Shown here in pieces: positions 1 to 64,000 of a stretch of 64,000 bases of DNA (position 1 is the first letter of the stretch; the number at the start of each line of letters is the position of its first letter). Source of the stretch: Xanthobacter sp. NM-59 (GTDB lineage Bacteria; Pseudomonadota; Alphaproteobacteria; Rhizobiales; Xanthobacteraceae). The stretch is from assembly GCF_021401125.1 (NCBI RefSeq), contig NZ_JACBFQ010000015.1:1-64000 (forward strand), given 5' to 3'. The translations under genes were made by a program, and so were the position numbers. The notes beneath the pieces were generated by a model that made no database searches, was not told the DNA's origin, and saw nothing but the letters and a program-made list of their open reading frames with translations.

Positions 1-210
1 CTGCGCGGCGCGGGCGGGCGGTGGTGCTGCCGGACGCGGAGGCGGAGCGGGGCGGGCCGCCGCCGGTGGAGGCGGCGCATCGGTGGGAACGTCACCTTGC
101 ACGCGCATGCCGCCCCAAGGATCGGCAGATTGCGCATGGGCCAGGGTGGCGGCCAGCAAACCCGCGGAAAATACCGTCCAGCTCGCGAAACGAGAGCGCC
201 CTCGCCTCAT
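1..210 (-). CDS. Partial periplasmic protein after motB, probably MotC-like (N-terminus only)
   Basis: The first 70 codons of a gene are visible before it runs off the left edge. The ATG overlaps the motB stop codon as ATGA, so translation is probably coupled. The protein opens with a basic n-region (MRRGRSRF), a hydrophobic stretch and an AHA/QS cleavage site, so it should be exported. A Pro/Ala-rich linker begins around residue 45. In rhizobia the gene directly after motB is usually motC, a periplasmic motor protein that works with MotB. That position and the signal peptide are the only support, because the folded domain lies outside the window. Another exported motor or hook-length protein is possible. 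Confidence 0.6.
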   Translation of the reverse strand, partial: MRRGRSRFASWTVFSAGLLAATLAHAQSADPWGGMRVQGDVPTDAPPPPAAARPAPPPRPAAPPPARAAQ

Positions 211-1361
211 GGTGTGGGCGTCCGCAGCAGGATTTCGATGCGCCGGTTCTGCGGTGCATTCGGATCGTCGGCGTTCTTCAGGTCGCGGTCCGCGACGCCT
301 TCGATCTTCACGACCCGCTTCTCGTCCAGCCCGCCGCGCACCAGCATGTAGAGCGCCATGTGCGCGCGCGCCGAGGAAAGGCGCCAATTGTCATACGTCT
401 CGGAGCGGAACGGACGGCCGTCGGTGTGGCCACGAAGACTGACGGCACCGGGCCGCTTTTGGAGTGCGCGCGCGATCTGCTCCATGGCCCGCACCAGCCG
501 GCCGTCGGGAATGGCGGAGCCCACCGGGAACATGGTGTAGTCGATGTCGTCGGTGAGGTCGATGACCAGCCCCTCGGGCGTGGCCTTCACGCTGAGATTG
601 GGGGCATGGGGGCCGTTGACAGCACCGGCGAGAACGCTCTTGAGCTCGCCCTCGAGCGCGTTGGCGGCATTGTCCTGGGCGGCCGCCTGCTGAGCGGCCT
701 TGTCGCCGCCACGCGCCACGCCTTCGCCCTTCGCCTTGGAGCCGGTGCCGTCACGGCCGGCAGCTCCGGACGCGTCGCGCGCGGCCCGCTCCTGGGCAGC
801 CTTCTGCTGTGCGTCACGCGCCTGCTGGGCTGCGGTAGCTTTCCAATAGGTGGGGTCGAACGGATCGCGCGTCACGTCACCGGCGCCGGTGCCCGGCGAG
901 CCTTCACTGCCGGACGAGGGCGGGGGCTGGCCGCCGGGGCTGGGGTCGGAATCGTGGGCGAGCTGCTTGAGCACCGCATAGGGATCCTGGAACGCGGCGC
1001 GCTCCTTGTCGCCCTGCTGCCGGTCGTCGCCGGCCCCGGTGCCGTGACCGACACTGTTCTTCAGCGCGGACTGCTCTTTCCCGTCGGCGGATGTTCCCTT
1101 GTCGGAGTCATCCTTGGGGTCGTGAAGACCCTTCACGTCGCTGACATTCTCGGCAAGGTCGACGGGATTGAAGTAATTGGCGATGGCCTTGCGGGTTTCG
1201 CTGTCGGTGACGTTGATGAGCCACATGATCAGGAAGAAGGCCATCATCGCCGTCATGAAATCGGCGTGCGCAACCTTCCAGGCGCTCGAATGATGCTCGG
1301 ATTCTTCCTCTTCATACCGCTTGATGATGATGAGGTCGCCGTGGTCCTTCTTGTCAGCCAT
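207..1361 (-). CDS. motB: Flagellar stator protein MotB
   Basis: MotB is the peptidoglycan-anchored half of the H+-driven stator. I start at MADKKD because AAGGAG lies six bases upstream; an in-frame ATG five codons earlier has no such site. The product is 384 aa. The single membrane segment (about residues 29-51) carries the proton-accepting Asp, D34, in AHADFMTAMM. A long Ala/Gly/Pro/Asp-rich linker (about 70-240) leads to a C-terminal OmpA-type peptidoglycan-binding domain with GHTDGRP and NRRIEI. The linker makes it longer than the roughly 310-residue enteric MotB, as in rhizobia. It overlaps the preceding fliH by 8 bp. Its partner motA is about 15 kb away rather than adjacent. Confidence 0.95.
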   Translation of the reverse strand: MADKKDHGDLIIIKRYEEEESEHHSSAWKVAHADFMTAMMAFFLIMWLINVTDSETRKAIANYFNPVDLAENVSDVKGLHDPKDDSDKGTSADGKEQSALKNSVGHGTGAGDDRQQGDKERAAFQDPYAVLKQLAHDSDPSPGGQPPPSSGSEGSPGTGAGDVTRDPFDPTYWKATAAQQARDAQQKAAQERAARDASGAAGRDGTGSKAKGEGVARGGDKAAQQAAAQDNAANALEGELKSVLAGAVNGPHAPNLSVKATPEGLVIDLTDDIDYTMFPVGSAIPDGRLVRAMEQIARALQKRPGAVSLRGHTDGRPFRSETYDNWRLSSARAHMALYMLVRGGLDEKRVVKIEGVADRDLKNADDPNAPQNRRIEILLRTPTP

Positions 1362-2076
1362 GGGCGGCTCCTTCATCCACGGCCGTGTCGGGCTCTGCTG
1401 TCAGCAGGCGGGCCCAGGCACCCAGGCGCGTCTCGATCAGGGTATCGCCGCAGGTCGCCTCGATCTCCACCCCGGCGCCGGGGTGGAACGCGATTCCCTC
1501 GGGCGCGCCAAGGCGCTCCTTCAGCTCCGCGAGCAGATCTTCCGGGCCGCGCACGGTGATAACCGGCTGGTTCGCTTCAGGCGGCAACGGCCGGTTCAGC
1601 AGACCGCCAATGGCTTGCCGCGCCTCCTCGAGAGCACGGTTGCGCATGGCCTCGCCCACGAAGGGCAGCAGGATGCGCCCGAGCACGTCGCTGACCCGCT
1701 TTTCCAGGGCGCCGAAAGCATCGGTCATGGTCGCTGCGAGGCGGTCGGCTTCGGCCGCCGTCCATTCGGCGCGGGCGGTCGCCATGTGCTCGCTCATGGT
1801 GATCTCGAAGCGCTCGCCGTCTTCCCGCCGCGCGGCCTCGCTCGCGGCGAGCTCGGCCTTCAACTTCGCGGTTGCATCGCGCACCGCCTGCGACACGGCA
1901 AGGCTCACCTCCTCCTGGCTGAAGGTCGGGGCTGCCGGCTTGGGCTGTACGGCGGAAAGGGACGGTGCCTCGCCCCCGGGCCGCTGCCGCGGGGCGCCGC
2001 CCTGTCCATCAAGGAGTGCTGGCCCGGTGGTGCCGTCAACGCTGAAATGCGGGAGGTAGCGCGACAAGGTCGGCAT
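1354..2076 (-). CDS. fliH: Flagellar export-ATPase regulator FliH
   Basis: FliH binds and restrains the export ATPase FliI and delivers it to the export gate. The product is 240 aa from MPTLSRYLPHF; an ATG ten codons upstream lies inside fliF and is less likely. The central part (about 55-140) is Glu/Ala/Arg-rich and probably helical. The C-terminus has the FliH/YscL-like pattern of a hydrophobic strand followed by DTLIETRLGAW. The gene sits between fliF and motB, with only two bases between the fliF stop and the chosen start. FliH proteins diverge strongly, so the call rests on the C-terminal pattern, the acidic helical middle and operon position. fliI is on the other strand at about 18.4 kb. 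Confidence 0.8.
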   Translation of the reverse strand: MPTLSRYLPHFSVDGTTGPALLDGQGGAPRQRPGGEAPSLSAVQPKPAAPTFSQEEVSLAVSQAVRDATAKLKAELAASEAARREDGERFEITMSEHMATARAEWTAAEADRLAATMTDAFGALEKRVSDVLGRILLPFVGEAMRNRALEEARQAIGGLLNRPLPPEANQPVITVRGPEDLLAELKERLGAPEGIAFHPGAGVEIEATCGDTLIETRLGAWARLLTAEPDTAVDEGAAHG

Positions 2077-2078
2077 GG

Positions 2079-3776
2079 TCAGGACCGGGCCTCTTGATGA
2101 AGCCACTGCCGCAGGATCGCAACAGCCTGTTCCTCGTCATATTCGACGATCTGCTCAAGCCGCTTCTGGGGCGAGCGATTCTTGCGGTTCGTCAGGTCGC
2201 CGATGAGGTTGACGGCCTCTTCGTCGCCGGGGGCCTCCAGAGCCGGCGCCGTGGGCGGCGCAGCAATGGCGGGTGCGCCTGCGGGACCGCCGAGCTCGGC
2301 CATCGGCTCTGCCGTCAGCATCGCGGTCTCAATGTCCGCAACCGCCTGCTCCACCTCGTCGTGCGGACGAGACAGGATCGCGCGTACCGCAGGGCGCAGG
2401 CCGAACCAGATGAGAAGGGCCGCCACCGCAAGGATCGTCAGAGCGTTGATCATGGTTCCGGCCTGACGCAGCAAGAGTTCCGTCCAAGGCAGCGGCGGCA
2501 CGGGCTCCAGCGCGTGGCCGCCATCGGCGAAGGCGACGGCCGCTACTTTGAGCTTGTCTCCGCGATCCTTGTCATAACCGGCGGCCGAGGCCACAAGCTG
2601 CTCAACCTCATAAATCTGCTGTTCCACCGGGATCGCATCCGCACCGGGGGTCCCGGTCGTGGCGGGGGCGGTCAGCCGGTCCCGGTTCACCAGCACAGCG
2701 ATGGACAGCCCTTTCACCACATAGGCGTCGCGCACCGTCTGCACCGTGCGGCTCGACACCTCGAAGTTGGTCAGCTCCTCGCGGCGGGAGGTGCTCTCAT
2801 TGGCGTCGGTTGTGGGCTGGCTGGTGGTCTGATTGTTGGGAACGTTCTGCTGGACCGTCGTGGTCGGCTGCTTGGTGCGATTCTGGCTCTCGCCGAGCTC
2901 CTTCACCACACGCAACGAACGCTCGACCCGGGACTGGGGATCGTAGGTGGTTTCCTGGGTCGTGACCCGATCCGTATCGAGCCGCGAGGACACGCTGACC
3001 TCGAAATTGCCAAGGCCGAGATAGGGGGTCAGGGTGCGGCGGATCTTTTCCTCGACCTCACGGTTCACCTGCTGCTGCAGAGCAACTTTCCGGCCGGTCG
3101 AAGCATTGGCGCCATCATCGGAAGAGGAGAGCACCGCGCCCTCGGTGTTGAGCACCGTGACATCGTCGAGCTTCAGGCCCGGCACGGCGGACGCCACGAG
3201 GCGGCGAATGGCCTGGGCGGTGGAGGCATCCTCCGCATTCTCGGTCCGGATGACTACGGATGCGGAAGCCTGCTGCTGGTCACGGCGGAAGGCGGCGCGA
3301 TCGGGCAGCACGATATGCACGCGGGCGGCCTTGACGCCCTTCATGGTCTGAATGGTGCGGGCGAGTTCTCCCTCTAGCGCACGCACGCGGGTCACCTCCT
3401 GCATGAAGGAGGTGAGGCCGAACGAACGCACGTCGTTGAAAAGCTCGTAGCCGGTATTGCCAGCCTGCGGCAGCCCCTTCACGGCGAGCAGCATGCGCGC
3501 CTTCGCCGTGTCTGAATGGGCGACCATCACCGTGGTGCCGTCTGTATTCACGTCGAACGGAATGCCCGCATCCTTGAGAGCGCCGCCAATGCGGTTCACG
3601 TCTTCGCGGGTGAGATTTGCGTAGAGCGGTTCCCGCTCCGGCTGGCCGAGATAATAGACCCCCACGCCGATGGTGCCGACGACGGTCAGGCCGATCAGGC
3701 CCAGAGCGACCAGCCGGCGCACACCCAGGTCGCGCAGATTTTGCCACAGGAGTTCGAGCTGCTTCTGGCCGATCAT
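2079..3776 (-). CDS. fliF: Flagellar MS-ring protein FliF
   Basis: FliF builds the inner-membrane MS ring on which the motor assembles. I start at MIGQKQLELLW (565 aa); the frame is open 36 codons further but that part is low-complexity. There is a first membrane segment at about 22-42, then YscJ/FliF periplasmic domains with QPEREPLYANLTREDV and RVHIVLPDRAAFRR. A Thr/Asn/Gln-rich stretch follows, then a second membrane segment (about 440-460). The C-terminal tail (SPQKRLEQIVEYDEEQA) is the FliG-docking region. It heads the fliF-fliH-motB-motC-like operon. The 289-bp gap to the flagellin gene should hold its promoter, which I could not define. Confidence 0.97.
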   Translation of the reverse strand: MIGQKQLELLWQNLRDLGVRRLVALGLIGLTVVGTIGVGVYYLGQPEREPLYANLTREDVNRIGGALKDAGIPFDVNTDGTTVMVAHSDTAKARMLLAVKGLPQAGNTGYELFNDVRSFGLTSFMQEVTRVRALEGELARTIQTMKGVKAARVHIVLPDRAAFRRDQQQASASVVIRTENAEDASTAQAIRRLVASAVPGLKLDDVTVLNTEGAVLSSSDDGANASTGRKVALQQQVNREVEEKIRRTLTPYLGLGNFEVSVSSRLDTDRVTTQETTYDPQSRVERSLRVVKELGESQNRTKQPTTTVQQNVPNNQTTSQPTTDANESTSRREELTNFEVSSRTVQTVRDAYVVKGLSIAVLVNRDRLTAPATTGTPGADAIPVEQQIYEVEQLVASAAGYDKDRGDKLKVAAVAFADGGHALEPVPPLPWTELLLRQAGTMINALTILAVAALLIWFGLRPAVRAILSRPHDEVEQAVADIETAMLTAEPMAELGGPAGAPAIAAPPTAPALEAPGDEEAVNLIGDLTNRKNRSPQKRLEQIVEYDEEQAVAILRQWLHQEARS

Positions 3777-3928
3777 CCGCTGATCTCGTCCACTCCCGCT
3801 CCCGCCATGCGCGACGCGCGGCGGTTGCGATGTCCAGGTTCCGGTTGCCGGGGCGGAGTGACTCCAACCCTGGCCTAGCCTCAATGTCGGAGGTCAAACT
3901 TGCCTGGGCGTTGCAGAAGCGGAAAACG

Positions 3929-3959
3929 AAAAAGGCCGCGCTCCAAAGGAGGCGCGGCC
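3929..3959 (-). terminator. Rho-independent terminator after flagellin
   Basis: Read on the minus strand, GGCCGCGC pairs with GCGCGGCC around a short CTCC/GGAG-containing loop and is followed at once by CTTTTT. The site lies about 107 bp past the flagellin stop codon and before fliF. It would therefore end the flagellin transcript and isolate fliF. Confidence 0.85.
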
Positions 3960-4065
3960 GAAATTTCCATTCTGGGGAAGAATGTAAGTATCCGGATTGC
4001 CTGAAAGGGCTCCGGTGTTTGTGTAGCCGCCGCACCCAGGAGGGTTGGGCGCGGCGGCCGTTCGA

Positions 4066-5127
4066 TCACTGGAAGAGACGCAGCACGTTGGAAGACGAGC
4101 TGTTGGCGATCGACAGCGACTGGATGGCCAGAGACTGCTGGGTCTGCAGGGCCTTCAGGCGGGTGGATTCTTCTTCCATGTCCGCGTCCACCAGGGTGCC
4201 GATCGAAGACTTGTTGAGGTCGATCAGGCTGGTGGCGAAGGTCTGCTGGGACTCCAGACGGTCAGCCGTGGCGCCGAGCGTGGCGCCGCCAGAGGTCAGC
4301 GACGTGATGGTCTTGTCGACCAGCTTCATGTACGCGGAGATCAGGTTGGTCTGATCGTCCGTGAGGCTCGACACGTCGATGGTCTGCAGGGAGATCGTCG
4401 CGGTCTGGGCAGTGCTGCTCGCGTCGACATAGTCGAGCGAGTAGGTGGTGTCCATGAAGCCCTTGACGGTCTCGCCAGAGGTGATGCTGACCGTGAAGGC
4501 GTTGCCAAGATCATCGGTGAACGACGAGTCGGTCGCGATGTCGGTGACAGTGTCGTACACGGTGCCGCTGGTGGTCGCAGAGCCGCTCTTGTCATACAGG
4601 CGGAACTCGCCGGTATCGAGAGAGGTCGTGGTCACGTTCACGGTAGAGCCGGTGCGCGAGAACGAAGCCAGCAGGCTCTTGCTCTCGGTGAACTCGGAGT
4701 CGTTCTGGGAGTCAACCGACAGCCAGTTGTCGCCGGCGCTGCCGGAGATGGAGCTGGTCGCAGCGGTCTTGATGTTCTCGATGGCGGCAGTGATGTTCTT
4801 CTGCGCGGCACCGCGGTCGGCGTTCGACGAGATCGAGGCAGCGAGCGCGTCCTTGATGGTCTTCAGGTCTTCGATGACCTGAGTCACACCCTTGGAAGCG
4901 GTGGTCACGGCGTTGCTGTCGAGAGCCATGGCGTCCGTCACAGAGCTCAGGGCGCTGTTGTCAGACGTCAGGGTCGTCGCGATCGTCCAGTAGCTGGCGC
5001 TGTCAGACGCGTCGTTGATCTTCTTACCGGTCGAGACGCGATTGTTCGTCATCTCGAGGTCGTTGTTGATCGAACGCAGGGTCTGGAGGGCGACCGTGGC
5101 GGAGTTGTTGGTGATAATGCTGGTCAT
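4066..5127 (-). CDS. Flagellin (filament protein)
   Basis: This is the structural subunit of the flagellar filament. The start MTSIITNNSATVALQ is the conserved flagellin N-terminus; the frame is open 21 codons upstream but without flagellin sequence. At 353 aa it is short, with conserved D0/D1 helices at both ends (NNRVSTGKKINDASDSASYW near the N-terminus; QQSLAIQSLSIANSSSSNVL at the C-terminus). The variable Ser/Thr-rich middle is small. It is the only flagellin gene in the window, flanked by terminators on both sides and so expressed alone. FlaF and FlbT, which control flagellin secretion and mRNA in related bacteria, are encoded at 23.6-24.3 kb. Confidence 0.96.
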   Translation of the reverse strand: MTSIITNNSATVALQTLRSINNDLEMTNNRVSTGKKINDASDSASYWTIATTLTSDNSALSSVTDAMALDSNAVTTASKGVTQVIEDLKTIKDALAASISSNADRGAAQKNITAAIENIKTAATSSISGSAGDNWLSVDSQNDSEFTESKSLLASFSRTGSTVNVTTTSLDTGEFRLYDKSGSATTSGTVYDTVTDIATDSSFTDDLGNAFTVSITSGETVKGFMDTTYSLDYVDASSTAQTATISLQTIDVSSLTDDQTNLISAYMKLVDKTITSLTSGGATLGATADRLESQQTFATSLIDLNKSSIGTLVDADMEEESTRLKALQTQQSLAIQSLSIANSSSSNVLRLFQ

Positions 5128-5331
5128 GACAAGATGTCCCTCTTCAAAGGTACAACTGAAGATTTTCAGGGGGACATGCCGGATTTGCACCGGAATGGCA
5201 GGGCGGCATCATGCCTTTGAAGTTGGATCCGTAGGATCAGCGGCCCACCAGGGTGAACCAATCAACCTGCCATGAATAAAGAATTAGCATGCGAAGCTTG
5301 CGCGAAGCAAGCTTCCTAAAAGGCGCGGGCG
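5128..5331. other. Flagellin upstream region with inverted repeat
   Basis: This leader should contain the flagellin promoter and 5' UTR. A perfect 8-bp inverted repeat, GAAGCTTG and CAAGCTTC separated by 7 bases, lies at 5293-5315. That is about 165 bases upstream of the start codon, in a relatively AT-rich patch. I could not identify a convincing sigma-28 or sigma-54 promoter. Confidence 0.5.
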
Positions 5332-5360
5332 AAAAAAAGCCGCGCTCCGGAGGGCGCGGC
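5332..5360 (-). terminator. Rho-independent terminator after fliP
   Basis: On the minus strand GCCGCGCCC pairs with the complementary GCGCGGC across a TCCGGA-type loop and is followed by seven T residues. It lies about 28 bp after the fliP stop codon. It closes the long flgB-to-fliP operon ahead of the flagellin gene. Confidence 0.88.
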
Positions 5361-5388
5361 GTGGGGTGTGGGCGGTGACCGCAAGGCA

Positions 5389-6240
5389 TTAGAAGAAGGA
5401 GCGCACAAGGCCGCTCACCAGCAGATTCCAGCCGTCGATCAGAATGAAGAAGAGAATCTTGAAGGGCAGGGAGATCACGGAGGGCGGCATCATCATCATG
5501 CCCATGGACATGACGAGTGTGGCCACGATCAGGTCGATCACCAGGAACGGAAGGACGATGAGAAAGCCGATTTCGAAGCCGCGCCGCAGCTCGGAAATCA
5601 TGAAGGCCGGAATCAGCACGCGCATGGAAACCTTCTGCGGCTCCGCCCCGACACCCGGCGCGGGCGCGCCGTTCGCCGGCGGCGCGGCTGGCGTGAGGAT
5701 GTTCTGGCGCACGGCGATGTCGGTGAACAATTGCAGGTCCTTGCCGCGAACGTGGTCCAGCATGAAATCGCGGAACGGATCCGAGATTCTCTCCAGGGCT
5801 TCCTGCTCGGTGATGCGGTTTTCCGTGAGCGGCACCACGCCGTCCTGCCAGGCGCGGTCGAACGTCGGCGCCATGACATAAAATGTCATGAACAGCGACA
5901 GTGAGATCAGGACCAGATTTGCCGGCGTGGAGGGAAGGCTCAGGCCGGAGCGCAGGAAAGAAAAGGCGATGATGAAACGCGTGAAGCTGGTTAGCATGAT
6001 CAGCAGGCCCGGTGCGACGGAAAGCACCGTGAGCACGGCCATCATCTGAATAATGCGCGCGGCAGTGCCGCCCGAGAATTCGGGCAGTACTTGATCAAGG
6101 CTGGGAAGTGTCGCCGCCGAGTTCTGCGCGAGCACGGGGGAACTTAGCAGGGCGAGAAGCAGCGCAGATGCGGGAGCCAGCCATGCCGAAGCACGCAGCG
6201 TGTGCTGCACGACATTGCGCACCGTCCGCCACTCGTTCAC
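5389..6240 (-). CDS. fliP: Flagellar export-gate protein FliP
   Basis: FliP is a core channel subunit of the flagellar type III export gate, built with FliQ and FliR. The GTG start overlaps the fliL stop as GTGA. The 283-aa product has a cleavable-looking N-terminus ending in VLAQ, then hydrophobic segments including TVLSVAPGLLIMLTSFTR and LVLISLSLFMTFYVM. The C-terminal pair of membrane helices carries ELRRGFEIGFLIVLPFLVID, typical of FliP. Unlike enteric operons there is no fliO or fliQ beside it; fliQ is at 24.8 kb. It is the last gene of the operon. Confidence 0.97.
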   Translation of the reverse strand: MNEWRTVRNVVQHTLRASAWLAPASALLLALLSSPVLAQNSAATLPSLDQVLPEFSGGTAARIIQMMAVLTVLSVAPGLLIMLTSFTRFIIAFSFLRSGLSLPSTPANLVLISLSLFMTFYVMAPTFDRAWQDGVVPLTENRITEQEALERISDPFRDFMLDHVRGKDLQLFTDIAVRQNILTPAAPPANGAPAPGVGAEPQKVSMRVLIPAFMISELRRGFEIGFLIVLPFLVIDLIVATLVMSMGMMMMPPSVISLPFKILFFILIDGWNLLVSGLVRSFF

Positions 6241-6731
6241 TGCACCACCAGCGTTTCGAGAACGAGCTCGGTGATCTTGCCTTCCGTGCGCGTGCTGGCG
6301 CGATCATTCAGGTCTTCGCGCAGCTGCTGCAGGGCGCTCGGGCCCTCAAGCTGGCTGAGCGATAAGGAGCGCATATAGGCCATGATGTCCTCACGCACCT
6401 CTGCGGCCGTCACGTCCGGATTGGCGAGGGCGCCATTCTTGAAAACCAGCGCCGCCTCAACGCGGACGAAGGTGGAGGAGGGCGCGGCCAGATTCACCAC
6501 CAGGGGCTTGAGCTCCTTGATGGTGAGGTCGCCGGAATAGCGCAGCGGCGGGCCTTCCTTATCACTCGTGGAGGACGCGATGCGCGCGCTGACGGAGGCC
6601 TCCACCGTGTTACCGAGGAGATAGCCGATGCCCGCACCGGTGATCGCCGCGATGAGGGTCAGCACGGCCAGCGCGATCAGGAGACCGCGACGGCCGCCAC
6701 CGGTATTGCCCTCTTTATTCTCGTCGGCCAT
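6237..6731 (-). CDS. fliL: Flagellar basal body protein FliL
   Basis: FliL is a single-pass inner-membrane protein that surrounds the stators and helps torque generation. The 164-aa product has a short charged N-terminus with Gly/Arg residues, a membrane segment at about 17-40, and a periplasmic domain. The domain contains ELKPLVVNLAAPSSTFVRVE and a C-terminal helix followed by GKITELVLETLVVQ, matching the FliL fold. It sits between flgH and fliP, the arrangement seen in rhizobia. Confidence 0.93.
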   Translation of the reverse strand: MADENKEGNTGGGRRGLLIALAVLTLIAAITGAGIGYLLGNTVEASVSARIASSTSDKEGPPLRYSGDLTIKELKPLVVNLAAPSSTFVRVEAALVFKNGALANPDVTAAEVREDIMAYMRSLSLSQLEGPSALQQLREDLNDRASTRTEGKITELVLETLVVQ

Positions 6732-6743
6732 GGCGAATCTTCC

Positions 6744-7463
6744 TTACCAGGGCGCGGCGACGTCGTAGATGCGCTGGCCCCAGGCCGGCTGCTGCATGTC
6801 CATCTGCCGGCCACGTCCGCCATAGGAGATGCGTGCCTCGGCAATCTTGTCATAGGGGATGACGTTGCCAGAGGAGATGTCGAGCGGATTGACGATGCCC
6901 GCGATATTCAGCACGCGAACCTCGTAATTCACCTTGATTTCCTGAGATCCGCTGATGATCAGGTTGCCGTCCGGCAGCACTTCCGTGACCACGGCGGCGA
7001 TGCTCAGGCGCAGCTTTTCAGAGCGGTCGATCGTGCCCTTGCCGTTGGTCTCGGTATCCGAGTTCACGGTGAAGTTGCCCGACGCCGCGCCCGCATTGGC
7101 GCCGCGGCCGAAGCCGGACAGGTTGAGCCCGGTGTCGAAGTCGAGGTCGCTCTTCGACTTGCGCGAGCGGTCCGTCGCATTGTCGAACTGCGCCTTGTCG
7201 TCGAGGGCGATGGACACGCGGATGACGTCACCCACCTTGGAGGCGCGCAGGTCGCGATAGAGGCTGCCCGAGCGGTTCTGGTCCCAGGTGGAGCGGAAGC
7301 TGCGCACCGGCTGCTGCTGGAAGGTCACCGGAACCGGCTCACGATTGGTCTCGAGGCCCGAGCCGAGAGGGCTCAGGGTCGGGCCGGTGAGAAGGTTGTC
7401 ATGGTCGGTTTGGCAGCCGGCCAAGAGCAGTGCGGCACCGAAGGTCAAGGCAACGCGTATCAT
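6744..7463 (-). CDS. flgH: Flagellar L-ring lipoprotein FlgH
   Basis: FlgH forms the outer-membrane L ring, the bushing around the rod. The 239-aa precursor has a lipoprotein signal with lipobox LLAGC, so Cys17 should be lipidated. The mature part has RSTWDQNRSGSLYRDLRA, SEKLRLSIAAVVTEVLPDGN and IPYDKIAEARISYGGRG, all FlgH family features. It overlaps motE by 4 bp upstream and lies 12 bp from fliL downstream. Confidence 0.96.
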   Translation of the reverse strand: MIRVALTFGAALLLAGCQTDHDNLLTGPTLSPLGSGLETNREPVPVTFQQQPVRSFRSTWDQNRSGSLYRDLRASKVGDVIRVSIALDDKAQFDNATDRSRKSKSDLDFDTGLNLSGFGRGANAGAASGNFTVNSDTETNGKGTIDRSEKLRLSIAAVVTEVLPDGNLIISGSQEIKVNYEVRVLNIAGIVNPLDISSGNVIPYDKIAEARISYGGRGRQMDMQQPAWGQRIYDVAAPW

Positions 7464-8095
7464 CCAGGCCGCCCTTCCTGAGCGCGGCGCGAAAGGCCGA
7501 CCAGGGTGGAGGTGAGGCGCGCAGCGCGCGCGGGCTCGAACTCATTCAAGATGGCGCTCGCAACCCGGGGGTTCAGCTTGGACAGCAGCGCGGCGGCCAT
7601 ATCTTCGTTCATCGCCGCCATCTGGGCGGCGGCAGCGTCGGGGCGCATCTGGGAGATGACGGCGACCAGAGCTTCATCGGCCTTCTTGAGGAAAGCCTCA
7701 CGGCGTTGCAGCCAGTCCTGATATTCGGCGCGCTTGGCTTCGAGCTGCGCAATGCGCGCTTCGATTTCCTTTTCCATCGCCGCCAGCGCTTCCTTCTGGC
7801 GCGCGAAGCGGGCATCGGCTGCGGCGTCGGCGATGCCACGGCAATACTGGGCCGCCTCGGCATCTCGCGCACCGGATTGCGCGGCCGGGGGCTGGGCGGG
7901 CTGGGCCGCCGCAGACCCCTGTGCCGGGGCGCTCTGGGCGTATGCGCGGTCAGCCCCGATGGCGCCGAAGAGGACGGCCAGGGCGAGCAGCGGCGCGCCC
8001 CGTTTGGCGACCCGCGCCGCGCGCCGGTCCACGGCGTCGCCGGTGCGGCGAGGCATCACGCCCGTGAACAGGGTGGGCAGCGTGAGGTTCATCAT
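7460..8095 (-). CDS. motE: MotE-type flagellar protein (MotC chaperone family)
   Basis: The 211-aa product has an N-terminal hydrophobic export signal ending near AYAQ (about residue 54), a Pro/Ala/Gln linker, and a long coiled coil (about 90-150, EALAAMEKEIEARIAQLEAK). A C-terminal MgtE-N-like helical motif (MRPDAAAAQMAAMNEDMAAA) follows. This architecture and the flgI-motE-flgH position match MotE, which in Sinorhizobium assists the periplasmic motor protein MotC. The start has GGAGGG five bases upstream. The possible motC at the left edge would be its partner. Secretion with a long n-region is unusual, and a start at the third Met (residue 14) is possible. Confidence 0.8.
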   Translation of the reverse strand: MMNLTLPTLFTGVMPRRTGDAVDRRAARVAKRGAPLLALAVLFGAIGADRAYAQSAPAQGSAAAQPAQPPAAQSGARDAEAAQYCRGIADAAADARFARQKEALAAMEKEIEARIAQLEAKRAEYQDWLQRREAFLKKADEALVAVISQMRPDAAAAQMAAMNEDMAAALLSKLNPRVASAILNEFEPARAARLTSTLVGLSRRAQEGRPG

Positions 8096-8214
8096 GCACT
8101 CCCTCCGTGCTGAGAGCGCCGCTTCTTCCGCAAAGGGTGAGCGACGGATGACTCGTTTTAGGAAGACTGTCTTGCGTGACGCTGACCTTTGGGCGCGTCG
8201 CCCCGCTGCAAGGC

Positions 8215-8263
8215 AGATAAGATGACGTGACCGCGCGCAGCGCCCGGCACGTCATCCTTATCT
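8215..8263 (-). other. Large hairpin at the flgI/motE junction
   Basis: AGATAA plus ATGACGTG pair with CACGTCAT plus TTATCT, giving about 14 paired bases around an 18-base GC-rich loop with one small internal mismatch. The 3' arm overlaps the flgI stop codon. There is no T-tract, so it may be a processing or stability hairpin rather than a terminator. Confidence 0.55.
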
Positions 8264-9374
8264 ATTGGAACACAAGCTCCGCCTGCAGCGCGCCGGACGT
8301 CTTCACGGCCTGCAGAATCGAGATGATGTCCGTGGGCTTGAGCCCGAACCGATTCAACCCGTTGACCAGGGACTGGAGCGAGGTGCCGCGCACGATGCCG
8401 ATGGGCCCGCCGCTCTCCTCCGCCGCGATGTCTGTCCGCGGCACCACCACCGTCTCGCCGAAGCTGTACGGCATGGGCTGTGACACCTCGGGCGTTTCCG
8501 TCACCTGCACGGTGAGATTGCCCTGGGTGACAGCGAAGGTGGAAATCTGCACATTGCGCCCGATCACCACCGTGCCGGTGCGCTGGTCCACCACCACGCG
8601 CGCCGGCGTGTCCGGCTCCACCTGCAGATCGCCGATCTCGGCCAGGAAGCGCGCCGGATTGACCTTGGAGGGGCGGTCCACCACCACGGTGCGCAGGTCC
8701 ACCTCGCGGGCGAGGCGCTTGCCGTAGCGGGCCTGGGTATAGGCATTGATCACGTCGGCGATGGCGGTCGCGGTGCGGAAGTCGGGATTGGTGAGGTCGA
8801 GATAGAATTCCGGCAGCTCGCTGAGGCGCCCGGGCACCTGCTTTTCCACCAGCGCGCCGTTGGCGATGCGACCCGCGGTGGGCACGCCCTGGCTCAGCGT
8901 TTCGGCCTGCCCGGTGATCTGGATGCCGGACACCAGCTGGCCCTGTGCCACCGCATAGACGATACCGTCGGCGCCGTTCAGCGGGGTCACCAGCAGCGTG
9001 CCGCCGCGCAGGGAGGTGGCATCGCCGAGGGACGCGATCGTGACGTCGATGCGGGTGCCGATGGCGGCGAAAGCCGGCAGATTCGCGGTGACGGCAACCG
9101 CCGCCACATTCTTGGCGCGCAGCGCGATGCCCTGCACATTGATGCCCATGCGGTCGAGCATGGATTGCATGGCCTGCTCGGTGAAGGGCGAATTGCGCAG
9201 CGTGTCGCCGGTGCCCTGCAGGCCGATCACGAGGCCGTAGCCAACCAGCAGGTTGTCGCGCACGCCCTGGACCGAGGAAATGTCCTTGATGCGCGTCATC
9301 GCCGAGGCGGGCAGGCTGCCGAGCCCGCACAGGCCGGCGAGGATGAGAAACGCGAGGCGGAAAAGTCCGGTCAT
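8262..9374 (-). CDS. flgI: Flagellar P-ring protein FlgI
   Basis: FlgI forms the periplasmic P ring around the rod. The 370-aa precursor has a signal peptide ending ASA and then the family opening MTRIKDISSVQGVRDN. Conserved stretches include NLLVGYGLVIGLQGTGD and FTEQAMQSMLDRMGIN, and the C-terminal part (TSLQSLVNGLNRFGLKPTD) is typical. It overlaps flgA by 4 bp, consistent with translational coupling to its own assembly chaperone. A strong hairpin lies over its stop codon, so expression of the ring and of motE may be set separately. Confidence 0.97.
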   Translation of the reverse strand: MTGLFRLAFLILAGLCGLGSLPASAMTRIKDISSVQGVRDNLLVGYGLVIGLQGTGDTLRNSPFTEQAMQSMLDRMGINVQGIALRAKNVAAVAVTANLPAFAAIGTRIDVTIASLGDATSLRGGTLLVTPLNGADGIVYAVAQGQLVSGIQITGQAETLSQGVPTAGRIANGALVEKQVPGRLSELPEFYLDLTNPDFRTATAIADVINAYTQARYGKRLAREVDLRTVVVDRPSKVNPARFLAEIGDLQVEPDTPARVVVDQRTGTVVIGRNVQISTFAVTQGNLTVQVTETPEVSQPMPYSFGETVVVPRTDIAAEESGGPIGIVRGTSLQSLVNGLNRFGLKPTDIISILQAVKTSGALQAELVFQ

Positions 9375-9955
9375 CTCATCTTGATCCTGACGGAACCGTC
9401 GGCCTGAACTTCGCCCACGATGATCTGGCCGCTATCCAAATTCTTGAGACGGACGATCGATCCGGCGGAGCCGGATTCGAGCGGGACGGCGTAGCCCGAG
9501 ATCTGCAGCCCACCTTCCCTCAGCACCACGCGGGCGGTCACCCCCTTGGTGACCATGATCGCGTCGGTGACGGCGCTCATGGGGATCGGCACGCCAGCCG
9601 GCAGCACGCGGCGCGCCACCTTGCCGGCCAGGGCCTCGGCGCGTGGAGCGTACATGCCGCTCTCGATCACGTTGCGCGGGGCGGCGCGGTCCGTCAGCAC
9701 CGCGGAGGTGAGGGCGTCGCCGGGATAAAGGGTGACGTTGGGAACCGGGAGCTTGAGATCCAGGGGCGCAGCTGCGCCGCCATTGCCATTGGGGGGGGCG
9801 GCAGGTGCCGCCGCCGGCGCAGCTTCCTTGCTTGCGCGCTCCGCTTCGGCCTGCGCGGCGAGCGCGGAGATGCTCTGCGCCCGGACGGCCGCGCCGCCCA
9901 GGACGAGCACCAGTGCGAGCCCGAGACAGGCCGGGAGAAGAGCGCGCGTCTGCAT
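9371..9955 (-). CDS. flgA: P-ring assembly chaperone FlgA
   Basis: FlgA is a periplasmic chaperone needed to assemble FlgI. The 194-aa precursor has a signal peptide ending VRAQS, a Gly/Pro/Ala-rich spacer, and the SAF-like domain. That domain has LPVPNVTLYPGDALTSAVL, GKVARRVLPAGVPI and the C-terminal GQIIVGEVQADGSVRI. The start codon overlaps the flgG stop by one base (TGATG), and the gene end overlaps flgI by 4 bp. Confidence 0.94.
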   Translation of the reverse strand: MQTRALLPACLGLALVLVLGGAAVRAQSISALAAQAEAERASKEAAPAAAPAAPPNGNGGAAAPLDLKLPVPNVTLYPGDALTSAVLTDRAAPRNVIESGMYAPRAEALAGKVARRVLPAGVPIPMSAVTDAIMVTKGVTARVVLREGGLQISGYAVPLESGSAGSIVRLKNLDSGQIIVGEVQADGSVRIKMR

Positions 9956-10743
9956 CAGCGGATGCCCTTGGAGACGACACCGGACATGTCGTCGGCGGCC
10001 TGGATCACCTTGGAGTTCATCTCATAGGCGCGCTGGGCCTGGATGAGGTTGGTGATCTCCTTCACCGGATCCACGTTCGAGCTTTCCAGGTAGCCCTGGA
10101 TGACGGCGCCAAAGCCGACATCGCCAGCCACGCCTTCCACCGGCTGGCCGGAGGCGGGCGTCTCGCGATAGAGGTTGTCGCCCAGCGGCTCGAGGCCGGA
10201 ATCATTGGCGAAGGTGGCGAGCTGGAGCTGGCCGAGCAGCTGCGGCGCGGTCTGGTTCGAGAGCTGGGCATAGACCTGGCCCGACTCGTTGATGACGATG
10301 GCGCTTGCATCGGTGGGCAGCGTGATGGCCGGGTTGACGGTGTAGCCGTCTGCCGTCACGAGCTGGCCCGTGGAACTGCGGTTGAAGCTGCCGGCGCGGG
10401 TGTAGAGCGTGTCGCCATTGGGGCTCGTGACCTCGAACCAGCCGTGGCCATTGATGGCGACGTCCAGCGGATTGGAGGTCTGGCTCAGCTCACCCTGCAT
10501 GTGCAGGTTGCGGATACCGATGGTGCGGACGCCGAGGCCGATCAGCGCGCCTTCCGGCACCGGTTCGGCACCGTCCTGGTTCGGCACGCCACGGGCACGT
10601 TCGGCCTGGTAGAGCAGGTCGGTGAATTCGGCGCGAGCCCGCTTGAAGCCGGTGGTGCTGATATTCGCGATGTTGTTCGCGATCACCTCGACGTTCGTCT
10701 GCTGGGCCGACATGCCGGTAGCGGCGATTGCAAGCGCTCTCAT
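9955..10743 (-). CDS. flgG: Distal rod protein FlgG
   Basis: FlgG makes the distal rod of the basal body. The 262-aa product starts with [20 protein letters not shown] and has the N-terminal rod motif [17 protein letters not shown]. The central domain carries [15 protein letters not shown], and the C-terminal heptad helix ([19 protein letters not shown]) is the axial-protein signature. It lies 18 bp after fliE and is translationally coupled to flgA. Confidence 0.98.
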
Positions 10744-10761
10744 GATGGCTCCCTCGAGACG

Positions 10762-11100
10762 TCAGATGGTCATCCGGCTGATTTCTTGGTACGCGGCGAC
10801 AACCTTGTCGCGCACCGAAATGGCGGTTTGCAGCGTCTGCTCCGCATTCATCACGGCTTCCACGACCTGCTGCACGGAGGCGCGGCCGTTGATGCCGGAG
10901 ATGGAGGCGGACTCGGCCGTCTTCAGCGTGTCAACCGCGTCGGACGACATGCGCGCCAGCATGCTCGAGAAGTCGGTGGAATCGACGCTCTGCGCGCCCT
11001 GGGTGGGGGTGGTCGACGAGGTCTCGGTCCGCGTGCTGCGGGTGAGCGAGAGGCCGGACGCCGAAGTGCTCGATGAGGTGAGGCCGATGGAATTGATCAT
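10762..11100 (-). CDS. fliE: Basal body protein FliE
   Basis: FliE links the MS ring and export gate to the rod. The 112-aa product has a Ser/Thr-rich N-terminal half and a conserved C-terminus ([20 protein letters not shown], then [16 protein letters not shown]) typical of FliE. It overlaps the flgC stop by 4 bp and precedes flgG, the order seen in rhizobia. Confidence 0.95.
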
Positions 11101-11525
11101 GACGACGTCCTCAGCAGGTCGATGGTCATGGCGACCATGGACCGCGCTTGCTTGATCATCTGCAGATTGGCTTCATAGCTGCGGCTGGCCTCGCGCATGT
11201 CGGCCATTTCCACCAGCGGATTGACGTTCGGCACCAGCACCCGGCCCTTGTCGTCCGCGGCCGGATTGCCGGGGTCGTATTCGGTGCGGTAGGGCGCATC
11301 ATCGATGCCGATATTCTTGACCTTCACCTGCGAGATGCCCATCGCCCGGTCGAGCTCCGAGGAGAACTGGACCGTTTTGCGCGCATAGGGCTCAGCCCCC
11401 GGTGTCGACCCGGTGGAGTTCGCGTTGGCGAGGTTTTCCGCAACGATCCGCATGCGGGTCGACTGGGCTTCGAGCCCGGTGCTGGCGATGCGGATCGCGG
11501 CCTTGAGGGGATCGATCGGGTTCAT
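11097..11525 (-). CDS. flgC: Proximal rod protein FlgC
   Basis: FlgC is a proximal rod subunit. The 142-aa product has the N-terminal axial motif [20 protein letters not shown], a short insert ([16 protein letters not shown]), and the C-terminal helix ([20 protein letters not shown]). Its ATG overlaps the flgB stop as ATGA, and its end overlaps fliE by 4 bp. Confidence 0.97.
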
Positions 11526-11899
11526 TTCAGGCCCGCCAGAATCATGCGGTTGAAGGAACGGACGATGGTGGTGTCGAGGGTGAAGGAGGTGTTGACCTCG
11601 TTCGCCTTCAGCATTTCCTGCTCAATGCTCACGCTGTTGCCGGAATTGTTGATGCCCCAGGCGTCCTTGGCGTCACGGGTGCGCGTCTGCGCTTCCGCGG
11701 CCGGGGTGCTGATGTGCGTTTCTGAGGTGCGGGCCATCGTCAGCTGTGTCTGGCCGAGCACAGCTTCGAAGGACGCCGTGTCCACGGCCTTGTAGCCGGG
11801 GGTGTTGGCATTGGCGATGTTGCCGGTGATGGCGGCTTGGCGCACGGTCGCCCATTGCGAATGGCGGGATGCAAGGCCGAACAAATACAGTGGCTGCAT
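11522..11899 (-). CDS. flgB: Proximal rod protein FlgB
   Basis: FlgB is the first rod subunit made in the operon. The 125-aa product has the motif [20 protein letters not shown] and the C-terminal [19 protein letters not shown] helix with [19 protein letters not shown] ribosome site lies four bases before the ATG. It is the promoter-proximal gene of the ten-gene flgB-to-fliP operon, and the 138 bp upstream of it should hold the promoter. Confidence 0.97.
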
Positions 11900-12037
11900 G
11901 GCGATCTCCGCGGAACGACTCCCGGTCCGATCTACGTTGATAAGCTCCGCGAACCTTTTGTCTTTCAGACAGGGGCCGCGAGTTCATCTTGATCTTCTAC
12001 CGGTCGAGGCTTGCCCGAGGCTGATGGCCGAAGCCAC

Positions 12038-12493
12038 CTATGCGGGCATGCGGGAGTCCGCAAGCGCAGCGCGCAGCAACCCGATACCCTCGTCGTGACC
12101 GCTGCAGGGCACACGAAAATCAATGCTGTCGATGGCCACGCCTACGGACGTCGCGTCGAACACCAGCTTGAAATAGATCGCGAGACTGTGATGGTGAAAC
12201 TCAAGGTCCATGCTCACCGTGGGCGGCTGGCCCCAGTCCGAATGGGTCATGGCGTGGCGGCCATAGCGCAGCGAGCCCGGCTTCAGGGAGCGCTCCGCCG
12301 ACGAGGCGACGATGTCCTCGATGTTGTTGGCCTGGCCAGCATTGATATAGCCGATCAGTAGCCCCGCATCGGTGAAAAAAAGCTCAGCCACGAACTCACG
12401 AAGAGCCATGGCCAGCATGGTTTCGAACGCCTGCGTCTCCAGCTGAGATCGCGTTTTCATGGCGAGAAGTTGTTGCCAGCTATTTGGAACCAT
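12038..12493 (-). CDS. Conserved-looking hypothetical protein downstream of flhB
   Basis: I do not recognise this 151-aa protein. It is soluble-looking, with no membrane segment. An N-terminal helix (SQLETQAFETMLAMALREFV) is followed by a mixed alpha/beta part with many aromatic and His residues (SMDLEFHHHSLAIYFK). Its start overlaps the end of flhB by 14 bp, so it is probably translated from the same mRNA. An internal Met (residue 12, position 12460) is an alternative start. Neither start has a strong ribosome site. Operon position suggests a flagellum-related role, but nothing in the sequence shows what. Confidence 0.6.
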   Translation of the reverse strand: MVPNSWQQLLAMKTRSQLETQAFETMLAMALREFVAELFFTDAGLLIGYINAGQANNIEDIVASSAERSLKPGSLRYGRHAMTHSDWGQPPTVSMDLEFHHHSLAIYFKLVFDATSVGVAIDSIDFRVPCSGHDEGIGLLRAALADSRMPA

Positions 12494-13556
12494 GGGAGCG
12501 CTTCGAATAAATGAAGTGAAGAACCTGAGCTACCGGTCGGTAGAACTCACGTGGAATCCATTGATCGACTTCAACGACGTCGTACAAGGCGCGGGCCAGT
12601 GCCCGGTCTTCCACGACGGGAATGGCGTTCTGCTCGGCGATCTCGCGAATCTTGAGAGCCACGAGATCAAGCCCCTTCGCCACCACCAGGGGCGCGCCCC
12701 CCAGGTCGCGGTCGTATTTCAAGGCAATGGCGTAATGGGTGGGATTGGCGATGACGACGGTGGCCTTGGGCACGGCATTCATCATGCGCTGCCGGGCGCG
12801 CTGCCGGGCCAGTGACCGCATGCGCGCCTTGACGAAGGGGTCGCCTTCGGCCTGCTTGAACTCGTCCTTCACCTCCTGGCGCGTCATCCGCAGCTCGGTC
12901 TTCCAGTGCAGGCGCGACCACACGAGGTCCGCCCCCACCAGGACGATGGTCGCCACGCACACCGCCGACACCAGGCGCATCGCGAGCTCCAGCACCGCCG
13001 CGGGCAGCAGCAGCGGGTCGGTGAGCATGGCGTCGACCACCTTGTGCTCTTCCCAATAGAGCACCAGCCCCGCCACCAGCCCCACCGCGAACAGCTTGAA
13101 CAACGACTTGCCGAATTCGATCTGCCCCTGAACGCCCATGAGGCGCTTGAAGCCGGAGCTCGGCGAGACGCGCTCCCATTTCGGCGTGATCCGTTCGAGC
13201 ACCAGCGAGGGCACGTTCTGGAACACCGAGGCGACGATGCCCGCGATGGCCAGGATGATGATCATCGGCGTCAGGAAACGCCCGGCCACCAGCATGGTGC
13301 TCCACAGCAGCTCGATGGCGTCGCTGCCGCGCTCGAGGCTGAAGCCGGACGGATCGTCGATCAGCCGCGCCAGATCATCGGTGAGCAAGCGCGCGGGGGC
13401 GGCCACAAAAAAAGCGAGGCAGGCGAGAATCCCGAGGAGCGAGGCGAACAGCGTCGCCTCCCGCGAGAACGGCACATTGCCCTTCTCGAGGGCGTCGGAG
13501 ATCTTCTTCTCCGATGCCTCCTCGGTTTTACTCTCTTTGTCCTGATCCTCAGCCAT
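12480..13556 (-). CDS. flhB: Flagellar export-switch protein FlhB
   Basis: FlhB is the export-gate protein that switches secretion from hook to filament substrates by autocleavage. The 358-aa product has a charged N-terminus (AEDQDKESKTEEASEKK) and four hydrophobic segments (about 36-56, 90-112, 150-168, 185-210). The cytoplasmic domain contains the cleavage motif NPTH at residues 271-274. FliG, FliN, FliM and MotA lie upstream on the same strand, but a 308-bp gap separates flhB from fliG, so it may have its own promoter. Confidence 0.97.
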   Translation of the reverse strand: MAEDQDKESKTEEASEKKISDALEKGNVPFSREATLFASLLGILACLAFFVAAPARLLTDDLARLIDDPSGFSLERGSDAIELLWSTMLVAGRFLTPMIIILAIAGIVASVFQNVPSLVLERITPKWERVSPSSGFKRLMGVQGQIEFGKSLFKLFAVGLVAGLVLYWEEHKVVDAMLTDPLLLPAAVLELAMRLVSAVCVATIVLVGADLVWSRLHWKTELRMTRQEVKDEFKQAEGDPFVKARMRSLARQRARQRMMNAVPKATVVIANPTHYAIALKYDRDLGGAPLVVAKGLDLVALKIREIAEQNAIPVVEDRALARALYDVVEVDQWIPREFYRPVAQVLHFIYSKRSHGSK

Positions 13557-13864
13557 GACCCCCCAACCCCGTCAGCGCGTCGTCGCGTCTCGTCTCCCCA
13601 AGCCCGTCGGGCGATGCCCCGTGCGGATACGCGCGGAGCGGCGGTGGTCCATGCCAGCCCGTTCGGGATAACTCCGCGGCGCGCGGGAGGATCCTTTAGC
13701 GGCTCATGATGCCGAACCATTTTTCCAGCGGTCGAATACGCCCACCGCCCGAACACGTTTGAAAGCAGTTGGCGCAGCTCCCGGGGGTACGCGCCAGCGG
13801 CTGAATGGTCGCAGATCGCGCGGTCTAGATGCGCGATGGGGCGGCCTGCCGCCCCCCAGGTGCC
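13557..13864. other. Intergenic region between fliG and flhB
   Basis: I see no gene in these 308 bases. At 13838-13855, directly past the fliG stop, GGGGCGGC and GCCGCCCC form a tight GC hairpin but without a T-tract. It could be a weak or Rho-assisted terminator. The remainder presumably carries the flhB promoter, which I cannot place. Confidence 0.45.
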
Positions 13865-14887
13865 CTAGCGCACATAGGAATCCTCATCACTGTCGCTGTT
13901 GAGCTCGATCTCACCGCGTCCGGCCATGTCGAGGGCAAGATCGGTGATCGAGCGCCGGGCCTCGGCGACCTCGCGGGCGGGCACCGGCTCGCCGGTGGCC
14001 ATTTCCTGCTCCACCATGCGGCGGATACGGGCGCCGAGGGATTGCAGGATCATCTCGCGGAAGTCGTGGTCGGTGCCCTTCAGGGCCAGCACCAGCTTGT
14101 CGGTCGGCACCTGGTCGAACAGCGAGGTGCGGGCGCGGGGCGTGAGCTTCACGATGTCGTCGAAGGTGAAGAGCAGGCCACGCAGGATTTCGGCGGACTT
14201 CGGCCGCGTGGAGGCCAGGCTGGAGAGCACCGTCTCCATGTCGTCGCGGTCCATCTTGTTGATGATGTCGGCCATGCGGGCATGGGGATCGGCGCCGGCA
14301 TTCCGCGAGAAATTCATCATGAAGTCCTCGTAGACCGTCTTTTCGATCACCTGCATGGTGGCATCGACGATGGGCTTGAACGTGAGCATCCGCCGCAGGA
14401 TGCCGTTGCGGCGCTCCTCCGGAATGAAGCTCATCACCTTGGCGGCGCAGGCCGGGCGCACCTTCGAGAGCATCAGCGCCGCGGTCTGCGGGTGCTCCTT
14501 GGCGATGTAGGAGGCGAGCACGCTTTCCGACACCGTGGAGATGCGCTCCCAGATGGAGTGGTTCGCCGTGCCGAGCAGCTCGGCCATGATGTCGGCGATC
14601 TGCTCCGGCGGCAGCACGCCGGTGAGCAGCCGCTCCACGTCCGATGCGGTGCCCATGAGGCTGGCGCCGGACGCGAACTGACTGGCGAAGTCCTCGACGA
14701 TGGATTCGATCTGCGTCGGGGTGATGGACTTCAGCTGGGACATCGACCGCGTGATGAGCTTGATCTCATCCGGATCGAAATGCTTCAGCAGACGGTTCGC
14801 CGTGGGCGGGCCCATGGTCATGAGCACCGCCGCAACCTTGTCGGTTCCGTGCAGGGGACGGGACTTGCCCTGGGTCGGCGTCGCCAT
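13865..14887 (-). CDS. fliG: Flagellar motor switch protein FliG
   Basis: FliG is the switch protein that contacts FliF at its N-terminus and the MotA stator at its C-terminus. The 340-aa product has TDKVAAVLMTMGPPTANRLL, the EHPQTAALMLSKVRP motif of the middle ARM domain, and a C-terminal domain. Charged torque residues are visible in ALKGTDHDFREMILQSLGAR. A GGAG site lies eight bases before the ATG. It follows fliN by 13 bp. Confidence 0.97.
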   Translation of the reverse strand: MATPTQGKSRPLHGTDKVAAVLMTMGPPTANRLLKHFDPDEIKLITRSMSQLKSITPTQIESIVEDFASQFASGASLMGTASDVERLLTGVLPPEQIADIMAELLGTANHSIWERISTVSESVLASYIAKEHPQTAALMLSKVRPACAAKVMSFIPEERRNGILRRMLTFKPIVDATMQVIEKTVYEDFMMNFSRNAGADPHARMADIINKMDRDDMETVLSSLASTRPKSAEILRGLLFTFDDIVKLTPRARTSLFDQVPTDKLVLALKGTDHDFREMILQSLGARIRRMVEQEMATGEPVPAREVAEARRSITDLALDMAGRGEIELNSDSDEDSYVR

Positions 14888-14900
14888 CGGCTAATCTCCG

Positions 14901-15254
14901 TCAGGCTTCGTCGTTGCCGCCCGGGCCGACGATCTCCGTCAGCGACACGCCAAAGCGCGAGCTGTCGTCCTCGACCACCATCACCTCGCCGCGCGCGATG
15001 ACGCGCCCGTTCACGACCACGTCCACCGGCTCGCCCACCCGGTGGTCGAGCGGCACAACGGCGCCGCGGCCGAGCTTCAGCAGGCTCGAAACCGGCATGG
15101 TGGCGGAACCCAGAACCACCTGGAGCTGCACGGGAATGCGCTTGACCGCGTCAAGGCCGGGCCCGTTGCCCAGGGTTTCTTCCGGTTCGGCGCTCTTGCT
15201 GCCGGAGAGCAGAGCTTCGTCGAGGGCGGTGCTGTCGTCGTCGGTGTCGGCCAT
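14901..15254 (-). CDS. fliN: Flagellar motor switch protein FliN
   Basis: FliN builds the lower C ring and receives CheY-P signals. The 117-aa product has an acidic, variable N-terminus (about 1-38) and one SpoA domain with IPVQLQVVLGSATMPVSSLL, LGRGAVVPLDHRVGEPVDV and the closing RFGVSLTEIVG. It lies 13 bp before fliG and 31 bp after the small membrane-protein gene that follows fliM. Confidence 0.96.
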   Translation of the reverse strand: MADTDDDSTALDEALLSGSKSAEPEETLGNGPGLDAVKRIPVQLQVVLGSATMPVSSLLKLGRGAVVPLDHRVGEPVDVVVNGRVIARGEVMVVEDDSSRFGVSLTEIVGPGGNDEA

Positions 15255-15285
15255 GACATCCTCTGGAGCAGAAGAAGGAAAGATA

Positions 15286-15582
15286 TCAGTGCTGCTTCAT
15301 CTTGGAACTGGGCGTTCCGGTGCGCGCGTCGAGCTCGGCGATCACGCCGTGGGCATCGTCGATGCGGCTCGAGAGCTGGGTGAGCACCTCGCGCCCGTCG
15401 GCGCTGAAGGTCTGCAGAGAATCGCGCGCCGCCGTCAGGGCCTTCGCGGCATCCTCCAACGCCCGGCCATAGTCCGCGTTCAGCCGGTCGAGGCGGGCCA
15501 GGCGCCGGTAGAGCACCACCACGCTGACGGTGGTGGCCAGCAGGGCGACGAGCAGGAGAATATCAACGGGGGAGGATATCAT
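15286..15582 (-). CDS. Small single-pass membrane protein between fliM and fliN (possibly DUF6468)
   Basis: This 98-aa protein starts MISSPVDILLLVALL, has one membrane segment (about 6-24), and then a cytoplasmic-looking amphipathic coiled coil (about 30-85). It overlaps the fliM end by 20 bp, which indicates coupled translation. Alphaproteobacterial flagellar loci often carry a DUF6468 protein here, and the length and layout fit, but I am matching from memory. The family has no settled role; a C-ring or stator accessory function is an inference from position. Confidence 0.65.
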   Translation of the reverse strand: MISSPVDILLLVALLATTVSVVVLYRRLARLDRLNADYGRALEDAAKALTAARDSLQTFSADGREVLTQLSSRIDDAHGVIAELDARTGTPSSKMKQH

Positions 15583-16489
15583 CGATGAAGTCCTGGTTCT
15601 GGCTGATCTGTTCCTCGACGCGCACGACATAGGCGCCGTCCGATTGGCCGAGGCGGCACCAGAAGAGGGGTTGCGCGGCGCTTTCGAGCTTGACCCGGCT
15701 CGTCGGCGTCGCATTCAGCTTGATGACCTGTCCCACCTTGAATTCGGAAACCTCCCCAAGGGTGACCTCGCGCTCTTCCAGGATAGCGCGCAGCTTGACC
15801 TCGGTGCGGTTGATCTCCTGACGGATCTTCTGCGCCCATTGGGGGTCGCGGTTGTTGGTTTCGGTGATGGTGGTGTGGGCGAGGGCGCGCCGCAGGGGGG
15901 TGAGCGCCGTCTGCGGGATGAGCACGAACATCTCGCCGCCGCGGTTGAGGGCCTGGAGCAGGAACTTGGCCACAACGGCCATGTTGTTGCGTCGGCCAAT
16001 CACCGCGAAGTCCATGCGCGTTTCCTGGCGCTCGAACTGGAAGGTGGTGTCGCTCACCAGGGCGAACGAGGCGCGAAGGGCCTTCGCCATCTGCTCGAAC
16101 AGAAGCTGGGCGACCCGGCCCTCGATGTTGGTGAAGCTGCGCTCGTCTTCCACCGGCGGCTCGGAACCGTCGGAGCCGAACAGCACCTCGATCATGGTGA
16201 AGATGAAGTCGCGGTCGAAGCCGACGATGAGCTGGCTGTCCCAGGAGGGGGCGCGGAAGATGCCGGCGATGGCCATGCCTTCATAGGCTTCCAGCACCTC
16301 GCCGATGCGCCCGTTCTCGATGCTCAGGAACGAGTAATAGGCCTGGGAGGCCGCGAACTGGCGCAGCCCGTCGGCGCAGGCGGTGGCCATGCGGTCGAAC
16401 ATCACGTGCAGCATGGGCAGGCGGTCGAGCGAGAGCCCGGCCGCATCCAGAAGCATGTCGCGGATGTCGTGGTGCTTATGGGAGGACAT
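15563..16489 (-). CDS. fliM: Flagellar motor switch protein FliM
   Basis: FliM is the C-ring protein that binds CheY-P and sets rotation direction. The 308-aa product has a middle CheC-like domain (FRAPSWDSQLIVGFDRDFIF, LFGSDGSEPPVEDERSFTNI) and a C-terminal SpoA domain (EVTLGEVSEFKVGQVIKLNA). The N-terminus is HKHHDIRDMLLDAAGLSLDR rather than the enteric acidic CheY-binding peptide. The protein is slightly short for the family. It starts three bases after the motA stop. Confidence 0.95.
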   Translation of the reverse strand: MSSHKHHDIRDMLLDAAGLSLDRLPMLHVMFDRMATACADGLRQFAASQAYYSFLSIENGRIGEVLEAYEGMAIAGIFRAPSWDSQLIVGFDRDFIFTMIEVLFGSDGSEPPVEDERSFTNIEGRVAQLLFEQMAKALRASFALVSDTTFQFERQETRMDFAVIGRRNNMAVVAKFLLQALNRGGEMFVLIPQTALTPLRRALAHTTITETNNRDPQWAQKIRQEINRTEVKLRAILEEREVTLGEVSEFKVGQVIKLNATPTSRVKLESAAQPLFWCRLGQSDGAYVVRVEEQISQNQDFIDDILPR

Positions 16490-16492
16490 GGA

Positions 16493-17383
16493 TCAGGCCG
16501 CCTGCTGCGCGGGCGCGCCATTGGCCACGGGCGCGCTGTTGATGGCCTCGCTCTCCACCTCGTCGATGGTGGGGCGCTCGGCGGCGGAAATGGTCTTGCG
16601 GCCGTGTTCCAGCGCGATGGGCGGAAGCGCGCCGTTCATGAAGGCGATCAGCGTCTGCTTGACGATGATGAAGGGCTGGCACTGTTTCTCGCGGGTGATT
16701 TTAATCTTGTGGGCCAGCGGCGAGATGATCGCGTAGGAAGAATAGATGCCGAGGAAGGTGCCGATGAGGGCGGAGCCGATATAGTGGCCCAGCACCTCGG
16801 GCGACTGGTCAATGGCGCCCATCGCCTTCACGATGCCGAGCACCGCCGCGCAGATGCCGAGCGCCGGCAGCGCCTCGGCCACCGTGCTCATGGCGCTGGC
16901 TGGCTTGGTCTTGTGCTTGCGGATGGTGGAGATCTCCTGCTCCATCAAGCCTTCGATCTCGTGAGACTTGGCGTTGCCGATGAGGATGAGGCGCGCATAG
17001 TCGCAGATATACTGGGTCAGTTCCTTGTCCTTGAGGATGGTGGGGAACTGGCCGAACAGCGGCGAATTCTGCGGATCGTCTATATGGACCTCGACCTCGT
17101 TGCGCGGCTTCTGCCGCATGTCGCGCATCAACGCGTAGAGCAGGCTCAGGAGGGCGATGAAGTCCTTGCGCTTGGGGGCCATTCCCGTGGCGGCCTGAAT
17201 GATCGCCGTGCCCGTGTCCTTGATGACCGGAACGGGGTTGGCGATGATGAAGGTGGAAAAGGCAATGCCGCCGATGATGACGTATTCAAACGGCTGCCAC
17301 ACCACGCTCAGGTGCCCGCCCATGGCGACAAAGCCGCCGAACGTGGCGCCAAGGCCGAGAATGATTCCAATAATAACCGCCAA
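16493..17383 (-). CDS. motA: Flagellar stator protein MotA, probable TTG start
   Basis: MotA forms the proton channel of the stator with MotB. I place the start at a TTG (17383) because GGGAGGAAGG lies just upstream with a 4-base gap, and the product then begins at the usual MotA position (LAVIIGIILGLGATFGGF). An ATG 13 codons earlier has no ribosome site and would add a polar tail. The 296-aa product has membrane segments near 1-20, 30-50, 165-190 and 200-225. Charged residues for FliG contact lie in the cytoplasmic loop (FIALLSLLYALMRDMRQKPR). It heads the motA-fliM-fliN-fliG block and is divergent from flgF. Confidence 0.95.
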   Translation of the reverse strand: MAVIIGIILGLGATFGGFVAMGGHLSVVWQPFEYVIIGGIAFSTFIIANPVPVIKDTGTAIIQAATGMAPKRKDFIALLSLLYALMRDMRQKPRNEVEVHIDDPQNSPLFGQFPTILKDKELTQYICDYARLILIGNAKSHEIEGLMEQEISTIRKHKTKPASAMSTVAEALPALGICAAVLGIVKAMGAIDQSPEVLGHYIGSALIGTFLGIYSSYAIISPLAHKIKITREKQCQPFIIVKQTLIAFMNGALPPIALEHGRKTISAAERPTIDEVESEAINSAPVANGAPAQQAA

Positions 17384-17608
17384 GGCGCCTTCCTCCCGGG
17401 TAGAGGTGTCCCCAACCCTCAATTAGGTGAGCAGGATTGCGCGAGGCTGATCTCGCAGCCGGCTCGCCAGGCCGGCCTCACCGGTCCGTGAGCGGGCAGG
17501 GGCACCGGCGGCAGGCTCGCGCAAGCCACGATCCGGCATAGTGGCACCACGAACGGCCTTGCCCGTCATCTTGCCCGTCTCCACGTCCGGAACAGCTCGG
17601 GAGCAGAC

Positions 17609-18334
17609 GTGTCTTCGAATCTCTACGTGGCCTTGTCGGCTCAAATGGCAACGGACAAGCGGCTCGCGACCGTCGCCAACAACGTCGCCAACATGAACAC
17701 GCCGGGGTACCGGGCGGAGCAGGTACGTTTTTCCGAGCTGCTGTCGGACACGATCGGGGACAAGACGTCCTATGTGTCCGAAGGCGAAACCTTCACGTCG
17801 CTGCGCCCCGGCGCCATCACCCAGACCAGCAATCCCCTGGATCTGGCCATTGAGGGCGATGGCTGGTTCGCGGTGCGCACCGACCAGGGCGTGGGCTACA
17901 CGCGGGACGGGCGTCTGCGGATGACTTCCGAGGGGGCGTTGCAGACCATGAACGGCGCTCCGATGCTGGATGCCGGCGGCGCACCGCTGATGGTGGATCC
18001 TAATGGTGGCGCGGTGCGCGTGGGTGTCGACGGCTCCGTCTATCAGCGCGGGCAGACCGTTGGCCGGGTCGGCATCTATGTGATGGCCGACGGCACGCAG
18101 ATGACGCGCCAGAGCGGTGCGGTGATGACGCCGGACCGGGCCCCGGCCCTGATCCAGACCTTCAACCGCAACAAGGTGCTCCAGGGATATGTGGAGGGGT
18201 CCAACGTGGATCCGGTGATGGAGATGACGCGTCTCATCACCCTCCAGAGGGCTTTTGAGCAGGCGGCCAACGCCGTCTCGCAGAATGAGGATCTGACGAC
18301 CAGCGCCATCAAGCAGCTGGGGCCGTCGAGCTGA
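17609..18334 (+). CDS. flgF: Proximal rod protein FlgF
   Basis: FlgF is a rod subunit. The 241-aa product uses a GTG start with GGGAG six bases upstream. It has the axial motif RLATVANNVANMNTPGYRAE, the central NPLDLAIEGDGWFAV, and the C-terminal EMTRLITLQRAFEQAANAVS helix. It is the first gene of the plus-strand flagellar block and shares a 225-bp upstream region with the divergent motA. A 62-bp gap leads to fliI. Confidence 0.97.
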   Translation: MSSNLYVALSAQMATDKRLATVANNVANMNTPGYRAEQVRFSELLSDTIGDKTSYVSEGETFTSLRPGAITQTSNPLDLAIEGDGWFAVRTDQGVGYTRDGRLRMTSEGALQTMNGAPMLDAGGAPLMVDPNGGAVRVGVDGSVYQRGQTVGRVGIYVMADGTQMTRQSGAVMTPDRAPALIQTFNRNKVLQGYVEGSNVDPVMEMTRLITLQRAFEQAANAVSQNEDLTTSAIKQLGPSS

Positions 18335-18396
18335 ATCGAAGGCGCCCGGGCGTAGGGCGGTACGCCGGGGTGCGTGAGAGACCGCGGAGTTGAGGG

Positions 18397-19719
18397 ATGA
18401 ACGGTCTTGAGCGCCTGGCTGCCGCCGTGGAGGCGGGGCTGGAGGAGAGTCCGCCACTGCGAGTGGGCGGCGTGGTGCGCGAGGTGGCGCCGACGCATTT
18501 CGATGTGTCCGGCCTGTCCCATGTGCTGCGTCTGGGTGAGCGCGTCGGCGTCGAGGGCGATGCTGGCGTGCGTCTCGGCGAGGTGGTGCGCATCGATGGC
18601 GCCTGCGCCGTGGTGAAGCCTTACGACAGTCAGATGCAGGTGGGGCTTGGCGAGAGGGCGTTTCGTGTCGGGCCGCTCGTCCTTCATCCGAGCGAGCAGT
18701 GGAAGGGGCGTGTCGTCAACGCCTTGGGCCAGCCGCTGGACGGGGAGGGGCCGCTGGCGCGGGGCCTGAAGGCCATGCCGCTCGACCGCGACCCGCCCGC
18801 CGCCATGGCCCGCGCGCGGGTGGAAAAGCCGCTGCGCACGGGCGTGCGCGCCGTGGATATCTTCACTCCCCTGTGCCAGGGGCAGCGCATGGGCATCTTC
18901 GCGGGCTCCGGCGTGGGCAAGTCCACGCTGCTGTCCATGCTGGCCGGGTGCACGGGCTTCGATACCGTGGTCGTGGCCCTGGTGGGCGAGCGCGGGCGCG
19001 AGGTTCGCGAGTTCCTGGAAGGGCCCCTTGCGCCCAACCGCGCACGCGCGGTCGTCGTGGTCTCGACCTCCGACGAGAGCCCCATGATGCGCCGCATGGC
19101 GCCGCAGGCCGCTCTCGCGGTGGCGGAGCATTTTCGCGATGCGGGCGAGAGCGTGTTGCTGATCGTCGATTCGGTCACGCGCTATGCCCATGCCGCGCGC
19201 GACGTGGCGCTGGCCGCCGGCGAGCCCGCCGTCGCCCGAGGCTACGCGCCGAGCGTGTTCTCCACCTTGCCGAAGTTGCTGGAGCGGGCCGGCCCAGGCG
19301 AGGAGGGCAAGGGATCCATCACCGGCATCTTCTCGGTGCTGGTGGACGGCGACGACCATAACGACCCGGTGGCGGACGCCATCCGCGGCACACTGGATGG
19401 GCACATCGTGCTCGATCGCGCCATCGCCGACCAGGGCCGGTTTCCAGCCATCAACGTGCTGCGCTCGGTGTCGCGACTGTCGGGCCTGGTGTGGAACGAG
19501 GGCGAGCGCGAGCTGGTGCGGCGCTTGAAGGCCATGATCGCGCGGTTCGAGGACACGCGGGACCTGCGCCTCATGGGCGGCTACCAGGCCGGGAGCGATC
19601 TCGATCTGGATCAGGCCATCGCCGCGGTGCCGCGCATCTATGACGCGCTGAGACAGAATCCGGGGTCGCCGCCGAGCCGCGATCCCTTCGCTGACCTTGC
19701 GGCGGCGCTGCGGGCTTGA
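18397..19719 (+). CDS. fliI: Flagellar export ATPase FliI
   Basis: FliI is the export ATPase that unfolds substrates at the gate. The 440-aa product has the Walker A motif GSGVGKST at residues 170-177, a Walker B region ending in VLLIVDSVTRYAHA, and the family stretches VVALVGERGREVREF and YAPSVFSTLPKLLERAG. Its regulator FliH is on the other strand at 1.4-2.1 kb, so the export ATPase complex is split between two transcription units here. No canonical fliJ follows it. Confidence 0.97.
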   Translation: MNGLERLAAAVEAGLEESPPLRVGGVVREVAPTHFDVSGLSHVLRLGERVGVEGDAGVRLGEVVRIDGACAVVKPYDSQMQVGLGERAFRVGPLVLHPSEQWKGRVVNALGQPLDGEGPLARGLKAMPLDRDPPAAMARARVEKPLRTGVRAVDIFTPLCQGQRMGIFAGSGVGKSTLLSMLAGCTGFDTVVVALVGERGREVREFLEGPLAPNRARAVVVVSTSDESPMMRRMAPQAALAVAEHFRDAGESVLLIVDSVTRYAHAARDVALAAGEPAVARGYAPSVFSTLPKLLERAGPGEEGKGSITGIFSVLVDGDDHNDPVADAIRGTLDGHIVLDRAIADQGRFPAINVLRSVSRLSGLVWNEGERELVRRLKAMIARFEDTRDLRLMGGYQAGSDLDLDQAIAAVPRIYDALRQNPGSPPSRDPFADLAAALRA

Positions 19720-19807
19720 TGGCCGGCAGCTTCGCACAAGCCTTTTAGGTTCAATTGATCAACCACGGGCCGTATGGAGCGGCCATTGCCCTCGGGAGCC
19801 AAGCCAG

Positions 19808-21019
19808 ATGAGCCTTTACGGAATGATGCGCACGAGCGTGTCGGGCATGAACGCGCAGGCGAACCTCCTCAGCACGGTGGGCGACAACATCGCCAATTCC
19901 GGCACCATCGGCTACAAGGCGGCCAGCGCCGACTTCTCCTCGGTGATGCTGCAGTCTGAAACCGGGAGCGGCGGCGACTATCAGTCGGGCTCGGTGAAGA
20001 CCACCATCAGCTATGACATCTCGGCCCGTGGCGAGCTCGACTATACCGGCAAGGGCACGACCGATCTGGCGATTCAGGGCAACGGCTTCTTCCTGGTGAC
20101 GGACACCTCCGGCCAGACTGTTCTGACCCGCGCCGGCAATTTCACGCAGGATGCCTCCACCAACAATCTGGTGAATGGCGCCGGCTACACGCTCATGGGT
20201 TACGCCGTGGCCGCAGACGGCACGGTCGACTCGACCCAGCTCGTGCCCGTGAATATCGACAAGGCGACGGTGACCGCTGCGGCCTCGACGGATGCCACCT
20301 TCGCGGCGAACCTGCCGACCAGCGCGGCCATCGGCGACACGATGACCACCTCGCTCACCGCCTATGACGCCCTTGGCTCTCAGCGCAATGTCAGCCTGAC
20401 CATGGAGAAGACCGCGGTGGACGCCACCACCGGCGCTGTGACCTGGACGGTGACCGCGAGCGGGGACGTGGACCCGGCGACCTACACGCTCACCTTCGAT
20501 AGCTCGGGTGTTCTGACCACCAGTCCGGCCACCTTCTCCCTGGCGGTTCAGAATTCGCTGAACGCGACCACCACCACGCCGGTCACCCTCGACCTGTCTG
20601 GCATGGTGCAGAAGGACATGGACTACACCCCGCTGACCACCGACATCAACGGCAGCTCGGCCTCGGTCCTGTCGGATATTTCCATTGATGGCGACGGCAC
20701 TGTCTATGCGGTGAACGGCGATGGTGACCAGTTCGCCATCTTCAAGATCCCGCTCGGCTACGTCACCAGCCCGGACAACCTGACCCCCCTGTCGGGCAAT
20801 GCCTACCAGATCAACAACTCCTCCGGTCCGCTGCAGATCGGCTACGCGGAATCGGCCGGCCTCGGCACCATGGTGTCCGGCGCGACCGAGGGTTCCACCG
20901 TCGACACGGCGAGCGAGCTGACCACCATGATCGTGGCGCAGCGTGACTACACCGCGAACTCGAAGGTCTTCCAGACCGGCACCGAGCTTCTCGACGTGCT
21001 GATGAACCTCAAGCGTTGA
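19808..21019 (+). CDS. flgE: Flagellar hook protein FlgE
   Basis: FlgE is the hook subunit. I start at MSLYGMMRTSVSGMNAQANL, the conserved opening; the frame is open 37 codons upstream without recognisable sequence. The 403-aa product has NIANSGTIGYKAASADFSSV, the central TDLAIQGNGFFLV, a long Thr/Ala/Asp-rich surface region (about 140-290), and the C-terminal DTASELTTMIVAQRDYTANS helix. flgK starts 25 bp downstream. Confidence 0.97.
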   Translation: MSLYGMMRTSVSGMNAQANLLSTVGDNIANSGTIGYKAASADFSSVMLQSETGSGGDYQSGSVKTTISYDISARGELDYTGKGTTDLAIQGNGFFLVTDTSGQTVLTRAGNFTQDASTNNLVNGAGYTLMGYAVAADGTVDSTQLVPVNIDKATVTAAASTDATFAANLPTSAAIGDTMTTSLTAYDALGSQRNVSLTMEKTAVDATTGAVTWTVTASGDVDPATYTLTFDSSGVLTTSPATFSLAVQNSLNATTTTPVTLDLSGMVQKDMDYTPLTTDINGSSASVLSDISIDGDGTVYAVNGDGDQFAIFKIPLGYVTSPDNLTPLSGNAYQINNSSGPLQIGYAESAGLGTMVSGATEGSTVDTASELTTMIVAQRDYTANSKVFQTGTELLDVLMNLKR

Positions 21020-21044
21020 GCGGCGGAGCTGCTGGGGGATCGCT

Positions 21045-22514
21045 ATGAGCTTGACCGCTGCCTTCAACACTGCCCGCTCGTCGTTGCAGGCCACGTCCAC
21101 GCGGCTGTCGGTGTCGGCAAGCAACGTGGGCTCGGCCGACAGCGCTTCGGCTTCCAGAAAGATCGCCGTGGTCACCACGTCGGCCGATGGTGGCGCCAAG
21201 GTCGTCACCATCACGCGGGCGTCGGATTCTGCGCTGTTCGACAAGATGCTGTCGTCCACCTCGTCGAGCGCGCAGCTGAAGGCATTGGATGACGGGCTGA
21301 CCGTCCTCCAGAAGACCGTTGGCGACACGGAGAGCGAAACCTCTCCGGCCGCGCTGCTGGGCACCTTCTCGAATGCTCTCACGGCTGCCGCCAATGCGCC
21401 CGATGACACAGCGCTCGCGGCGGCGGCGGTGTCGGCTGCGCAGGATCTGGCTGTGTCGCTCAATGATGCCTGCGACGCGGTTCAGCAGGTGCGCACCGAT
21501 GCCGACTCGGCCATCGCAGCCTCGGTCGGCAATGTGAATGACTTGCTGTCGCAGTTCCAGGATGCGAACGACGCCGTGGTGCGCGGCACCGCGCTCGGGA
21601 CCGATGTGACGAACGCCCTGGACCAGCGGGACAGTATCCTCGCGCAGCTGGCGGAGGAGATGGGGATCTCCACTCTCACGCGCGACAACAATGACATCGC
21701 CATCTATACGGACAGCGGTGTTACCCTGTTCGACAAGACCGCCCGCTCCGTTACTTTTGCGGAATCGGGCATGCTCGACGCTTCCAGCTCGGGCAATGCC
21801 GTCTATGTGGACGGTGTGGCTGTCGCGGGGCCCGGCGCCAGCACCTCGATGGCTCTGAAATCGGGCACGATCGTGGGTCTCACGACGTTGCGGGACGATG
21901 TCGCCGTCACATACCAGGCGCAGCTCGACGAGGTTGCCCGCGGTCTCATCGACACCTTTGCCGAGACCGATCAGAGCGGCCTTGGCGGGCCGACGATGGC
22001 GGGCCTGTTCACCGCCAGCGCCGGCGACACCTCTGTGCCGGGTTCCATGGTGGCCGGTCTCGCTGGGTCGATCACCGTGAACGCGGCCGTCGATACGGAG
22101 CAGGGGGGCACGCCCTTCGCGCTGCGCGACGGTGGCATGAACGGCGCCTCCCATCTCTACAACACCGGGGCCGAGGCGAGCTACGGCACGCGCCTGACCA
22201 GCCTGGTGGACACCTTGGCCCAGTCGCGGACCTATGACGCAACGGCCCAGCTGCACGACGGCACCAACCTGATGGGGTTTGCGACCAGCTCCGTGAGCTG
22301 GCTGGAGGGCCAGCGCTCAACGGTGTCCTCGCAGTTGGACACCCAGGCCGCGGTCCTGTCGCAGGCCTCCACCGCCCTGTCCTCGGCGACGGGCGTCAAT
22401 CTCGATGAGGAATATGCCCTTCAGCTTGAGCTGGAGCGCAGCTACCAGGCGTCCTCCAAGCTGATCGGGGTGGTGAGCAACCTCTACGACCAGCTGTTCA
22501 GCGTGATCGGGTGA
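21045..22514 (+). CDS. flgK: Hook-filament junction protein FlgK
   Basis: FlgK (HAP1) caps the hook and joins it to the filament. The 489-aa product has an N-terminal helix (TAAFNTARSSLQATSTRLSV) with SASNVGSADSASASRK in place of the more usual NVAN-type sequence, and a central Ser/Thr/Ala-rich body. The C-terminal axial helix reads NLDEEYALQLELERSYQASS, which is diagnostic. It ends at the flgL start region. Confidence 0.95.
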   Translation: MSLTAAFNTARSSLQATSTRLSVSASNVGSADSASASRKIAVVTTSADGGAKVVTITRASDSALFDKMLSSTSSSAQLKALDDGLTVLQKTVGDTESETSPAALLGTFSNALTAAANAPDDTALAAAAVSAAQDLAVSLNDACDAVQQVRTDADSAIAASVGNVNDLLSQFQDANDAVVRGTALGTDVTNALDQRDSILAQLAEEMGISTLTRDNNDIAIYTDSGVTLFDKTARSVTFAESGMLDASSSGNAVYVDGVAVAGPGASTSMALKSGTIVGLTTLRDDVAVTYQAQLDEVARGLIDTFAETDQSGLGGPTMAGLFTASAGDTSVPGSMVAGLAGSITVNAAVDTEQGGTPFALRDGGMNGASHLYNTGAEASYGTRLTSLVDTLAQSRTYDATAQLHDGTNLMGFATSSVSWLEGQRSTVSSQLDTQAAVLSQASTALSSATGVNLDEEYALQLELERSYQASSKLIGVVSNLYDQLFSVIG

Positions 22515-22519
22515 CGGCA

Positions 22520-23557
22520 ATGAAGAGCTCCTTTGTTTCCACCTTGACCTGGACCAGCAGCGCGCTGAAGTCCGTTGCCCGCCTGCAGAATGAGATGGCG
22601 AAGGCCACCACGGAGATTGCCACCGGGCGCTATGCGGATGTGGGGCTCAGCCTTGGACTCCGCACCGGGCAGAGCGTTTCGCTCTACTCGACCAAGGCGG
22701 CCATTTCCTCGCAGACGCTCAGCAATAATTTCGCCTCGAACATCGTCGGCACCTCGCAGACGGTCATGGCGAAGCTGATTGCCGACGGCGATGAGTTTCT
22801 TCAGGATCTCATCACGGCTCAATCTTCCAGTGCCGACCCGAAGACGTTGGTGACGCAGGCGGAAACGGCATTGGCGACGCTGACGGACAACCTAAATACC
22901 TCGGATGGCCAGCGTTACCTCTTCGCGGGCACGAACAGCTCCGTGCAGCCGATGGCCGCCTATGAGGACGGGCCCGAGGCGGCGGTCACAGCGGCTTTCA
23001 CTGCGGCTTTTGGCGTCAGCCCCACCGATCCGGCGGTGAGCAATATCTCGGCGAGCGACATGGAAACGTTCCTGAACGGAACATTCGCGGACCTGTTTGC
23101 TGACCCCTCATGGGGCAATACCTGGTCGAGCGCTTCCGATCAGCCGCTCACCAGCCAGATCAGCAGCAACGCACGCGCGAACATCACCACCACGGCGAAT
23201 ATCGACGGGGTGCGCAATCTGACCATGGCCTTGACGATGGTGGCGAAGCTCGGGACCGCCAATCTCTCGGCTGAGACCAGGGCGGTGCTGGTGGACAAGG
23301 CGACCACCGTGGCGGGCGCCGCCATCTCGCAGATTACGACCGTCAGCGCGAGCCTTGGTGTCACGCAGAGCCGGATCAATAAGGCCAATGATGTCTTGAG
23401 TAGTGCCAGCACACTGGTTGAGACGCAGATTTCGAACCTTGAAGGGGTTGATACTGCCGAAGCCAAGACACGCCTGGATAATATGACGACACAGCTTGAG
23501 ATGTCCTACTCGACGACGGCGACGTTGATGCAGTTGTCGCTTCTCAACTACGCTTGA
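22520..23557 (+). CDS. flgL: Hook-filament junction protein FlgL
   Basis: FlgL (HAP3) sits between FlgK and flagellin. I start at MKSSFVSTLTW because rhizobial FlgL proteins begin MKTSFVST, from memory. A GTG nine bases upstream overlaps the flgK stop and is an alternative. The 345-aa product has a flagellin-like N-terminal helix (ARLQNEMAKATTEIATGRY) and a C-terminal helix (KTRLDNMTTQLEMSYSTTAT), with a variable middle. The next gene, flaF, follows after 20 bp. Confidence 0.93.
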   Translation: MKSSFVSTLTWTSSALKSVARLQNEMAKATTEIATGRYADVGLSLGLRTGQSVSLYSTKAAISSQTLSNNFASNIVGTSQTVMAKLIADGDEFLQDLITAQSSSADPKTLVTQAETALATLTDNLNTSDGQRYLFAGTNSSVQPMAAYEDGPEAAVTAAFTAAFGVSPTDPAVSNISASDMETFLNGTFADLFADPSWGNTWSSASDQPLTSQISSNARANITTTANIDGVRNLTMALTMVAKLGTANLSAETRAVLVDKATTVAGAAISQITTVSASLGVTQSRINKANDVLSSASTLVETQISNLEGVDTAEAKTRLDNMTTQLEMSYSTTATLMQLSLLNYA

Positions 23558-23577
23558 TCCCACGTAAGAGGGGTGCC

Positions 23578-23925
23578 ATGTACAAATTCGCATATGCGGA
23601 AATTCTCGACGAGGCTGGGACCTCCGGGCGCGAGCGCGAACGCCAGGCGTTCGACATGGCCATGGATCTTCTGGTTCAGGCACAGGCAGCGGGCCCCGGA
23701 AGCCCGGAAATGCGCACGGCGCTGCTGACGGTGCAGAAGATGTGGCGGTTCTTCATCGCCGACATCGCGGACGCGCAGAACGAGCTGCCGGAAACCCTGC
23801 GCGTGAACCTGGCGTCGCTCGGCCTTTGGATCATCCAGGAAGCGGATCGCATCCTGAGTGATCCGACCCGGGATGTGGCGCTGCTGATCGATGTGAACCG
23901 CACTATTCGGGACGGCCTGAAATGA
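23578..23925 (+). CDS. flaF: Flagellar regulator FlaF
   Basis: FlaF is needed for flagellin synthesis or secretion in alphaproteobacteria and works with FlbT. The 115-aa product starts MYKFAYAEILDE with AAGAGGGG just upstream. It is helical, with ALLTVQKMWRFFIADIADAQ and LPETLRVNLASLGLWIIQEA as family features. It overlaps flbT by 4 bp. The flagellin gene itself is about 18 kb away. Confidence 0.94.
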   Translation: MYKFAYAEILDEAGTSGRERERQAFDMAMDLLVQAQAAGPGSPEMRTALLTVQKMWRFFIADIADAQNELPETLRVNLASLGLWIIQEADRILSDPTRDVALLIDVNRTIRDGLK

Positions 23926-24341
23926 CGAAGGCGATGCGTATCTCGCTGAAGGCCGGAGAGAAGATCTATCTCAACGGCGCGGTGTTCTGCGCCGACCGCA
24001 AGGTGACGCTCGAGCTGCTGAATGATGCTGTCTTTCTGCTCGAGGGTCACGTGATGCAGGTGGAGAACACCACCACGCCTTTGCGTCAGCTCTACTTCAT
24101 CGTGCAGTCGGTGCTCATGTATCCGAGCAGTGCCGATGAGGCCCGGCGCCTGGCGTCGGGGCACCTGACCGCGGTGATGCGTGCCTACTCCAACCAGGAG
24201 ATGCTGGTGCAGCTGGAGCAGGTGAAGTCGGCTCTCGCCGAGGATCGGTGCTTTGATGCGCTGCGGCAGCTGCGGCAGCTCTTCCCCCTCGAAGATTCGA
24301 TCATCGAGGGCAACGCCCTGCAGCAGTGCGAAGTGGCCTGA
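23922..24341 (+). CDS. flbT: Flagellin mRNA regulator FlbT
   Basis: FlbT is a post-transcriptional regulator; in Caulobacter it binds the flagellin 5' UTR and promotes decay, while in Brucella it acts positively. The 139-aa product has ISLKAGEKIYLNGAV and FLLEGHVMQVENTTTPLRQL, with VQSVLMYP, all typical. The ATG overlaps the flaF stop as ATGA; a second in-frame ATG four codons later is also plausible. Confidence 0.95.
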   Translation: MTKAMRISLKAGEKIYLNGAVFCADRKVTLELLNDAVFLLEGHVMQVENTTTPLRQLYFIVQSVLMYPSSADEARRLASGHLTAVMRAYSNQEMLVQLEQVKSALAEDRCFDALRQLRQLFPLEDSIIEGNALQQCEVA

Positions 24342-24396
24342 GGGCGGCCTCGCGCAATCCTGATATGGCACGGTCCACGGTGGGAAGGATGCCGCA

Positions 24397-24813
24397 ATGA
24401 CTTCTGTTTCAAGCACCACGAGCGCCGCCGCTGCGACCAGCACGAAGAGCACGAGTTCGTCGGCCGCGTCGGCGACGTCCATCGACTATGACACCTTTCT
24501 GCAGCTCCTAGTGGCGCAGCTTCAGAACCAGGACCCGACGAATCCGATGGATTCCACGGCCTATCTGTCGCAGCTCGCGTCCTTTTCCCAGGTCGAACAG
24601 CAGATCACCACGAACAGCAAGCTCGATGCCATGCTGACGTCGTCCGCGCTGCAGTCGGCGGAGTCGGCCATCGGCAAGACGCTGACTTCGGCGGATGGCT
24701 CGGTTTCCGGAACGGTGGCGTCGGTTCAGATCACCAGCGACGGTGTCGTCGCGACGCTGACCAGTGGCAAGACCGTCGCCATCGAGGATGGCGTGACCCT
24801 GAGCGGCTCGTGA
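24397..24813 (+). CDS. flgD: Hook-cap scaffold protein FlgD
   Basis: FlgD caps the growing hook. The 138-aa product is short, close to the rhizobial form that lacks most of the C-terminal domain of enteric FlgD. It has a Ser/Thr/Ala-rich leader, then YDTFLQLLVAQLQNQDPTNP and MDSTAYLSQLASFSQVEQQ, the defining FlgD block. The C-terminus (SVSGTVASVQITSDGVVATL) is a small beta module. Its end overlaps fliQ by 4 bp. Confidence 0.95.
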   Translation: MTSVSSTTSAAAATSTKSTSSSAASATSIDYDTFLQLLVAQLQNQDPTNPMDSTAYLSQLASFSQVEQQITTNSKLDAMLTSSALQSAESAIGKTLTSADGSVSGTVASVQITSDGVVATLTSGKTVAIEDGVTLSGS

Positions 24814-25076
24814 ACGAGGCGGACGCGCTCGATCTGGTCAACTCCGCCATTTGGACGGTGTTGGTCGCGGCCGGGCCGGCCGTTGCGGCGGCCATGATTG
24901 TGGGCATTCTCGTGGCCCTCTTTCAGGCGCTGACCCAGATCCAGGAAATGACGCTGACCTTCATTCCCAAGATCCTTGCGGTCTTGGCGGTTGCGGCGTT
25001 GACGGCCTCCTTCATGGGTTCGCACATCATGGCGTTCACGGAAGAGGTCTATGGTCGGATTTCGAGCGGCTATTAG
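24810..25076 (+). CDS. fliQ: Flagellar export-gate protein FliQ
   Basis: FliQ is a small export-gate subunit. The 88-aa product uses a GTG start overlapping the flgD stop. It has two membrane hairpins: VLVAAGPAVAAAMIVGILVA with LFQALTQIQEMTLTFIPKI, then VLAVAALTASFMGSHIM. The QALTQIQEMTL motif identifies FliQ. A 190-bp gap with no other gene separates it from flhA. Confidence 0.96.
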   Translation: MNEADALDLVNSAIWTVLVAAGPAVAAAMIVGILVALFQALTQIQEMTLTFIPKILAVLAVAALTASFMGSHIMAFTEEVYGRISSGY

Positions 25077-25266
25077 CGTGCGGCGGGCTTGGCCTCAGGC
25101 GGGGCGAGCAGGGCGGGGGCCTTCCGGTCATCTTGTCCGGGCAGAGTGGGGGAGGGGCTGAGGCACGGCCCCGGGATGTTAAACGGTAGACCCGCGTTTT
25201 GGCGGCTCTGGGAATGGTGATTGAGGATGTGGCGAGGGGCCTTGGTGTTGGGCGGAGCTTGAGAGC

Positions 25267-27351
25267 ATGGCCGACATCCCAGCTACTGACAGCGTAGCGG
25301 CGCGCTCGCGTCGTGACATCGGGTTCGCCATGGGTATCGTGGCGATCCTTGGCGTCATGTTCCTGCCCATCCCGCCGATGTTCATCGACATGGGGCTGGC
25401 GCTGTCCATCGCGTTGTCCGTTCTCATCCTGATGGTGTCGCTGTGGATCAATAAGCCACTTGAATTTTCCTCCTTCCCGACGGTGTTGCTGATCGCGACC
25501 CTGCTGCGGCTGGGCCTCGGCATCGCCACCACGCGCCTCATCCTCTCGCACGGCAGCGACGGCGTGCACGCGGCGGGCTACATCATCGCCGGCTTCTCGC
25601 AGCTGGTGATGAGTGGTGACTTCGTTATCGGTATCGTCGTGTTCGTCATTCTGGTGACGGTGAACTTCCTCGTCATCACCAAGGGCGCGACGCGTATCGC
25701 CGAGGTGGGCGCCCGCTTTACCCTCGATGCCATCCCCGGCAAGCAGATGGCCATCGACGCCGACCTCAATGCCGGCCTCATCGATGACCGCGAGGCGCAG
25801 CGGCGCCGCTCGGAGCTTGAGGAAGAAAGCTCCTTCTTCGGCTCCATGGACGGTGCTTCCAAGTTCGTGCGCGGCGAGGCGGTCGCGAGCCTCATCATCA
25901 TCGCGGTGAATATCTTCGGCGGCATCATCATCGGCGTGACGCGTCACGGCATGCCGATCGGGGATGCGGCCAACGTCTTCACGCGCCTGTCAGTGGGCGA
26001 CGGGCTGGTGGCGCAGATCCCGGCGCTCATCGTATCACTGGCCGCCGGCCTGCTGGTGTCGAAGGGTGGCACCAAGGGCCGGGCGGAAATGGCGGTGCTG
26101 GGGCAGCTCGGCGCCTATCCGCGGGCTCTGTTCGTCGCCTCGGGTCTCATGTTCGCCATGGCCGTGGTGCCGGGCCTTCCGCTGCTGCCGTTCGCGATTC
26201 TCGGCGGCGTGCTGGCGTTCGTCGGCTATTCGATTCCCAAGCAGCTTGCCAAGAAGCAGGCGCTGGAGGCCGAGAAGGCCGAGGCGGAACGCCAGAAGAA
26301 GGAGCGGGAGCAGCGTGAATCGGTGAAGGAAAGCCTGCGTACGCCGGAAATCGAGGTGTGTGTGGGTAAGCAGCTGGCGGGCCAGGTGCTGCGCACGCCC
26401 ACCGAGCTGACCAACCGTATCGGCAAGATGAGGCGCAAGTTCGCGGTCCGCTACGGGTTCGTGGTGCCCGAGATCCGCATGAGCGAAAGCCTCTCGGTTC
26501 CCAACAAGAGCTATCAGATCAAGATCCATGGCACGGTGGTCGCCACCCAGGAGATGCGCATCGGCGAGTTCCTGGTGGTGGTGGGCGACGGGCCGAAGCC
26601 GGATGTGCCCGGCGAAGAAGTGCGTGAGCCGGCCTTCGGCATGAAGGCGGTGTGGGTCGCGGAGGCCTATGGCAGCGAGGTAAAGCGCGAGGGCTACGCG
26701 CCGGTCGACAACCTCACGGTCATCCTCACCCATCTCAGCGAGGTCATCGCCAACAACCTGCCGCAGCTCCTGTCCTACAAGGACATGCGGGGTCTGCTGG
26801 ATCGGCTTGATCCGGAGTATAAGAAGCTCATCGACGATATCTGCCCCTCGCAGATTTCGTCCTCGGGCCTGCAGGCGGTGCTGAAGCTGCTGCTGTCGGA
26901 GCGCGTCTCCATCCGCAATCTCAACCTGATCCTGGAGGCGATCGCCGAGATCGTGCCCCACGCGCGGCGCTCCGAGCAGGTGGCCGAGCATGTGCGCATG
27001 CGCATGGCGCAGCAGATCTGCGGCGACCTTTCCGACGGGGGCGTGCTGAACGTGCTGCGCCTCGGCAGCAAGTGGGATCTCGCCTTCCACCAGAGCCTGA
27101 AGCGCGATGCCAAGGGCGAGGTGGTGGAGTTCGATATTGACCCGCGGCTGGTGGAGCAGTTCGGGGCCGAGGCGGGGGCGGCGATCCGCGACCGCATGAA
27201 GAATGGAGCGAGCTTCGTTCTGGTGACCGCGCCGGACGCGCGGCCCTATGTGCGAATGATCGTGGAGCGCATGTTCCCCTCCCTGCCGGTGCTGTCCCAT
27301 GTGGAGATCGCACGTGGCGTCGAGATCAAGTCGCTCGGAACCATCTCGTGA
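25267..27351 (+). CDS. flhA: Flagellar export-gate protein FlhA
   Basis: FlhA forms the nonameric cytoplasmic docking ring of the export gate. The 694-aa product has about eight membrane segments in residues 20-310. The FHIPEP-type loop is [20 protein letters not shown] and [15 protein letters not shown]. The cytoplasmic domain (about 350-694) carries [20 protein letters not shown] and the C-terminal chaperone-binding part. It overlaps fliR by 4 bp. Confidence 0.98.
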
Positions 27352-28103
27352 ATGAGGCGGCCAGCCTCGCGGTCATCGTGGCCATGCTGGTCTTCTGCCG
27401 CATCGGCTCGTGCCTGATGCTGCTGCCAGGGGTGGGCGGGCGAAACATTCCCACCCAGGTGCGCCTGTTCCTCGCGCTCGCGCTCAGCTTCGCATTCGTG
27501 CCGGTGGTCTATGGGGTGGTGGCGCCGCGGGTGGAGCATGCGTCGGTGAGCCTGCTGGTGTCCGCCATCGTCGCCGAGATGCTGACGGGGGCGCTGCTGG
27601 GCTTTCTGGTGCGCATCTACATTGCCGCCCTTGAAACCATGATGAACTTCGCCTCCCAGGCGGTGGGCCTTGCCGGCATCGCGGGAATGTCGCTGGAAGA
27701 CAACGTTTCGCTGCCGACGCTCGCCAGCCTTTTCACCATCACCGTCGTGGCGCTCATCTTCATGAGTGACCTGCACCTGGAACTGGTGCGCGGCATTTTG
27801 GAGAGCTATCGCCGGATGCCGCCCGGCGAGCTGATCAATTTCGGCGCGGCGCTGGCCAATGTGGTGGACCAGTTCTCCGAGACCTTCGTGATCTCCCTGC
27901 GCATCGCCAGCCCATTCGTGCTCTATTCCATCGGCGTGAATCTGGCCCTGGGCCTTGTGAACAAATTCACTCCGCAAATCGCCGTTTATTTCATTGCGGG
28001 ACCATTCATCACTGCGGGGGGGCTGTTTTTGCTCTATATGAGTATCTCTCAGCTTCTGTCGCTGTTCATGCTCGCCCTGAGCGGGTGGGTGCGAACGCAT
28101 TGA
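27348..28103 (+). CDS. fliR: Flagellar export-gate protein FliR
   Basis: FliR completes the FliPQR export channel. The 251-aa product uses a GTG start overlapping the flhA stop. It has six hydrophobic segments and the family features [30 protein letters not shown] and [21 protein letters not shown] coiled-coil gene starts seven bases downstream. Confidence 0.96.
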
Positions 28104-28110
28104 GGGCGCG

Positions 28111-28512
28111 ATGAAGGAACGTCTCAAGAAAGCCGAGCGGATCCGAGCGGTGCGCGAGCAATTGCAGCGGGCCGCGGAGTGGCGCCTCGTGGCGATCGCA
28201 CGCGAGAAGGAGGCGATCGAGGAGCAGCGTCGCGCGCTGTTGGAGACGCTGGCGGATGACCTGTTCGGGCCGCTGCTGCTCGAGCACGCGGGCCGCCGTC
28301 TGGGGCGCCTGGCCGTTGAGGCGGAACAGGCCAATGCCCGGCAGCAGGCGCAGGAGCAGCGCGTAAAGGAAGAGGCATTGGCGGTGAAGCGGGCCGAGCA
28401 CATGGAAGAAGACGCCCGCCGCGACGCTCATGCGGCCGAGGAGCGGGCCCTGGTGGGCGAAATCGCGGAGGCGAGCGCGCTGCGTCCGCCACGGGATGCA
28501 AGCTTCACATAA
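28111..28512 (+). CDS. Coiled-coil protein, candidate FliJ analogue
   Basis: This 133-aa product is almost wholly charged and helical (KERLKKAERIRAVREQLQRA, EQRRALLETLADDLFGPLLL), with heptad character across about residues 3-115. It has no signal peptide or membrane segment. A GAGGG site precedes the ATG. It directly follows fliR, and no canonical fliJ occurs in this otherwise nearly complete flagellar cluster. FliJ is a similarly sized coiled-coil protein that links the FliH-FliI ATPase to FlhA, so a FliJ role is a reasonable inference, but sequence similarity is not visible to me. Confidence 0.65.
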   Translation: MKERLKKAERIRAVREQLQRAAEWRLVAIAREKEAIEEQRRALLETLADDLFGPLLLEHAGRRLGRLAVEAEQANARQQAQEQRVKEEALAVKRAEHMEEDARRDAHAAEERALVGEIAEASALRPPRDASFT

Positions 28513-28561
28513 GCATAGCGCTTCAGCATTATCCGGTAGTTGAGCATAGGGGGCGGCTGTC

Positions 28562-29131
28562 ATGGGCATCAGCCCGATTTCCGATTTCGTCGTGGATGTG
28601 ATGCAGAATGCCGAGACCTCGCGGGTGCGCCAGGTCGTGGGCAAGCTGAAGGCCCTGTCGACCGGCGGCGGCGCGGATTTCAGCGCGACGATGACGAAGA
28701 CCGGCGCCTCGGACAGCGCCAAGGGCGCGGACACCGCCAAGGGTGCCGCGGGGCTCGACGAAGATGCCCAGGCCAAGTCGCTGGCGATGATTCCCGCCGG
28801 GGTCGCCTTTTCCGGCACCAGCCTGACCACGCTGCGCAACGCCCATGCGCTCAGCGGCCGGTCGGTGGACCAGTTCGCGGCGCGCCCGTCGCCACCGCCG
28901 GCAGCGCTGAAGAAGTTTGAAGGCATGGTGCTCGCCAACTTCCTCGACACCATGATGCCGCAGACGGACAGCGTGTTCGGAAGCGGCACCGCCGGCTCGG
29001 CCTGGAAGACCATGCTGACGGAGAAGATCGGTGATGCCATCGCCAATGCTGGCGGCATCGGTATCGCTCAGAGCATCGCGCGGGCCGCTGGCAGCCGTTA
29101 TGCCGACGGCAAGACGGGAGAGAGCTCGTGA
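28562..29131 (+). CDS. FlgJ-type rod-binding protein
   Basis: The 189-aa product has an N-terminal Ala/Gly/Asp-rich half and a C-terminal rod-binding domain (about 115-185). That domain contains ALKKFEGMVLANFLDTMMPQ, SVFGSGTAGSAWKTMLTEKI and IANAGGIGIAQSIA. This is the N-terminal domain of enteric FlgJ. There is no peptidoglycan hydrolase domain, so it should cap the growing rod while another enzyme cuts the wall. It overlaps the following FlgN-like gene by 4 bp. Confidence 0.88.
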   Translation: MGISPISDFVVDVMQNAETSRVRQVVGKLKALSTGGGADFSATMTKTGASDSAKGADTAKGAAGLDEDAQAKSLAMIPAGVAFSGTSLTTLRNAHALSGRSVDQFAARPSPPPAALKKFEGMVLANFLDTMMPQTDSVFGSGTAGSAWKTMLTEKIGDAIANAGGIGIAQSIARAAGSRYADGKTGESS

Positions 29132-29511
29132 GTGCGGAAATTCGGTCAGCCGTGAATCCGTCCGTCGCCACCTTGCTGAGCGCCATCGATCACCTCGAGG
29201 AGGCGCTCGACGCGGAAACGACCGCGTTCGAAACCCGCACGCCGCTCGATATCGTGGAAAGCAACCGCCGGAAGAGCCGGTGCCTGCTGGAATTGAGCCG
29301 GGCCGCGCGGGCTCTGCCGCCGGTTGCCGATCCTGAGCTGCTGGCCCGGGTTGCCGGCCTTAAGAAAAAACTGGAGCGCAACAGCTACGTGCTTTCGGTT
29401 CAGCTCGCCGCCGCCCAGGAAGTGGCCTCCATCCTCGACCGCGCGATGCGCGATGCGGAATCGGACGGCACCTATTCGGCAACGATTGGACACGGTGAGC
29501 GTCGGAGATGA
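29128..29511 (+). CDS. FlgN-like export chaperone (probable)
   Basis: The 127-aa product uses a GTG start overlapping the rod-binding gene. It is helical and resembles FlgN-family chaperones in length, pattern and position: an N-terminal helix (LLSAIDHLEEALDAETTAFE), a basic stretch SNRRKSRCLLELSRAAR and a C-terminal helix ending RRR. FlgN delivers FlgK and FlgL to the export gate. Identity is inferred from these features; sequence similarity across this family is weak. Its end overlaps the next gene by 4 bp. Confidence 0.65.
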   Translation: MSAEIRSAVNPSVATLLSAIDHLEEALDAETTAFETRTPLDIVESNRRKSRCLLELSRAARALPPVADPELLARVAGLKKKLERNSYVLSVQLAAAQEVASILDRAMRDAESDGTYSATIGHGERRR

Positions 29512-29993
29512 TTCGCTTCATCATCATCGGCGTGTGGGTGTGTGTGGTGGCGCTGGCTTCGACCTACGCCGCCGCCTATTGGGTCGCCGGAACGGACCAC
29601 GGTAAGTCCGAAGAGCCCTACATTTCGGGGCTCGAGTATCGCCGCCTGCCGGTCATCACCGTGCCTATGATCATCGACGGTTCGGTGAAGGGCTATGTGC
29701 TTGTGAAGCTGGTGTTCACGGCCGACGCCGCGCAGCTGCGCAAGATGTCCATCGACCCGGGCATCTTTGCGGTGAACGCCGCTTTTCAGGAAATTTACGT
29801 TAACGGCCGCGTCGAGAGCGGCAAGATGTCGAAATACAATCTTCCGGAAATGCTCGAACGCGTGCGCCAGACCACCAACGCGCAACTGAATGGGGATGTT
29901 GTGCGTGAGGTTCTGGTGGATTCCCTGAATTATGTCGATAAGACGGATCTGCGCAGTGGGCCGCCGCCTGGGGTGGGGGGCGGAGGCAAGTGA
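29508..29993 (+). CDS. Single-pass membrane protein of the flagellar cluster, function unknown
   Basis: This 161-aa protein has one N-terminal membrane segment (about 2-28) and a periplasmic-type domain with EYRRLPVITVPMIIDGSVKG, YVLVKLVFTADAAQLRK and a C-terminal helix ending in VLVDSLNYVDKTDLR. A Pro/Gly tail closes it. The overall plan, a membrane anchor followed by a small beta/alpha domain ending in a helix, recalls FliL, but motifs are not decisive. It overlaps the FlgN-like gene by 4 bp and is the last gene before the receptor gene, 34 bp downstream. Confidence 0.65.
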   Translation: MIRFIIIGVWVCVVALASTYAAAYWVAGTDHGKSEEPYISGLEYRRLPVITVPMIIDGSVKGYVLVKLVFTADAAQLRKMSIDPGIFAVNAAFQEIYVNGRVESGKMSKYNLPEMLERVRQTTNAQLNGDVVREVLVDSLNYVDKTDLRSGPPPGVGGGGK

Positions 29994-30027
29994 GTGGTTG
30001 CGTAAGCAATAATAGGGGCGGGGGCAG

Positions 30028-31704
30028 ATGAAGATCGCGGGGAAAATCTATTCCATCGTCGCCGTGCTGGGGGTGGCCGCGCTGGCCATCTGCGTGGTGG
30101 CGGTGCTGGGCGTGCTGGCGGTGTCCGACGCCGCGGAGCGGCTCGACAATGTCTGGCAGCGCGCCTTTCTTACTGAGCGCGTGAACAAGGACGTGGCGAT
30201 GGTCACCGTGTACACGCGTGGTGTCTACGTCTCCAAGACCGACACCGAGGTCCGGGTCGCCGCGAACGATACCGAGCGCTGGCTCGTCAACCTCAACAAC
30301 GATCTCAACACCCTGAAGGGGTTGGCGCCCGCAGACGCCGCGGCCGACACGCAGCGTCTGAGCGACGATGTGCAGGCCTTCGCCGAGCTGGTCCGGGCCA
30401 TCCTCAAGGCTTCGCTGGCGGAAGGGCCGCAGGCGGCGCTCACCGCGGGTGGTGGTCTGGCCGCCAACGTGGCCATTCGCACCGCTTTGCAGAAAAGCCT
30501 GGACCGCGCCACGTCGGAGATCCGCACCAAGCTCGATCCGCTGCGTGACGAGCAGGCGTCCACGCGTCAGCGGACCCTTTGGATGCTGATCGTCTTCACG
30601 GCGGTGGGCCTGGTGGCTGGCGTGGGCATCGCGCTCTATATCGGCACGCGCAAGCTGAGTCGTCCGCTGCAGCAGGTGTCCTCGTCGATCCAGAAGCTGG
30701 CGGACGGCGATCTCGACGTCGCCTTGGCCACCCAGCGCCCGAAGGACGAAATCGGCGACCTGTGGAACTCCACCGAGCGTCTGCGTGACGAACTGCGCGC
30801 CGCCGACGATATGCGGCGCGAGCAGCAGGTGGCCGCGACCCGCGCGAGCGAGGAAAAGCGCGTCAGCATGCACCGCCTCGCGGAGGAGTTCGATCGCGCG
30901 GTCGCTGGTGTCGTTCAGACGGTGTCCGATGCCGTGGGCGTGCTGGAGCGCAATGCCGGCTCCATGCGGTCTTCGGCGGAGGAAACCTCCCGTCAGTCCA
31001 CGGTTGTGGCGGCGGCGGCCGAGCAGGCCACCAGCAACGTGCAGACCGCGGCTTCCGCGGCTGAGGAGCTGGCTGCGTCGGTGCGCGAGATTTCCAGTCA
31101 GGTGACGGTTTCGGCCAAGGTGGCCCGGGAGGCGACGACCCAGGCGAACGGCACGGCCGAAGTGGTGCGCGGCCTCGCCGTCAGCGCCGGGCGGATCGGC
31201 CAGGTGGTGAACCTCATCACCGACATCGCCTCGCAGACCAATCTGCTTGCGCTCAATGCGACCATCGAGGCGGCGCGCGCGGGCGATGCAGGCCGCGGTT
31301 TCGCCGTGGTGGCGCAGGAGGTGAAGAGCCTCGCGGAGCAGACTTCGAAGGCCACGGAGGAGATCTCCGGCCAGATCAGCGAAGTCCAGCGCGCGACCGA
31401 CGAGGTGGTGCACGCCATTGAGGCCATCGGCGGAACCATCCGTCGGATCGACGAGATCTCGAGCGCGATCGCCGCGGCGATTGAGGAGCAGGGCACAGCC
31501 ACGGGCGAGATTGCCCAGAATGTGCATCAGGCCGCGCAGGGGACGCAGGAGGTTTCGTCCTCCATCTCCAGCGTGAGCACCGCGGCTGCGGATACGGGGC
31601 GCGCCTCTGGCGATATCGTCAGCGCGGCCAGTGATCTGTCGTCCCAGGCAACTCACTTGCGCAGCCAGGTGACGGCTTTCATCGAGCGCGTCCGCGCCGC
31701 CTGA
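30028..31704 (+). CDS. Methyl-accepting chemotaxis receptor
   Basis: This 558-aa transmembrane receptor should sense a periplasmic ligand and control CheA. It has a first membrane segment (about 8-31) and a helical periplasmic domain of about 155 residues. A second membrane segment (about 188-211) leads to a HAMP domain ([20 protein letters not shown]) and a long signalling coiled coil. The hairpin tip reads [20 protein letters not shown] with [20 protein letters not shown]. The C-terminus lacks an obvious CheR-tethering pentapeptide. It is directly upstream of cheA, so it may be the receptor primarily paired with this system. Confidence 0.95.
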
Positions 31705-31802
31705 TGGCGCGACGTCGGCGGAAACGGCCCGCGCCGAAACGGCGGCGCGGGACATTCGGCGAAGCTCAGACGGGCCAAGCCCGTCCTCCCGGAGTTGAGA
31801 CC

Positions 31803-34700
31803 ATGGACGACCTGTTGCAGGAGTTCCTGACGGAGACTAACGAAAGTCTCGACGTCGCCGACGTGGAACTGGTTAAGTTCGAGCAGGACCCGAACAACGC
31901 GGAAATCCTGAACAACATTTTCCGTCTGGTGCACACCATCAAGGGCACTTGCGGCTTTATCGGCCTGTCGCGCCTCGCAGCGGTCGCGCATGCTGCTGAA
32001 ACTTTGATGGGCAAGTTCCGGGACGGCCGGCCGGTGACCGCCGACGCGGTGACGCTGGTGTTGAGCACCATCGACCGCATCAAGTGGATGCTCTCCGCCA
32101 TCGAGGAGAACAACGGGCAGGAACCGGAAGGCAACGACCAGGATCTCATCAGCCTCCTGGAGGAAATGGCGGCCACCGAGTTGCCGCCGCCCGAGCCCGA
32201 GCCGGTTCCGGAGCCCCCGAAGGTTGAGGCTGCCCCGCAGACCCTCGAGCGGGACCTGCTTCCGGGTGAAATTCCCCTCGACGAGCTGGAGCGGCTGTTC
32301 CGGGAGACCGAGGTCGAGCTGCCGGCACGAGGCAAGGATAAAGCGAAGGAAGCTGCTCCGGCAGCCTCGGCCGCGGCGTCTTCCGAGACGACAGCGTCGG
32401 CGTCCTCCTCCAAGGGTGATTCTGCCAAGGGCGATTCCTCTAAGAGCGACGCTCCGAAGGCCGAGCCCCCCGCGGAGCCCAAGGCTGCCACGGCCTCCGT
32501 TCCCGCTCCAGTCACCACCTCCGGCGCGATCGCGAAGGCCGACGGGCGCACGCCGGCGACCCAGGGGGGGGCGCAGCGTCCCAGCGGCACGCCCTCTGGC
32601 GTGCCCGCCAATGCGGAGGAGGGGACGCACGCTTCCGCCCTTTCCGCGCAGACGATCCGCGTCAGCGTTGGCGTGCTCGAGCAGCTCATGACCATGGTTT
32701 CGGAGCTGGTCCTCACGCGTAATCAGCTGATGGAGATTGCACGTCGGCAGGGTGACTCTGAGTACAAGGTCTCCCTGCAGCGCCTGTCCAACGTCACCGG
32801 CGAGCTGCAGGATGCGGTCATGCGTGCGCGCATGCAGCCCATCGGCAATGCCTGGCAGAAGCTTCCGCGCATTGTGCGCGACCTGGGCCAGGAGCTGGGC
32901 AAGCAGATCGAGCTCGAGCAGATCGGCGCCGACACCGAGCTGGATCGGCAGGTGCTGGACCAGATCAAGGACCCGCTCACCCACATGGTGCGCAACTCCG
33001 CCGACCACGGGCTGGAGACGCCCGAGGAGCGGCGCGCGGCTGGCAAGCCCGAGCGCGGCACCATCCGCCTGTCCGCCTACCACGAGGGCGGCCATGTGAT
33101 CGTCGAGATCGCGGACGATGGTCGCGGTCTCAACGTGGGGCGGATCAAGCAGAAGATCGTCGAACGCGGCCTCGCCACCGAGGCGGAAGTCTCGAAGATG
33201 CCGGACGTTCAGGCGTTCCGCTACATCTTCCAGGCAGGCTTCTCCACTGCGGAGAAGGTCACCAGCGTGTCCGGCCGTGGCGTCGGCATGGACGTGGTGC
33301 GCACGAACATCGAAGCCATTGGCGGCACCATCGAGGTTCACTCGAAGCTTGGCCAGGGCTCGGCGTTCGTCATCAAGATCCCGCTGACGCTGGCGATCGT
33401 GCCGGCGCTGATCGTGCGGGCGGCGGACGAGCGGTTCGCGCTGCCGCAGAGCGCGGTGGTCGAGCTGGTGCGGGTGCAGCCGGGCACGGACCATGCGGTG
33501 AACTGGTTCAACAACGTGCCGGTCCTGTGCCTGCGGGACAAGTTGTTGCCAATCGTCGCGCTTGGTACCCTGCTGGGCCTTGCGCCCGAGCAGGATGCCC
33601 ACCAGGCGGACCAGTGGACGGATGCGCTGATCGTGGTGTTGCGCGTGGGCGCGGAAACCTTCGGCGTCGTGGTGGATGCGGTTTCCCACACTGAAGAGAT
33701 CGTGGTGAAGCCCATGTCGTCCACCCTGCGGCAGGTGCCCATGGTGTCCGGCTGCACCATCCTCGGCGATGGCCGGGTGATCATGATCGTGGACCCGGCC
33801 GGTCTGGCCCAGGGGGCTGCCGCGCGCGGCGCGGAGGCGGCCGAGATGGATCTCAATACGGCGGAGGCAACCCATCGGGCTGCGGCGGCGGAAGAGCGCA
33901 CGTCGCTGCTGCTGTTCCGCGCCGGCTCGCGGGAGCCGAAGGCGGTGCCGCTGGGCCTCGTTACCCGGATCGAGGAGCTGGAGGTTTCCAGCATCGAGCG
34001 GGTCAAGGGCTATCCAGTCATCCAGTATCGTGGCGCCCTCATTCCGGTGCTTTACGCCAACGAGGAGGTGGGGCGCGCGAAGAGCGGCACCCAGCCCATG
34101 CTGGTGTTCTCCGCCGAAGGTCGCGTCATGGGCCTGCTGGTCGACGAGATCGTGGATATCGTGGAAACCCCGCTCGACATGCAGCTGTCGCCTTCGGGTA
34201 TGCCGGAAGTACTCGGCGCGGCCGTTATCTCCGGCCAGGCGACCGAGATCCTCGATGTGGGCTTCTACATCAACGTCGCGTTCGGCGAGCGCTTCGAGCA
34301 GCTGACGCGCGTGAGCACGCGCCCCAAGCTGCTGCTGGTGGATGACAGCGCGTTCCATCGTGACCTGCTGGCGCCGGTGCTGAAGGGCAACGGCTATGAC
34401 GTCACCACATGCTCCTCGGCCCAGGAGGCGCTGGAGCGTCTGGGCGATGACGAGGAGTTTGACGCCATCATCAGCGATCTGGAGCTGCCGGACATGGACG
34501 GCTTCGCCCTGGCGGCAGCGGTGCGCGACGACCCGCGCAATCGTGACCTGCCCATCATCGCGGTCAGCGCATCGCGGGATCGGGATACCATCGAGCGCGG
34601 GCGCGCGGCGGGGTTCACCGACTATGTCGCGCGCTATGATCGCGCGGGCCTCATCGAGGCGTTGAAGGAATTTGCCGGACGACAGGGAGCAGCGGCATGA
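31803..34700 (+). CDS. cheA: Hybrid chemotaxis histidine kinase CheA with C-terminal receiver
   Basis: CheA phosphorylates CheY and CheB. I start at MDDLLQEFLTETNESL, with GGAG eight bases upstream; the frame is open 33 codons earlier, in Arg-rich sequence. The 965-aa product has an Hpt domain with phospho-acceptor His44 (RLVHTIKGTCGF), a Pro/Glu/Ala-rich linker (about 140-310), and a dimerisation and ATPase core (MVRNSADHGLETPEERRAAG, VSGRGVGMDVVRTN). Two CheW-like stretches follow, then a receiver domain (about 840-965). The receiver keeps Asp847/848 and phospho-site Asp892, but the usual conserved Lys is Arg944. CheA-receiver fusions are known in alphaproteobacterial chemotaxis. The ATG of cheW overlaps the stop. 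Confidence 0.96.
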   Translation: MDDLLQEFLTETNESLDVADVELVKFEQDPNNAEILNNIFRLVHTIKGTCGFIGLSRLAAVAHAAETLMGKFRDGRPVTADAVTLVLSTIDRIKWMLSAIEENNGQEPEGNDQDLISLLEEMAATELPPPEPEPVPEPPKVEAAPQTLERDLLPGEIPLDELERLFRETEVELPARGKDKAKEAAPAASAAASSETTASASSSKGDSAKGDSSKSDAPKAEPPAEPKAATASVPAPVTTSGAIAKADGRTPATQGGAQRPSGTPSGVPANAEEGTHASALSAQTIRVSVGVLEQLMTMVSELVLTRNQLMEIARRQGDSEYKVSLQRLSNVTGELQDAVMRARMQPIGNAWQKLPRIVRDLGQELGKQIELEQIGADTELDRQVLDQIKDPLTHMVRNSADHGLETPEERRAAGKPERGTIRLSAYHEGGHVIVEIADDGRGLNVGRIKQKIVERGLATEAEVSKMPDVQAFRYIFQAGFSTAEKVTSVSGRGVGMDVVRTNIEAIGGTIEVHSKLGQGSAFVIKIPLTLAIVPALIVRAADERFALPQSAVVELVRVQPGTDHAVNWFNNVPVLCLRDKLLPIVALGTLLGLAPEQDAHQADQWTDALIVVLRVGAETFGVVVDAVSHTEEIVVKPMSSTLRQVPMVSGCTILGDGRVIMIVDPAGLAQGAAARGAEAAEMDLNTAEATHRAAAAEERTSLLLFRAGSREPKAVPLGLVTRIEELEVSSIERVKGYPVIQYRGALIPVLYANEEVGRAKSGTQPMLVFSAEGRVMGLLVDEIVDIVETPLDMQLSPSGMPEVLGAAVISGQATEILDVGFYINVAFGERFEQLTRVSTRPKLLLVDDSAFHRDLLAPVLKGNGYDVTTCSSAQEALERLGDDEEFDAIISDLELPDMDGFALAAAVRDDPRNRDLPIIAVSASRDRDTIERGRAAGFTDYVARYDRAGLIEALKEFAGRQGAAA

Positions 34701-35188
34701 GCGAGCATGTTCCAGCTCTGACGGGGGCCCCGGTCGGCACCTATCAGCAATATGTCACGGTGCGCATCGCATCCCAGCTGTTCGGGCTTCCGATCCAGAT
34801 GGTGCATGAGGTGTTCGCCCCCGATGCCATCACCCGCGTTCCGCTTGCGCCGCCGGCCATCGCCGGCGTGCTCAACTTGCGCGGCCGGATCGTCACCATG
34901 CTCAACATGCGCTGCCTGCTGGGCCTTCCGGCAGCCGAAGGCAAGGGCATGGCGGTCGGCATCGAGCATGATGGTGAGGCGTTCGGCCTCATGATCGACG
35001 ACGTGGGTGAGGTGCTGGGCCTGGACACCGCGAAGCGGGAGGCCAATCCCGCCAATCTCGATGCCCGCTGGTCCGCAGTCGCCGCCGGTGTTCACCGCTT
35101 GTCCGGTGAGCTGATGCTCATCTTGAACGTCGAGCTGGTTCTGCGCGGCGCGGGCACCGTCAAGGCCATCACCGCATCGAGCTATTGA
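34697..35188 (+). CDS. cheW: Chemotaxis coupling protein CheW
   Basis: CheW links receptors to CheA. The 163-aa product has YVTVRIASQLFGLPIQMVHE, PAIAGVLNLRGRIVTMLNMR and FGLMIDDVGEVLGLD, the standard two-barrel CheW sequence. Its start overlaps the cheA stop as ATGA. A 181-bp gap to cheY may contain a separate promoter or ribosome loading region. Confidence 0.97.
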   Translation: MSEHVPALTGAPVGTYQQYVTVRIASQLFGLPIQMVHEVFAPDAITRVPLAPPAIAGVLNLRGRIVTMLNMRCLLGLPAAEGKGMAVGIEHDGEAFGLMIDDVGEVLGLDTAKREANPANLDARWSAVAAGVHRLSGELMLILNVELVLRGAGTVKAITASSY

Positions 35189-35369
35189 GCGCCGGCGCCG
35201 GTGGCGGCGGGGCGCGGAGCCCTGCGCGCCTCCGGCGGCGACTGCCCGATGTGCACATCTTAATCAGTCTTCGGTTTCAGCGGCGAGCGCGATCCATGTT
35301 TCAAATCCTGGTGGATCCGTTGGCGAGCCGGTGCCAATTTCAATCGAAGACACTCGAGGAGCTTCACGC

Positions 35370-35750
35370 ATGAAGACCTGTCTCGTGGTGGATGATTCAG
35401 GCCTCGTGCGAAAGATCGCGCGACGTATCCTGGAGCGTCTCGGCTTCCTGGTCGAAGAGGCTGCCGATGGGCAGATTGCCCTCGACTGCTGCGCGAAGGC
35501 GATGCCGGATGTCATCCTGCTTGACTGGGAAATGCCGAACGTCAGCGGCATTGAGTGCCTGCGTCGTCTGCGCGCCACTGAGGCGGGCAAGGCGCCAAAG
35601 GTGATCTTCTGCACCAGCCTGAACGACATGGAACACATCGCCGCTGCCCTGGAGGCGGGGGCGGACGAATACATCATGAAGCCGTTCGACGACGACATCC
35701 TGCATGAGAAGCTGGAGGCGGTGGGTCTGGCGGAAAAGGATCTTCTGTGA
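35370..35750 (+). CDS. cheY: Response regulator CheY (cheA operon copy)
   Basis: This single-domain receiver of 126 aa follows cheW. AGGAG lies eight bases before the ATG. It has the acidic pair in VVDDSG, phospho-site Asp52 (LLDWEMPN), Thr82 (FCTSLND) and Lys104 (YIMKPF). With cheB overlapping its stop codon it is plainly in the che operon. A second cheY is encoded at 39.0 kb; one may drive the motor and the other act as a phosphate sink, as in Sinorhizobium, but which is which cannot be read from sequence. Confidence 0.95.
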   Translation: MKTCLVVDDSGLVRKIARRILERLGFLVEEAADGQIALDCCAKAMPDVILLDWEMPNVSGIECLRRLRATEAGKAPKVIFCTSLNDMEHIAAALEAGADEYIMKPFDDDILHEKLEAVGLAEKDLL

Positions 35751-36952
35751 GCCCAACGTCTGTTAATCCCGACTCCTCGACCCCAGGCCACACCATCCGC
35801 GTCATGGTGGTGGACGATTCGGTTTTCGTGCGCGGGATCGTGTCGCGATGGTTGGGCGAGGATCGCGCGCTCGAGGTGGTCGCCACCCATGCGAACGGGC
35901 GGCGCGCGGTCGATGACCTCGATCGCTCGCAGCCTGACGTCATCATCCTTGACCTCGAAATGCCGGAGATGGATGGGCTGACCGCATTGCCCCTCATCTT
36001 GAAGCAGCGTCCTGGGACGATGGTGGTGGTGGCTTCGACGCTGACGCGACGCGGCGCCGAAGTCAGCCTGAAGGCGCTGACCCTTGGCGCCGCCGATTAT
36101 CTGCCCAAGCCCGAAGCCGGCCCCGGCATGTTCAATGCGGATGAGTTCAAGCGCGAGCTGCTTGCCAAGGTGCGCAGTCTTGGCGCCAAGGCGCAGCGGC
36201 GCAGGGCTGTGGCAGAGGCGGCGCGGTCCGGTACGGTGGCACCGCGCGCACCTGCAACGCCTGCACCTGCGGCGCGCCCGGTAGCCGGGCATCCGCCAGC
36301 GACGGCTCCCGCCGGTGCGTCATCCGCCGCATCGGCTGCGGCTCGCATGCGGCCTTATTCGATGGCGCCGGTGTCCATTCTTGCGGTTGGCAGCTCCACC
36401 GGAGGGCCGCAGGCGCTCACGCGCCTGTTCACCGAGATTGGACCGCATTTGAAGAACATCCCGGTCTTGATCACTCAACATATGCCGCCCACTTTCACCG
36501 CCATTCTGGCTGAGCATGTGGGCCGTGCCTCTGGCCTGCCAGCGGCCGAGGGCACAGATGGCGCTCCAGTGTTGCCGGGGCACATCTATGTGGCTCCGGG
36601 TGGCTTGCACATGCTGCTGGAAAAGTCTGGCGGAAATGTCGTGATCCGGCTTTCGGATGCGCCGCCAGTGAATTTCTGTAAGCCGGCGGTGGACCCCATG
36701 TTCGCGGCCATTTCCGCTGTGTACCGCCAGGGCATGCTCGCTGTGGTACTCACCGGGATGGGGAGTGATGGGGCCAAGGGCGCGGGGGTTGTGACCGACG
36801 CCGGCGGCAGCGTGATCGTTCAAGATGAAGAAACCAGTGTGGTGTGGGGCATGCCCGGCGCCACCGCCGCAGCCGGAAACGCCTGCGAAATCTTGCCCTT
36901 GGATGGCATCGGCCGCAAAGTGATCCGGTTGGTCGAGGGGGGACGGCGGTGA
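35747..36952 (+). CDS. cheB: Chemotaxis methylesterase CheB
   Basis: CheB removes methyl groups from receptors during adaptation. The GTG start overlaps the cheY stop. The 401-aa product has a receiver (about 17-140) with phospho-site Asp69 (IILDLEMPEMDG) and an Ala/Pro-rich linker (about 155-205). The methylesterase domain has the catalytic Ser in VGSSTGGPQAL, His in ITQHMPP, and the Asp region GMGSDGAKGAG. It is longer than enteric CheB because of the linker. The cheR start overlaps its end. Confidence 0.97.
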   Translation: MSPTSVNPDSSTPGHTIRVMVVDDSVFVRGIVSRWLGEDRALEVVATHANGRRAVDDLDRSQPDVIILDLEMPEMDGLTALPLILKQRPGTMVVVASTLTRRGAEVSLKALTLGAADYLPKPEAGPGMFNADEFKRELLAKVRSLGAKAQRRRAVAEAARSGTVAPRAPATPAPAARPVAGHPPATAPAGASSAASAAARMRPYSMAPVSILAVGSSTGGPQALTRLFTEIGPHLKNIPVLITQHMPPTFTAILAEHVGRASGLPAAEGTDGAPVLPGHIYVAPGGLHMLLEKSGGNVVIRLSDAPPVNFCKPAVDPMFAAISAVYRQGMLAVVLTGMGSDGAKGAGVVTDAGGSVIVQDEETSVVWGMPGATAAAGNACEILPLDGIGRKVIRLVEGGRR

Positions 36953-37803
36953 TCAGTGCTTCGGATTATGAGTTTTTCTCCCGTTTCCTGAAACAGAGAT
37001 CGGGCCTGCTGCTCACCGACGACAAGCATTATTTGCTCGAAAGTCGCTTGATGCCGCTGCTGCGGAAGTTCGACCTGGCGGACTTCTCGAAACTTGCGGC
37101 CGTTCTGAAGGATGGCTCATCAGCCATCATCTCCAGCGCCGTCGTGGAAGCGATGACGACGAATGAGACTCTGTTCTTTCGGGACAAGGCCCCATTCGAG
37201 GACTTCACCCGCACCATGCTGCCGACCTTGCATGCCGCACGGCCGGCGGGTCAGAAGCTGCGCATCTGGTGCGCAGCTGCGTCGAGCGGTCAGGAGCCGT
37301 ACTCGCTCGCCATTCTGCTGCTGGAAAATCCCGGTCTCATTGGACGTCGTGACGTCGAGATCATCGGCACCGACCTCTCGAACGAGGTGCTGGAACGGGC
37401 GCGGGCTGGACGCTACAACCAGTTCGAGGTTCAGCGCGGCATGGGCGTGCAGATGCTGATGAAGTACTTCACCAAGGTCGGTGACCTCTGGGAGGTGAAG
37501 GAACCCGTCCGCAAGATGGTGCAATACCGCAAATTCAATCTGCTCGAGTCCTTCGCCAGCCTCGGTACCTTCGACATCGTCTTTTGCCGGAATGTGCTCA
37601 TCTATTTCGATGCGCCGACGAAGGCGGACATCCTGGCGCGTATCGCGCGGGCGCTTACGCCCGATGGATTCCTCGTCCTCGGCGCGGCCGAAACGGTGAT
37701 TGGCGTTGGCGATGCCTTCAAGCCGTTGCCGCAGCATCGCTGCACATATGTGCCCAACGTCACGCCCGCCGTACGGCCGGCGCCTGTTGGTATGAAGATC
37801 TGA
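36949..37803 (+). CDS. cheR: Chemotaxis methyltransferase CheR
   Basis: CheR methylates receptor glutamates using S-adenosylmethionine. I start at a GTG giving VISASDYEFFSRF, with GAGGGG just upstream and a 4-base overlap with the cheB stop. The 284-aa product has TNETLFFRDKAPFEDF, the SAM-binding WCAAASSGQEPYSLAI and DIVFCRNVLIYFD. It is the last gene of the cheA operon. Confidence 0.96.
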   Translation: MISASDYEFFSRFLKQRSGLLLTDDKHYLLESRLMPLLRKFDLADFSKLAAVLKDGSSAIISSAVVEAMTTNETLFFRDKAPFEDFTRTMLPTLHAARPAGQKLRIWCAAASSGQEPYSLAILLLENPGLIGRRDVEIIGTDLSNEVLERARAGRYNQFEVQRGMGVQMLMKYFTKVGDLWEVKEPVRKMVQYRKFNLLESFASLGTFDIVFCRNVLIYFDAPTKADILARIARALTPDGFLVLGAAETVIGVGDAFKPLPQHRCTYVPNVTPAVRPAPVGMKI

Positions 37804-38133
37804 GGCGGCCCGGCAGGGCTTGGGTGGCGGCGTCAGGAGGGAGCATCCTGATGCCGCGGATGGCGCTCTTTGAGCTTCTTTCCCTCTCGCGAAGTCCGGA
37901 GAGCGCGCGAGGCTATTGCTGCCGTGTGAATTGTTCGGCTGAACCGGTCAGCATCACTTCCGGCGGGATCGGGTCTGCTGAGGCCGCGAAGCTCTCGTAG
38001 GCACGGTCGAGGGCGCATGCCGCTCGCTTCGTCGCGAAAATTCACCGAGCCAAGTGAGGCCGAGCCGTCAAAATCAACGAAGGCCTCACAGGGTGCGTCG
38101 CAAGGAGTGACGCACCCTGGGCCAGTCGGTTGC
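37804..38133. other. Convergent cheR/cheZ intergenic region with hairpin
   Basis: No gene is supported in these 330 bases. At 38089-38119 an 11-bp perfect inverted repeat (CAGGGTGCGTC and its complement, 9-base loop) lies 14 bases beyond the cheZ stop. It could act as a terminator for the cheZ transcript and also block readthrough from cheR, although it lacks a long T-tract. Confidence 0.6.
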
Positions 38134-38844
38134 TCAGCGGAAAAGGCTGTCGATGTCGTCCTGGGAGACGACGTTCTGATCGTGCGACAGCGCCGGGCCA
38201 TTCAGCAGCGCAGTATCACCCTCGCGCTGCTTTTCCATCTCCTTGGCGCGTTCCACGAGTTCGCTGCCGCCCCAAATCTCGGTCATGCGGCTCACGCGCT
38301 CTTCAATGAAGACGAGCAGCTTCACCACTTTGCGGATGCGCTGGCCCGTAATGTCCTGGAAATTGCAGGCCTCAAACAGCTTCACCACTTCGTTCTGAAT
38401 GGCGTGCGCCAGTTCCAGGTCGCCGTCCGAAAGGCGGCTGACCAGCTTCTGACTCAAGTTGTCGATGGCTTCAGCTGAGGACAGGATGGTCTCGGTGGCG
38501 CCTTCGGTGTCGCTGACGACCGCTTCGAGCTCGCTAGTGGCCGTGTGCAGGCGCTCGCCCCGCGAGCCCTCCGTGTGAATGGTCGCAATCTCGTGACGTG
38601 TATTGCGGATGGCATCCTGGATGGTCTCGATGCCGGACCAAAGAACGCTGCGATCACGCTCACGCGCGAGGGTCGGATCGCGCTCTTGGAACTTGCGGAT
38701 TTCTTCGCGGACTTCAGCAAGCTGTCCGAGAATGCTGTTGATCTGGCTATCGAACGATGTCAGGGCTGTCATCCCCTCGGCGTCGCTCACTGCATTGCCC
38801 ATGGCCGTCTCGATGCGGAACGGACGACGACGCGCACCCGACAT
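38134..38844 (-). CDS. cheZ: CheY phosphatase CheZ
   Basis: CheZ dephosphorylates CheY-P. The 236-aa product is mostly a long helical hairpin, with the signature EACNFQDITGQRIRKVV in the second helix, which carries the catalytic Gln. It ends with a short linker and SQDDIDSLFR, the CheY-binding C-terminal peptide. The gene is convergent with cheR and divergent from the second cheY, 183 bp away, so the two may share a promoter region. Many Rhizobiales use a phosphate-sink CheY and lack cheZ; its presence here matches my recollection of Azorhizobium. Confidence 0.94.
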   Translation of the reverse strand: MSGARRRPFRIETAMGNAVSDAEGMTALTSFDSQINSILGQLAEVREEIRKFQERDPTLARERDRSVLWSGIETIQDAIRNTRHEIATIHTEGSRGERLHTATSELEAVVSDTEGATETILSSAEAIDNLSQKLVSRLSDGDLELAHAIQNEVVKLFEACNFQDITGQRIRKVVKLLVFIEERVSRMTEIWGGSELVERAKEMEKQREGDTALLNGPALSHDQNVVSQDDIDSLFR

Positions 38845-39027
38845 GCAACTCTCCTGGAACGCTCGGAAATCACCGTTCCACCTCTATACGGCGGAAAAAC
38901 GTCCCCCGAAAGCCCCTGGCTGTCGCGTCCGCAAGCTTCATGCAAGCTCCTGATTGCACAAGGGCTTGTGGTTTGGTGGCATGGTTGCCGCTGGAGAAGA
39001 CTTGTTCGCCTGTTTGCGGAGTGTGAG

Positions 39028-39411
39028 ATGGCGATTGATCTTTCGATGCCGGTCCTCGTGGTGGACGACTACAAGACGATGGTCCGCATCATCCGCAATC
39101 TCCTGAAGCAGATCGGCTTCGATGACGTGGATGAGGCTGCTGATGGAACTGAGGCCCTCGCGAAGTTGAAAGAGCGCAAGTACGGTCTCGTGATCTCCGA
39201 TTGGAATATGGAGCCGATGACTGGCTATGAGCTGCTGAAGCAGGTTCGCGGCGATGACGCTCTGAGCGACATTCCCTTCATCATGATTACTGCTGAGGCG
39301 AAGTCGGAAAACGTCATCGCTGCGAAGAAAGCAGGCGTGAACAACTATATCGTCAAGCCGTTCAATGCGCAGACCCTTAAGGGTAAGATCGACGCTGTTT
39401 TCGAGAGCTGA
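39028..39411 (+). CDS. cheY: Response regulator CheY (second copy, paired with cheZ)
   Basis: This 127-aa single-domain receiver starts MAIDLSMPVLVVDDYKTM, with GGAG upstream. Phospho-site Asp58 (VISDWNMEPM), Thr88 (IMITAEAKSENV) and Lys110 (YIVKPFNAQ) are all present. The sequence from ISDWNMEPMTG onward is much closer to canonical enteric CheY than is the copy in the cheA operon. Divergent pairing with cheZ suggests that this is the motor-binding CheY acted on by that phosphatase. Confidence 0.95.
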   Translation: MAIDLSMPVLVVDDYKTMVRIIRNLLKQIGFDDVDEAADGTEALAKLKERKYGLVISDWNMEPMTGYELLKQVRGDDALSDIPFIMITAEAKSENVIAAKKAGVNNYIVKPFNAQTLKGKIDAVFES

Positions 39412-39733
39412 TCCGCCTGGCGCGGGGAGGCGGGCGCGCAAGATTCGGTGCGTGGTTCATGTCGCGTCGATGGTGTCCCTCACCGTCGCTCAGGCTGCGT
39501 TTTCTTCGCGGCCGAGCGTCCCGCTCATCGGCGGGTTCTCCGAACGACATCCGGGCGCTGAAGGTGTGATGTAACCTTTCGGCGTGTTGTCCCTTGCGCG
39601 ACTGAGGTGGGTACCCGGATGCTGGTCAGTGTCGCGGGTGGGGCGGTCCGGTGGCGTCGGCAACTGCTCCGAATCGGAGCCTTCGACGCGGTGCCGAAAT
39701 CGCTATTCTGGATTTAGATGGCGCCTCATCCCT

Positions 39734-39747
39734 TTGATTTTGATCAA
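39734..39747. promoter_or_regulatory. FNR/FixK-type anaerobox upstream of ftcR
   Basis: TTGATTTTGATCAA matches the palindromic consensus TTGAT-N4-ATCAA at all ten fixed positions. The site is centred about 230 bases before the ftcR start codon. FNR/FixK activators usually bind about 41 bases upstream of a transcription start, which would put that start near 39782. Confidence 0.6.
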
Positions 39748-39822
39748 AAATGATTCGTTTGAAGAGGTGAGTTCGGTCCATTTTCGCGGGCGTTTTGTGC
39801 AATGCACTCCAGTGTGGAATTA

Positions 39823-39837
39823 TTAATATTGAGTTAA
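39823..39837. promoter_or_regulatory. CtrA-type binding motif upstream of ftcR
   Basis: TTAA-TATTGAG-TTAA is an exact TTAA-N7-TTAA match, the full CtrA consensus of alphaproteobacteria. It lies 133 bases before the ftcR start codon. I recall CtrA control of ftcR being reported in Brucella, which fits. Confidence 0.65.
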
Positions 39838-39970
39838 CGTATTTGCGCGGATTGCCGCTTGGGGAATCGCGAATATGCTACCTTCCTATGGTTGGTGCCT
39901 CTGGGGGAACCGGCTCCGGCATTTTTACCGGGTCGGGCAGGGCGCACCCACCTTGAGTATGGAGGGTGGG

Positions 39971-40642
39971 ATGTATGTGGTCGTGGACGAGCGGACGTCC
40001 GTTATCGAAAGCTATGTTGGGGCTTTTTCCCGCGAAGGGGTCGCTTCGCAGGGATTTACGCATAGTGAGTTCCGCGATTGGATTCTGACGACGTGCGAAG
40101 AGGATCTTGGTGCGGTCGAGAGTTTCCTGGTGGGGGACGTGGACGGGCGCACCGGATATCCAGACCTCATTCGAGGCTATTCGAGCGCTCCGATTATTGC
40201 GCTTGAAGATGTTAAATCCTTAACGCACACGCTTGAGTTGTTCACTGCGGGAATCGACGATGTCGTTCGTAAGCCCGTCCATGTGAAGGAGATCATGGCG
40301 CGCGCGGATGCTGTGTGGCGTCGTGTTCGCGCGACTGAGCCTCAGGTTCTAGAGTGTGAGCGCCTGAAGGTGTTCTTCGATGGTCGCGATCCCGAGATTG
40401 ACGGGCAGGCGTTGGCTTTGCCGCGACGGGAGCGCCACATCCTTGAGTACCTGGTGAAGAACAGCAAGCGTCGCGTTACCAAGACGCAGATCTTCAATAC
40501 GATCTACGGTATCTTCAACGACGATGTCGATGAGAGCGTGATTGAAGGCCACATGAGCAAGCTGCGCAAGAAGCTCCGCTTGAAGCTTGGTTACGACGTC
40601 ATCGACGCTAAGCGTTATCTCGGCTATCAGTTCGTCGGCTGA
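39971..40642 (+). CDS. ftcR: Flagellar transcriptional regulator FtcR
   Basis: FtcR (Rem in Sinorhizobium) is a two-component-type master activator of flagellar genes. I start at MYVVVDERTSVIESYVGAF, with GGAGGG just upstream; the frame is open 32 codons earlier. The 223-aa product has an atypical receiver (about 1-115) lacking the usual acidic pair and a clear phospho-Asp, although AGIDDVVRKPVHVKE keeps the Lys-Pro end. The OmpR-type winged-helix domain (about 130-223) has ERHILEYLVKNSKRRVTKTQ and ESVIEGHMSKLRKKL. Missing receiver residues suggest control by expression level rather than phosphorylation. The upstream region carries CtrA and FNR/FixK motifs. Confidence 0.92.
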   Translation: MYVVVDERTSVIESYVGAFSREGVASQGFTHSEFRDWILTTCEEDLGAVESFLVGDVDGRTGYPDLIRGYSSAPIIALEDVKSLTHTLELFTAGIDDVVRKPVHVKEIMARADAVWRRVRATEPQVLECERLKVFFDGRDPEIDGQALALPRRERHILEYLVKNSKRRVTKTQIFNTIYGIFNDDVDESVIEGHMSKLRKKLRLKLGYDVIDAKRYLGYQFVG

Positions 40643-40660
40643 ACTGGGTGTGTCGAGGGT

Positions 40661-40694
40661 CTGTACAGCCGAGAGAGATTCCTCGGCTGTACAG
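40661..40694 (+). terminator. Hairpin after ftcR
   Basis: A 13-bp perfect stem with an AGAGATTC loop begins 18 bases after the ftcR stop codon. The stem is strong, but no T-rich tail follows, so Rho-independent termination is uncertain. A dyad protein-binding site is an alternative. Confidence 0.5.
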
Positions 40695-40792
40695 GCGGCG
40701 CGATGACGTGTGGCTTGAGGCGCGTTATCTGTGCTGCTCGTGCATTAAAGCATGGTGTCCTGCGAAAAGGGGCATGAGCCGCTCGCGGTAGG

Positions 40793-40807
40793 CATTGAAC
40801 GGGCGCG
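40793..40807 (+). repeat. 15-base direct repeat, copy 1
   Basis: CATTGAACGGGCGCG occurs here and again at 41272-41286 in the same orientation. The second copy ends three bases before the regulator start codon chosen at 41289. Confidence 0.6.
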
Positions 40808-41271
40808 GTTAGCCGGGGCTCGCTGGCGACTGTTAAGCCATGGCCGATTTGTTCGCTCCCATTAGGTGTGGCGGTAGCACCCTTGACGCGCGTGTTGTGG
40901 GCGGCTGAGGCAAGTTCTCCCATTTTCTCCTGAACAGCGTCTGCAGGCTAGCGCAGTGGGCCGAGAAGGATCCGGCGCCAGTGGGCTCATGCGTGTTGCG
41001 GTGTAACGTGTCAAAATCGGCGCTGCGTGCCGTTTGCTGCCTCACTGCGGCGGTGGGCATTCTGAGTGCCTGTCGCGTCAAGGTGTTTCCGTTGGTCATC
41101 CGTGGTGTGGAGGGCAGTGCGGATTGCCGGCTTTCGGCGTACTCGCGCCGCGTGCGGCTCTTGCCGGCCGGCGGCGCTTTCTCGCTACATTTTTGCCGCA
41201 TTTGTCAAGATTGGGTGACACCGGAGGGCCAAGGCGGTTGCGAAGTGCGGCAGTAACATGGCAGACCTAGA

Positions 41272-41286
41272 CATTGAACGGGCGCG
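41272..41286 (+). repeat. 15-base direct repeat, copy 2
   Basis: This is the second exact copy of CATTGAACGGGCGCG, 479 bases after the first. It lies just upstream of the MarR-type response regulator start. Confidence 0.6.
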
Positions 41287-41288
41287 CG

Positions 41289-42188
41289 ATGTCGATCTCC
41301 ACCAAGGGCCTTCCCTCGCATTCGGCTGGGCTGCAGCAGCAGTCCCGTGCTGAAGGAATGAGCGTCTGCGATCCCGTGTCCGGTGCTCAGAGCCGCGGGG
41401 GCAAGGGAATGGGCAGTCAGGTACAGGGGGTCCCTCGTGTTTTGCTGGTGGACGATGATGCCCACCTCCTGGCCGAGCTCCATGAAGGTTTGCAGGCCCT
41501 TGATATCCCTACCTTAACGGCGCGATCGGCGATCGAGGCATTAGATCAGGTGAGGCGGAACGAGGGCTTGCAGGTCCTTGTCACGGATCTGCAGTTGCCG
41601 CGTATCGATGGAGCCGAGCTGCTGCAGAAATTGGCGCTGCGCCGTCGGCGGCGCCCGCTCGCGGCAATCGTCATGACCGAACACGCCTCGCTGGACCGCG
41701 CGGTCCGTGCGCTCCGCCTCCATGCGGTGGATTTTCTCCAGAAGCCGGTGACGGTGGAAGAGGTCGCGAATGCGATTACCCGCGCATTCTCGCTAGTGCG
41801 GGAGGCTGAGCCCGTCGCGGTGGAGGGGCCGGGGACCATCGGGCGATCGGAGTATCTGCGAGCGCTGGTGGCCGCGCGGGCGGATCGCGCGGCAATTTTC
41901 GACGCGAATCTTTTTTCGGATCCCGCCTGGGAGATGATGCTGGACCTGGCGGTTGCGGAAGCGTGCGATCGGCCCATCTCGGTGACAAGTCTGTGCATCG
42001 CATCCGGCGCGCCCACCACGACCGCCTTGCGGAGGATTGATGAGCTTCGGCAAGCCGGGCTGCTCGACAAGATGCCGGATGCCCGGGACAAGCGCCGCAT
42101 TGTGGTACGGCTCACGCCCCTGGGGCGCGAGCGCATGGAGGCCTTCGTGGAGCGGCAGGCCGAGCGCATCGGTCTCAAGCTGGACTGA
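41289..42188 (+). CDS. Response regulator with MarR-like winged-helix output
   Basis: This product (299 aa from the chosen ATG) has a receiver with acidic residues 55-57 (LLVDDDAHLL), phospho-site Asp100 (LVTDLQLPR), Thr130 (AIVMTEHA) and Lys152 (LQKPVT). A C-terminal domain (about 215-299) reads SVTSLCIASGAPTTTALRRI, then LLDKMPDARDKRRIVVRLTP and LGRERMEAF. That tail is the MarR wing and following helix. The combination is uncommon. The start is uncertain: a TTG at 41274 and ATGs at 41358 and 41409 are in frame, the last with AAGGGA close by. No kinase gene is adjacent. It stands alone between ftcR and the DUF1217 gene. Confidence 0.85.
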   Translation: MSISTKGLPSHSAGLQQQSRAEGMSVCDPVSGAQSRGGKGMGSQVQGVPRVLLVDDDAHLLAELHEGLQALDIPTLTARSAIEALDQVRRNEGLQVLVTDLQLPRIDGAELLQKLALRRRRRPLAAIVMTEHASLDRAVRALRLHAVDFLQKPVTVEEVANAITRAFSLVREAEPVAVEGPGTIGRSEYLRALVAARADRAAIFDANLFSDPAWEMMLDLAVAEACDRPISVTSLCIASGAPTTTALRRIDELRQAGLLDKMPDARDKRRIVVRLTPLGRERMEAFVERQAERIGLKLD

Positions 42189-42352
42189 ACGGCAGGGGCA
42201 CCCCGTGCGGTGTGCGGTATTGGCGGAAGGTTGGCCTTGAAGCAGTGCTGCGACTGGCCTATTGTAGCGCATTGGATTCAGCGTGGCGAATGTCAGGCGT
42301 TTGATATTTCGGGCGCGAGAGGATCGCAGTCAGACCTAAGCGGTGCGGGGCG

Positions 42353-43120
42353 ATGAGCATCTATCTCGGAACGACATACGCGACTTACAACTACTACGCG
42401 AAAAACAGCGACAAGATGCTGGAGCAGCAGGCTGCTGATCCGATCACCAAGAACGCCACCGCCTATTACGAAGAGAATATCGGCAAGGTGACGTCGGTTG
42501 ACGATTTCGTCAGCAATTATCGGCTGTTCAACTATGCCATGACGGCCTATGGCCTCAGCGACATGGTGTATGCGAAAGCGTACATGGCCAAGGTGCTCGA
42601 AAGCGACCTGTCCGATAAGAACAGCTTCGCCAACAAGCTGACCGACACCCGGTTCGTGAATTTCGCGAAGGCGTTTGCGTCCCTCAATCCGGATGCGACC
42701 GACACATCGACGACAGCTTCCACTGAGAGCGTGGTGAACGCCTATATGGAGCAGTCGCTCGAAGACGATGTCGGGCAGACGGACGCCGGTGTTCAGCTGG
42801 CACTCTATTTCAAGCGTACGGCTTCCACTGTTTCCACGGCTTTTGGCCTGCTTGCGGACAGCGCCATGTGGAAGGTGGTTTCCACGGCTTATGGGTTGCC
42901 CGAGAGCCTGGGCAGCATGGATCTGGATACGCAGAAGACCGTGGTCGAATCGAAGCTTGACCTCACAGACCTGCAGGATCCGGAGAAGGTGGACAAGCTG
43001 CTGGCCCGCTTCGCCGCTCTCTGGGACATCACCGAGAATGCGAGTAGTGCTCCCATCCTCGCGCTGTTCGGAATGGATACGTCGAGCAGCTCATCCAGCG
43101 AGACGCTTGCATTGTTCTAG
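42353..43120 (+). CDS. DUF1217 flagellum-associated protein
   Basis: The 255-aa product matches DUF1217 as I remember it: a Tyr-rich start, ATAYYEENIGKVTSVDDFVS, YRLFNYAMTAYGLSDMVYAK, and SFANKLTDTRFVNFAKAFAS. It is helical and has no signal peptide, so if it leaves the cell it may do so through the flagellar exporter. DUF1217 genes are regularly found in rhizobial flagellar loci, but the role is not established. It has its own terminator and a 164-bp upstream gap, suggesting a single-gene unit. Confidence 0.85.
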   Translation: MSIYLGTTYATYNYYAKNSDKMLEQQAADPITKNATAYYEENIGKVTSVDDFVSNYRLFNYAMTAYGLSDMVYAKAYMAKVLESDLSDKNSFANKLTDTRFVNFAKAFASLNPDATDTSTTASTESVVNAYMEQSLEDDVGQTDAGVQLALYFKRTASTVSTAFGLLADSAMWKVVSTAYGLPESLGSMDLDTQKTVVESKLDLTDLQDPEKVDKLLARFAALWDITENASSAPILALFGMDTSSSSSSETLALF

Positions 43121-43617
43121 CTGGCGGGGCCGTGTTGGCGGCCGCGCGAAGCAGAAACGCTTCCAGACGCCTCGCAATCGCGGGGCGTTTTGCTTTTTTG
43201 CGGCTTCGCTCTCGCTCATCCATCGGGCGTTGGGCGGTCGATGGTCATGGCACAAGAGATCCACCGGCGTCTAAGGAATGGCAGATGTGCGCTCCGTTGG
43301 CTGCGTGGCGGAGGGGCGGGATTGTCGAGCCAGCCGCAGCTGCGGAGAAACCTTGGCTTGGCTTTGTCGGCCACAAAGTGCAGCAGTCCGTAGTGGTGCG
43401 TTCCAATCGTCGGCGCCGGTAAGGCGAGACGTCGCGTTGAAGGGGCGGGCTCGACTCTCCGCTTTCGCTCACTGATCGCGCAGCTCGCGCAATTTATGGT
43501 GTGCTTGTACCGGGAATGCAACGGCGCGTGCGCCGGTCGCATTTTTGTTGTTCAATGAGGCCGTCGAGCCCATTGGCGCGATCAAACGGGCGCCCCCTTG
43601 GAACGAGGAGGTAGAAG
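43121..43617. other. Intergenic region before the sulfatase gene
   Basis: Apart from the terminator at 43168-43199 I see nothing convincing in these 497 bases. The sulfatase promoter should lie in the last 200. Confidence 0.5.
43168..43199 (+). terminator. Rho-independent terminator after the DUF1217 gene
   Basis: CGCCTCGC pairs with GCGGGGCG (one U-G pair) around AATC and is followed by TTTTGCTTTTTT. It lies 47 bases after the DUF1217 stop codon and marks the right end of the flagellar/chemotaxis region. Confidence 0.9.
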
Positions 43618-46269
43618 ATGCTCCGCCTTGCAGCCCTGGTCGTGACGCTGGTGAGTCTGTGTCCCGCGCTGCCGGTGGTGGCTCAGTCGGTCATCGGCAC
43701 TCCCGGTGCGCCAGACTCCACCACTGTCATTGACGGGCTGCAGCTGCCGCCGCCTCCGCAGCCGTTTCGCGGCGTCATCAAGGATCTGTCACAGGATTCG
43801 AGGCCCTATTGGCCGGCCCGCATTGTTCCGCCGTCGGGGGCGCCCAATGTCCTGCTGATCATGACTGATGATGTGGGCTTTGGCGCGCCCTCCACCTTTG
43901 GTGGGGTGATCCCGACGCCGACGCTCGATCGGATCGCCAATGATGGCCTGCGGTACACCAATTTCCACTCGACTTCCCTGTGCTCGCCAACCCGTGCCGC
44001 GCTTCTGACGGGGAGAAACCACCATGTGGCCGGCTATGGTGTCATTGCAGAAATGGCCACGGGCTATCCGGGGTATGATAGTGTCATCACCAAGGATAAG
44101 GCCACCATTGGGCAGATCCTGCTCGGCAATGGCTACCGCACGTCTTGGTTCGGCAAGAACCACAACACGCCAGCCTTCCAGGCGATTTCCACCGGGCCCT
44201 TCGACCAATGGCCGACAGGCATGGGCTTCGAGTATTTCTATGGTTTCATGGGTGGGGATACCAGCCAATGGCAGCCGGATAACCTGGCCCGCAACACCAC
44301 CTATATCTATCCATTTGAAGGTCATCCCGATTTCAACCTGACCACAGCCATGGCGGATGAGGCGATTGCCTATATTAATAAGGTGAATACCCTTACGCCT
44401 GATCAGCCCTTCTTCATCTATTACGCGCCCGGCGGCACCCACGCGCCCCACCACCCGACACCCGAATGGATCGAGAAGGCGACACGCCTGCACCTGTTCG
44501 ACAAGGGCTGGAATGTGCTGCGAGAGCAGATCTTTGAGAACCAGAAAAGGCTGGGCGTCATTCCGGCGCATGCGCGGCTCACGCCTTGGCCAGATGATCT
44601 CTTGAAGCGTTGGGATCAGCTTTCTGACGACGACAAGAAGATGTTCAAGCGGCAGGTGGATGTTTACGCGGCCTATCTCATGTACACGGACCATGAGATC
44701 GGGCGTGTTGTCGACGCGGTGGAGGCCGCCGGCAAGCTCGACAATACATTGATCATCTATATCAGCGGCGACAACGGCTCCAGCGCGGAAGGCACATTGG
44801 TCGGCACGCCGAATGAGGTTGCCATGTTCAATGGTGTCGATGTGCCGGTGGAGGACCAGCTCAAGTATTTCTATGATGTGTGGGGGTCGGACAAGACGTA
44901 CAACCATATGGCAGTCGGCTGGACTTGGGCATTCGACACGCCGTTTTCGTGGACGAAGCAGGTGGCTTCGCATTTCGGCGGCACGCGTCAGGGTATGGCC
45001 ATTTCCTGGCCGAAGGTCATCACGGACAAGGGCGGGGTCCGCAATCAGTTCCACCATGTGGTGGACATTCTGCCCACAGTGCTCGAGGCCACGGGCATCA
45101 AGGCGCCGGAGGAGGTGAACGGCATCCGCCAGGCGCCCATTGAAGGGGTGAGCATGGCCTACACCTTTGCCAAGGGCAATGCGAATGCGCCCTCGCGCCA
45201 TGTCACCCAGTATTTCGAAATGATGGGCGACCACGCCATCTATCACGACGGCTGGATTCTCTCCAGCAAGGTCATGCGCCCGCCATGGGTTACGGTGAGC
45301 AATCCGGACCTCGATCCCGTCCATTATCCCTGGGAGCTCTATAATCTGGCTGACGACTGGACGCAGTATCAGGATGTCGCCGCCGAGAACCCGGAAAAGG
45401 TGCAGGAGCTGTCGGCTCTGTTCTGGGCAGAGGCGAAAAAGCACCAGGTGCTGCCGCTTGATGCAACGCTGACCACGCGCCTCATCACGCCACGTCCGAG
45501 CATCACGGCGGGGCGCAATGTGTTCACCTGGCGCTCGCCGCTCATCGGCACACCGAACGGGGACGCGCCCTCGGTACTGAACACCTCCTACACCTTCACC
45601 GCCGAGGTGGACGTGCCCGCGGGGGGCGGGGATGGCATGCTCATCACCCAGGGCGGGCGTTTTGCAGGCTATGGCTTCTACCTGTTGAAGGGCAGGCCGA
45701 CCTTCACCTGGAACCTGGTCGGTTTGAAGCGCATCAAGTGGCAGGGGCAGGCGCCACTCAGCCCCGGCAAGCACACCTTGGTGTTTGATTTCAAATATGA
45801 CGGCCTCGGTGCGGGCACGCTGGCGTTCGGCTCCACCAGCGGCATCGGCCGCGGCGGGACCGGTACGTTGAGGGTGGACGGCAATGTGGTCGCCACCGGC
45901 CGGATGGAGCATACCATCCCCTTCATCCTCGCCTGGGACGAAAACCTGGATGTGGGGGCCGACACCGGCACGCCGGTGGACGATGCGGACTATCAGGTGC
46001 CCTTTTCGTTCAACGGCACCATCGGCGAGATCACCCTCGCCATCGATGCGCCGCAGCTCTCTCCGGAGGATGTGGCGCGGCTGAAGGCGGCGCGCGCCAA
46101 GGCGGCGGACGGGCCCGTGGCCGGCGAGGCGGAGGCGGTGAATGCGCTGGGCGGGGTGAGCCCCGTCACCGCGCGGCTCGACCGGTTCAAAGCCTGCCGG
46201 GACGAGGCGCTGGCGAAAAATCTGGATCTGTTCGATCGCATCAAGTTCGTGCAGGAGTGCATGCACTGA
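43618..46269 (+). CDS. Secreted type I sulfatase (arylsulfatase family)
   Basis: This enzyme should hydrolyse sulfate esters in the periplasm. The 883-aa precursor has a signal peptide ending VVAQS (about 23). The sulfatase signature LCSPTRAALLTGR contains Cys122, which must be converted to formylglycine. Metal ligands are Asp84/Asp85 (LLIMTDDVGFGA) and the pair in YISGDNGSS. The C-terminal 230 residues form an extra beta-rich region (FTAEVDVPAGGGDGMLITQG, LDVGADTGTPVDD), perhaps a jelly-roll module. I see no formylglycine-generating enzyme in the window. An outer-membrane protein gene and a multiheme cytochrome gene follow on the same strand. The substrate cannot be told from sequence. Confidence 0.93.
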   Translation: MLRLAALVVTLVSLCPALPVVAQSVIGTPGAPDSTTVIDGLQLPPPPQPFRGVIKDLSQDSRPYWPARIVPPSGAPNVLLIMTDDVGFGAPSTFGGVIPTPTLDRIANDGLRYTNFHSTSLCSPTRAALLTGRNHHVAGYGVIAEMATGYPGYDSVITKDKATIGQILLGNGYRTSWFGKNHNTPAFQAISTGPFDQWPTGMGFEYFYGFMGGDTSQWQPDNLARNTTYIYPFEGHPDFNLTTAMADEAIAYINKVNTLTPDQPFFIYYAPGGTHAPHHPTPEWIEKATRLHLFDKGWNVLREQIFENQKRLGVIPAHARLTPWPDDLLKRWDQLSDDDKKMFKRQVDVYAAYLMYTDHEIGRVVDAVEAAGKLDNTLIIYISGDNGSSAEGTLVGTPNEVAMFNGVDVPVEDQLKYFYDVWGSDKTYNHMAVGWTWAFDTPFSWTKQVASHFGGTRQGMAISWPKVITDKGGVRNQFHHVVDILPTVLEATGIKAPEEVNGIRQAPIEGVSMAYTFAKGNANAPSRHVTQYFEMMGDHAIYHDGWILSSKVMRPPWVTVSNPDLDPVHYPWELYNLADDWTQYQDVAAENPEKVQELSALFWAEAKKHQVLPLDATLTTRLITPRPSITAGRNVFTWRSPLIGTPNGDAPSVLNTSYTFTAEVDVPAGGGDGMLITQGGRFAGYGFYLLKGRPTFTWNLVGLKRIKWQGQAPLSPGKHTLVFDFKYDGLGAGTLAFGSTSGIGRGGTGTLRVDGNVVATGRMEHTIPFILAWDENLDVGADTGTPVDDADYQVPFSFNGTIGEITLAIDAPQLSPEDVARLKAARAKAADGPVAGEAEAVNALGGVSPVTARLDRFKACRDEALAKNLDLFDRIKFVQECMH

Positions 46270-46446
46270 TAGGAGGGGAAATACCTCTTTTGGCTGTGGC
46301 CGAAGGGCCTCACCGCCGGCGCTGCGATGGCACCATGGGGAAGTTCCTCTGGCGTGGGGAGCCGTCACCGGGCAAGATCAGGCGAGAAAAATGAGCCGGG
46401 GCAACCTGAAGGGGCGGCCGGCGCCGGCAGAGGGAGCGAGGCTCAG

Positions 46447-47334
46447 GTGGGCGATCACGATCGGAGAAGGCGCACTCGCGTTGCCGCCAGCCATGGGGGG
46501 CAGAAGAAGCGCGCGCGCGCGGAGCTGGCCGCGGCCATCTGCGCGATGAGCATGTGCGTCGGCGTGCCAGCTCGTGCGGCTGATCTTGCGCCGGCGGCGC
46601 CGCTTGGTGGCCCTGGGACCGTCGGCGCGCCGGTGGAATCACGCTGGGAGTTCGAGTTCGCGCTCTATGGGTGGGCGACGGGCATTGATGGCAATGTGGG
46701 CGTGCGCCGCCTGCCGACGTTCCCGGTGGATGCCTCGTTCTCCGATGTGGTGTCGCACCTGGATGGCGCCTTCATGGGCACGTTTCTGGCCAAGAAGGAT
46801 GGCTGGACGCTTTTCGCGGACATTGTCTGGTCGAAGCTGTCCGCCGACAAAAGCCTGGATTGGACGGGGCTGCCCCAGCTTTCCGCCACCCAAAAGCTGT
46901 TCATCGCCAGCGGCATCGCGGGCTATCGCCTGCCGGTGGGCGGGCCCGGCTTCGATCTCAGCGCCACTGCGGGCTTTCGCTACCAGCGCCTGACCTTCGA
47001 CACGACCATCAGCTCCGGCCTGCTGCCGATTTCTTTTTCCCAGAGCGATGTCAAAGAATGGCTGGACCCGGTGTTCGGTCTGCTGCTGCAATACCGCATC
47101 AACGACAAGTGGTTCGTGAATGCGCTGGCGGATATCGGCGGCTTCGGCGTGGGCTCCAAGCTGACTTCGCAGGGGTTCGTGTCGCTGGGGTATAATTGGA
47201 CCGAAGCATGGTCCACCGCCATTGGCTATCGGGCGCTTTATACGGATTATCAGTCAGTTACGAGTCCATCGGCGGATTTCCGCTACACCACCACCATTCA
47301 CGGGCCCTTCCTCAGCGTCGCCTATCATTTCTGA
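46447..47334 (+). CDS. Outer-membrane beta-barrel protein
   Basis: The product has a hydrophobic export signal (LAAAICAMSMCVGVPARAAD) and then a domain of alternating amphipathic strands. It ends in an aromatic residue (LSVAYHF), which is the outer-membrane insertion signal. Strands such as WEFEFALYGWATGI, DGWTLFADIVWSKL and WSTAIGYRALYTDY fit a small barrel of about 220 residues. I start at a GTG with GGGAGCGAGG upstream, giving 295 aa with an unusually long Arg-rich n-region. The frame is open another 40 codons to an ATG. It lies between the sulfatase and the octaheme cytochrome (24 bp), so co-transcription with the latter is likely. Ligand unknown. Confidence 0.82.
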   Translation: MGDHDRRRRTRVAASHGGQKKRARAELAAAICAMSMCVGVPARAADLAPAAPLGGPGTVGAPVESRWEFEFALYGWATGIDGNVGVRRLPTFPVDASFSDVVSHLDGAFMGTFLAKKDGWTLFADIVWSKLSADKSLDWTGLPQLSATQKLFIASGIAGYRLPVGGPGFDLSATAGFRYQRLTFDTTISSGLLPISFSQSDVKEWLDPVFGLLLQYRINDKWFVNALADIGGFGVGSKLTSQGFVSLGYNWTEAWSTAIGYRALYTDYQSVTSPSADFRYTTTIHGPFLSVAYHF

Positions 47335-47358
47335 GGACGGAGCAGCGGTCATCCCAGC

Positions 47359-49758
47359 ATGCGCAAGCGTTTCATTCCGACCCTCCTCGCCATGACCGCG
47401 GGGCTCGCGGCCGCATGCGTGATCGCGTTGGGCACGCGGATGCCCGAGGGCCGCGCCCAGGCACAAACCGCCGTCATGGAGCTGGCACCGGGGGGCGTCG
47501 GCGGCTTGGACGCGGATGCCGCCCATGCCGGCGATGGCCATGGTAATGCCATGGGCCATGTGGGCTCGGCGGCTTGCGCCTCCTGCCATGCCGATGAGAC
47601 GCGCGCCTGGCTGTCCTCCCACCACGCCGCGGCCATGGCCCTGGCCACGCCTGAGACGGTGAGGGGCGACTTCGATGATGTCCGCGTGTCGGTGAAGGGA
47701 GCAAGCGCCCGTTTCTTCCGCGATGGCCCCCGCTACATGGTGGAAACCGACGGGCCGGACGGGCGCACCGAGACGTTCGAGATCAGCCATGTGTTCGGCG
47801 TCACGCCGCTGCAGCAATACCTGGTGACGTTTCCCGATGGCCGGCTCCAGGCGCTGCCCTTCGCCTTCGACACGCGGCCGAAGGCGGACGGTGGGCAACG
47901 CTGGTTCCATCTCTACCCGGATGTGCCACCGGTGGCGTCCGACCCCATGCACTGGACCAAGCTGTACCAGAACTGGAACTTCATGTGCGCGGAGTGCCAT
48001 TCGACAGCCGTGGCCAGGAATTACGACCCCGCCGCCGACACCTTCCACACCACCTTTTCGGAGGTGAGCGTTGGTTGCGAGAGCTGCCATGGGCCGGGCG
48101 CCGCCCATGTGGCCTGGGCCAAGGGTGGGGCGGATCCCAGCACTCCGCACAAGGGGTTCCCCACCGTGGCCGCTGCCCGGGCGGAGGCGGATTTCACGCC
48201 TGATCCGCACACCGGCAGTCCCGCCAAGGGCGCCTCCCGCGCCATTGGCGACGAGGTGGAGGGCTGTGCCCGCTGTCATGCCCGGCGCGGCATTTTCTCC
48301 GAGCACTGGCGGCCCGGCCTGTCCCTCACCGATACCCATTTGCCGACCCTGCTTTCCACCGGCCTGTTCGAGGATGACGGGCAGATGCGGGACGAGGTCT
48401 TCAACGACCACAGCTTCAAGCAGAGCCTGATGTATTCCAAGGGCGTGGTCTGCTCTGATTGTCACGATCCCCATTCCGGTCGGCTGAAGGCAGAGGGCGC
48501 GCAGGTGTGTTCGCAATGCCACCTGCCCGAGAAGTTCGAGACCACCGCACATACCGGCCACGCCCCGGGGCCCAAGGCGCCGGATTGCATTTCCTGCCAT
48601 ATGCCGGTGCGCACCTATATGGGCGTGGATCGCCGCCACGATCATTCCTTCCGCATTCCCCGGCCCGATCGCACCGTGTCGATCGGCACGCCCAACACCT
48701 GCAACGACTGCCACGCCGACAAATCCGCCGCCTGGGCGGCAGAGGCCGTGGCGCGCTGGCATGGCCCCGATCGTAAAGGCTTCCAGACCTGGGCCGAGCC
48801 CTTCCACGCGGCGCGGGCAGGGGACCCTGCGGCGCGCTCCGCCCTGCTGCGGCTGGCGCAGGATGCGGCGGTGCCGGGCCTGGTGCGCGCCACGGCGCTG
48901 GCGGAGGTCCAGCGTTTCCCCTCCGCCGCCACGGCGGCCGTGAACGGGCCGGCCTTGTCGGATCCCGATCCCATGGTGCGGGTGGTGGCACTGCGTTCGC
49001 TGGCGGGATTGCCGCCGCAGGCGCGCTGGCAGCGGGGCTCCACCTTGCTGGATGATCCAAGCCCCGTGGTGCGGCTGGAGGTCGCCTCGCTGCTGGCGGA
49101 TGTCGCCCCCAATGCGGTGCCCGAGGCCGATCGTGACCGCCTGATCCGCGTTTTTGGGGAATATGAGGCGGCGCAGAAGGTCAATGCGGATCGACCGGAA
49201 GGGCGCGGCAACCTTGCCACCTTCCTGGCGCGTCAGGGGGATATCGCCGGGGCGGAACGGGAGCTCAAGGCCGGCTTGAAGCTGGACCCTTCCGCTGCGT
49301 CTCTGGCGGTGAACCTGGCGGACCTGTACCGCACGCAGGGGCGCGAGCAGGAGGCGGAGGCCGTGCTGCGCGACGCCATTGCCCACGCGCCCACATCCGG
49401 CGAGGCGCAGCATGCGCTCGGCCTGTCGCTGGTGCGCCAGAAGCGGCTGGTGGCGGCTCTGGATGCACTAGGCCGCGCCGTCGCCCTGGCGCCGGACACG
49501 CCGCGTTATGCCTATGTCTATGCGGTGGCGCTGCAAACGGTGGGGCGTGGAGACGATGCGCGGCGGGTGGCGCGCGAGGCGCTGGAGCGCACGCCCTTTG
49601 ACGCTGATCTGCTCGCCTTGGCCCTCCAGGATGCGCTGCGCGCGCGGGATGTGGCGCGGGCGGCGCCCCTGGCCGAACGCCTGTCGCAGATGCGGCCGGA
49701 CGATATGGAGCTGGCTCGCATGGTGCAGCGGCTCGGGGCTACCCCCGGGCCACGCTGA
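47359..49758 (+). CDS. Octaheme c-type cytochrome with HEAT-like and TPR C-terminal repeats
   Basis: The 799-aa product has an N-terminal export signal and eight CXXCH haem-binding motifs, with their first Cys at residues 73, 210, 240, 303, 365, 384, 410 and 448. It should be an exported multihaem electron carrier or reductase. From about 475 the sequence becomes HEAT-like (ARSALLRLAQDAAVPGLVRA, PMVRVVALRSLAGLPPQARW). It then changes to TPR repeats (about 600-790, LAVNLADLYRTQGREQEAEA, GLSLVRQKRLVAALDALGRA). The haem spacing does not match NrfA or hydroxylamine oxidoreductase by eye. It starts 24 bp after the beta-barrel gene. Its end faces the crotonase gene with 9 bp between them. Confidence 0.9.
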   Translation: MRKRFIPTLLAMTAGLAAACVIALGTRMPEGRAQAQTAVMELAPGGVGGLDADAAHAGDGHGNAMGHVGSAACASCHADETRAWLSSHHAAAMALATPETVRGDFDDVRVSVKGASARFFRDGPRYMVETDGPDGRTETFEISHVFGVTPLQQYLVTFPDGRLQALPFAFDTRPKADGGQRWFHLYPDVPPVASDPMHWTKLYQNWNFMCAECHSTAVARNYDPAADTFHTTFSEVSVGCESCHGPGAAHVAWAKGGADPSTPHKGFPTVAAARAEADFTPDPHTGSPAKGASRAIGDEVEGCARCHARRGIFSEHWRPGLSLTDTHLPTLLSTGLFEDDGQMRDEVFNDHSFKQSLMYSKGVVCSDCHDPHSGRLKAEGAQVCSQCHLPEKFETTAHTGHAPGPKAPDCISCHMPVRTYMGVDRRHDHSFRIPRPDRTVSIGTPNTCNDCHADKSAAWAAEAVARWHGPDRKGFQTWAEPFHAARAGDPAARSALLRLAQDAAVPGLVRATALAEVQRFPSAATAAVNGPALSDPDPMVRVVALRSLAGLPPQARWQRGSTLLDDPSPVVRLEVASLLADVAPNAVPEADRDRLIRVFGEYEAAQKVNADRPEGRGNLATFLARQGDIAGAERELKAGLKLDPSAASLAVNLADLYRTQGREQEAEAVLRDAIAHAPTSGEAQHALGLSLVRQKRLVAALDALGRAVALAPDTPRYAYVYAVALQTVGRGDDARRVAREALERTPFDADLLALALQDALRARDVARAAPLAERLSQMRPDDMELARMVQRLGATPGPR

Positions 49759-49767
49759 GCGGGCGCT

Positions 49768-50574
49768 TCAGACGCCGCGGAAGACCGGCTTGCGCTTTTC
49801 CAGGAAGGCGGTGATGCCTTCCTCGTAATCCGCGCTTTCGAACACCTGCCGGCGCATGTCCTGGATGCGCTCGAACACCTGTGCCGGGACCGGCTGGTCA
49901 TCGGTCAGCACGCGCAGCTGCTCCTTCACCACCGCGATGGCGAGCGGCGCCTTCGAGGCCATCAGGGACGCGAAGGCTAGGGTGTGGGACTCGATCTCCT
50001 CCGCCGGCACCAGCCGGTTGATGATGCCCCACCGCTCCGCGGCGTCGGCGGCCAGGGGCTGGGCCGAGAAAAACATTTCCTTCACCAGGTTCACCGGCAG
50101 CCGGTGCAGGAAGTGCAGCAGGCCGGTGGTATTGTACGGCAGGCTGAGATTGGCGGGCGTGATGGCGAAGGTTGATGTCTCGTCGGCGATGATCATGTCG
50201 CAGGAGAGCACAAGATCGAACGCGCCACCCCAAACGGCGCCCTGCACCATGGCGATGACCGCGCCGGGATAGGTGCGGATGGCGCGCAGCACGCACTCCA
50301 GCGGATCGCGATAGGAGAGGGGGTCCTCATGTCCGCGCGGCAGCTCGTGGATGTCGTGGCCTGCGGACCAGACCTGCATGCCGGGGGCGGCCCGGATCAC
50401 CACCACCCGCACCGATTGGGCTCGGCAGGTGTCGAGCGCCAGGAGCACGCCAGTCATCAGCTCCCGGCTCAAGGCATTGCGCTTGGATGGATTGTCGAGC
50501 GTGATGACGCCGACATGCTCCAGGATTTCGTATCTCACGAGGGCCGGGGCCGTGATCTGCTGGGAAACGGTCAT
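49768..50574 (-). CDS. scpB: Methylmalonyl-CoA decarboxylase-like crotonase
   Basis: The 268-aa product closely follows E. coli YgfG/ScpB as I recall it: SAGHDIHELPRGHEDPLSYR, VQGAVWGGAFDLVLSCDMII, LPYNTTGLLHF, KAPLAIAVVKEQLRVL and ITAFLEKRKPVF. The motif GHDIHELP (72-79) and Tyr147 correspond to residues proposed for decarboxylation in YgfG. ScpB converts methylmalonyl-CoA to propionyl-CoA. No methylmalonyl-CoA mutase or CoA-transferase gene is adjacent, so its pathway here is open. It is convergent with the cytochrome gene, and a LuxR-type regulator gene lies upstream on the same strand after 169 bp. Confidence 0.85.
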   Translation of the reverse strand: MTVSQQITAPALVRYEILEHVGVITLDNPSKRNALSRELMTGVLLALDTCRAQSVRVVVIRAAPGMQVWSAGHDIHELPRGHEDPLSYRDPLECVLRAIRTYPGAVIAMVQGAVWGGAFDLVLSCDMIIADETSTFAITPANLSLPYNTTGLLHFLHRLPVNLVKEMFFSAQPLAADAAERWGIINRLVPAEEIESHTLAFASLMASKAPLAIAVVKEQLRVLTDDQPVPAQVFERIQDMRRQVFESADYEEGITAFLEKRKPVFRGV

Positions 50575-50743
50575 GTCGCTGCTCCTGGCGCACCCGGCGC
50601 GTGATGCTTCCGCCTCGCCCTACCATTTCTGCGTTGCGTTCGGGAGACGCTTTGCTGCGGTGCATTCACTGGCGCGCCCGGGCCGTTGCCGCGGGAAACC
50701 ATGCCGGGCCGGCTTTTGCGCGTTTCCTTCGCCCGGAAACGTT

Positions 50744-51952
50744 CTAGGTGGCGCTATGGGTGAAAGCCGAGAGCTTGGCGACGAGTTCGGCCTGGCGGCT
50801 GATGTTCAGCTTCTGGAACACGCGCTTCAGCACCACGCGGGCGGTGCCCTCAGTAATGTGCAGCTCGTGGGCGGCGTCCTTCAGGGTGGAACCGGCGCCC
50901 AGCAGGGCCGCGAGGCGCGCCTCGCCCAGGGTGAGTTCGAAAGCGTTGCGCAGCACGCTGGGGTCGATGACCCGATCCTGCTCCAGTGGCTGGGCAAGCA
51001 CCAGAACATGCCCCCGGTGCTCGCCGTCGCTGAGATGGTGCGCCGACGCGCCGACCATGGGCAGGGTCCACACCACCAGGGGGGAGGCGCCTTCTGGGCC
51101 GGAAACGGTGGTGGGCTGGGGGGCGCCGCCCTGTTCCGCGAAGCCCTCGCGGGCCCGCTGCAGGGCGGTGGCGAAGGCCTCGTGCTCGTTCCGCTGCGCC
51201 GGCGTCACGCGCCCTTCAGCATGGTTGAAGTAGCTGCCGATGAGCTTGCGCGCGGTCTGGTTCATGAGCAGGGGCCGCTGTTGCTCATCAAGCACGAAGG
51301 CGGCGCGGTCCATGCTGTCGAAGGCGGCGGTGGCGGAATGGCCGGCCGTGCGCTGGGCCGCAAAGCGCGAGGAAATGCGCAGCGACTGCTCCAGGTGCCG
51401 CGAGACCAGGCGCAGGGTCTCCATTTCCTCGGCGGCGTAGGGCCCCTTGGTCTTCGCCCGCTGCACCACGAGGCCGGTGGGGGCGCCGAGATCGGCATGG
51501 ATCACCGCCGCCATCTGCCAGCCCAGCCCCACCCGCGGCAGGAACTGCGCATAAAAGGGCTGCTCCTCGATCCGCGCCTCTCCGAGAATATCCTTGTCGC
51601 AATAGACGTCGCCGGCCTGGAAGGCGATCTCGATGGACTGGTCGAGCCAGGGATTGTGCTGCCACCACCCCTCGTCCGTGTAGATGCGCACGGCATCCGA
51701 CAGTCCCGGCGAGAAGGTCGCGATGTCCCAGGAGCCGGAAGGCTTGCGCGCATAGACCAGCGCGCCGGTGGAGCCGGAAAGGGCGGCGATGGCGTCCATG
51801 GCGCCGTCCCAACGCTCCGGGCTGAGGGTCGCCTCGTAGATGCGGTAGAGCACGTCACTGAACGTCAGCAAGATCCACGCTCGCGCCTGATGAGGGAGGG
51901 AAGCGCCAGGCCGGAAGCCGGCGGGCAGGGTCGAAGGTATAGCGGGACGCAT
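50744..51952 (-). CDS. LuxR-family transcriptional regulator
   Basis: This 402-aa regulator has a C-terminal LuxR-type helix-turn-helix (about 330-395: LTLGEARLAALLGAGSTLKD, AAHELHITEGTARVVLKRVF, KLNISRQAELVAKLSAF). The N-terminal 300 residues look like a PAS/GAF-type sensory region (SWDIATFSPGLSDAVRIYTD, ILGEARIEEQPFYAQFLPRV) and lack an N-acyl-homoserine-lactone signature I can recognise. The first ATG has no clear ribosome site; the true start may be some 25 residues further in. It lies upstream of scpB and is separated by 563 bp from the divergent DUF3141 gene, which may be its target. Confidence 0.88.
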   Translation of the reverse strand: MRPAIPSTLPAGFRPGASLPHQARAWILLTFSDVLYRIYEATLSPERWDGAMDAIAALSGSTGALVYARKPSGSWDIATFSPGLSDAVRIYTDEGWWQHNPWLDQSIEIAFQAGDVYCDKDILGEARIEEQPFYAQFLPRVGLGWQMAAVIHADLGAPTGLVVQRAKTKGPYAAEEMETLRLVSRHLEQSLRISSRFAAQRTAGHSATAAFDSMDRAAFVLDEQQRPLLMNQTARKLIGSYFNHAEGRVTPAQRNEHEAFATALQRAREGFAEQGGAPQPTTVSGPEGASPLVVWTLPMVGASAHHLSDGEHRGHVLVLAQPLEQDRVIDPSVLRNAFELTLGEARLAALLGAGSTLKDAAHELHITEGTARVVLKRVFQKLNISRQAELVAKLSAFTHSAT

Positions 51953-52515
51953 TCTGAATGTTCAAGGGTCTAGATGATGTCCGCTCGCTCCGGAATATCC
52001 CGTCTGGGAGATGACGGGCCGGCAGCTTTTATGCGAGCTCATGACCGCCCGAGGCGCGTGCATCGACCCGGTTGTGGCAGTCGTTTGACTGTCATTGCGG
52101 GGCGCAGCTGAGATGGAGATGTCATGGGACACGCGCTAAGATTTCCAGCCGGGGCCGGGCACCTTCAGGGAAGGCACTGTCCGCGCGGGTACAATCTCTA
52201 CGGTCCTGCCTCACTTCTATCCTCTGCTGGCGAGGAAGGGGCCCGCGTCTGTCGTCGGTAGGCGGGGGCGGCTGACGGTGCGTCGGCTGGCGTCTCAGCG
52301 AGGCGAGCCGCTGAAGCCTTCTCCAAAACCCAGAAAATGGCCACGTCGAGCGGACGCATGTGGCTTGATCGTGAAGCGCGTAGATTTACGGGCTTGACGA
52401 GCAAGAGTTGCGGTTTCTAGCTGTGTCCCGTTCGAGAGTGCAGTGCATCACAGGTGCCGGCAGTCTGGATTGCGCGCTTGTGAGCATCGATTGGGCCGAG
52501 CTGAGCGAGGTATCG
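51953..52515. other. Divergent intergenic region between the luxR-type and DUF3141 genes
   Basis: No gene is supported here. A possible -35 element TTGACG lies at 52394-52399, about 120 bases before the DUF3141 start; the matching -10 is weak. A short inverted repeat, CAGTC-GTTT-GACTG, lies near 52078-52091. I found no anaerobox. Confidence 0.4.
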
Positions 52516-54852
52516 ATGAGCAGCGAATCCACCCCCTCAACGCCTACTCCGATCCTTGATCCGCGCGCTTGGAGCGCTGCGGTTCTGCCTTGGGCGAAAT
52601 CCTTTGGCGCTGGCGCGACGCCGTCGGCTTCGCCAGCCGCCTGGGCCGGCGCCTGGCCCGCAGCGGGCGCCACGGGCGGGCCCCTGGGCGAATATCTGCT
52701 CGATTCCTGGCAGCGCTCCGTGCTGTTCCTGGATCTGCTGCGCCAGCGCGGCAACGAGCAGGAGGCGATCACCTCGCGCCCGCAGGCGACGGTGCTCACC
52801 TTCGACCATGAAGTGCTGATGAGCGGCCGTGCTCTGCCACGCCCCATCAACTATTCCCTGTCCCGCATCGTGCCGCCGGCCGGCATGGAGGTGGACCCGC
52901 GCAAGCGCCCGGTGGTGGTGGTGGACCCGCGCGCGGGCCAGGGGCCGGGCATTGGCGGCTTCAAGACCGAGAGCGAGATCGGCGAGGCGCTGCGGAACGG
53001 CCATCCGGTCTATTTCATCGGTTTCGCGGCCATGCCGGAGCCGGAACAGACCTTCCTGGACGTGGTGGAAGGGCAGGTGGCCTTCTTCGAGCGCATCGTG
53101 GAGATGCACCCGGACGCGCCGCGCCCGTTCGCCATCGGCAACTGCCAGGCCGGGTACCAGACGCTGATGGTGGCGATGCTGCGCCCGGACCTGTTCGGCC
53201 CCTGTATGGTCGCCGGCTCGCCCATCTCCTACTGGCAGGGCGTGCACGGCAAGAACCCCATGCGCTATTCCGGCGGCCTGCTCGGTGGGTCCTGGCTGAC
53301 GGCGCTGGTGAGCGATCTTGGCCGCGGCAAGTTCGACGGCACCTGGCTGATCCTGAACTTCGACAATCTGAACCCCGCCAACTGGCTGTGGGGCAAGCAA
53401 TATGACGTCTATTCGGCGGTCGACACCCAGGGCCAGCGCTATCTCGAATTCGAGAAGTGGTGGGGTGATTTCATCACGCTGAACGGCACTGAGATTCAGT
53501 TCCTCGTGGACGAATTCTTCGTCGGCGACAAGCTGACCCGCAACGAGGTGCGCTCCACCGACGGCAAGGTGTTCGACCTGCGCAACATTTCCTCGCCGGT
53601 GATCGTCTTCACCTCCGAGGGCGACAACATTTCGCCGCCGCCCCAGACGCTGGGCTGGATCCTCGACCTTTACAAGGACGTGGACGACATCCGCGCCGAA
53701 GGGCGCACCATCGTCTATTGCATGAACCAGAAGGTGGGCCACCTTGCCATTTTCGTGTCCTCCAAGGTGGGCGCGAAGGAAGACGAGGAAATGGTCCGCC
53801 TGATGGACCTCATCGACTGCCTGCCGCCGGGCCTCTACGAGCTGGTGATCGAGCCGGCGACGCAAGCCGAAGCGAGCGCGGCGGGTGCGGGCAAGGCCCC
53901 GTGGCACAGCCGCTTCGAGGCGCGCTCGCTGGACGATATCCGTGCCTATGGGCGCAATACGGTGGAGGATGATCGGGCCTTCGCGGCGGTGCGCCGGCTG
54001 TCCGAGATCAACCATTCCCTCTACCGCACCTTCCTGCAGCCGACGGTGCGGGCTATGGCGACGCCGCAATTCGCGGACCTGCTCTTCAAGGCCAATCCGC
54101 TGCGGGCGAGCTACACCGCCTTCGCAGACTCCAACCCCTTCATGAAGGGCGTGGCCAAGCTGGCCGGCGAGATTAACAAGGCCCGCAAGCCCGCCGCCGC
54201 GGACAACCCCTTCCTGGTGGCGGAAAAGGCGCTGTCCGACCAGATCAACACCAGCCTCGACACCTTCCGCGATGCGCGCGACCAGTGGGTGGAGAAGGCC
54301 TTCTTCGCCATTTACGGCTCGCCGGTGGTGCAGGGCATGCTGGGCCTGAACCTGGACGAGAAGGTGCGCCAGCTTCCGGCCAACAGCCCGCAGAAGGAGG
54401 CCTTCCGCGCGCACAAGATGGAGGAGTTCCGCTCTCGCCTGAAGCAGGGCGGGTTCAACGAGGCGCTGGTGCGCGCCGCGCTCTTCGTCATCTCGGCGGA
54501 ACGCACCATGGACGAATGCGTGGCCAAGTCGCTCAACGATGCGCGCGGCCGGCTGACGCAGCTCTCTCTCGACGAGTTCAAGGCGCTGGTGCGCGAGCAG
54601 TTTTACATCCTGCTTTTGGAGCGGGACGCGGCGGTGGAGGCTATTGCCGATCTCGTGAGCGAGCCGGCCAAGCGCCAGGAACTGGCCGCCACCGTGGCGT
54701 CCATTGCGGCGGCGGACGGCACATACACCCTGGCCGAGCAGCAGCGGGTGGAGCGGCTGGCGGCCATCCTCTCCACCGCCGTGCCCAAGGATCCCGCTTT
54801 GGCTCTCGCGGCGGACAATGTCCGCCAGATCGCGGCGAAATCCTCCAACTGA
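52516..54852 (+). CDS. DUF3141 alpha/beta-hydrolase, PHA-synthase-like
   Basis: I start at MSSESTPSTPTPILD, with GAGG five bases upstream (778 aa). An Ala/Pro-rich N-terminus leads to an alpha/beta-hydrolase core: VVVVDPRAGQGPGIGGFKTE, NGHPVYFIGFAAMPEPEQTF and the nucleophile elbow IGNCQAGYQ with Cys210. A Cys in that position is the hallmark of polyhydroxyalkanoate synthases. The likely acid/base region is VIVFTSEGDNISPPPQ and GHLAIF. The last 200 residues are helical and end in a TerB-like stretch (TVASIAAADGTYTLAEQQRV). I assign it to DUF3141 from memory. The next genes encode phosphotransacetylase and acetate kinase, so acyl-CoA or storage-polymer metabolism is likely. True polymerase activity is unproven. 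Confidence 0.82.
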   Translation: MSSESTPSTPTPILDPRAWSAAVLPWAKSFGAGATPSASPAAWAGAWPAAGATGGPLGEYLLDSWQRSVLFLDLLRQRGNEQEAITSRPQATVLTFDHEVLMSGRALPRPINYSLSRIVPPAGMEVDPRKRPVVVVDPRAGQGPGIGGFKTESEIGEALRNGHPVYFIGFAAMPEPEQTFLDVVEGQVAFFERIVEMHPDAPRPFAIGNCQAGYQTLMVAMLRPDLFGPCMVAGSPISYWQGVHGKNPMRYSGGLLGGSWLTALVSDLGRGKFDGTWLILNFDNLNPANWLWGKQYDVYSAVDTQGQRYLEFEKWWGDFITLNGTEIQFLVDEFFVGDKLTRNEVRSTDGKVFDLRNISSPVIVFTSEGDNISPPPQTLGWILDLYKDVDDIRAEGRTIVYCMNQKVGHLAIFVSSKVGAKEDEEMVRLMDLIDCLPPGLYELVIEPATQAEASAAGAGKAPWHSRFEARSLDDIRAYGRNTVEDDRAFAAVRRLSEINHSLYRTFLQPTVRAMATPQFADLLFKANPLRASYTAFADSNPFMKGVAKLAGEINKARKPAAADNPFLVAEKALSDQINTSLDTFRDARDQWVEKAFFAIYGSPVVQGMLGLNLDEKVRQLPANSPQKEAFRAHKMEEFRSRLKQGGFNEALVRAALFVISAERTMDECVAKSLNDARGRLTQLSLDEFKALVREQFYILLLERDAAVEAIADLVSEPAKRQELAATVASIAAADGTYTLAEQQRVERLAAILSTAVPKDPALALAADNVRQIAAKSSN

Positions 54853-54858
54853 GGTGAT

Positions 54859-54879
54859 GCGGACGGTGTCGCCGTCCGC
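54859..54879 (+). terminator. Hairpin after the DUF3141 gene
   Basis: GCGGACGG and CCGTCCGC form a perfect 8-bp stem with a TGTCG loop six bases after the stop codon. No T-tract follows, so it could be an mRNA-stabilising hairpin or a weak terminator. Confidence 0.45.
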
Positions 54880-55116
54880 CCATCCTCCTGCGGCCTTGGT
54901 GTCCGCGACCATGCCGTGCGCGGTCCCAGGTCCGCGCCGGCAAGGTGCCGCCGCGCGCCTGGGGGCCGCTCAGGTGTCGGGCGGGGCCCTGAAGTCGCCC
55001 CTGGAAGCATCCGGTGGGTATCCGCCGCCGGGGTGAGGTCGGGAATTTGCGCCTGCGCTTTGCGGTGAGCCACCTGCCGGCTCCCGGAAGACGCCCCAAT
55101 TTGGAGGCTGAGGACG

Positions 55117-56478
55117 ATGCCAACGGTTGCGAACCGTCTTTTCGAGGAGATCAAGCCGGGCGACAGTGCCGCGACCGGGCGCACCGTGCGCGGCTCGGAC
55201 CTGAGGGCCTGGGCCAGCGCCTTCGGCGATGCGGGCGTCGTTGCCGGCATCGGCGAGGGGCAGGCGGTGGCAGGGATTTCGGCGTCGCTGTTCGCGGCGC
55301 TGGTGGGCTCGGCTTTGCCGGGGCCGGGCGGTGTCATCCGCAACAGCGCCGTGACGGTGTGCGGGGCCCTGCCGGTGGATGCTCCCCTGACCGTGAGCCT
55401 CGAGGTGAAGGAGACCCACGCAGCCGACAAGACGCTCCTGCTCGAAGGCCGCCTCGCCGGGCCGCATGGCGGACTGATCGCCACAGCGACCATCACGGTC
55501 GCCGCACCCACCCACGCGGTGAAGGTGGAGGTGCCGGAACATCGGCTGGAAGGGTTGCTGGAACGCTGCCGGGGCCTGAATCCCATGCCGACGGGCGTGG
55601 TTCATCCCTTGAGCCTGGATGCCATCGCCGGGGCGCTGGACGCGGCGGCGGCGGGCCTCATCCTGCCCGTTCTGTTTGGGCCGGAAGCGGATATCCGCCG
55701 CATCGCACAGGCGGGCAAGCTCGACCTTTCGGGCGCCCGTATCGTCTCGACCTCGGGAGAGGAAGAGTCGGCGGCCAAGGCGGCCGCCGCGGCCGGGGCC
55801 GGGGAGGTGGCGGCGCTGATGAAGGGCAGCCTCCACACGGATGTTCTGCTCCACGCGGTGGTGCAGAAGGAGGCGGGCCTGCGCACCGGGCGCCTGCTGA
55901 GCCATTGCGCCCTCATGGCCGTGCCCACCTATGCGCGGCGCGTGGTGGTGACAGACGTCGCCCTCAATATCGCGCCCAACACCGACCAGAAGCGGGACAT
56001 CTGCCAGAACGCCATAGGTTTCGCCCGTGCGCTCGGGGTGGAGAAGCCGAAGGTTGCCGTGCTGGCGGCGGTGGAAATGGTGCGCACGCGCATGGCCGCC
56101 ACCCTGGACGGCGCCATCCTGGCGAAGATGGCGGATCGCGGCCAGATCGTCGGCGGCATCGTCGACGGGCCGCTCGATCTCGACGCGGCGGTGGATCCGG
56201 AGGCGGCGCGGGTGAAGCACATCGTTTCGCCGGTGGCGGGTGCCGCGGACGTGCTGCTGGTGCCGAACATCGAGGCCGGCAACATGGTCTACAAGAATCT
56301 CGCCTTCATGTCCGATGCGCAGACCGCCGGTCTGGTGGTGGGCGCGCGGGTGCCGGTGATGCTGACCAGCCGCGCCGACAGCGCTGCCGCCCGTCGCTTC
56401 TCCGCCGCCGCCGCCGTGCTCTACGCGGATGCGCTGAGGCGCGAGCCGGAAGCCATCTTGCCCGTGACCGCCGACTGA
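55117..56478 (+). CDS. Bifunctional MaoC-like hydratase / phosphate acetyltransferase
   Basis: The 453-aa product fuses two domains. Residues 1-150 are a MaoC-like hot-dog domain (LFEEIKPGDSAATGRTVRGS, GISASLFAALVGSALPGPGG, LLEGRLAGPHGGLIATATIT). Residues 155-453 are a phosphotransacetylase or phosphate butyryltransferase (LLHAVVQKEAGLRTGRLLSH, PNTDQKRDICQNAIGFARAL, VPNIEAGNMVYKNLAFMSDA). The second domain interconverts acyl-CoA and acyl-phosphate; the first may hydrate enoyl-CoA. GGAGG lies upstream of the ATG. Acetate kinase follows 138 bp later, so together they would make ATP from acyl-CoA. Whether the acyl group is acetyl or longer is open. Confidence 0.92.
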   Translation: MPTVANRLFEEIKPGDSAATGRTVRGSDLRAWASAFGDAGVVAGIGEGQAVAGISASLFAALVGSALPGPGGVIRNSAVTVCGALPVDAPLTVSLEVKETHAADKTLLLEGRLAGPHGGLIATATITVAAPTHAVKVEVPEHRLEGLLERCRGLNPMPTGVVHPLSLDAIAGALDAAAAGLILPVLFGPEADIRRIAQAGKLDLSGARIVSTSGEEESAAKAAAAAGAGEVAALMKGSLHTDVLLHAVVQKEAGLRTGRLLSHCALMAVPTYARRVVVTDVALNIAPNTDQKRDICQNAIGFARALGVEKPKVAVLAAVEMVRTRMAATLDGAILAKMADRGQIVGGIVDGPLDLDAAVDPEAARVKHIVSPVAGAADVLLVPNIEAGNMVYKNLAFMSDAQTAGLVVGARVPVMLTSRADSAAARRFSAAAAVLYADALRREPEAILPVTAD

Positions 56479-56616
56479 CGCCCCACGGGCCGGACGAGGT
56501 TCTGGCCTTCCCCCTGTCTTTCCGTCCCCTGTCTTGTCGTCCCCAGTCTATTCGTCCGCCGCGTCAGCGAGGCGCCCCGTCGACCGTCTCTTCCGGGAGC
56601 CAAGGAGCAAAGACCC

Positions 56617-57792
56617 ATGACCGATGCCGTTCTGGTGGTGAACTCCGGATCCACGAGCCTCAAATTCGCTGCCTATACGACGGACAAGGACGCGCGGCTG
56701 CTGTGCCGGGGCGTGGTGGACAGCATGTCCACCGACCCCCATTTCATCGCCAAGGAGCCCGGCGGCAAGCCCATCGATGCCCATGAATGGGGCGAGGGGC
56801 AGGTGCTGCACCACAAGGCGGCGCTCAATTTCATCATCAGCTGGCTGGAGAAGCACGAGGCCAACATCAAGGTGACCTGCGCCGGCCACCGGGTGGTGCT
56901 GGGCGGCACGCGCTTTGACGGCCCGGCCCGCATCACGCCCGACGTGCTGGACTATCTCGACAGTCTCGCGGTGATGGAGCCTTCGCATCAGGCCTTCAAC
57001 GTGCGCGGCGCGCGGGCCATCGCGGAGGATTTTCCCGGCCTGCCGCAGGTGGCGGTGTTCGACACCTCCTTCCACCGGACCATGCCCGAGGTGGCGCAGA
57101 TCTATCCGCTGTCGAAGGCCCTGCGCGACACCGGCGTGCGCCACTGGGGCTATCACGGCATTTCCTACGATTATATCAGCCGCCAGGTGCCGAAGGTCGC
57201 GCCCGGGGCGCGGCGGGTGGTGGTGGCGCATCTGGGGGGCGGCGCCTCGGTGTGCGCCATGCTCGACGGCAAGAGCATCGAGACGTCCATGGCCTTCGCC
57301 GGCCTCACCGGCCTGCCCATGGCCACCCGCTCCGGCGACGTGCCGGCGGACGTGATCTTCTATCTGCTGCGGACCAAGGCCGGAACCGATGCCAGCCTTG
57401 AAAAGGAACTCTACGGCGATTCCGGCCTGCTTGGCCTTTCTGGCATCAGCAGCGACATGCGGGTGCTTCAGGAAAGCACGGAGCCGCAGGCGCAGCTCAG
57501 CGTGGATTACTTCGTCTACAGCCTCGTCAAGTTCATCGGCTCCTACACCGCGCTTCTGGGCGGGCTCGATGCCCTGGTGTTCACCGCGGGCATTGGCGAG
57601 AACTCCGCCCCCGTGCGCGCCAAGACCCTGGAGCGGCTGGAATGGCTGGGCCTGAAGCTGGACCCCGCCGCCAATGCCGGCAACGGGCCGCGCATCACCA
57701 CCGCCGACAGCAAGGTGGCGGCCTTCGTCATCCCCACCAATGAGGAACTGATGATCGCCCGGCACACGCTGGATCTGGTGGCCGGCGCCTGA
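56617..57792 (+). CDS. ackA: Acetate kinase
   Basis: AckA transfers phosphate between acetyl-phosphate and ADP. The 391-aa product has the N-terminal phosphate-binding VLVVNSGSTSLKFAAYTTD, then AGHRVVLGGTRF, VFDTSFHRTMPEVAQIYPLS and RHWGYHGISYDYISRQ. The ATP site includes VVVAHLGGGASVCAMLDGKS and the C-terminal VFTAGIGENSAPVRAKTLER. AAGGAG lies upstream of the ATG. With the phosphotransacetylase fusion it forms an acyl-phosphate route to ATP. Confidence 0.96.
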   Translation: MTDAVLVVNSGSTSLKFAAYTTDKDARLLCRGVVDSMSTDPHFIAKEPGGKPIDAHEWGEGQVLHHKAALNFIISWLEKHEANIKVTCAGHRVVLGGTRFDGPARITPDVLDYLDSLAVMEPSHQAFNVRGARAIAEDFPGLPQVAVFDTSFHRTMPEVAQIYPLSKALRDTGVRHWGYHGISYDYISRQVPKVAPGARRVVVAHLGGGASVCAMLDGKSIETSMAFAGLTGLPMATRSGDVPADVIFYLLRTKAGTDASLEKELYGDSGLLGLSGISSDMRVLQESTEPQAQLSVDYFVYSLVKFIGSYTALLGGLDALVFTAGIGENSAPVRAKTLERLEWLGLKLDPAANAGNGPRITTADSKVAAFVIPTNEELMIARHTLDLVAGA

Positions 57793-57928
57793 ACACGGCC
57801 GGCGTCGCTTGCATCGAAACACATTGCCTGGGCGCCCACTACACGCTTACCTTGCGTGATGTGACGTCCCCTCGCTCTGACCCGCTGGCTTTATGCCGCG
57901 CTCGTCTTGCTGAAAGGAGTAGTCCGCC

Positions 57929-60520
57929 GTGTCCTCCAGTCCTTCCCCGAAGCAACAGGATGCGTCCGCGGCGCCGGCCGGCGCCGATCTCGAAAAGATG
58001 CCGCTGGACCAGGTGTTCCGCGCGCTGGGCGTGAAGACGGACCAGGGCCTTTCCACCGCGGAGGCGCAGAAGCGCCTCGAAACCTACGGCCCCAACGCCA
58101 TCATCGCCAAGGAACGCAGCCTGCTGTCCCGGCTGCTGGGCTATTTCGCCGGCCCCATCGCCTACATGATCGAGGCGGCGGCGGTGGTCTCCGCCATTCT
58201 GGGCCACTGGCAGGACTTCACGGTCATTGCCGCCTTGCTGGTCTTCAACGCGGCGCTCGATTTCTGGCAGGACAGCAAGGCGTCCAACGCCTTGGCGGCC
58301 CTGAAGAAGGGTCTCGCGCCCGAGGCCACCGCGCTGCGCGACGGCCAATGGGCGAGCGTGGATGCCGCCAAGCTGGTGCCGGGCGACGTGGTGAAGGTGC
58401 GCCTTGGCGCGGTGGTGCCGGCGGACCTGCGCCTGTTCGGCCCGGGCTATGCGGCCATCGACCAGTCGGCGCTCACGGGCGAATCCCTGCCGGCGGCCAA
58501 GAAAGAGGGGGACGAGGCCTATTCGGGCAGCGTGGTGAAGCAGGGCGAGATGGCTGGCGTGGTCATCGGCACCGGCGGCAACACCTTCTTCGGACGCACC
58601 GCCAAGCTGGTGGCCGGGGCGGGCTCCGTCAGCCATGCTCAGAAGGCCATGTTCGACATCGGCAACTTCCTCATCGCGGTGGCGGTGGTGCTGGCCCTGG
58701 TGCTGGTCGCGGCCGAGGTGTGGCAGCGGGCCGTGGTGGCGCAGGACTGGAAGTGGGATGACGCCCTGGGCATCCTCCAGTTCGTGCTCATCCTGCTGGT
58801 GGCCTCCATTCCGGTGGCCATGCCGGCCGTGTTCTCCGTCACCATGGCCTTGGGCGCGCTGGCGCTCTCCAAGCAAAAGGCCATCGTCTCCCGCCTCGAA
58901 TCCATCGAGGAGATGGCGGGTGTGGACGTGCTCTGCTCGGACAAGACCGGCACGCTGACCAAGAACCAGCTCAAGCTGGGCGAGCCCATCCTCATCGCCG
59001 CCACCGATGGCCAGGACGTGATCCTGGCCGGCGCCCTGGCCTCGCGGGAGGAAGATCACGACGCCATCGACACCGCCGTCATCGAGGGCCTGAAAGACCC
59101 GGCGGTGGTCAAGACCTATACCCAGACCGCCTTCGTGCCCTTCGACCCGGTCACCAAGCGCACCCAGGCGACCGTGAAGGACGCCAAGGGCACGCTCATC
59201 AGCGTCGCCAAGGGCGCGCCCCAGGCTATTGTCGAGCTGGCGAAGCCGGCGGCGGACATCGCCACCAAGGTCAACGACACGGTGGCGGCGCTGGCGGCCA
59301 AGGGCAATCGCGCTTTGGCGGTGGCGCGTTCGGAGGACGACGGCAAGACCTGGACGCTGCTCGGCATCCTGCCCATGTTCGACCCGCCGCGCGACGACAG
59401 CCGCGCCACGCTGGACGCCGTGGGCGAGAAGGGCGTGCGGGTGAAGATGATCACCGGCGACGACACCGCCATCGCCATCGAGACCGCCCGCCAGCTCGGC
59501 ATGGGCACCAACATCCTCACCGCCTCGGACGTGTTCCCCAAGGACATGGACCCGGACCATGTGCCGGCCAACATCTCCGATGCCATCGAGCGGGCGGACG
59601 GCTTCGCCCGCGTGTTCCCCGAGCACAAATATGCCATCGTGAAGGCCCTTCAGGCGCGCGGCCACATCGTCGCCATGACCGGCGACGGAGTGAACGACGC
59701 CCCCGCCCTGAAGCAGGCGGACTGCGGCACCGCGGTCTCGGGCGCCACGGACGCGGCGCGCGGGGCGGCGGCCCTCATCCTCACGGCGCCGGGCCTTTCG
59801 GTCATCAACAGCGCCATCGACGAGGCGCGGCGCATTTTCGGCCGCATCACCACCTACACCATCTATCGCGTGGCGCTGACCATGGACATCATGTTCCTGG
59901 TGGTGCTCTCGACCATCCTGCTGGGCTTCCAGCCGCTCACCGCCATCATGATTGTCATCATCTCGCTGCTGGATGACATCCCGATCATGACCATCGCCTA
60001 CGACAACACGCCGGTGAGCCAGCAACCCATACGCTGGAAGATGCCGCGCATCCTCAGCGTGTCGGCGGCGCTGGGCTTCTTCTCGGTGGTGCAGTCGTTC
60101 GGGCTGCTGCTGGCGGGCATGTGGGCCATCAACTCCGTCGCCGGCCATGTCTATGGCCAGATGCTGGGGCTTGCCGACACCACCCACCTGCAGACGGTGA
60201 TGTTCCTTCAGCTCGTCACCGGCGGCCACCTGCTGCTGTTCGTCACGCGCTCGGAGAAGTGGTTCTTCCTGCCGCCGTTCCCGGCCTTGCCGCTGGTCTC
60301 GGCGCTGCTCTCCACCCAGGTGCTGGCGATGCTGATGTGCGCCTATGGCTGGTTCGTGCCCGCCATTTCCTGGGAGGCCATCGGCGTCGTGATCGCTTAC
60401 TGCTTCGTGTGGACCTTCCTCCTCAGCGCCCTGCGCATCGTGGTGGAGCGGCTGGTCAGCCACCGCACGTCCTCGCGCCTGCGGGCCATCCACATGTTCA
60501 CGCAGCGCCTGCGGGCCTGA
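57929..60520 (+). CDS. P-type plasma-membrane H+-ATPase (P3A)
   Basis: This 863-aa pump should export protons using ATP. A GTG start has AAAGGAG upstream. It has the actuator motif LTGESLPAAKK (residues 182-192), the phosphorylation loop CSDKTGTLT with Asp338, the nucleotide-domain stretch VPFDPVTKRTQATVKD, and the hinge MTGDGVNDAPALKQADCGTA. About ten membrane segments are visible. The overall form matches the P3A family of archaea, proteobacteria, plants and fungi, without the long plant-type C-terminal regulatory tail. A second gene of the same family lies 2.6 kb downstream. Proton specificity is inferred from family. Confidence 0.93.
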   Translation: MSSSPSPKQQDASAAPAGADLEKMPLDQVFRALGVKTDQGLSTAEAQKRLETYGPNAIIAKERSLLSRLLGYFAGPIAYMIEAAAVVSAILGHWQDFTVIAALLVFNAALDFWQDSKASNALAALKKGLAPEATALRDGQWASVDAAKLVPGDVVKVRLGAVVPADLRLFGPGYAAIDQSALTGESLPAAKKEGDEAYSGSVVKQGEMAGVVIGTGGNTFFGRTAKLVAGAGSVSHAQKAMFDIGNFLIAVAVVLALVLVAAEVWQRAVVAQDWKWDDALGILQFVLILLVASIPVAMPAVFSVTMALGALALSKQKAIVSRLESIEEMAGVDVLCSDKTGTLTKNQLKLGEPILIAATDGQDVILAGALASREEDHDAIDTAVIEGLKDPAVVKTYTQTAFVPFDPVTKRTQATVKDAKGTLISVAKGAPQAIVELAKPAADIATKVNDTVAALAAKGNRALAVARSEDDGKTWTLLGILPMFDPPRDDSRATLDAVGEKGVRVKMITGDDTAIAIETARQLGMGTNILTASDVFPKDMDPDHVPANISDAIERADGFARVFPEHKYAIVKALQARGHIVAMTGDGVNDAPALKQADCGTAVSGATDAARGAAALILTAPGLSVINSAIDEARRIFGRITTYTIYRVALTMDIMFLVVLSTILLGFQPLTAIMIVIISLLDDIPIMTIAYDNTPVSQQPIRWKMPRILSVSAALGFFSVVQSFGLLLAGMWAINSVAGHVYGQMLGLADTTHLQTVMFLQLVTGGHLLLFVTRSEKWFFLPPFPALPLVSALLSTQVLAMLMCAYGWFVPAISWEAIGVVIAYCFVWTFLLSALRIVVERLVSHRTSSRLRAIHMFTQRLRA

Positions 60521-60527
60521 CGCCCCC

Positions 60528-60557
60528 GCGGCCCCGGCGAAGATCCGCCGGGGCCGC
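60528..60557 (+). terminator. Strong GC hairpin after the H+-ATPase gene
   Basis: GCGGCCCCGGCG and its exact complement form a 12-bp stem with an AAGATC loop, seven bases past the stop codon. There is no T-tract. It probably separates the ATPase transcript from the PPK2 gene or protects its 3' end. Confidence 0.6.
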
Positions 60558-60715
60558 AATGCGTCTCATCTGGAAGCAATGCTGACCTGAATAGTTGGGG
60601 GAAGCCGTATTCCCGTGTGTTGGAGCGGCGCCCTAAAGTGCTTTTGGCCGGCTCGACCTTGTCCGATATGAGGGCCAGGGTGGAAGGCGGCGGTTTCACC
60701 GAGAAGGAGAGCAGG

Positions 60716-61567
60716 ATGGGCCTGCGCAAGAAGCTCATCGTCGAGCCCGGCACCCGGGTGCGGCTGAAGGATGTGGATGCCGCCTTCCATGGCGATTACG
60801 CATCCGCCGAGCACGCCAAGGAGGACCTGGCGAAGAATGTCGCGCGTCTCGCCGAGCTGCAGCAGAAGCTCTATGGCGAGAAGAAGCACGCCCTTCTCGT
60901 CGTGCTCCAGGGCATCGATGCCGCCGGCAAGGACGGCACCTGCTGGCATGTGATGGCCGCCATGAACCCGCAGGGCACCTATGTGACCGGCTTCAAGCAG
61001 CCCACCGAGGAAGAGCGCCTGCACGACTTCCTGTGGCGGGTGCATCCCCATGCGCCGGGCCTCGGCCAGGTGGCGGTGTTCAATCGCTCCCATTACGAGG
61101 ACGTGCTGGTGGTGCGCGTGCACGATCTGGTGCCCAAGGAGGTCTGGTCGAAGCGCTACGACCTGATCAACGATTTCGAGGCGATGCTCACCCAGTCCGG
61201 TGTCACCATCCTCAAGTTCTTCCTTTACATCACCCCCGAGGAGCAGCTGGCCCGCTTTGCCCAGCGTCTCGATGATCCGGCCCGCCAATGGAAGATCTCA
61301 GAGGCGGACTATAAGGAACGGGCGTTCTGGGACCAGTATATTGCCGCCTATGAGGACATGCTGGCGAAGTGCTCCACCGAGCACGCCCCGTGGTATGTCA
61401 TCCCCTCCAACCACAAGTGGTTCCGCAATCTCGCCGTCTCCAAGATCATCGAGGAGACACTGGACGAGATGAACCTGAAGCTGCCGGCGCCCACCGTGGA
61501 CCTGGAGCAGATCCGCCGCGACTACCATCACGCGGTGAAGGCAGAGAAATCGGGCAAGAGCGCCTGA
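60716..61567 (+). CDS. ppk2: Polyphosphate kinase 2 (PPK2) family protein
   Basis: PPK2 enzymes move phosphate between polyphosphate and nucleotides. I start at MGLRKKLIVEPGTR, with AAGGAGAG upstream (283 aa); the frame is open 33 codons earlier. The Walker A region is GIDAAGKDGT (66-75) and Walker B is VAVFNRSHYEDVLVVRV. The lid region includes LDDPARQWKISEADYKER, and the C-terminal part has WYVIPSNHKWFRNLAVSKII. It is a single-domain form. It is encoded between two H+-ATPase genes and downstream of acetate kinase, all on one strand, which suggests a shared phosphate or energy theme. The preferred nucleotide cannot be told. Confidence 0.94.
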   Translation: MGLRKKLIVEPGTRVRLKDVDAAFHGDYASAEHAKEDLAKNVARLAELQQKLYGEKKHALLVVLQGIDAAGKDGTCWHVMAAMNPQGTYVTGFKQPTEEERLHDFLWRVHPHAPGLGQVAVFNRSHYEDVLVVRVHDLVPKEVWSKRYDLINDFEAMLTQSGVTILKFFLYITPEEQLARFAQRLDDPARQWKISEADYKERAFWDQYIAAYEDMLAKCSTEHAPWYVIPSNHKWFRNLAVSKIIEETLDEMNLKLPAPTVDLEQIRRDYHHAVKAEKSGKSA

Positions 61568-61696
61568 CGGTGGCTTGGGCCCGGGCCGGCGCACCTGTGC
61601 CGGCGCCGGGCCGGGCATTTCCGCGCGGGGGCGAATCGTGAAAAGCTCCCCGCCCGTCCATGCCCGAGGGCGCGGACACGACACACGGCGGAACCC

Positions 61697-62947
61697 ATGG
61701 GTCTGACCTACCTGATTTTTCTGCTGGTCTATGTCGCCATGGGCTTCGGCAAGCTGCCGGGCTTCAAGGTGGACCGCACCGGCGCGGCCATTGTCGGCGC
61801 GCTGGCCATGATGGTGGCCGGCAGCATCAGCCCGAAGGCGGCCTGGGATTCGATCGACTACAGCTCGGTCGGCATGCTGTTCGGGCTCATGGTGGTTTCG
61901 GCCGCGTTCGTGGTGTCGGGCTTTTATGGCTGGACCGCCAACAAGGTGGCGATGCTGCCCGTCAGCGCGCCGGTTCTGCTGGCCGTGCTCATCGCCGTCG
62001 GCGGGCTGCTCTCGGCCGTGCTCACCAATGACGTGGTGGTGGTGGCGATGACCCCGCTTCTGGTCTCGGTGACGCTGGCGCGCGGGCTCAATCCCGTGCC
62101 GTTCCTGCTGGCCTTCTGCTTCGCGGCGAACACGGGCTCGGCGGGTACCCTCATCGGCAGCCCGCAGAACATGATCGCGGCCCAGCAGCTCGGCCTCTCC
62201 TTCAACGGCTTCCTGGCGGTGGCCGCGGTGCCGGCCCTTCTGTCCCTGCCTCTGGTGTGGCTCATCGTGGTGTGGCTCTATCGCGGCCGCTGGACCCTGG
62301 CGCAGCCGGAGAGCGAGCACCCGACCGTCGCGACCGTGGCGGTGCCGACACTGGACATGGCGGAAACGCTGAAGGCCGGCGCCATGACCTTCCTGGTGGT
62401 GCTGGCCTTCGTGGTCAGCGACTGGCCGCGGGATCTCATCGCGCTGGGGGCGGCCGGCGTGCTGCTCATCAATCGCAAGATCGCCTCCAGCGACATGCTC
62501 AAGCATGTGGATGGCAATCTTCTGCTGCTCATCATGGGCCTGTTCGTGGTCAATGCGGCCATGGCTGCCACAGGGCTGCCGCAGAACCTGCTCAACGACA
62601 TCCGCGGCGCCGGCCTCAACCTGAACGAGCCGCTGTCGCTGTTCCTGGTGAGCGGCGTGCTCAGCAATGTGGTGGGCAACAATCCGGCGGTGATGCTGCT
62701 GGTGCCGTTCCTGGATCCCGGCCAGTCCAAGTCGCTGGCGGACGCGCTCGGCGCGGCGCTGGCGCTGGGCACCGGCTTTTCCAGCAACCTCATCGTGTTC
62801 GGCAGTCTGGCAGGTATCATCGTGGTGGAGCAGGCGGCGGCCTGCGGCATCAAGATCTCCTTTGGAGAGTTCGCCCGCGCCGGCGTGCCGGTGGCGCTGG
62901 CCTGCATGCTGCTCGCGGTGGGGTGGATCGTGCTCATCTCCCACTGA
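61697..62947 (+). CDS. ArsB/NhaD/SLC13-superfamily permease
   Basis: The 416-aa product is an integral membrane transporter with about ten to eleven hydrophobic segments arranged in two halves. Superfamily motifs are visible: VLTNDVVVVAMTPLLVSV and FAANTGSAGTLIGSPQNMIA in the first half, VVGNNPAVMLLVPFLDP and LGTGFSSNLIVFGSLAGIIV in the second. These are typical of ion-transporter-superfamily anion or Na+/H+ carriers. The substrate could be a dicarboxylate, arsenite, sulfate or Na+/H+; sequence alone does not decide. It follows ppk2 by 129 bp. Confidence 0.85.
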   Translation: MGLTYLIFLLVYVAMGFGKLPGFKVDRTGAAIVGALAMMVAGSISPKAAWDSIDYSSVGMLFGLMVVSAAFVVSGFYGWTANKVAMLPVSAPVLLAVLIAVGGLLSAVLTNDVVVVAMTPLLVSVTLARGLNPVPFLLAFCFAANTGSAGTLIGSPQNMIAAQQLGLSFNGFLAVAAVPALLSLPLVWLIVVWLYRGRWTLAQPESEHPTVATVAVPTLDMAETLKAGAMTFLVVLAFVVSDWPRDLIALGAAGVLLINRKIASSDMLKHVDGNLLLLIMGLFVVNAAMAATGLPQNLLNDIRGAGLNLNEPLSLFLVSGVLSNVVGNNPAVMLLVPFLDPGQSKSLADALGAALALGTGFSSNLIVFGSLAGIIVVEQAAACGIKISFGEFARAGVPVALACMLLAVGWIVLISH

Positions 62948-62980
62948 CGCGGGTTTGCCGCCGGCCCGTGCGGCCGCGCC

Positions 62981-62998
62981 TGTGGCCTACGGGCCACA
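62981..62998 (+). terminator. Hairpin after the permease gene
   Basis: TGTGGCC and GGCCACA form a 7-bp stem with a TACG loop about 34 bases after the stop codon. A T-rich tail is absent, so termination is uncertain. Confidence 0.4.
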
Positions 62999-63141
62999 AT
63001 CCCTGTTTGCGGTGACGATACGGTGCACGATTTTCTTTCATTGCTCCTGCGCCTTTGCTGAAAGTCAAATAAACCATCACGAGGTGGCTCCATCATCCGG
63101 CGCAGGCTTCGCCGGAAGGCGGGCAAAATCGGGGGTGGGAT

Positions 63142-64000
63142 ATGTCACAGACGGAAGTGGTGACAGCGGGCGCGGCTGGGGCGGCGCCGCCACAGGCGCA
63201 GAAGAAGGCGTCATCCTCGGCCGGCGCCGGGGCGCGGCTTGATGCGGCGGGCATCGCGGCTCAGTTCAGCGCGCTGGGCAGCTCGCCCCAGGGGCTGGCG
63301 GCAGCCGAGGTCAAGGCCCGGCAGGAGAAATACGGCCCCAACGCCATTGCCGCCCACGAAGAGAGCCGCTGGCAGAAGCTGCTGGGCTACTTCTGGGGTC
63401 CCATTCCCTGGATGATCGAGGCGGCGGCGCTGCTCTCCCTGCTGCGGTTCGACTGGCCCGATTTCTCGGTGGTGATGGGCCTGCTCATCTACAACGCGAT
63501 TGTGGGGTTCTGGCAGGACAGCAAGGCCGCCAGCGCCCTGGCGGCGCTCAAAAAAGGCCTAGCCCTGAAGGCGCGCGTGCTGCGCGACGGGCAGTGGGCG
63601 ACGGTGGATACCGCCGAGCTGGTGCCCGGCGACGTGGTGAGCGTGGCCGGCGGCGACACCCTGCCGGCCGACCTCATCCTGACGGACGGCAAGTATCTCT
63701 CGGTGGACCAGGCGGCGCTGACCGGCGAATCCCTGCCGGTGTCCAAGAATGTGGGCGACAGCGGCTATTCGGGGTCCATCGTCCGCCAGGGCTCCATGAC
63801 GGGCCTCGTCACGGCCACGGGAAACAACACCTTCTTCGGCCGCACCGCCAAGCTCGTCGCCTCGGCGGGCTCGAAGTCGCACGCCGAAAAGGCCGTGCTG
63901 CAGATGGGCGACTTCCTCATCATCCTGTCGGCGGCGCTGGCCATGGTGCTGGTGTTCGCACAGGTGCACCGCGACATCGTTCACGATGGCCATTGGGAAT
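63142..64000 (+). CDS. Second P-type H+-ATPase (partial, cut by the window edge)
   Basis: The first 286 codons of a second P3A-type ATPase are visible, starting MSQTEVVTAGAAG with GGGGGTGGG upstream. After an Ala/Lys/Ser-rich leader of about 45 residues it has KYGPNAIAAHEESRWQKLLG, FWQDSKAASALAALKKGLAL, VPGDVVSVAGGDTLPADLIL and the actuator motif LTGESLPVSKN. The catalytic Asp lies beyond the edge. It is clearly related to the pump at 57929-60520 (shared FWQDSKAS/A-NALAALKKGLA pattern) but diverged, so this is an old duplication or two separately acquired paralogues. Confidence 0.9.
   Translation, partial: MSQTEVVTAGAAGAAPPQAQKKASSSAGAGARLDAAGIAAQFSALGSSPQGLAAAEVKARQEKYGPNAIAAHEESRWQKLLGYFWGPIPWMIEAAALLSLLRFDWPDFSVVMGLLIYNAIVGFWQDSKAASALAALKKGLALKARVLRDGQWATVDTAELVPGDVVSVAGGDTLPADLILTDGKYLSVDQAALTGESLPVSKNVGDSGYSGSIVRQGSMTGLVTATGNNTFFGRTAKLVASAGSKSHAEKAVLQMGDFLIILSAALAMVLVFAQVHRDIVHDGHWE

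Follow-up and report, generated by a model that had tools for sequence, protein, structure and literature searches.

The flagellar regulator gene ftcR of Xanthobacter sp. NM-59 is preceded by a 14-bp palindrome that we regard, with a probability of about 0.6, as a genuine FixK site that would place ftcR under a FixLJ-FixK cascade and was gained in the lineage of Xanthobacter agilis. The FixK/FNR-type box, TTGATTTTGATCAA, occupies positions 39734-39747 of the window (the whole 64,000-nucleotide stretch of DNA that was analysed). All ten fixed bases of TTGAT-N4-ATCAA were matched, as the first-pass annotation had stated, and this was the sole perfect match in the window. Its placement in non-coding DNA was likewise upheld: the box lies within a 559-bp intergenic stretch between the end of a cheY-like receiver gene (39028-39411, plus strand; an open reading frame with a family match), which runs upstream of ftcR in the same direction, and the likely ATG of ftcR at 39971. 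The added remark that the box is on the same strand side as ftcR carries no information, since the box is palindromic in its fixed bases and has no strand of its own.

The ftcR/rem homologue (39971-40642, plus strand), recognised by a family match and by similarity to S. meliloti, encodes 223 amino acids with an OmpR-type DNA-binding domain; no receiver domain was recognised in the product by Pfam. The open reading frame listing starts the gene at 39875, but the ATG at 39971 was preferred. Judged by eye, this ATG is most likely the start; it stands behind a Shine-Dalgarno-like GGAGGG read in the sequence (39961-39966, plus strand) and agrees with the starts of the homologues. Over 98% of its length, the product shared 54.8% identity with a response regulator of S. 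meliloti (CP090106) encoded just before flgE and near motB- and fliK-named genes. The record names that gene "response regulator"; we take it to be rem, partly from its position. This similarity and the flagellar placement in S. meliloti led us to accept the name FtcR/Rem, and the gene behind the box had thus been correctly named: it is a Rem/FtcR homologue by full-length similarity and by its placement in a flagellar locus. The homologue probably switches on flagella. Ten further open reading frames of the window were scanned, of which nine had family matches (FliP, FlgH, FlgI, a rod/hook protein, a T3SS-type ATPase, FlgK, FHIPEP, CheA-like and CheB-like) and one matched nothing. The nearest named match to ftcR was in X. 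agilis LMG 16336 (94%; L013), and among 14 genomes of the genus five have ftcR, with E no higher than 1e-40. Directly 3' of ftcR there is a perfect 13-bp inverted repeat (40661-40694) without a T run, seen by eye and not reported by the terminator scan. The next large plus-strand open reading frame after ftcR (41274-42188) encodes a receiver domain and has a weak HTH_27 winged-helix match under the cut-off.

Perfect matches to the motif are rare by chance. The earlier figure of 0.06 matches expected in 64 kb with equal base use was correct, and the lower expectation claimed for GC-rich DNA was borne out: base composition predicts 0.0059 perfect sites per 64 kb, the figure for the 559-bp intergenic stretch being 0.00015. 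Near-matches are somewhat in excess in any case: with up to two mismatches allowed, the window contained 21 matches, whereas shuffled sequences gave 10.7 on average and 19 at most. Composition was controlled by varying the spacer and counting TTGAT-N(0-24)-ATCAA genome-wide. The host genome contained 59 matches over N0-N24, with 12 perfect N4 sites and 47 matches for the 24 other spacings (mean 1.96 each), which is an excess of about 6-fold at N4 (Poisson P about 1e-6). The X. agilis genome contained 10 N4 sites among 52 matches, and its other spacings averaged 1.75 (Poisson P about 1.5e-5). The host excess suggests that the majority of the 12 perfect sites, though not all, are likely functional. 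By open reading frame reading, three of the 12 (L003, L006, and L007) fall inside likely genes, so some sites are chance matches.

Conservation of these sites was also concentrated at the N4 spacing. Six of the 12 host N4 sites (L001, L004, L005, L008, L010, and L011), including those at the ftcR, nifH and OmpW genes, had a perfect counterpart at the orthologous position of X. agilis, compared with two of 20 other-spacing matches (the 20 listed of 47; Fisher P 0.018). The P-value was 0.037 when the ftcR site, which had been picked beforehand, was left out. No perfect X. agilis counterpart was found for the other six, including the site (L002) near an aminotransferase-family gene resembling hemA, whose counterpart has one mismatch. 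Perfect sites were located near nifH (L005, L084), an OmpW gene (L010) and a P-type ATPase gene (L012). The gene ccoN is present and has a one-mismatch box upstream, TTGACATGTATCAA in the host and TTGACCTGTATCAA in X. agilis.

Several of these boxes have neighbours that deserve mention in their own right. The perfect nifH intergenic box, TTGATGTACATCAA, is identical in both species (L005, L084), and its other neighbour is a divergent single-domain receiver gene. A one-mismatch box beside fixJ, TTGAGTTAGATCAA, is common to both genomes (L091:1459, L092:2139); the receiver-like open reading frame downstream of it points away from the box. Another perfect box (L009, G000:C30:154395) lies roughly 400 bp 5' of a gene for a protoglobin-GGDEF (DosC-like) protein, and a perfect counterpart of it was not found in X. 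agilis. By its position, this box is a possible second oxygen link, to the choice between a motile and a sessile life.

The box at ftcR stands out against a strongly diverged surrounding. Its X. agilis counterpart, TTGATTTGAATCAA, starts at -239 relative to ftcR, compared with -237 in the window, and agrees in 12 of 14 bases and in all ten arm bases; both differences are within the spacer. Ungapped identity of the flanks was 26/75 upstream of the site and 31/75 between the site and a CtrA-type box further downstream, where part of the agreement adjoins the CtrA box. When the window was compared with X. agilis allowing a 12-nt offset, the box was the single best-kept of the 384 14-mers in 39412-39808. 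The next best, apart from those overlapping the box, were 39771-39784 (11/14, offset -1) and 39424-39437 (11/14, offset -9). These conservation figures are those of an ungapped and offset-limited comparison. In agreement with the divergence of the flanks, blastn gave two aligned blocks between the window and X. agilis, one ending where cheY ends and the other running from 39809 to the ftcR end, and left the stretch between them unaligned. A gapped global alignment of the intergenic stretch was rejected, as it opened gaps within the motif and its identity of 78% over aligned columns was too favourable. The box is shared by two genomes only, both of the same genus, so its conservation rests on one pair.

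A candidate reader of the box is encoded in the host genome. There were 12 Crp-type helix-turn-helix (HTH) matches, three of them strong, at 52.8-71.5 bits, and the remaining nine weak, at 21.7-26.9 bits. Five of the 12 were marked over the cut-off, two of the weak ones being so marked together with their neighbours. For one of the strong matches, the alignment to the NCBIfam FixK model covered 196 of 231 residues and scored 237.9 bits, below the model's cut-off of 300 bits, which is set for the Caulobacter group. The recognition helix of this FixK-like protein reads IETVSR (E-x-x-S-R), and an E-T-V-S-R helix is presumably the signature for reading TTGAT. The other two strong proteins have RQTVNR and RQWVTM, without E-x-x-S-R, and the motif was also absent from the nine weak matches, which by eye resemble other HTH families. 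FixJ was detected over its cut-off (306.2 vs 255) at G000:C35:234125-234736, and the fixK-like gene starts at 236497. The open reading frame between them encodes a PAS histidine kinase, which by its sequence and position would be FixL, as expected. The first-pass annotation had proposed FNR/FixK-type control. A FixK-like protein, FixJ and a PAS kinase were all found, but an FNR with sensing cysteines was not seen among the 12 Crp-type matches, so the FixLJ-FixK route is favoured over an oxygen-sensing FNR.

The promoter region contains a second regulatory motif that was absent from the earlier annotation. A perfect CtrA-type box, TTAATATTGAGTTAA (TTAA-N7-TTAA; 39823-39837, plus strand), lies 75 bp downstream of the FixK-type box, and the distance between the two boxes is 89 bp, start to start, in the window and X. 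agilis alike. The host genome carries a CtrA gene. Perfect CtrA boxes were strongly enriched upstream of FtcR/Rem homologues: 17 of 109 regions contained 19 such boxes, whereas shuffles gave 1.1 (largest 4), an enrichment that counts related genomes repeatedly. The S. meliloti rem locus (L223) has a perfect CtrA box at -107 and no FixK-type box within two mismatches in 500 bp.

Core promoter elements were less clear. The next-ranked conserved block, GTTCGGTCCATTTT (39771-39784, plus strand), is kept at 11 of 14 bases when X. agilis is shifted by 1 nt, a score that the 14-mer at 39424 also reaches. Its position is that of the -10 element and start of a would-be class II FixK promoter, which is suggestive only; a good -10 hexamer was not found at class II distance from the box. 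A sigma-70 consensus scan of 39300-40750 with a threshold of 9/12 found no promoter. A possible core promoter, TTGCCG-N16-TATGCT (39852-39879, plus strand), lies in the best-conserved block; it has 8 of 12 consensus bases, under the threshold, and is thus weak. The FixK-type box would stand at about -145 of the start from this element, which is outside the usual range of such boxes.

The box is not a general feature of ftcR. Three congeners with ftcR (G001, G003, and G009; 81-82%) had no site within two mismatches in the 600 bp upstream, where by eye a cheR-like coding sequence directly precedes the gene. No perfect box occurred in the upstream regions of 109 other ftcR homologues. One-mismatch boxes occurred in four of the 109 regions against a shuffle mean of 1.55 (largest 4; 20 shuffles), and the raw count of matches with up to two mismatches was 42. 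The 109 regions (108 distinct sequences) comprised 29 that included the three congeners, with five duplicates, the window and X. agilis left out, and 80 of 127 further matches, which come from 122 genomes, five of them with two. Each region was 500 bp long (300 bp for L015), and the matches in L154 and L216 begin at residue 2. The laxer pattern TTGA-N6-TCAA, sought in 600 bp upstream of 36 loci, was found only in the window and X. agilis (twice), and no box within two mismatches was found in 600 bp at the Bradyrhizobiaceae (L033) and Tardiphaga (L034) loci. Two of the four one-mismatch boxes among the 109 regions, TAGATATAGATCAA (L046) and TAGATGTAGATCAA (L191), lie at -135 near CtrA boxes and belong to one family. 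Conservation in close relatives, whose absence the first-pass annotation would have held against its reading, was therefore partial: the site is kept in X. agilis, absent in the three congeners and without a perfect copy in the 109 regions. The enrichment of CtrA boxes and the absence of a perfect FixK-type box from these regions suggest that the CtrA box is common to this type of promoter and that the FixK-type box is a local addition.

In the mechanism that we propose, FixL would phosphorylate FixJ at low oxygen, FixJ would turn on fixK, and FixK would bind 39734-39747 and alter the transcription of ftcR. In the lineage of X. agilis, an older, CtrA-associated promoter would have acquired the candidate box on its upstream side, and ftcR would then respond both to the cell cycle through CtrA and to microoxia through FixK. 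FixK would either use a start of its own near 39782 with a poor -10 element or act from a distance. Binding, the effect on ftcR and its sign are what we infer from these observations, and so is the order of FixLJ and FixK, which follows the known cascade. The broader proposal, that a flagellar master regulator was rewired by a box at a fixed distance from an ancestral CtrA promoter, with FixLJ-FixK directly deciding on flagella, stands at roughly even odds.

The same box could also serve repression, FixK lowering ftcR transcription at low oxygen so that flagella are no longer made, which we consider possible but rather unlikely. FixK proteins mostly act as activators. The box ends 75 bp before the CtrA box and overlaps no promoter-like element seen, and the block at 39771-39784 sits where a FixK-dependent start would be. 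Nevertheless, the box lies far 5' of the best-conserved promoter-like element and not at a standard activating position. Precedents in print also favour repression: LafR of Bradyrhizobium diazoefficiens, a Rem homologue, is repressed by oxygen limitation (PMC8429497), and lateral flagella are inhibited in microaerobiosis (PMC5996035). Between repression and activation from a separate upstream promoter with a start near 39782, we somewhat favour activation; a second promoter would not be strange, since two rem promoters, activated by VisNR, are described in rhizobia (PMC8429497).

That the box is a chance match or a functionless remnant is improbable. Chance would account for about two of the genome's 12 perfect sites, there is no promoter at the standard distance, and the other homologues examined lack a perfect site; against this, the arms and their spacing were kept amid strongly diverged flanks. 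Least probable is that the box is real but belongs to a different transcript, either a small RNA or an extended cheY-ftcR leader, or is read by another protein of the Crp family: the intergenic stretch spans 559 bp and two more Crp-family proteins have strong HTH matches, but a search of 38800-41300 gave no Rfam match at E up to 1, cheY and ftcR are both on the plus strand, which leaves no divergent gene, and the remaining Crp proteins lack E-x-x-S-R.

If the FixLJ-FixK reading of the box is true, it would connect oxygen sensing directly and simply with the flagellar regulon of a bacterium that carries nitrogenase genes, and oxygen and cell-cycle control would be combined at one gene in nifH-bearing cells. 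It would also be a clean case of promoter rewiring, the site being present in two sister species and absent in three congeners that have ftcR. The first-pass annotation knew of no described direct oxygen control of FtcR/Rem. An oxygen effect on LafR is in print (PMC8429497), which qualifies that statement; the open-licence literature searched, mostly at the level of listings, yielded no FixK box at a Rem/FtcR gene, and neither did the titles of open-licence papers on X. agilis motility. The novelty is therefore modest and consists of the candidate FixK box at a Rem/FtcR-type gene, the oxygen effect on a Rem homologue being already known.

Among the known systems nearest to this one, LafR of B. 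diazoefficiens is likewise a Rem-family regulator, under the influence of oxygen. Unlike at ftcR here, no FixK box is mentioned in the available part of that review, which also names no direct regulator of the effect (PMC8429497), and the ftcR promoter is a place to look for one. In related work, the lafA2 product drops in microoxia and is controlled by RegR (PMC6515984), and lafR is up in a phaR mutant grown microaerobically (PMC10888616). The S. meliloti rem gene encodes a homologous regulator and, as here, has a CtrA motif in its promoter, although ChIP-seq showed no CtrA binding to rem and depletion of CtrA left rem unchanged (PMC4433202). The available part of a review of Brucella flagella names other inputs to ftcR, CtrA not among them (PMC8781033). 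In Dinoroseobacter and Rhodobacter, the influence of Crp/Fnr regulators extends to flagellar genes and to the CtrA system by a route of FnrL/Dnr and a phosphorelay, unlike the FixK route proposed here (PMC7232146). Interaction between the Crp/Fnr and CtrA systems is described for D. shibae; in R. capsulatus, ChIP-seq and prediction suggest FnrL sites near flagellar clusters, but without fnrL the transcripts for those traits showed no large change (PMC7232146). With the FixK boxes of rhizobia, the host shares the motif TTGAT-N4-ATCAA, a fixK-like gene by fixJ and a PAS kinase gene, and a one-mismatch box at ccoN; the rhizobial targets lie in respiration and nitrogen fixation, whereas the candidate target here is a flagellar regulator.
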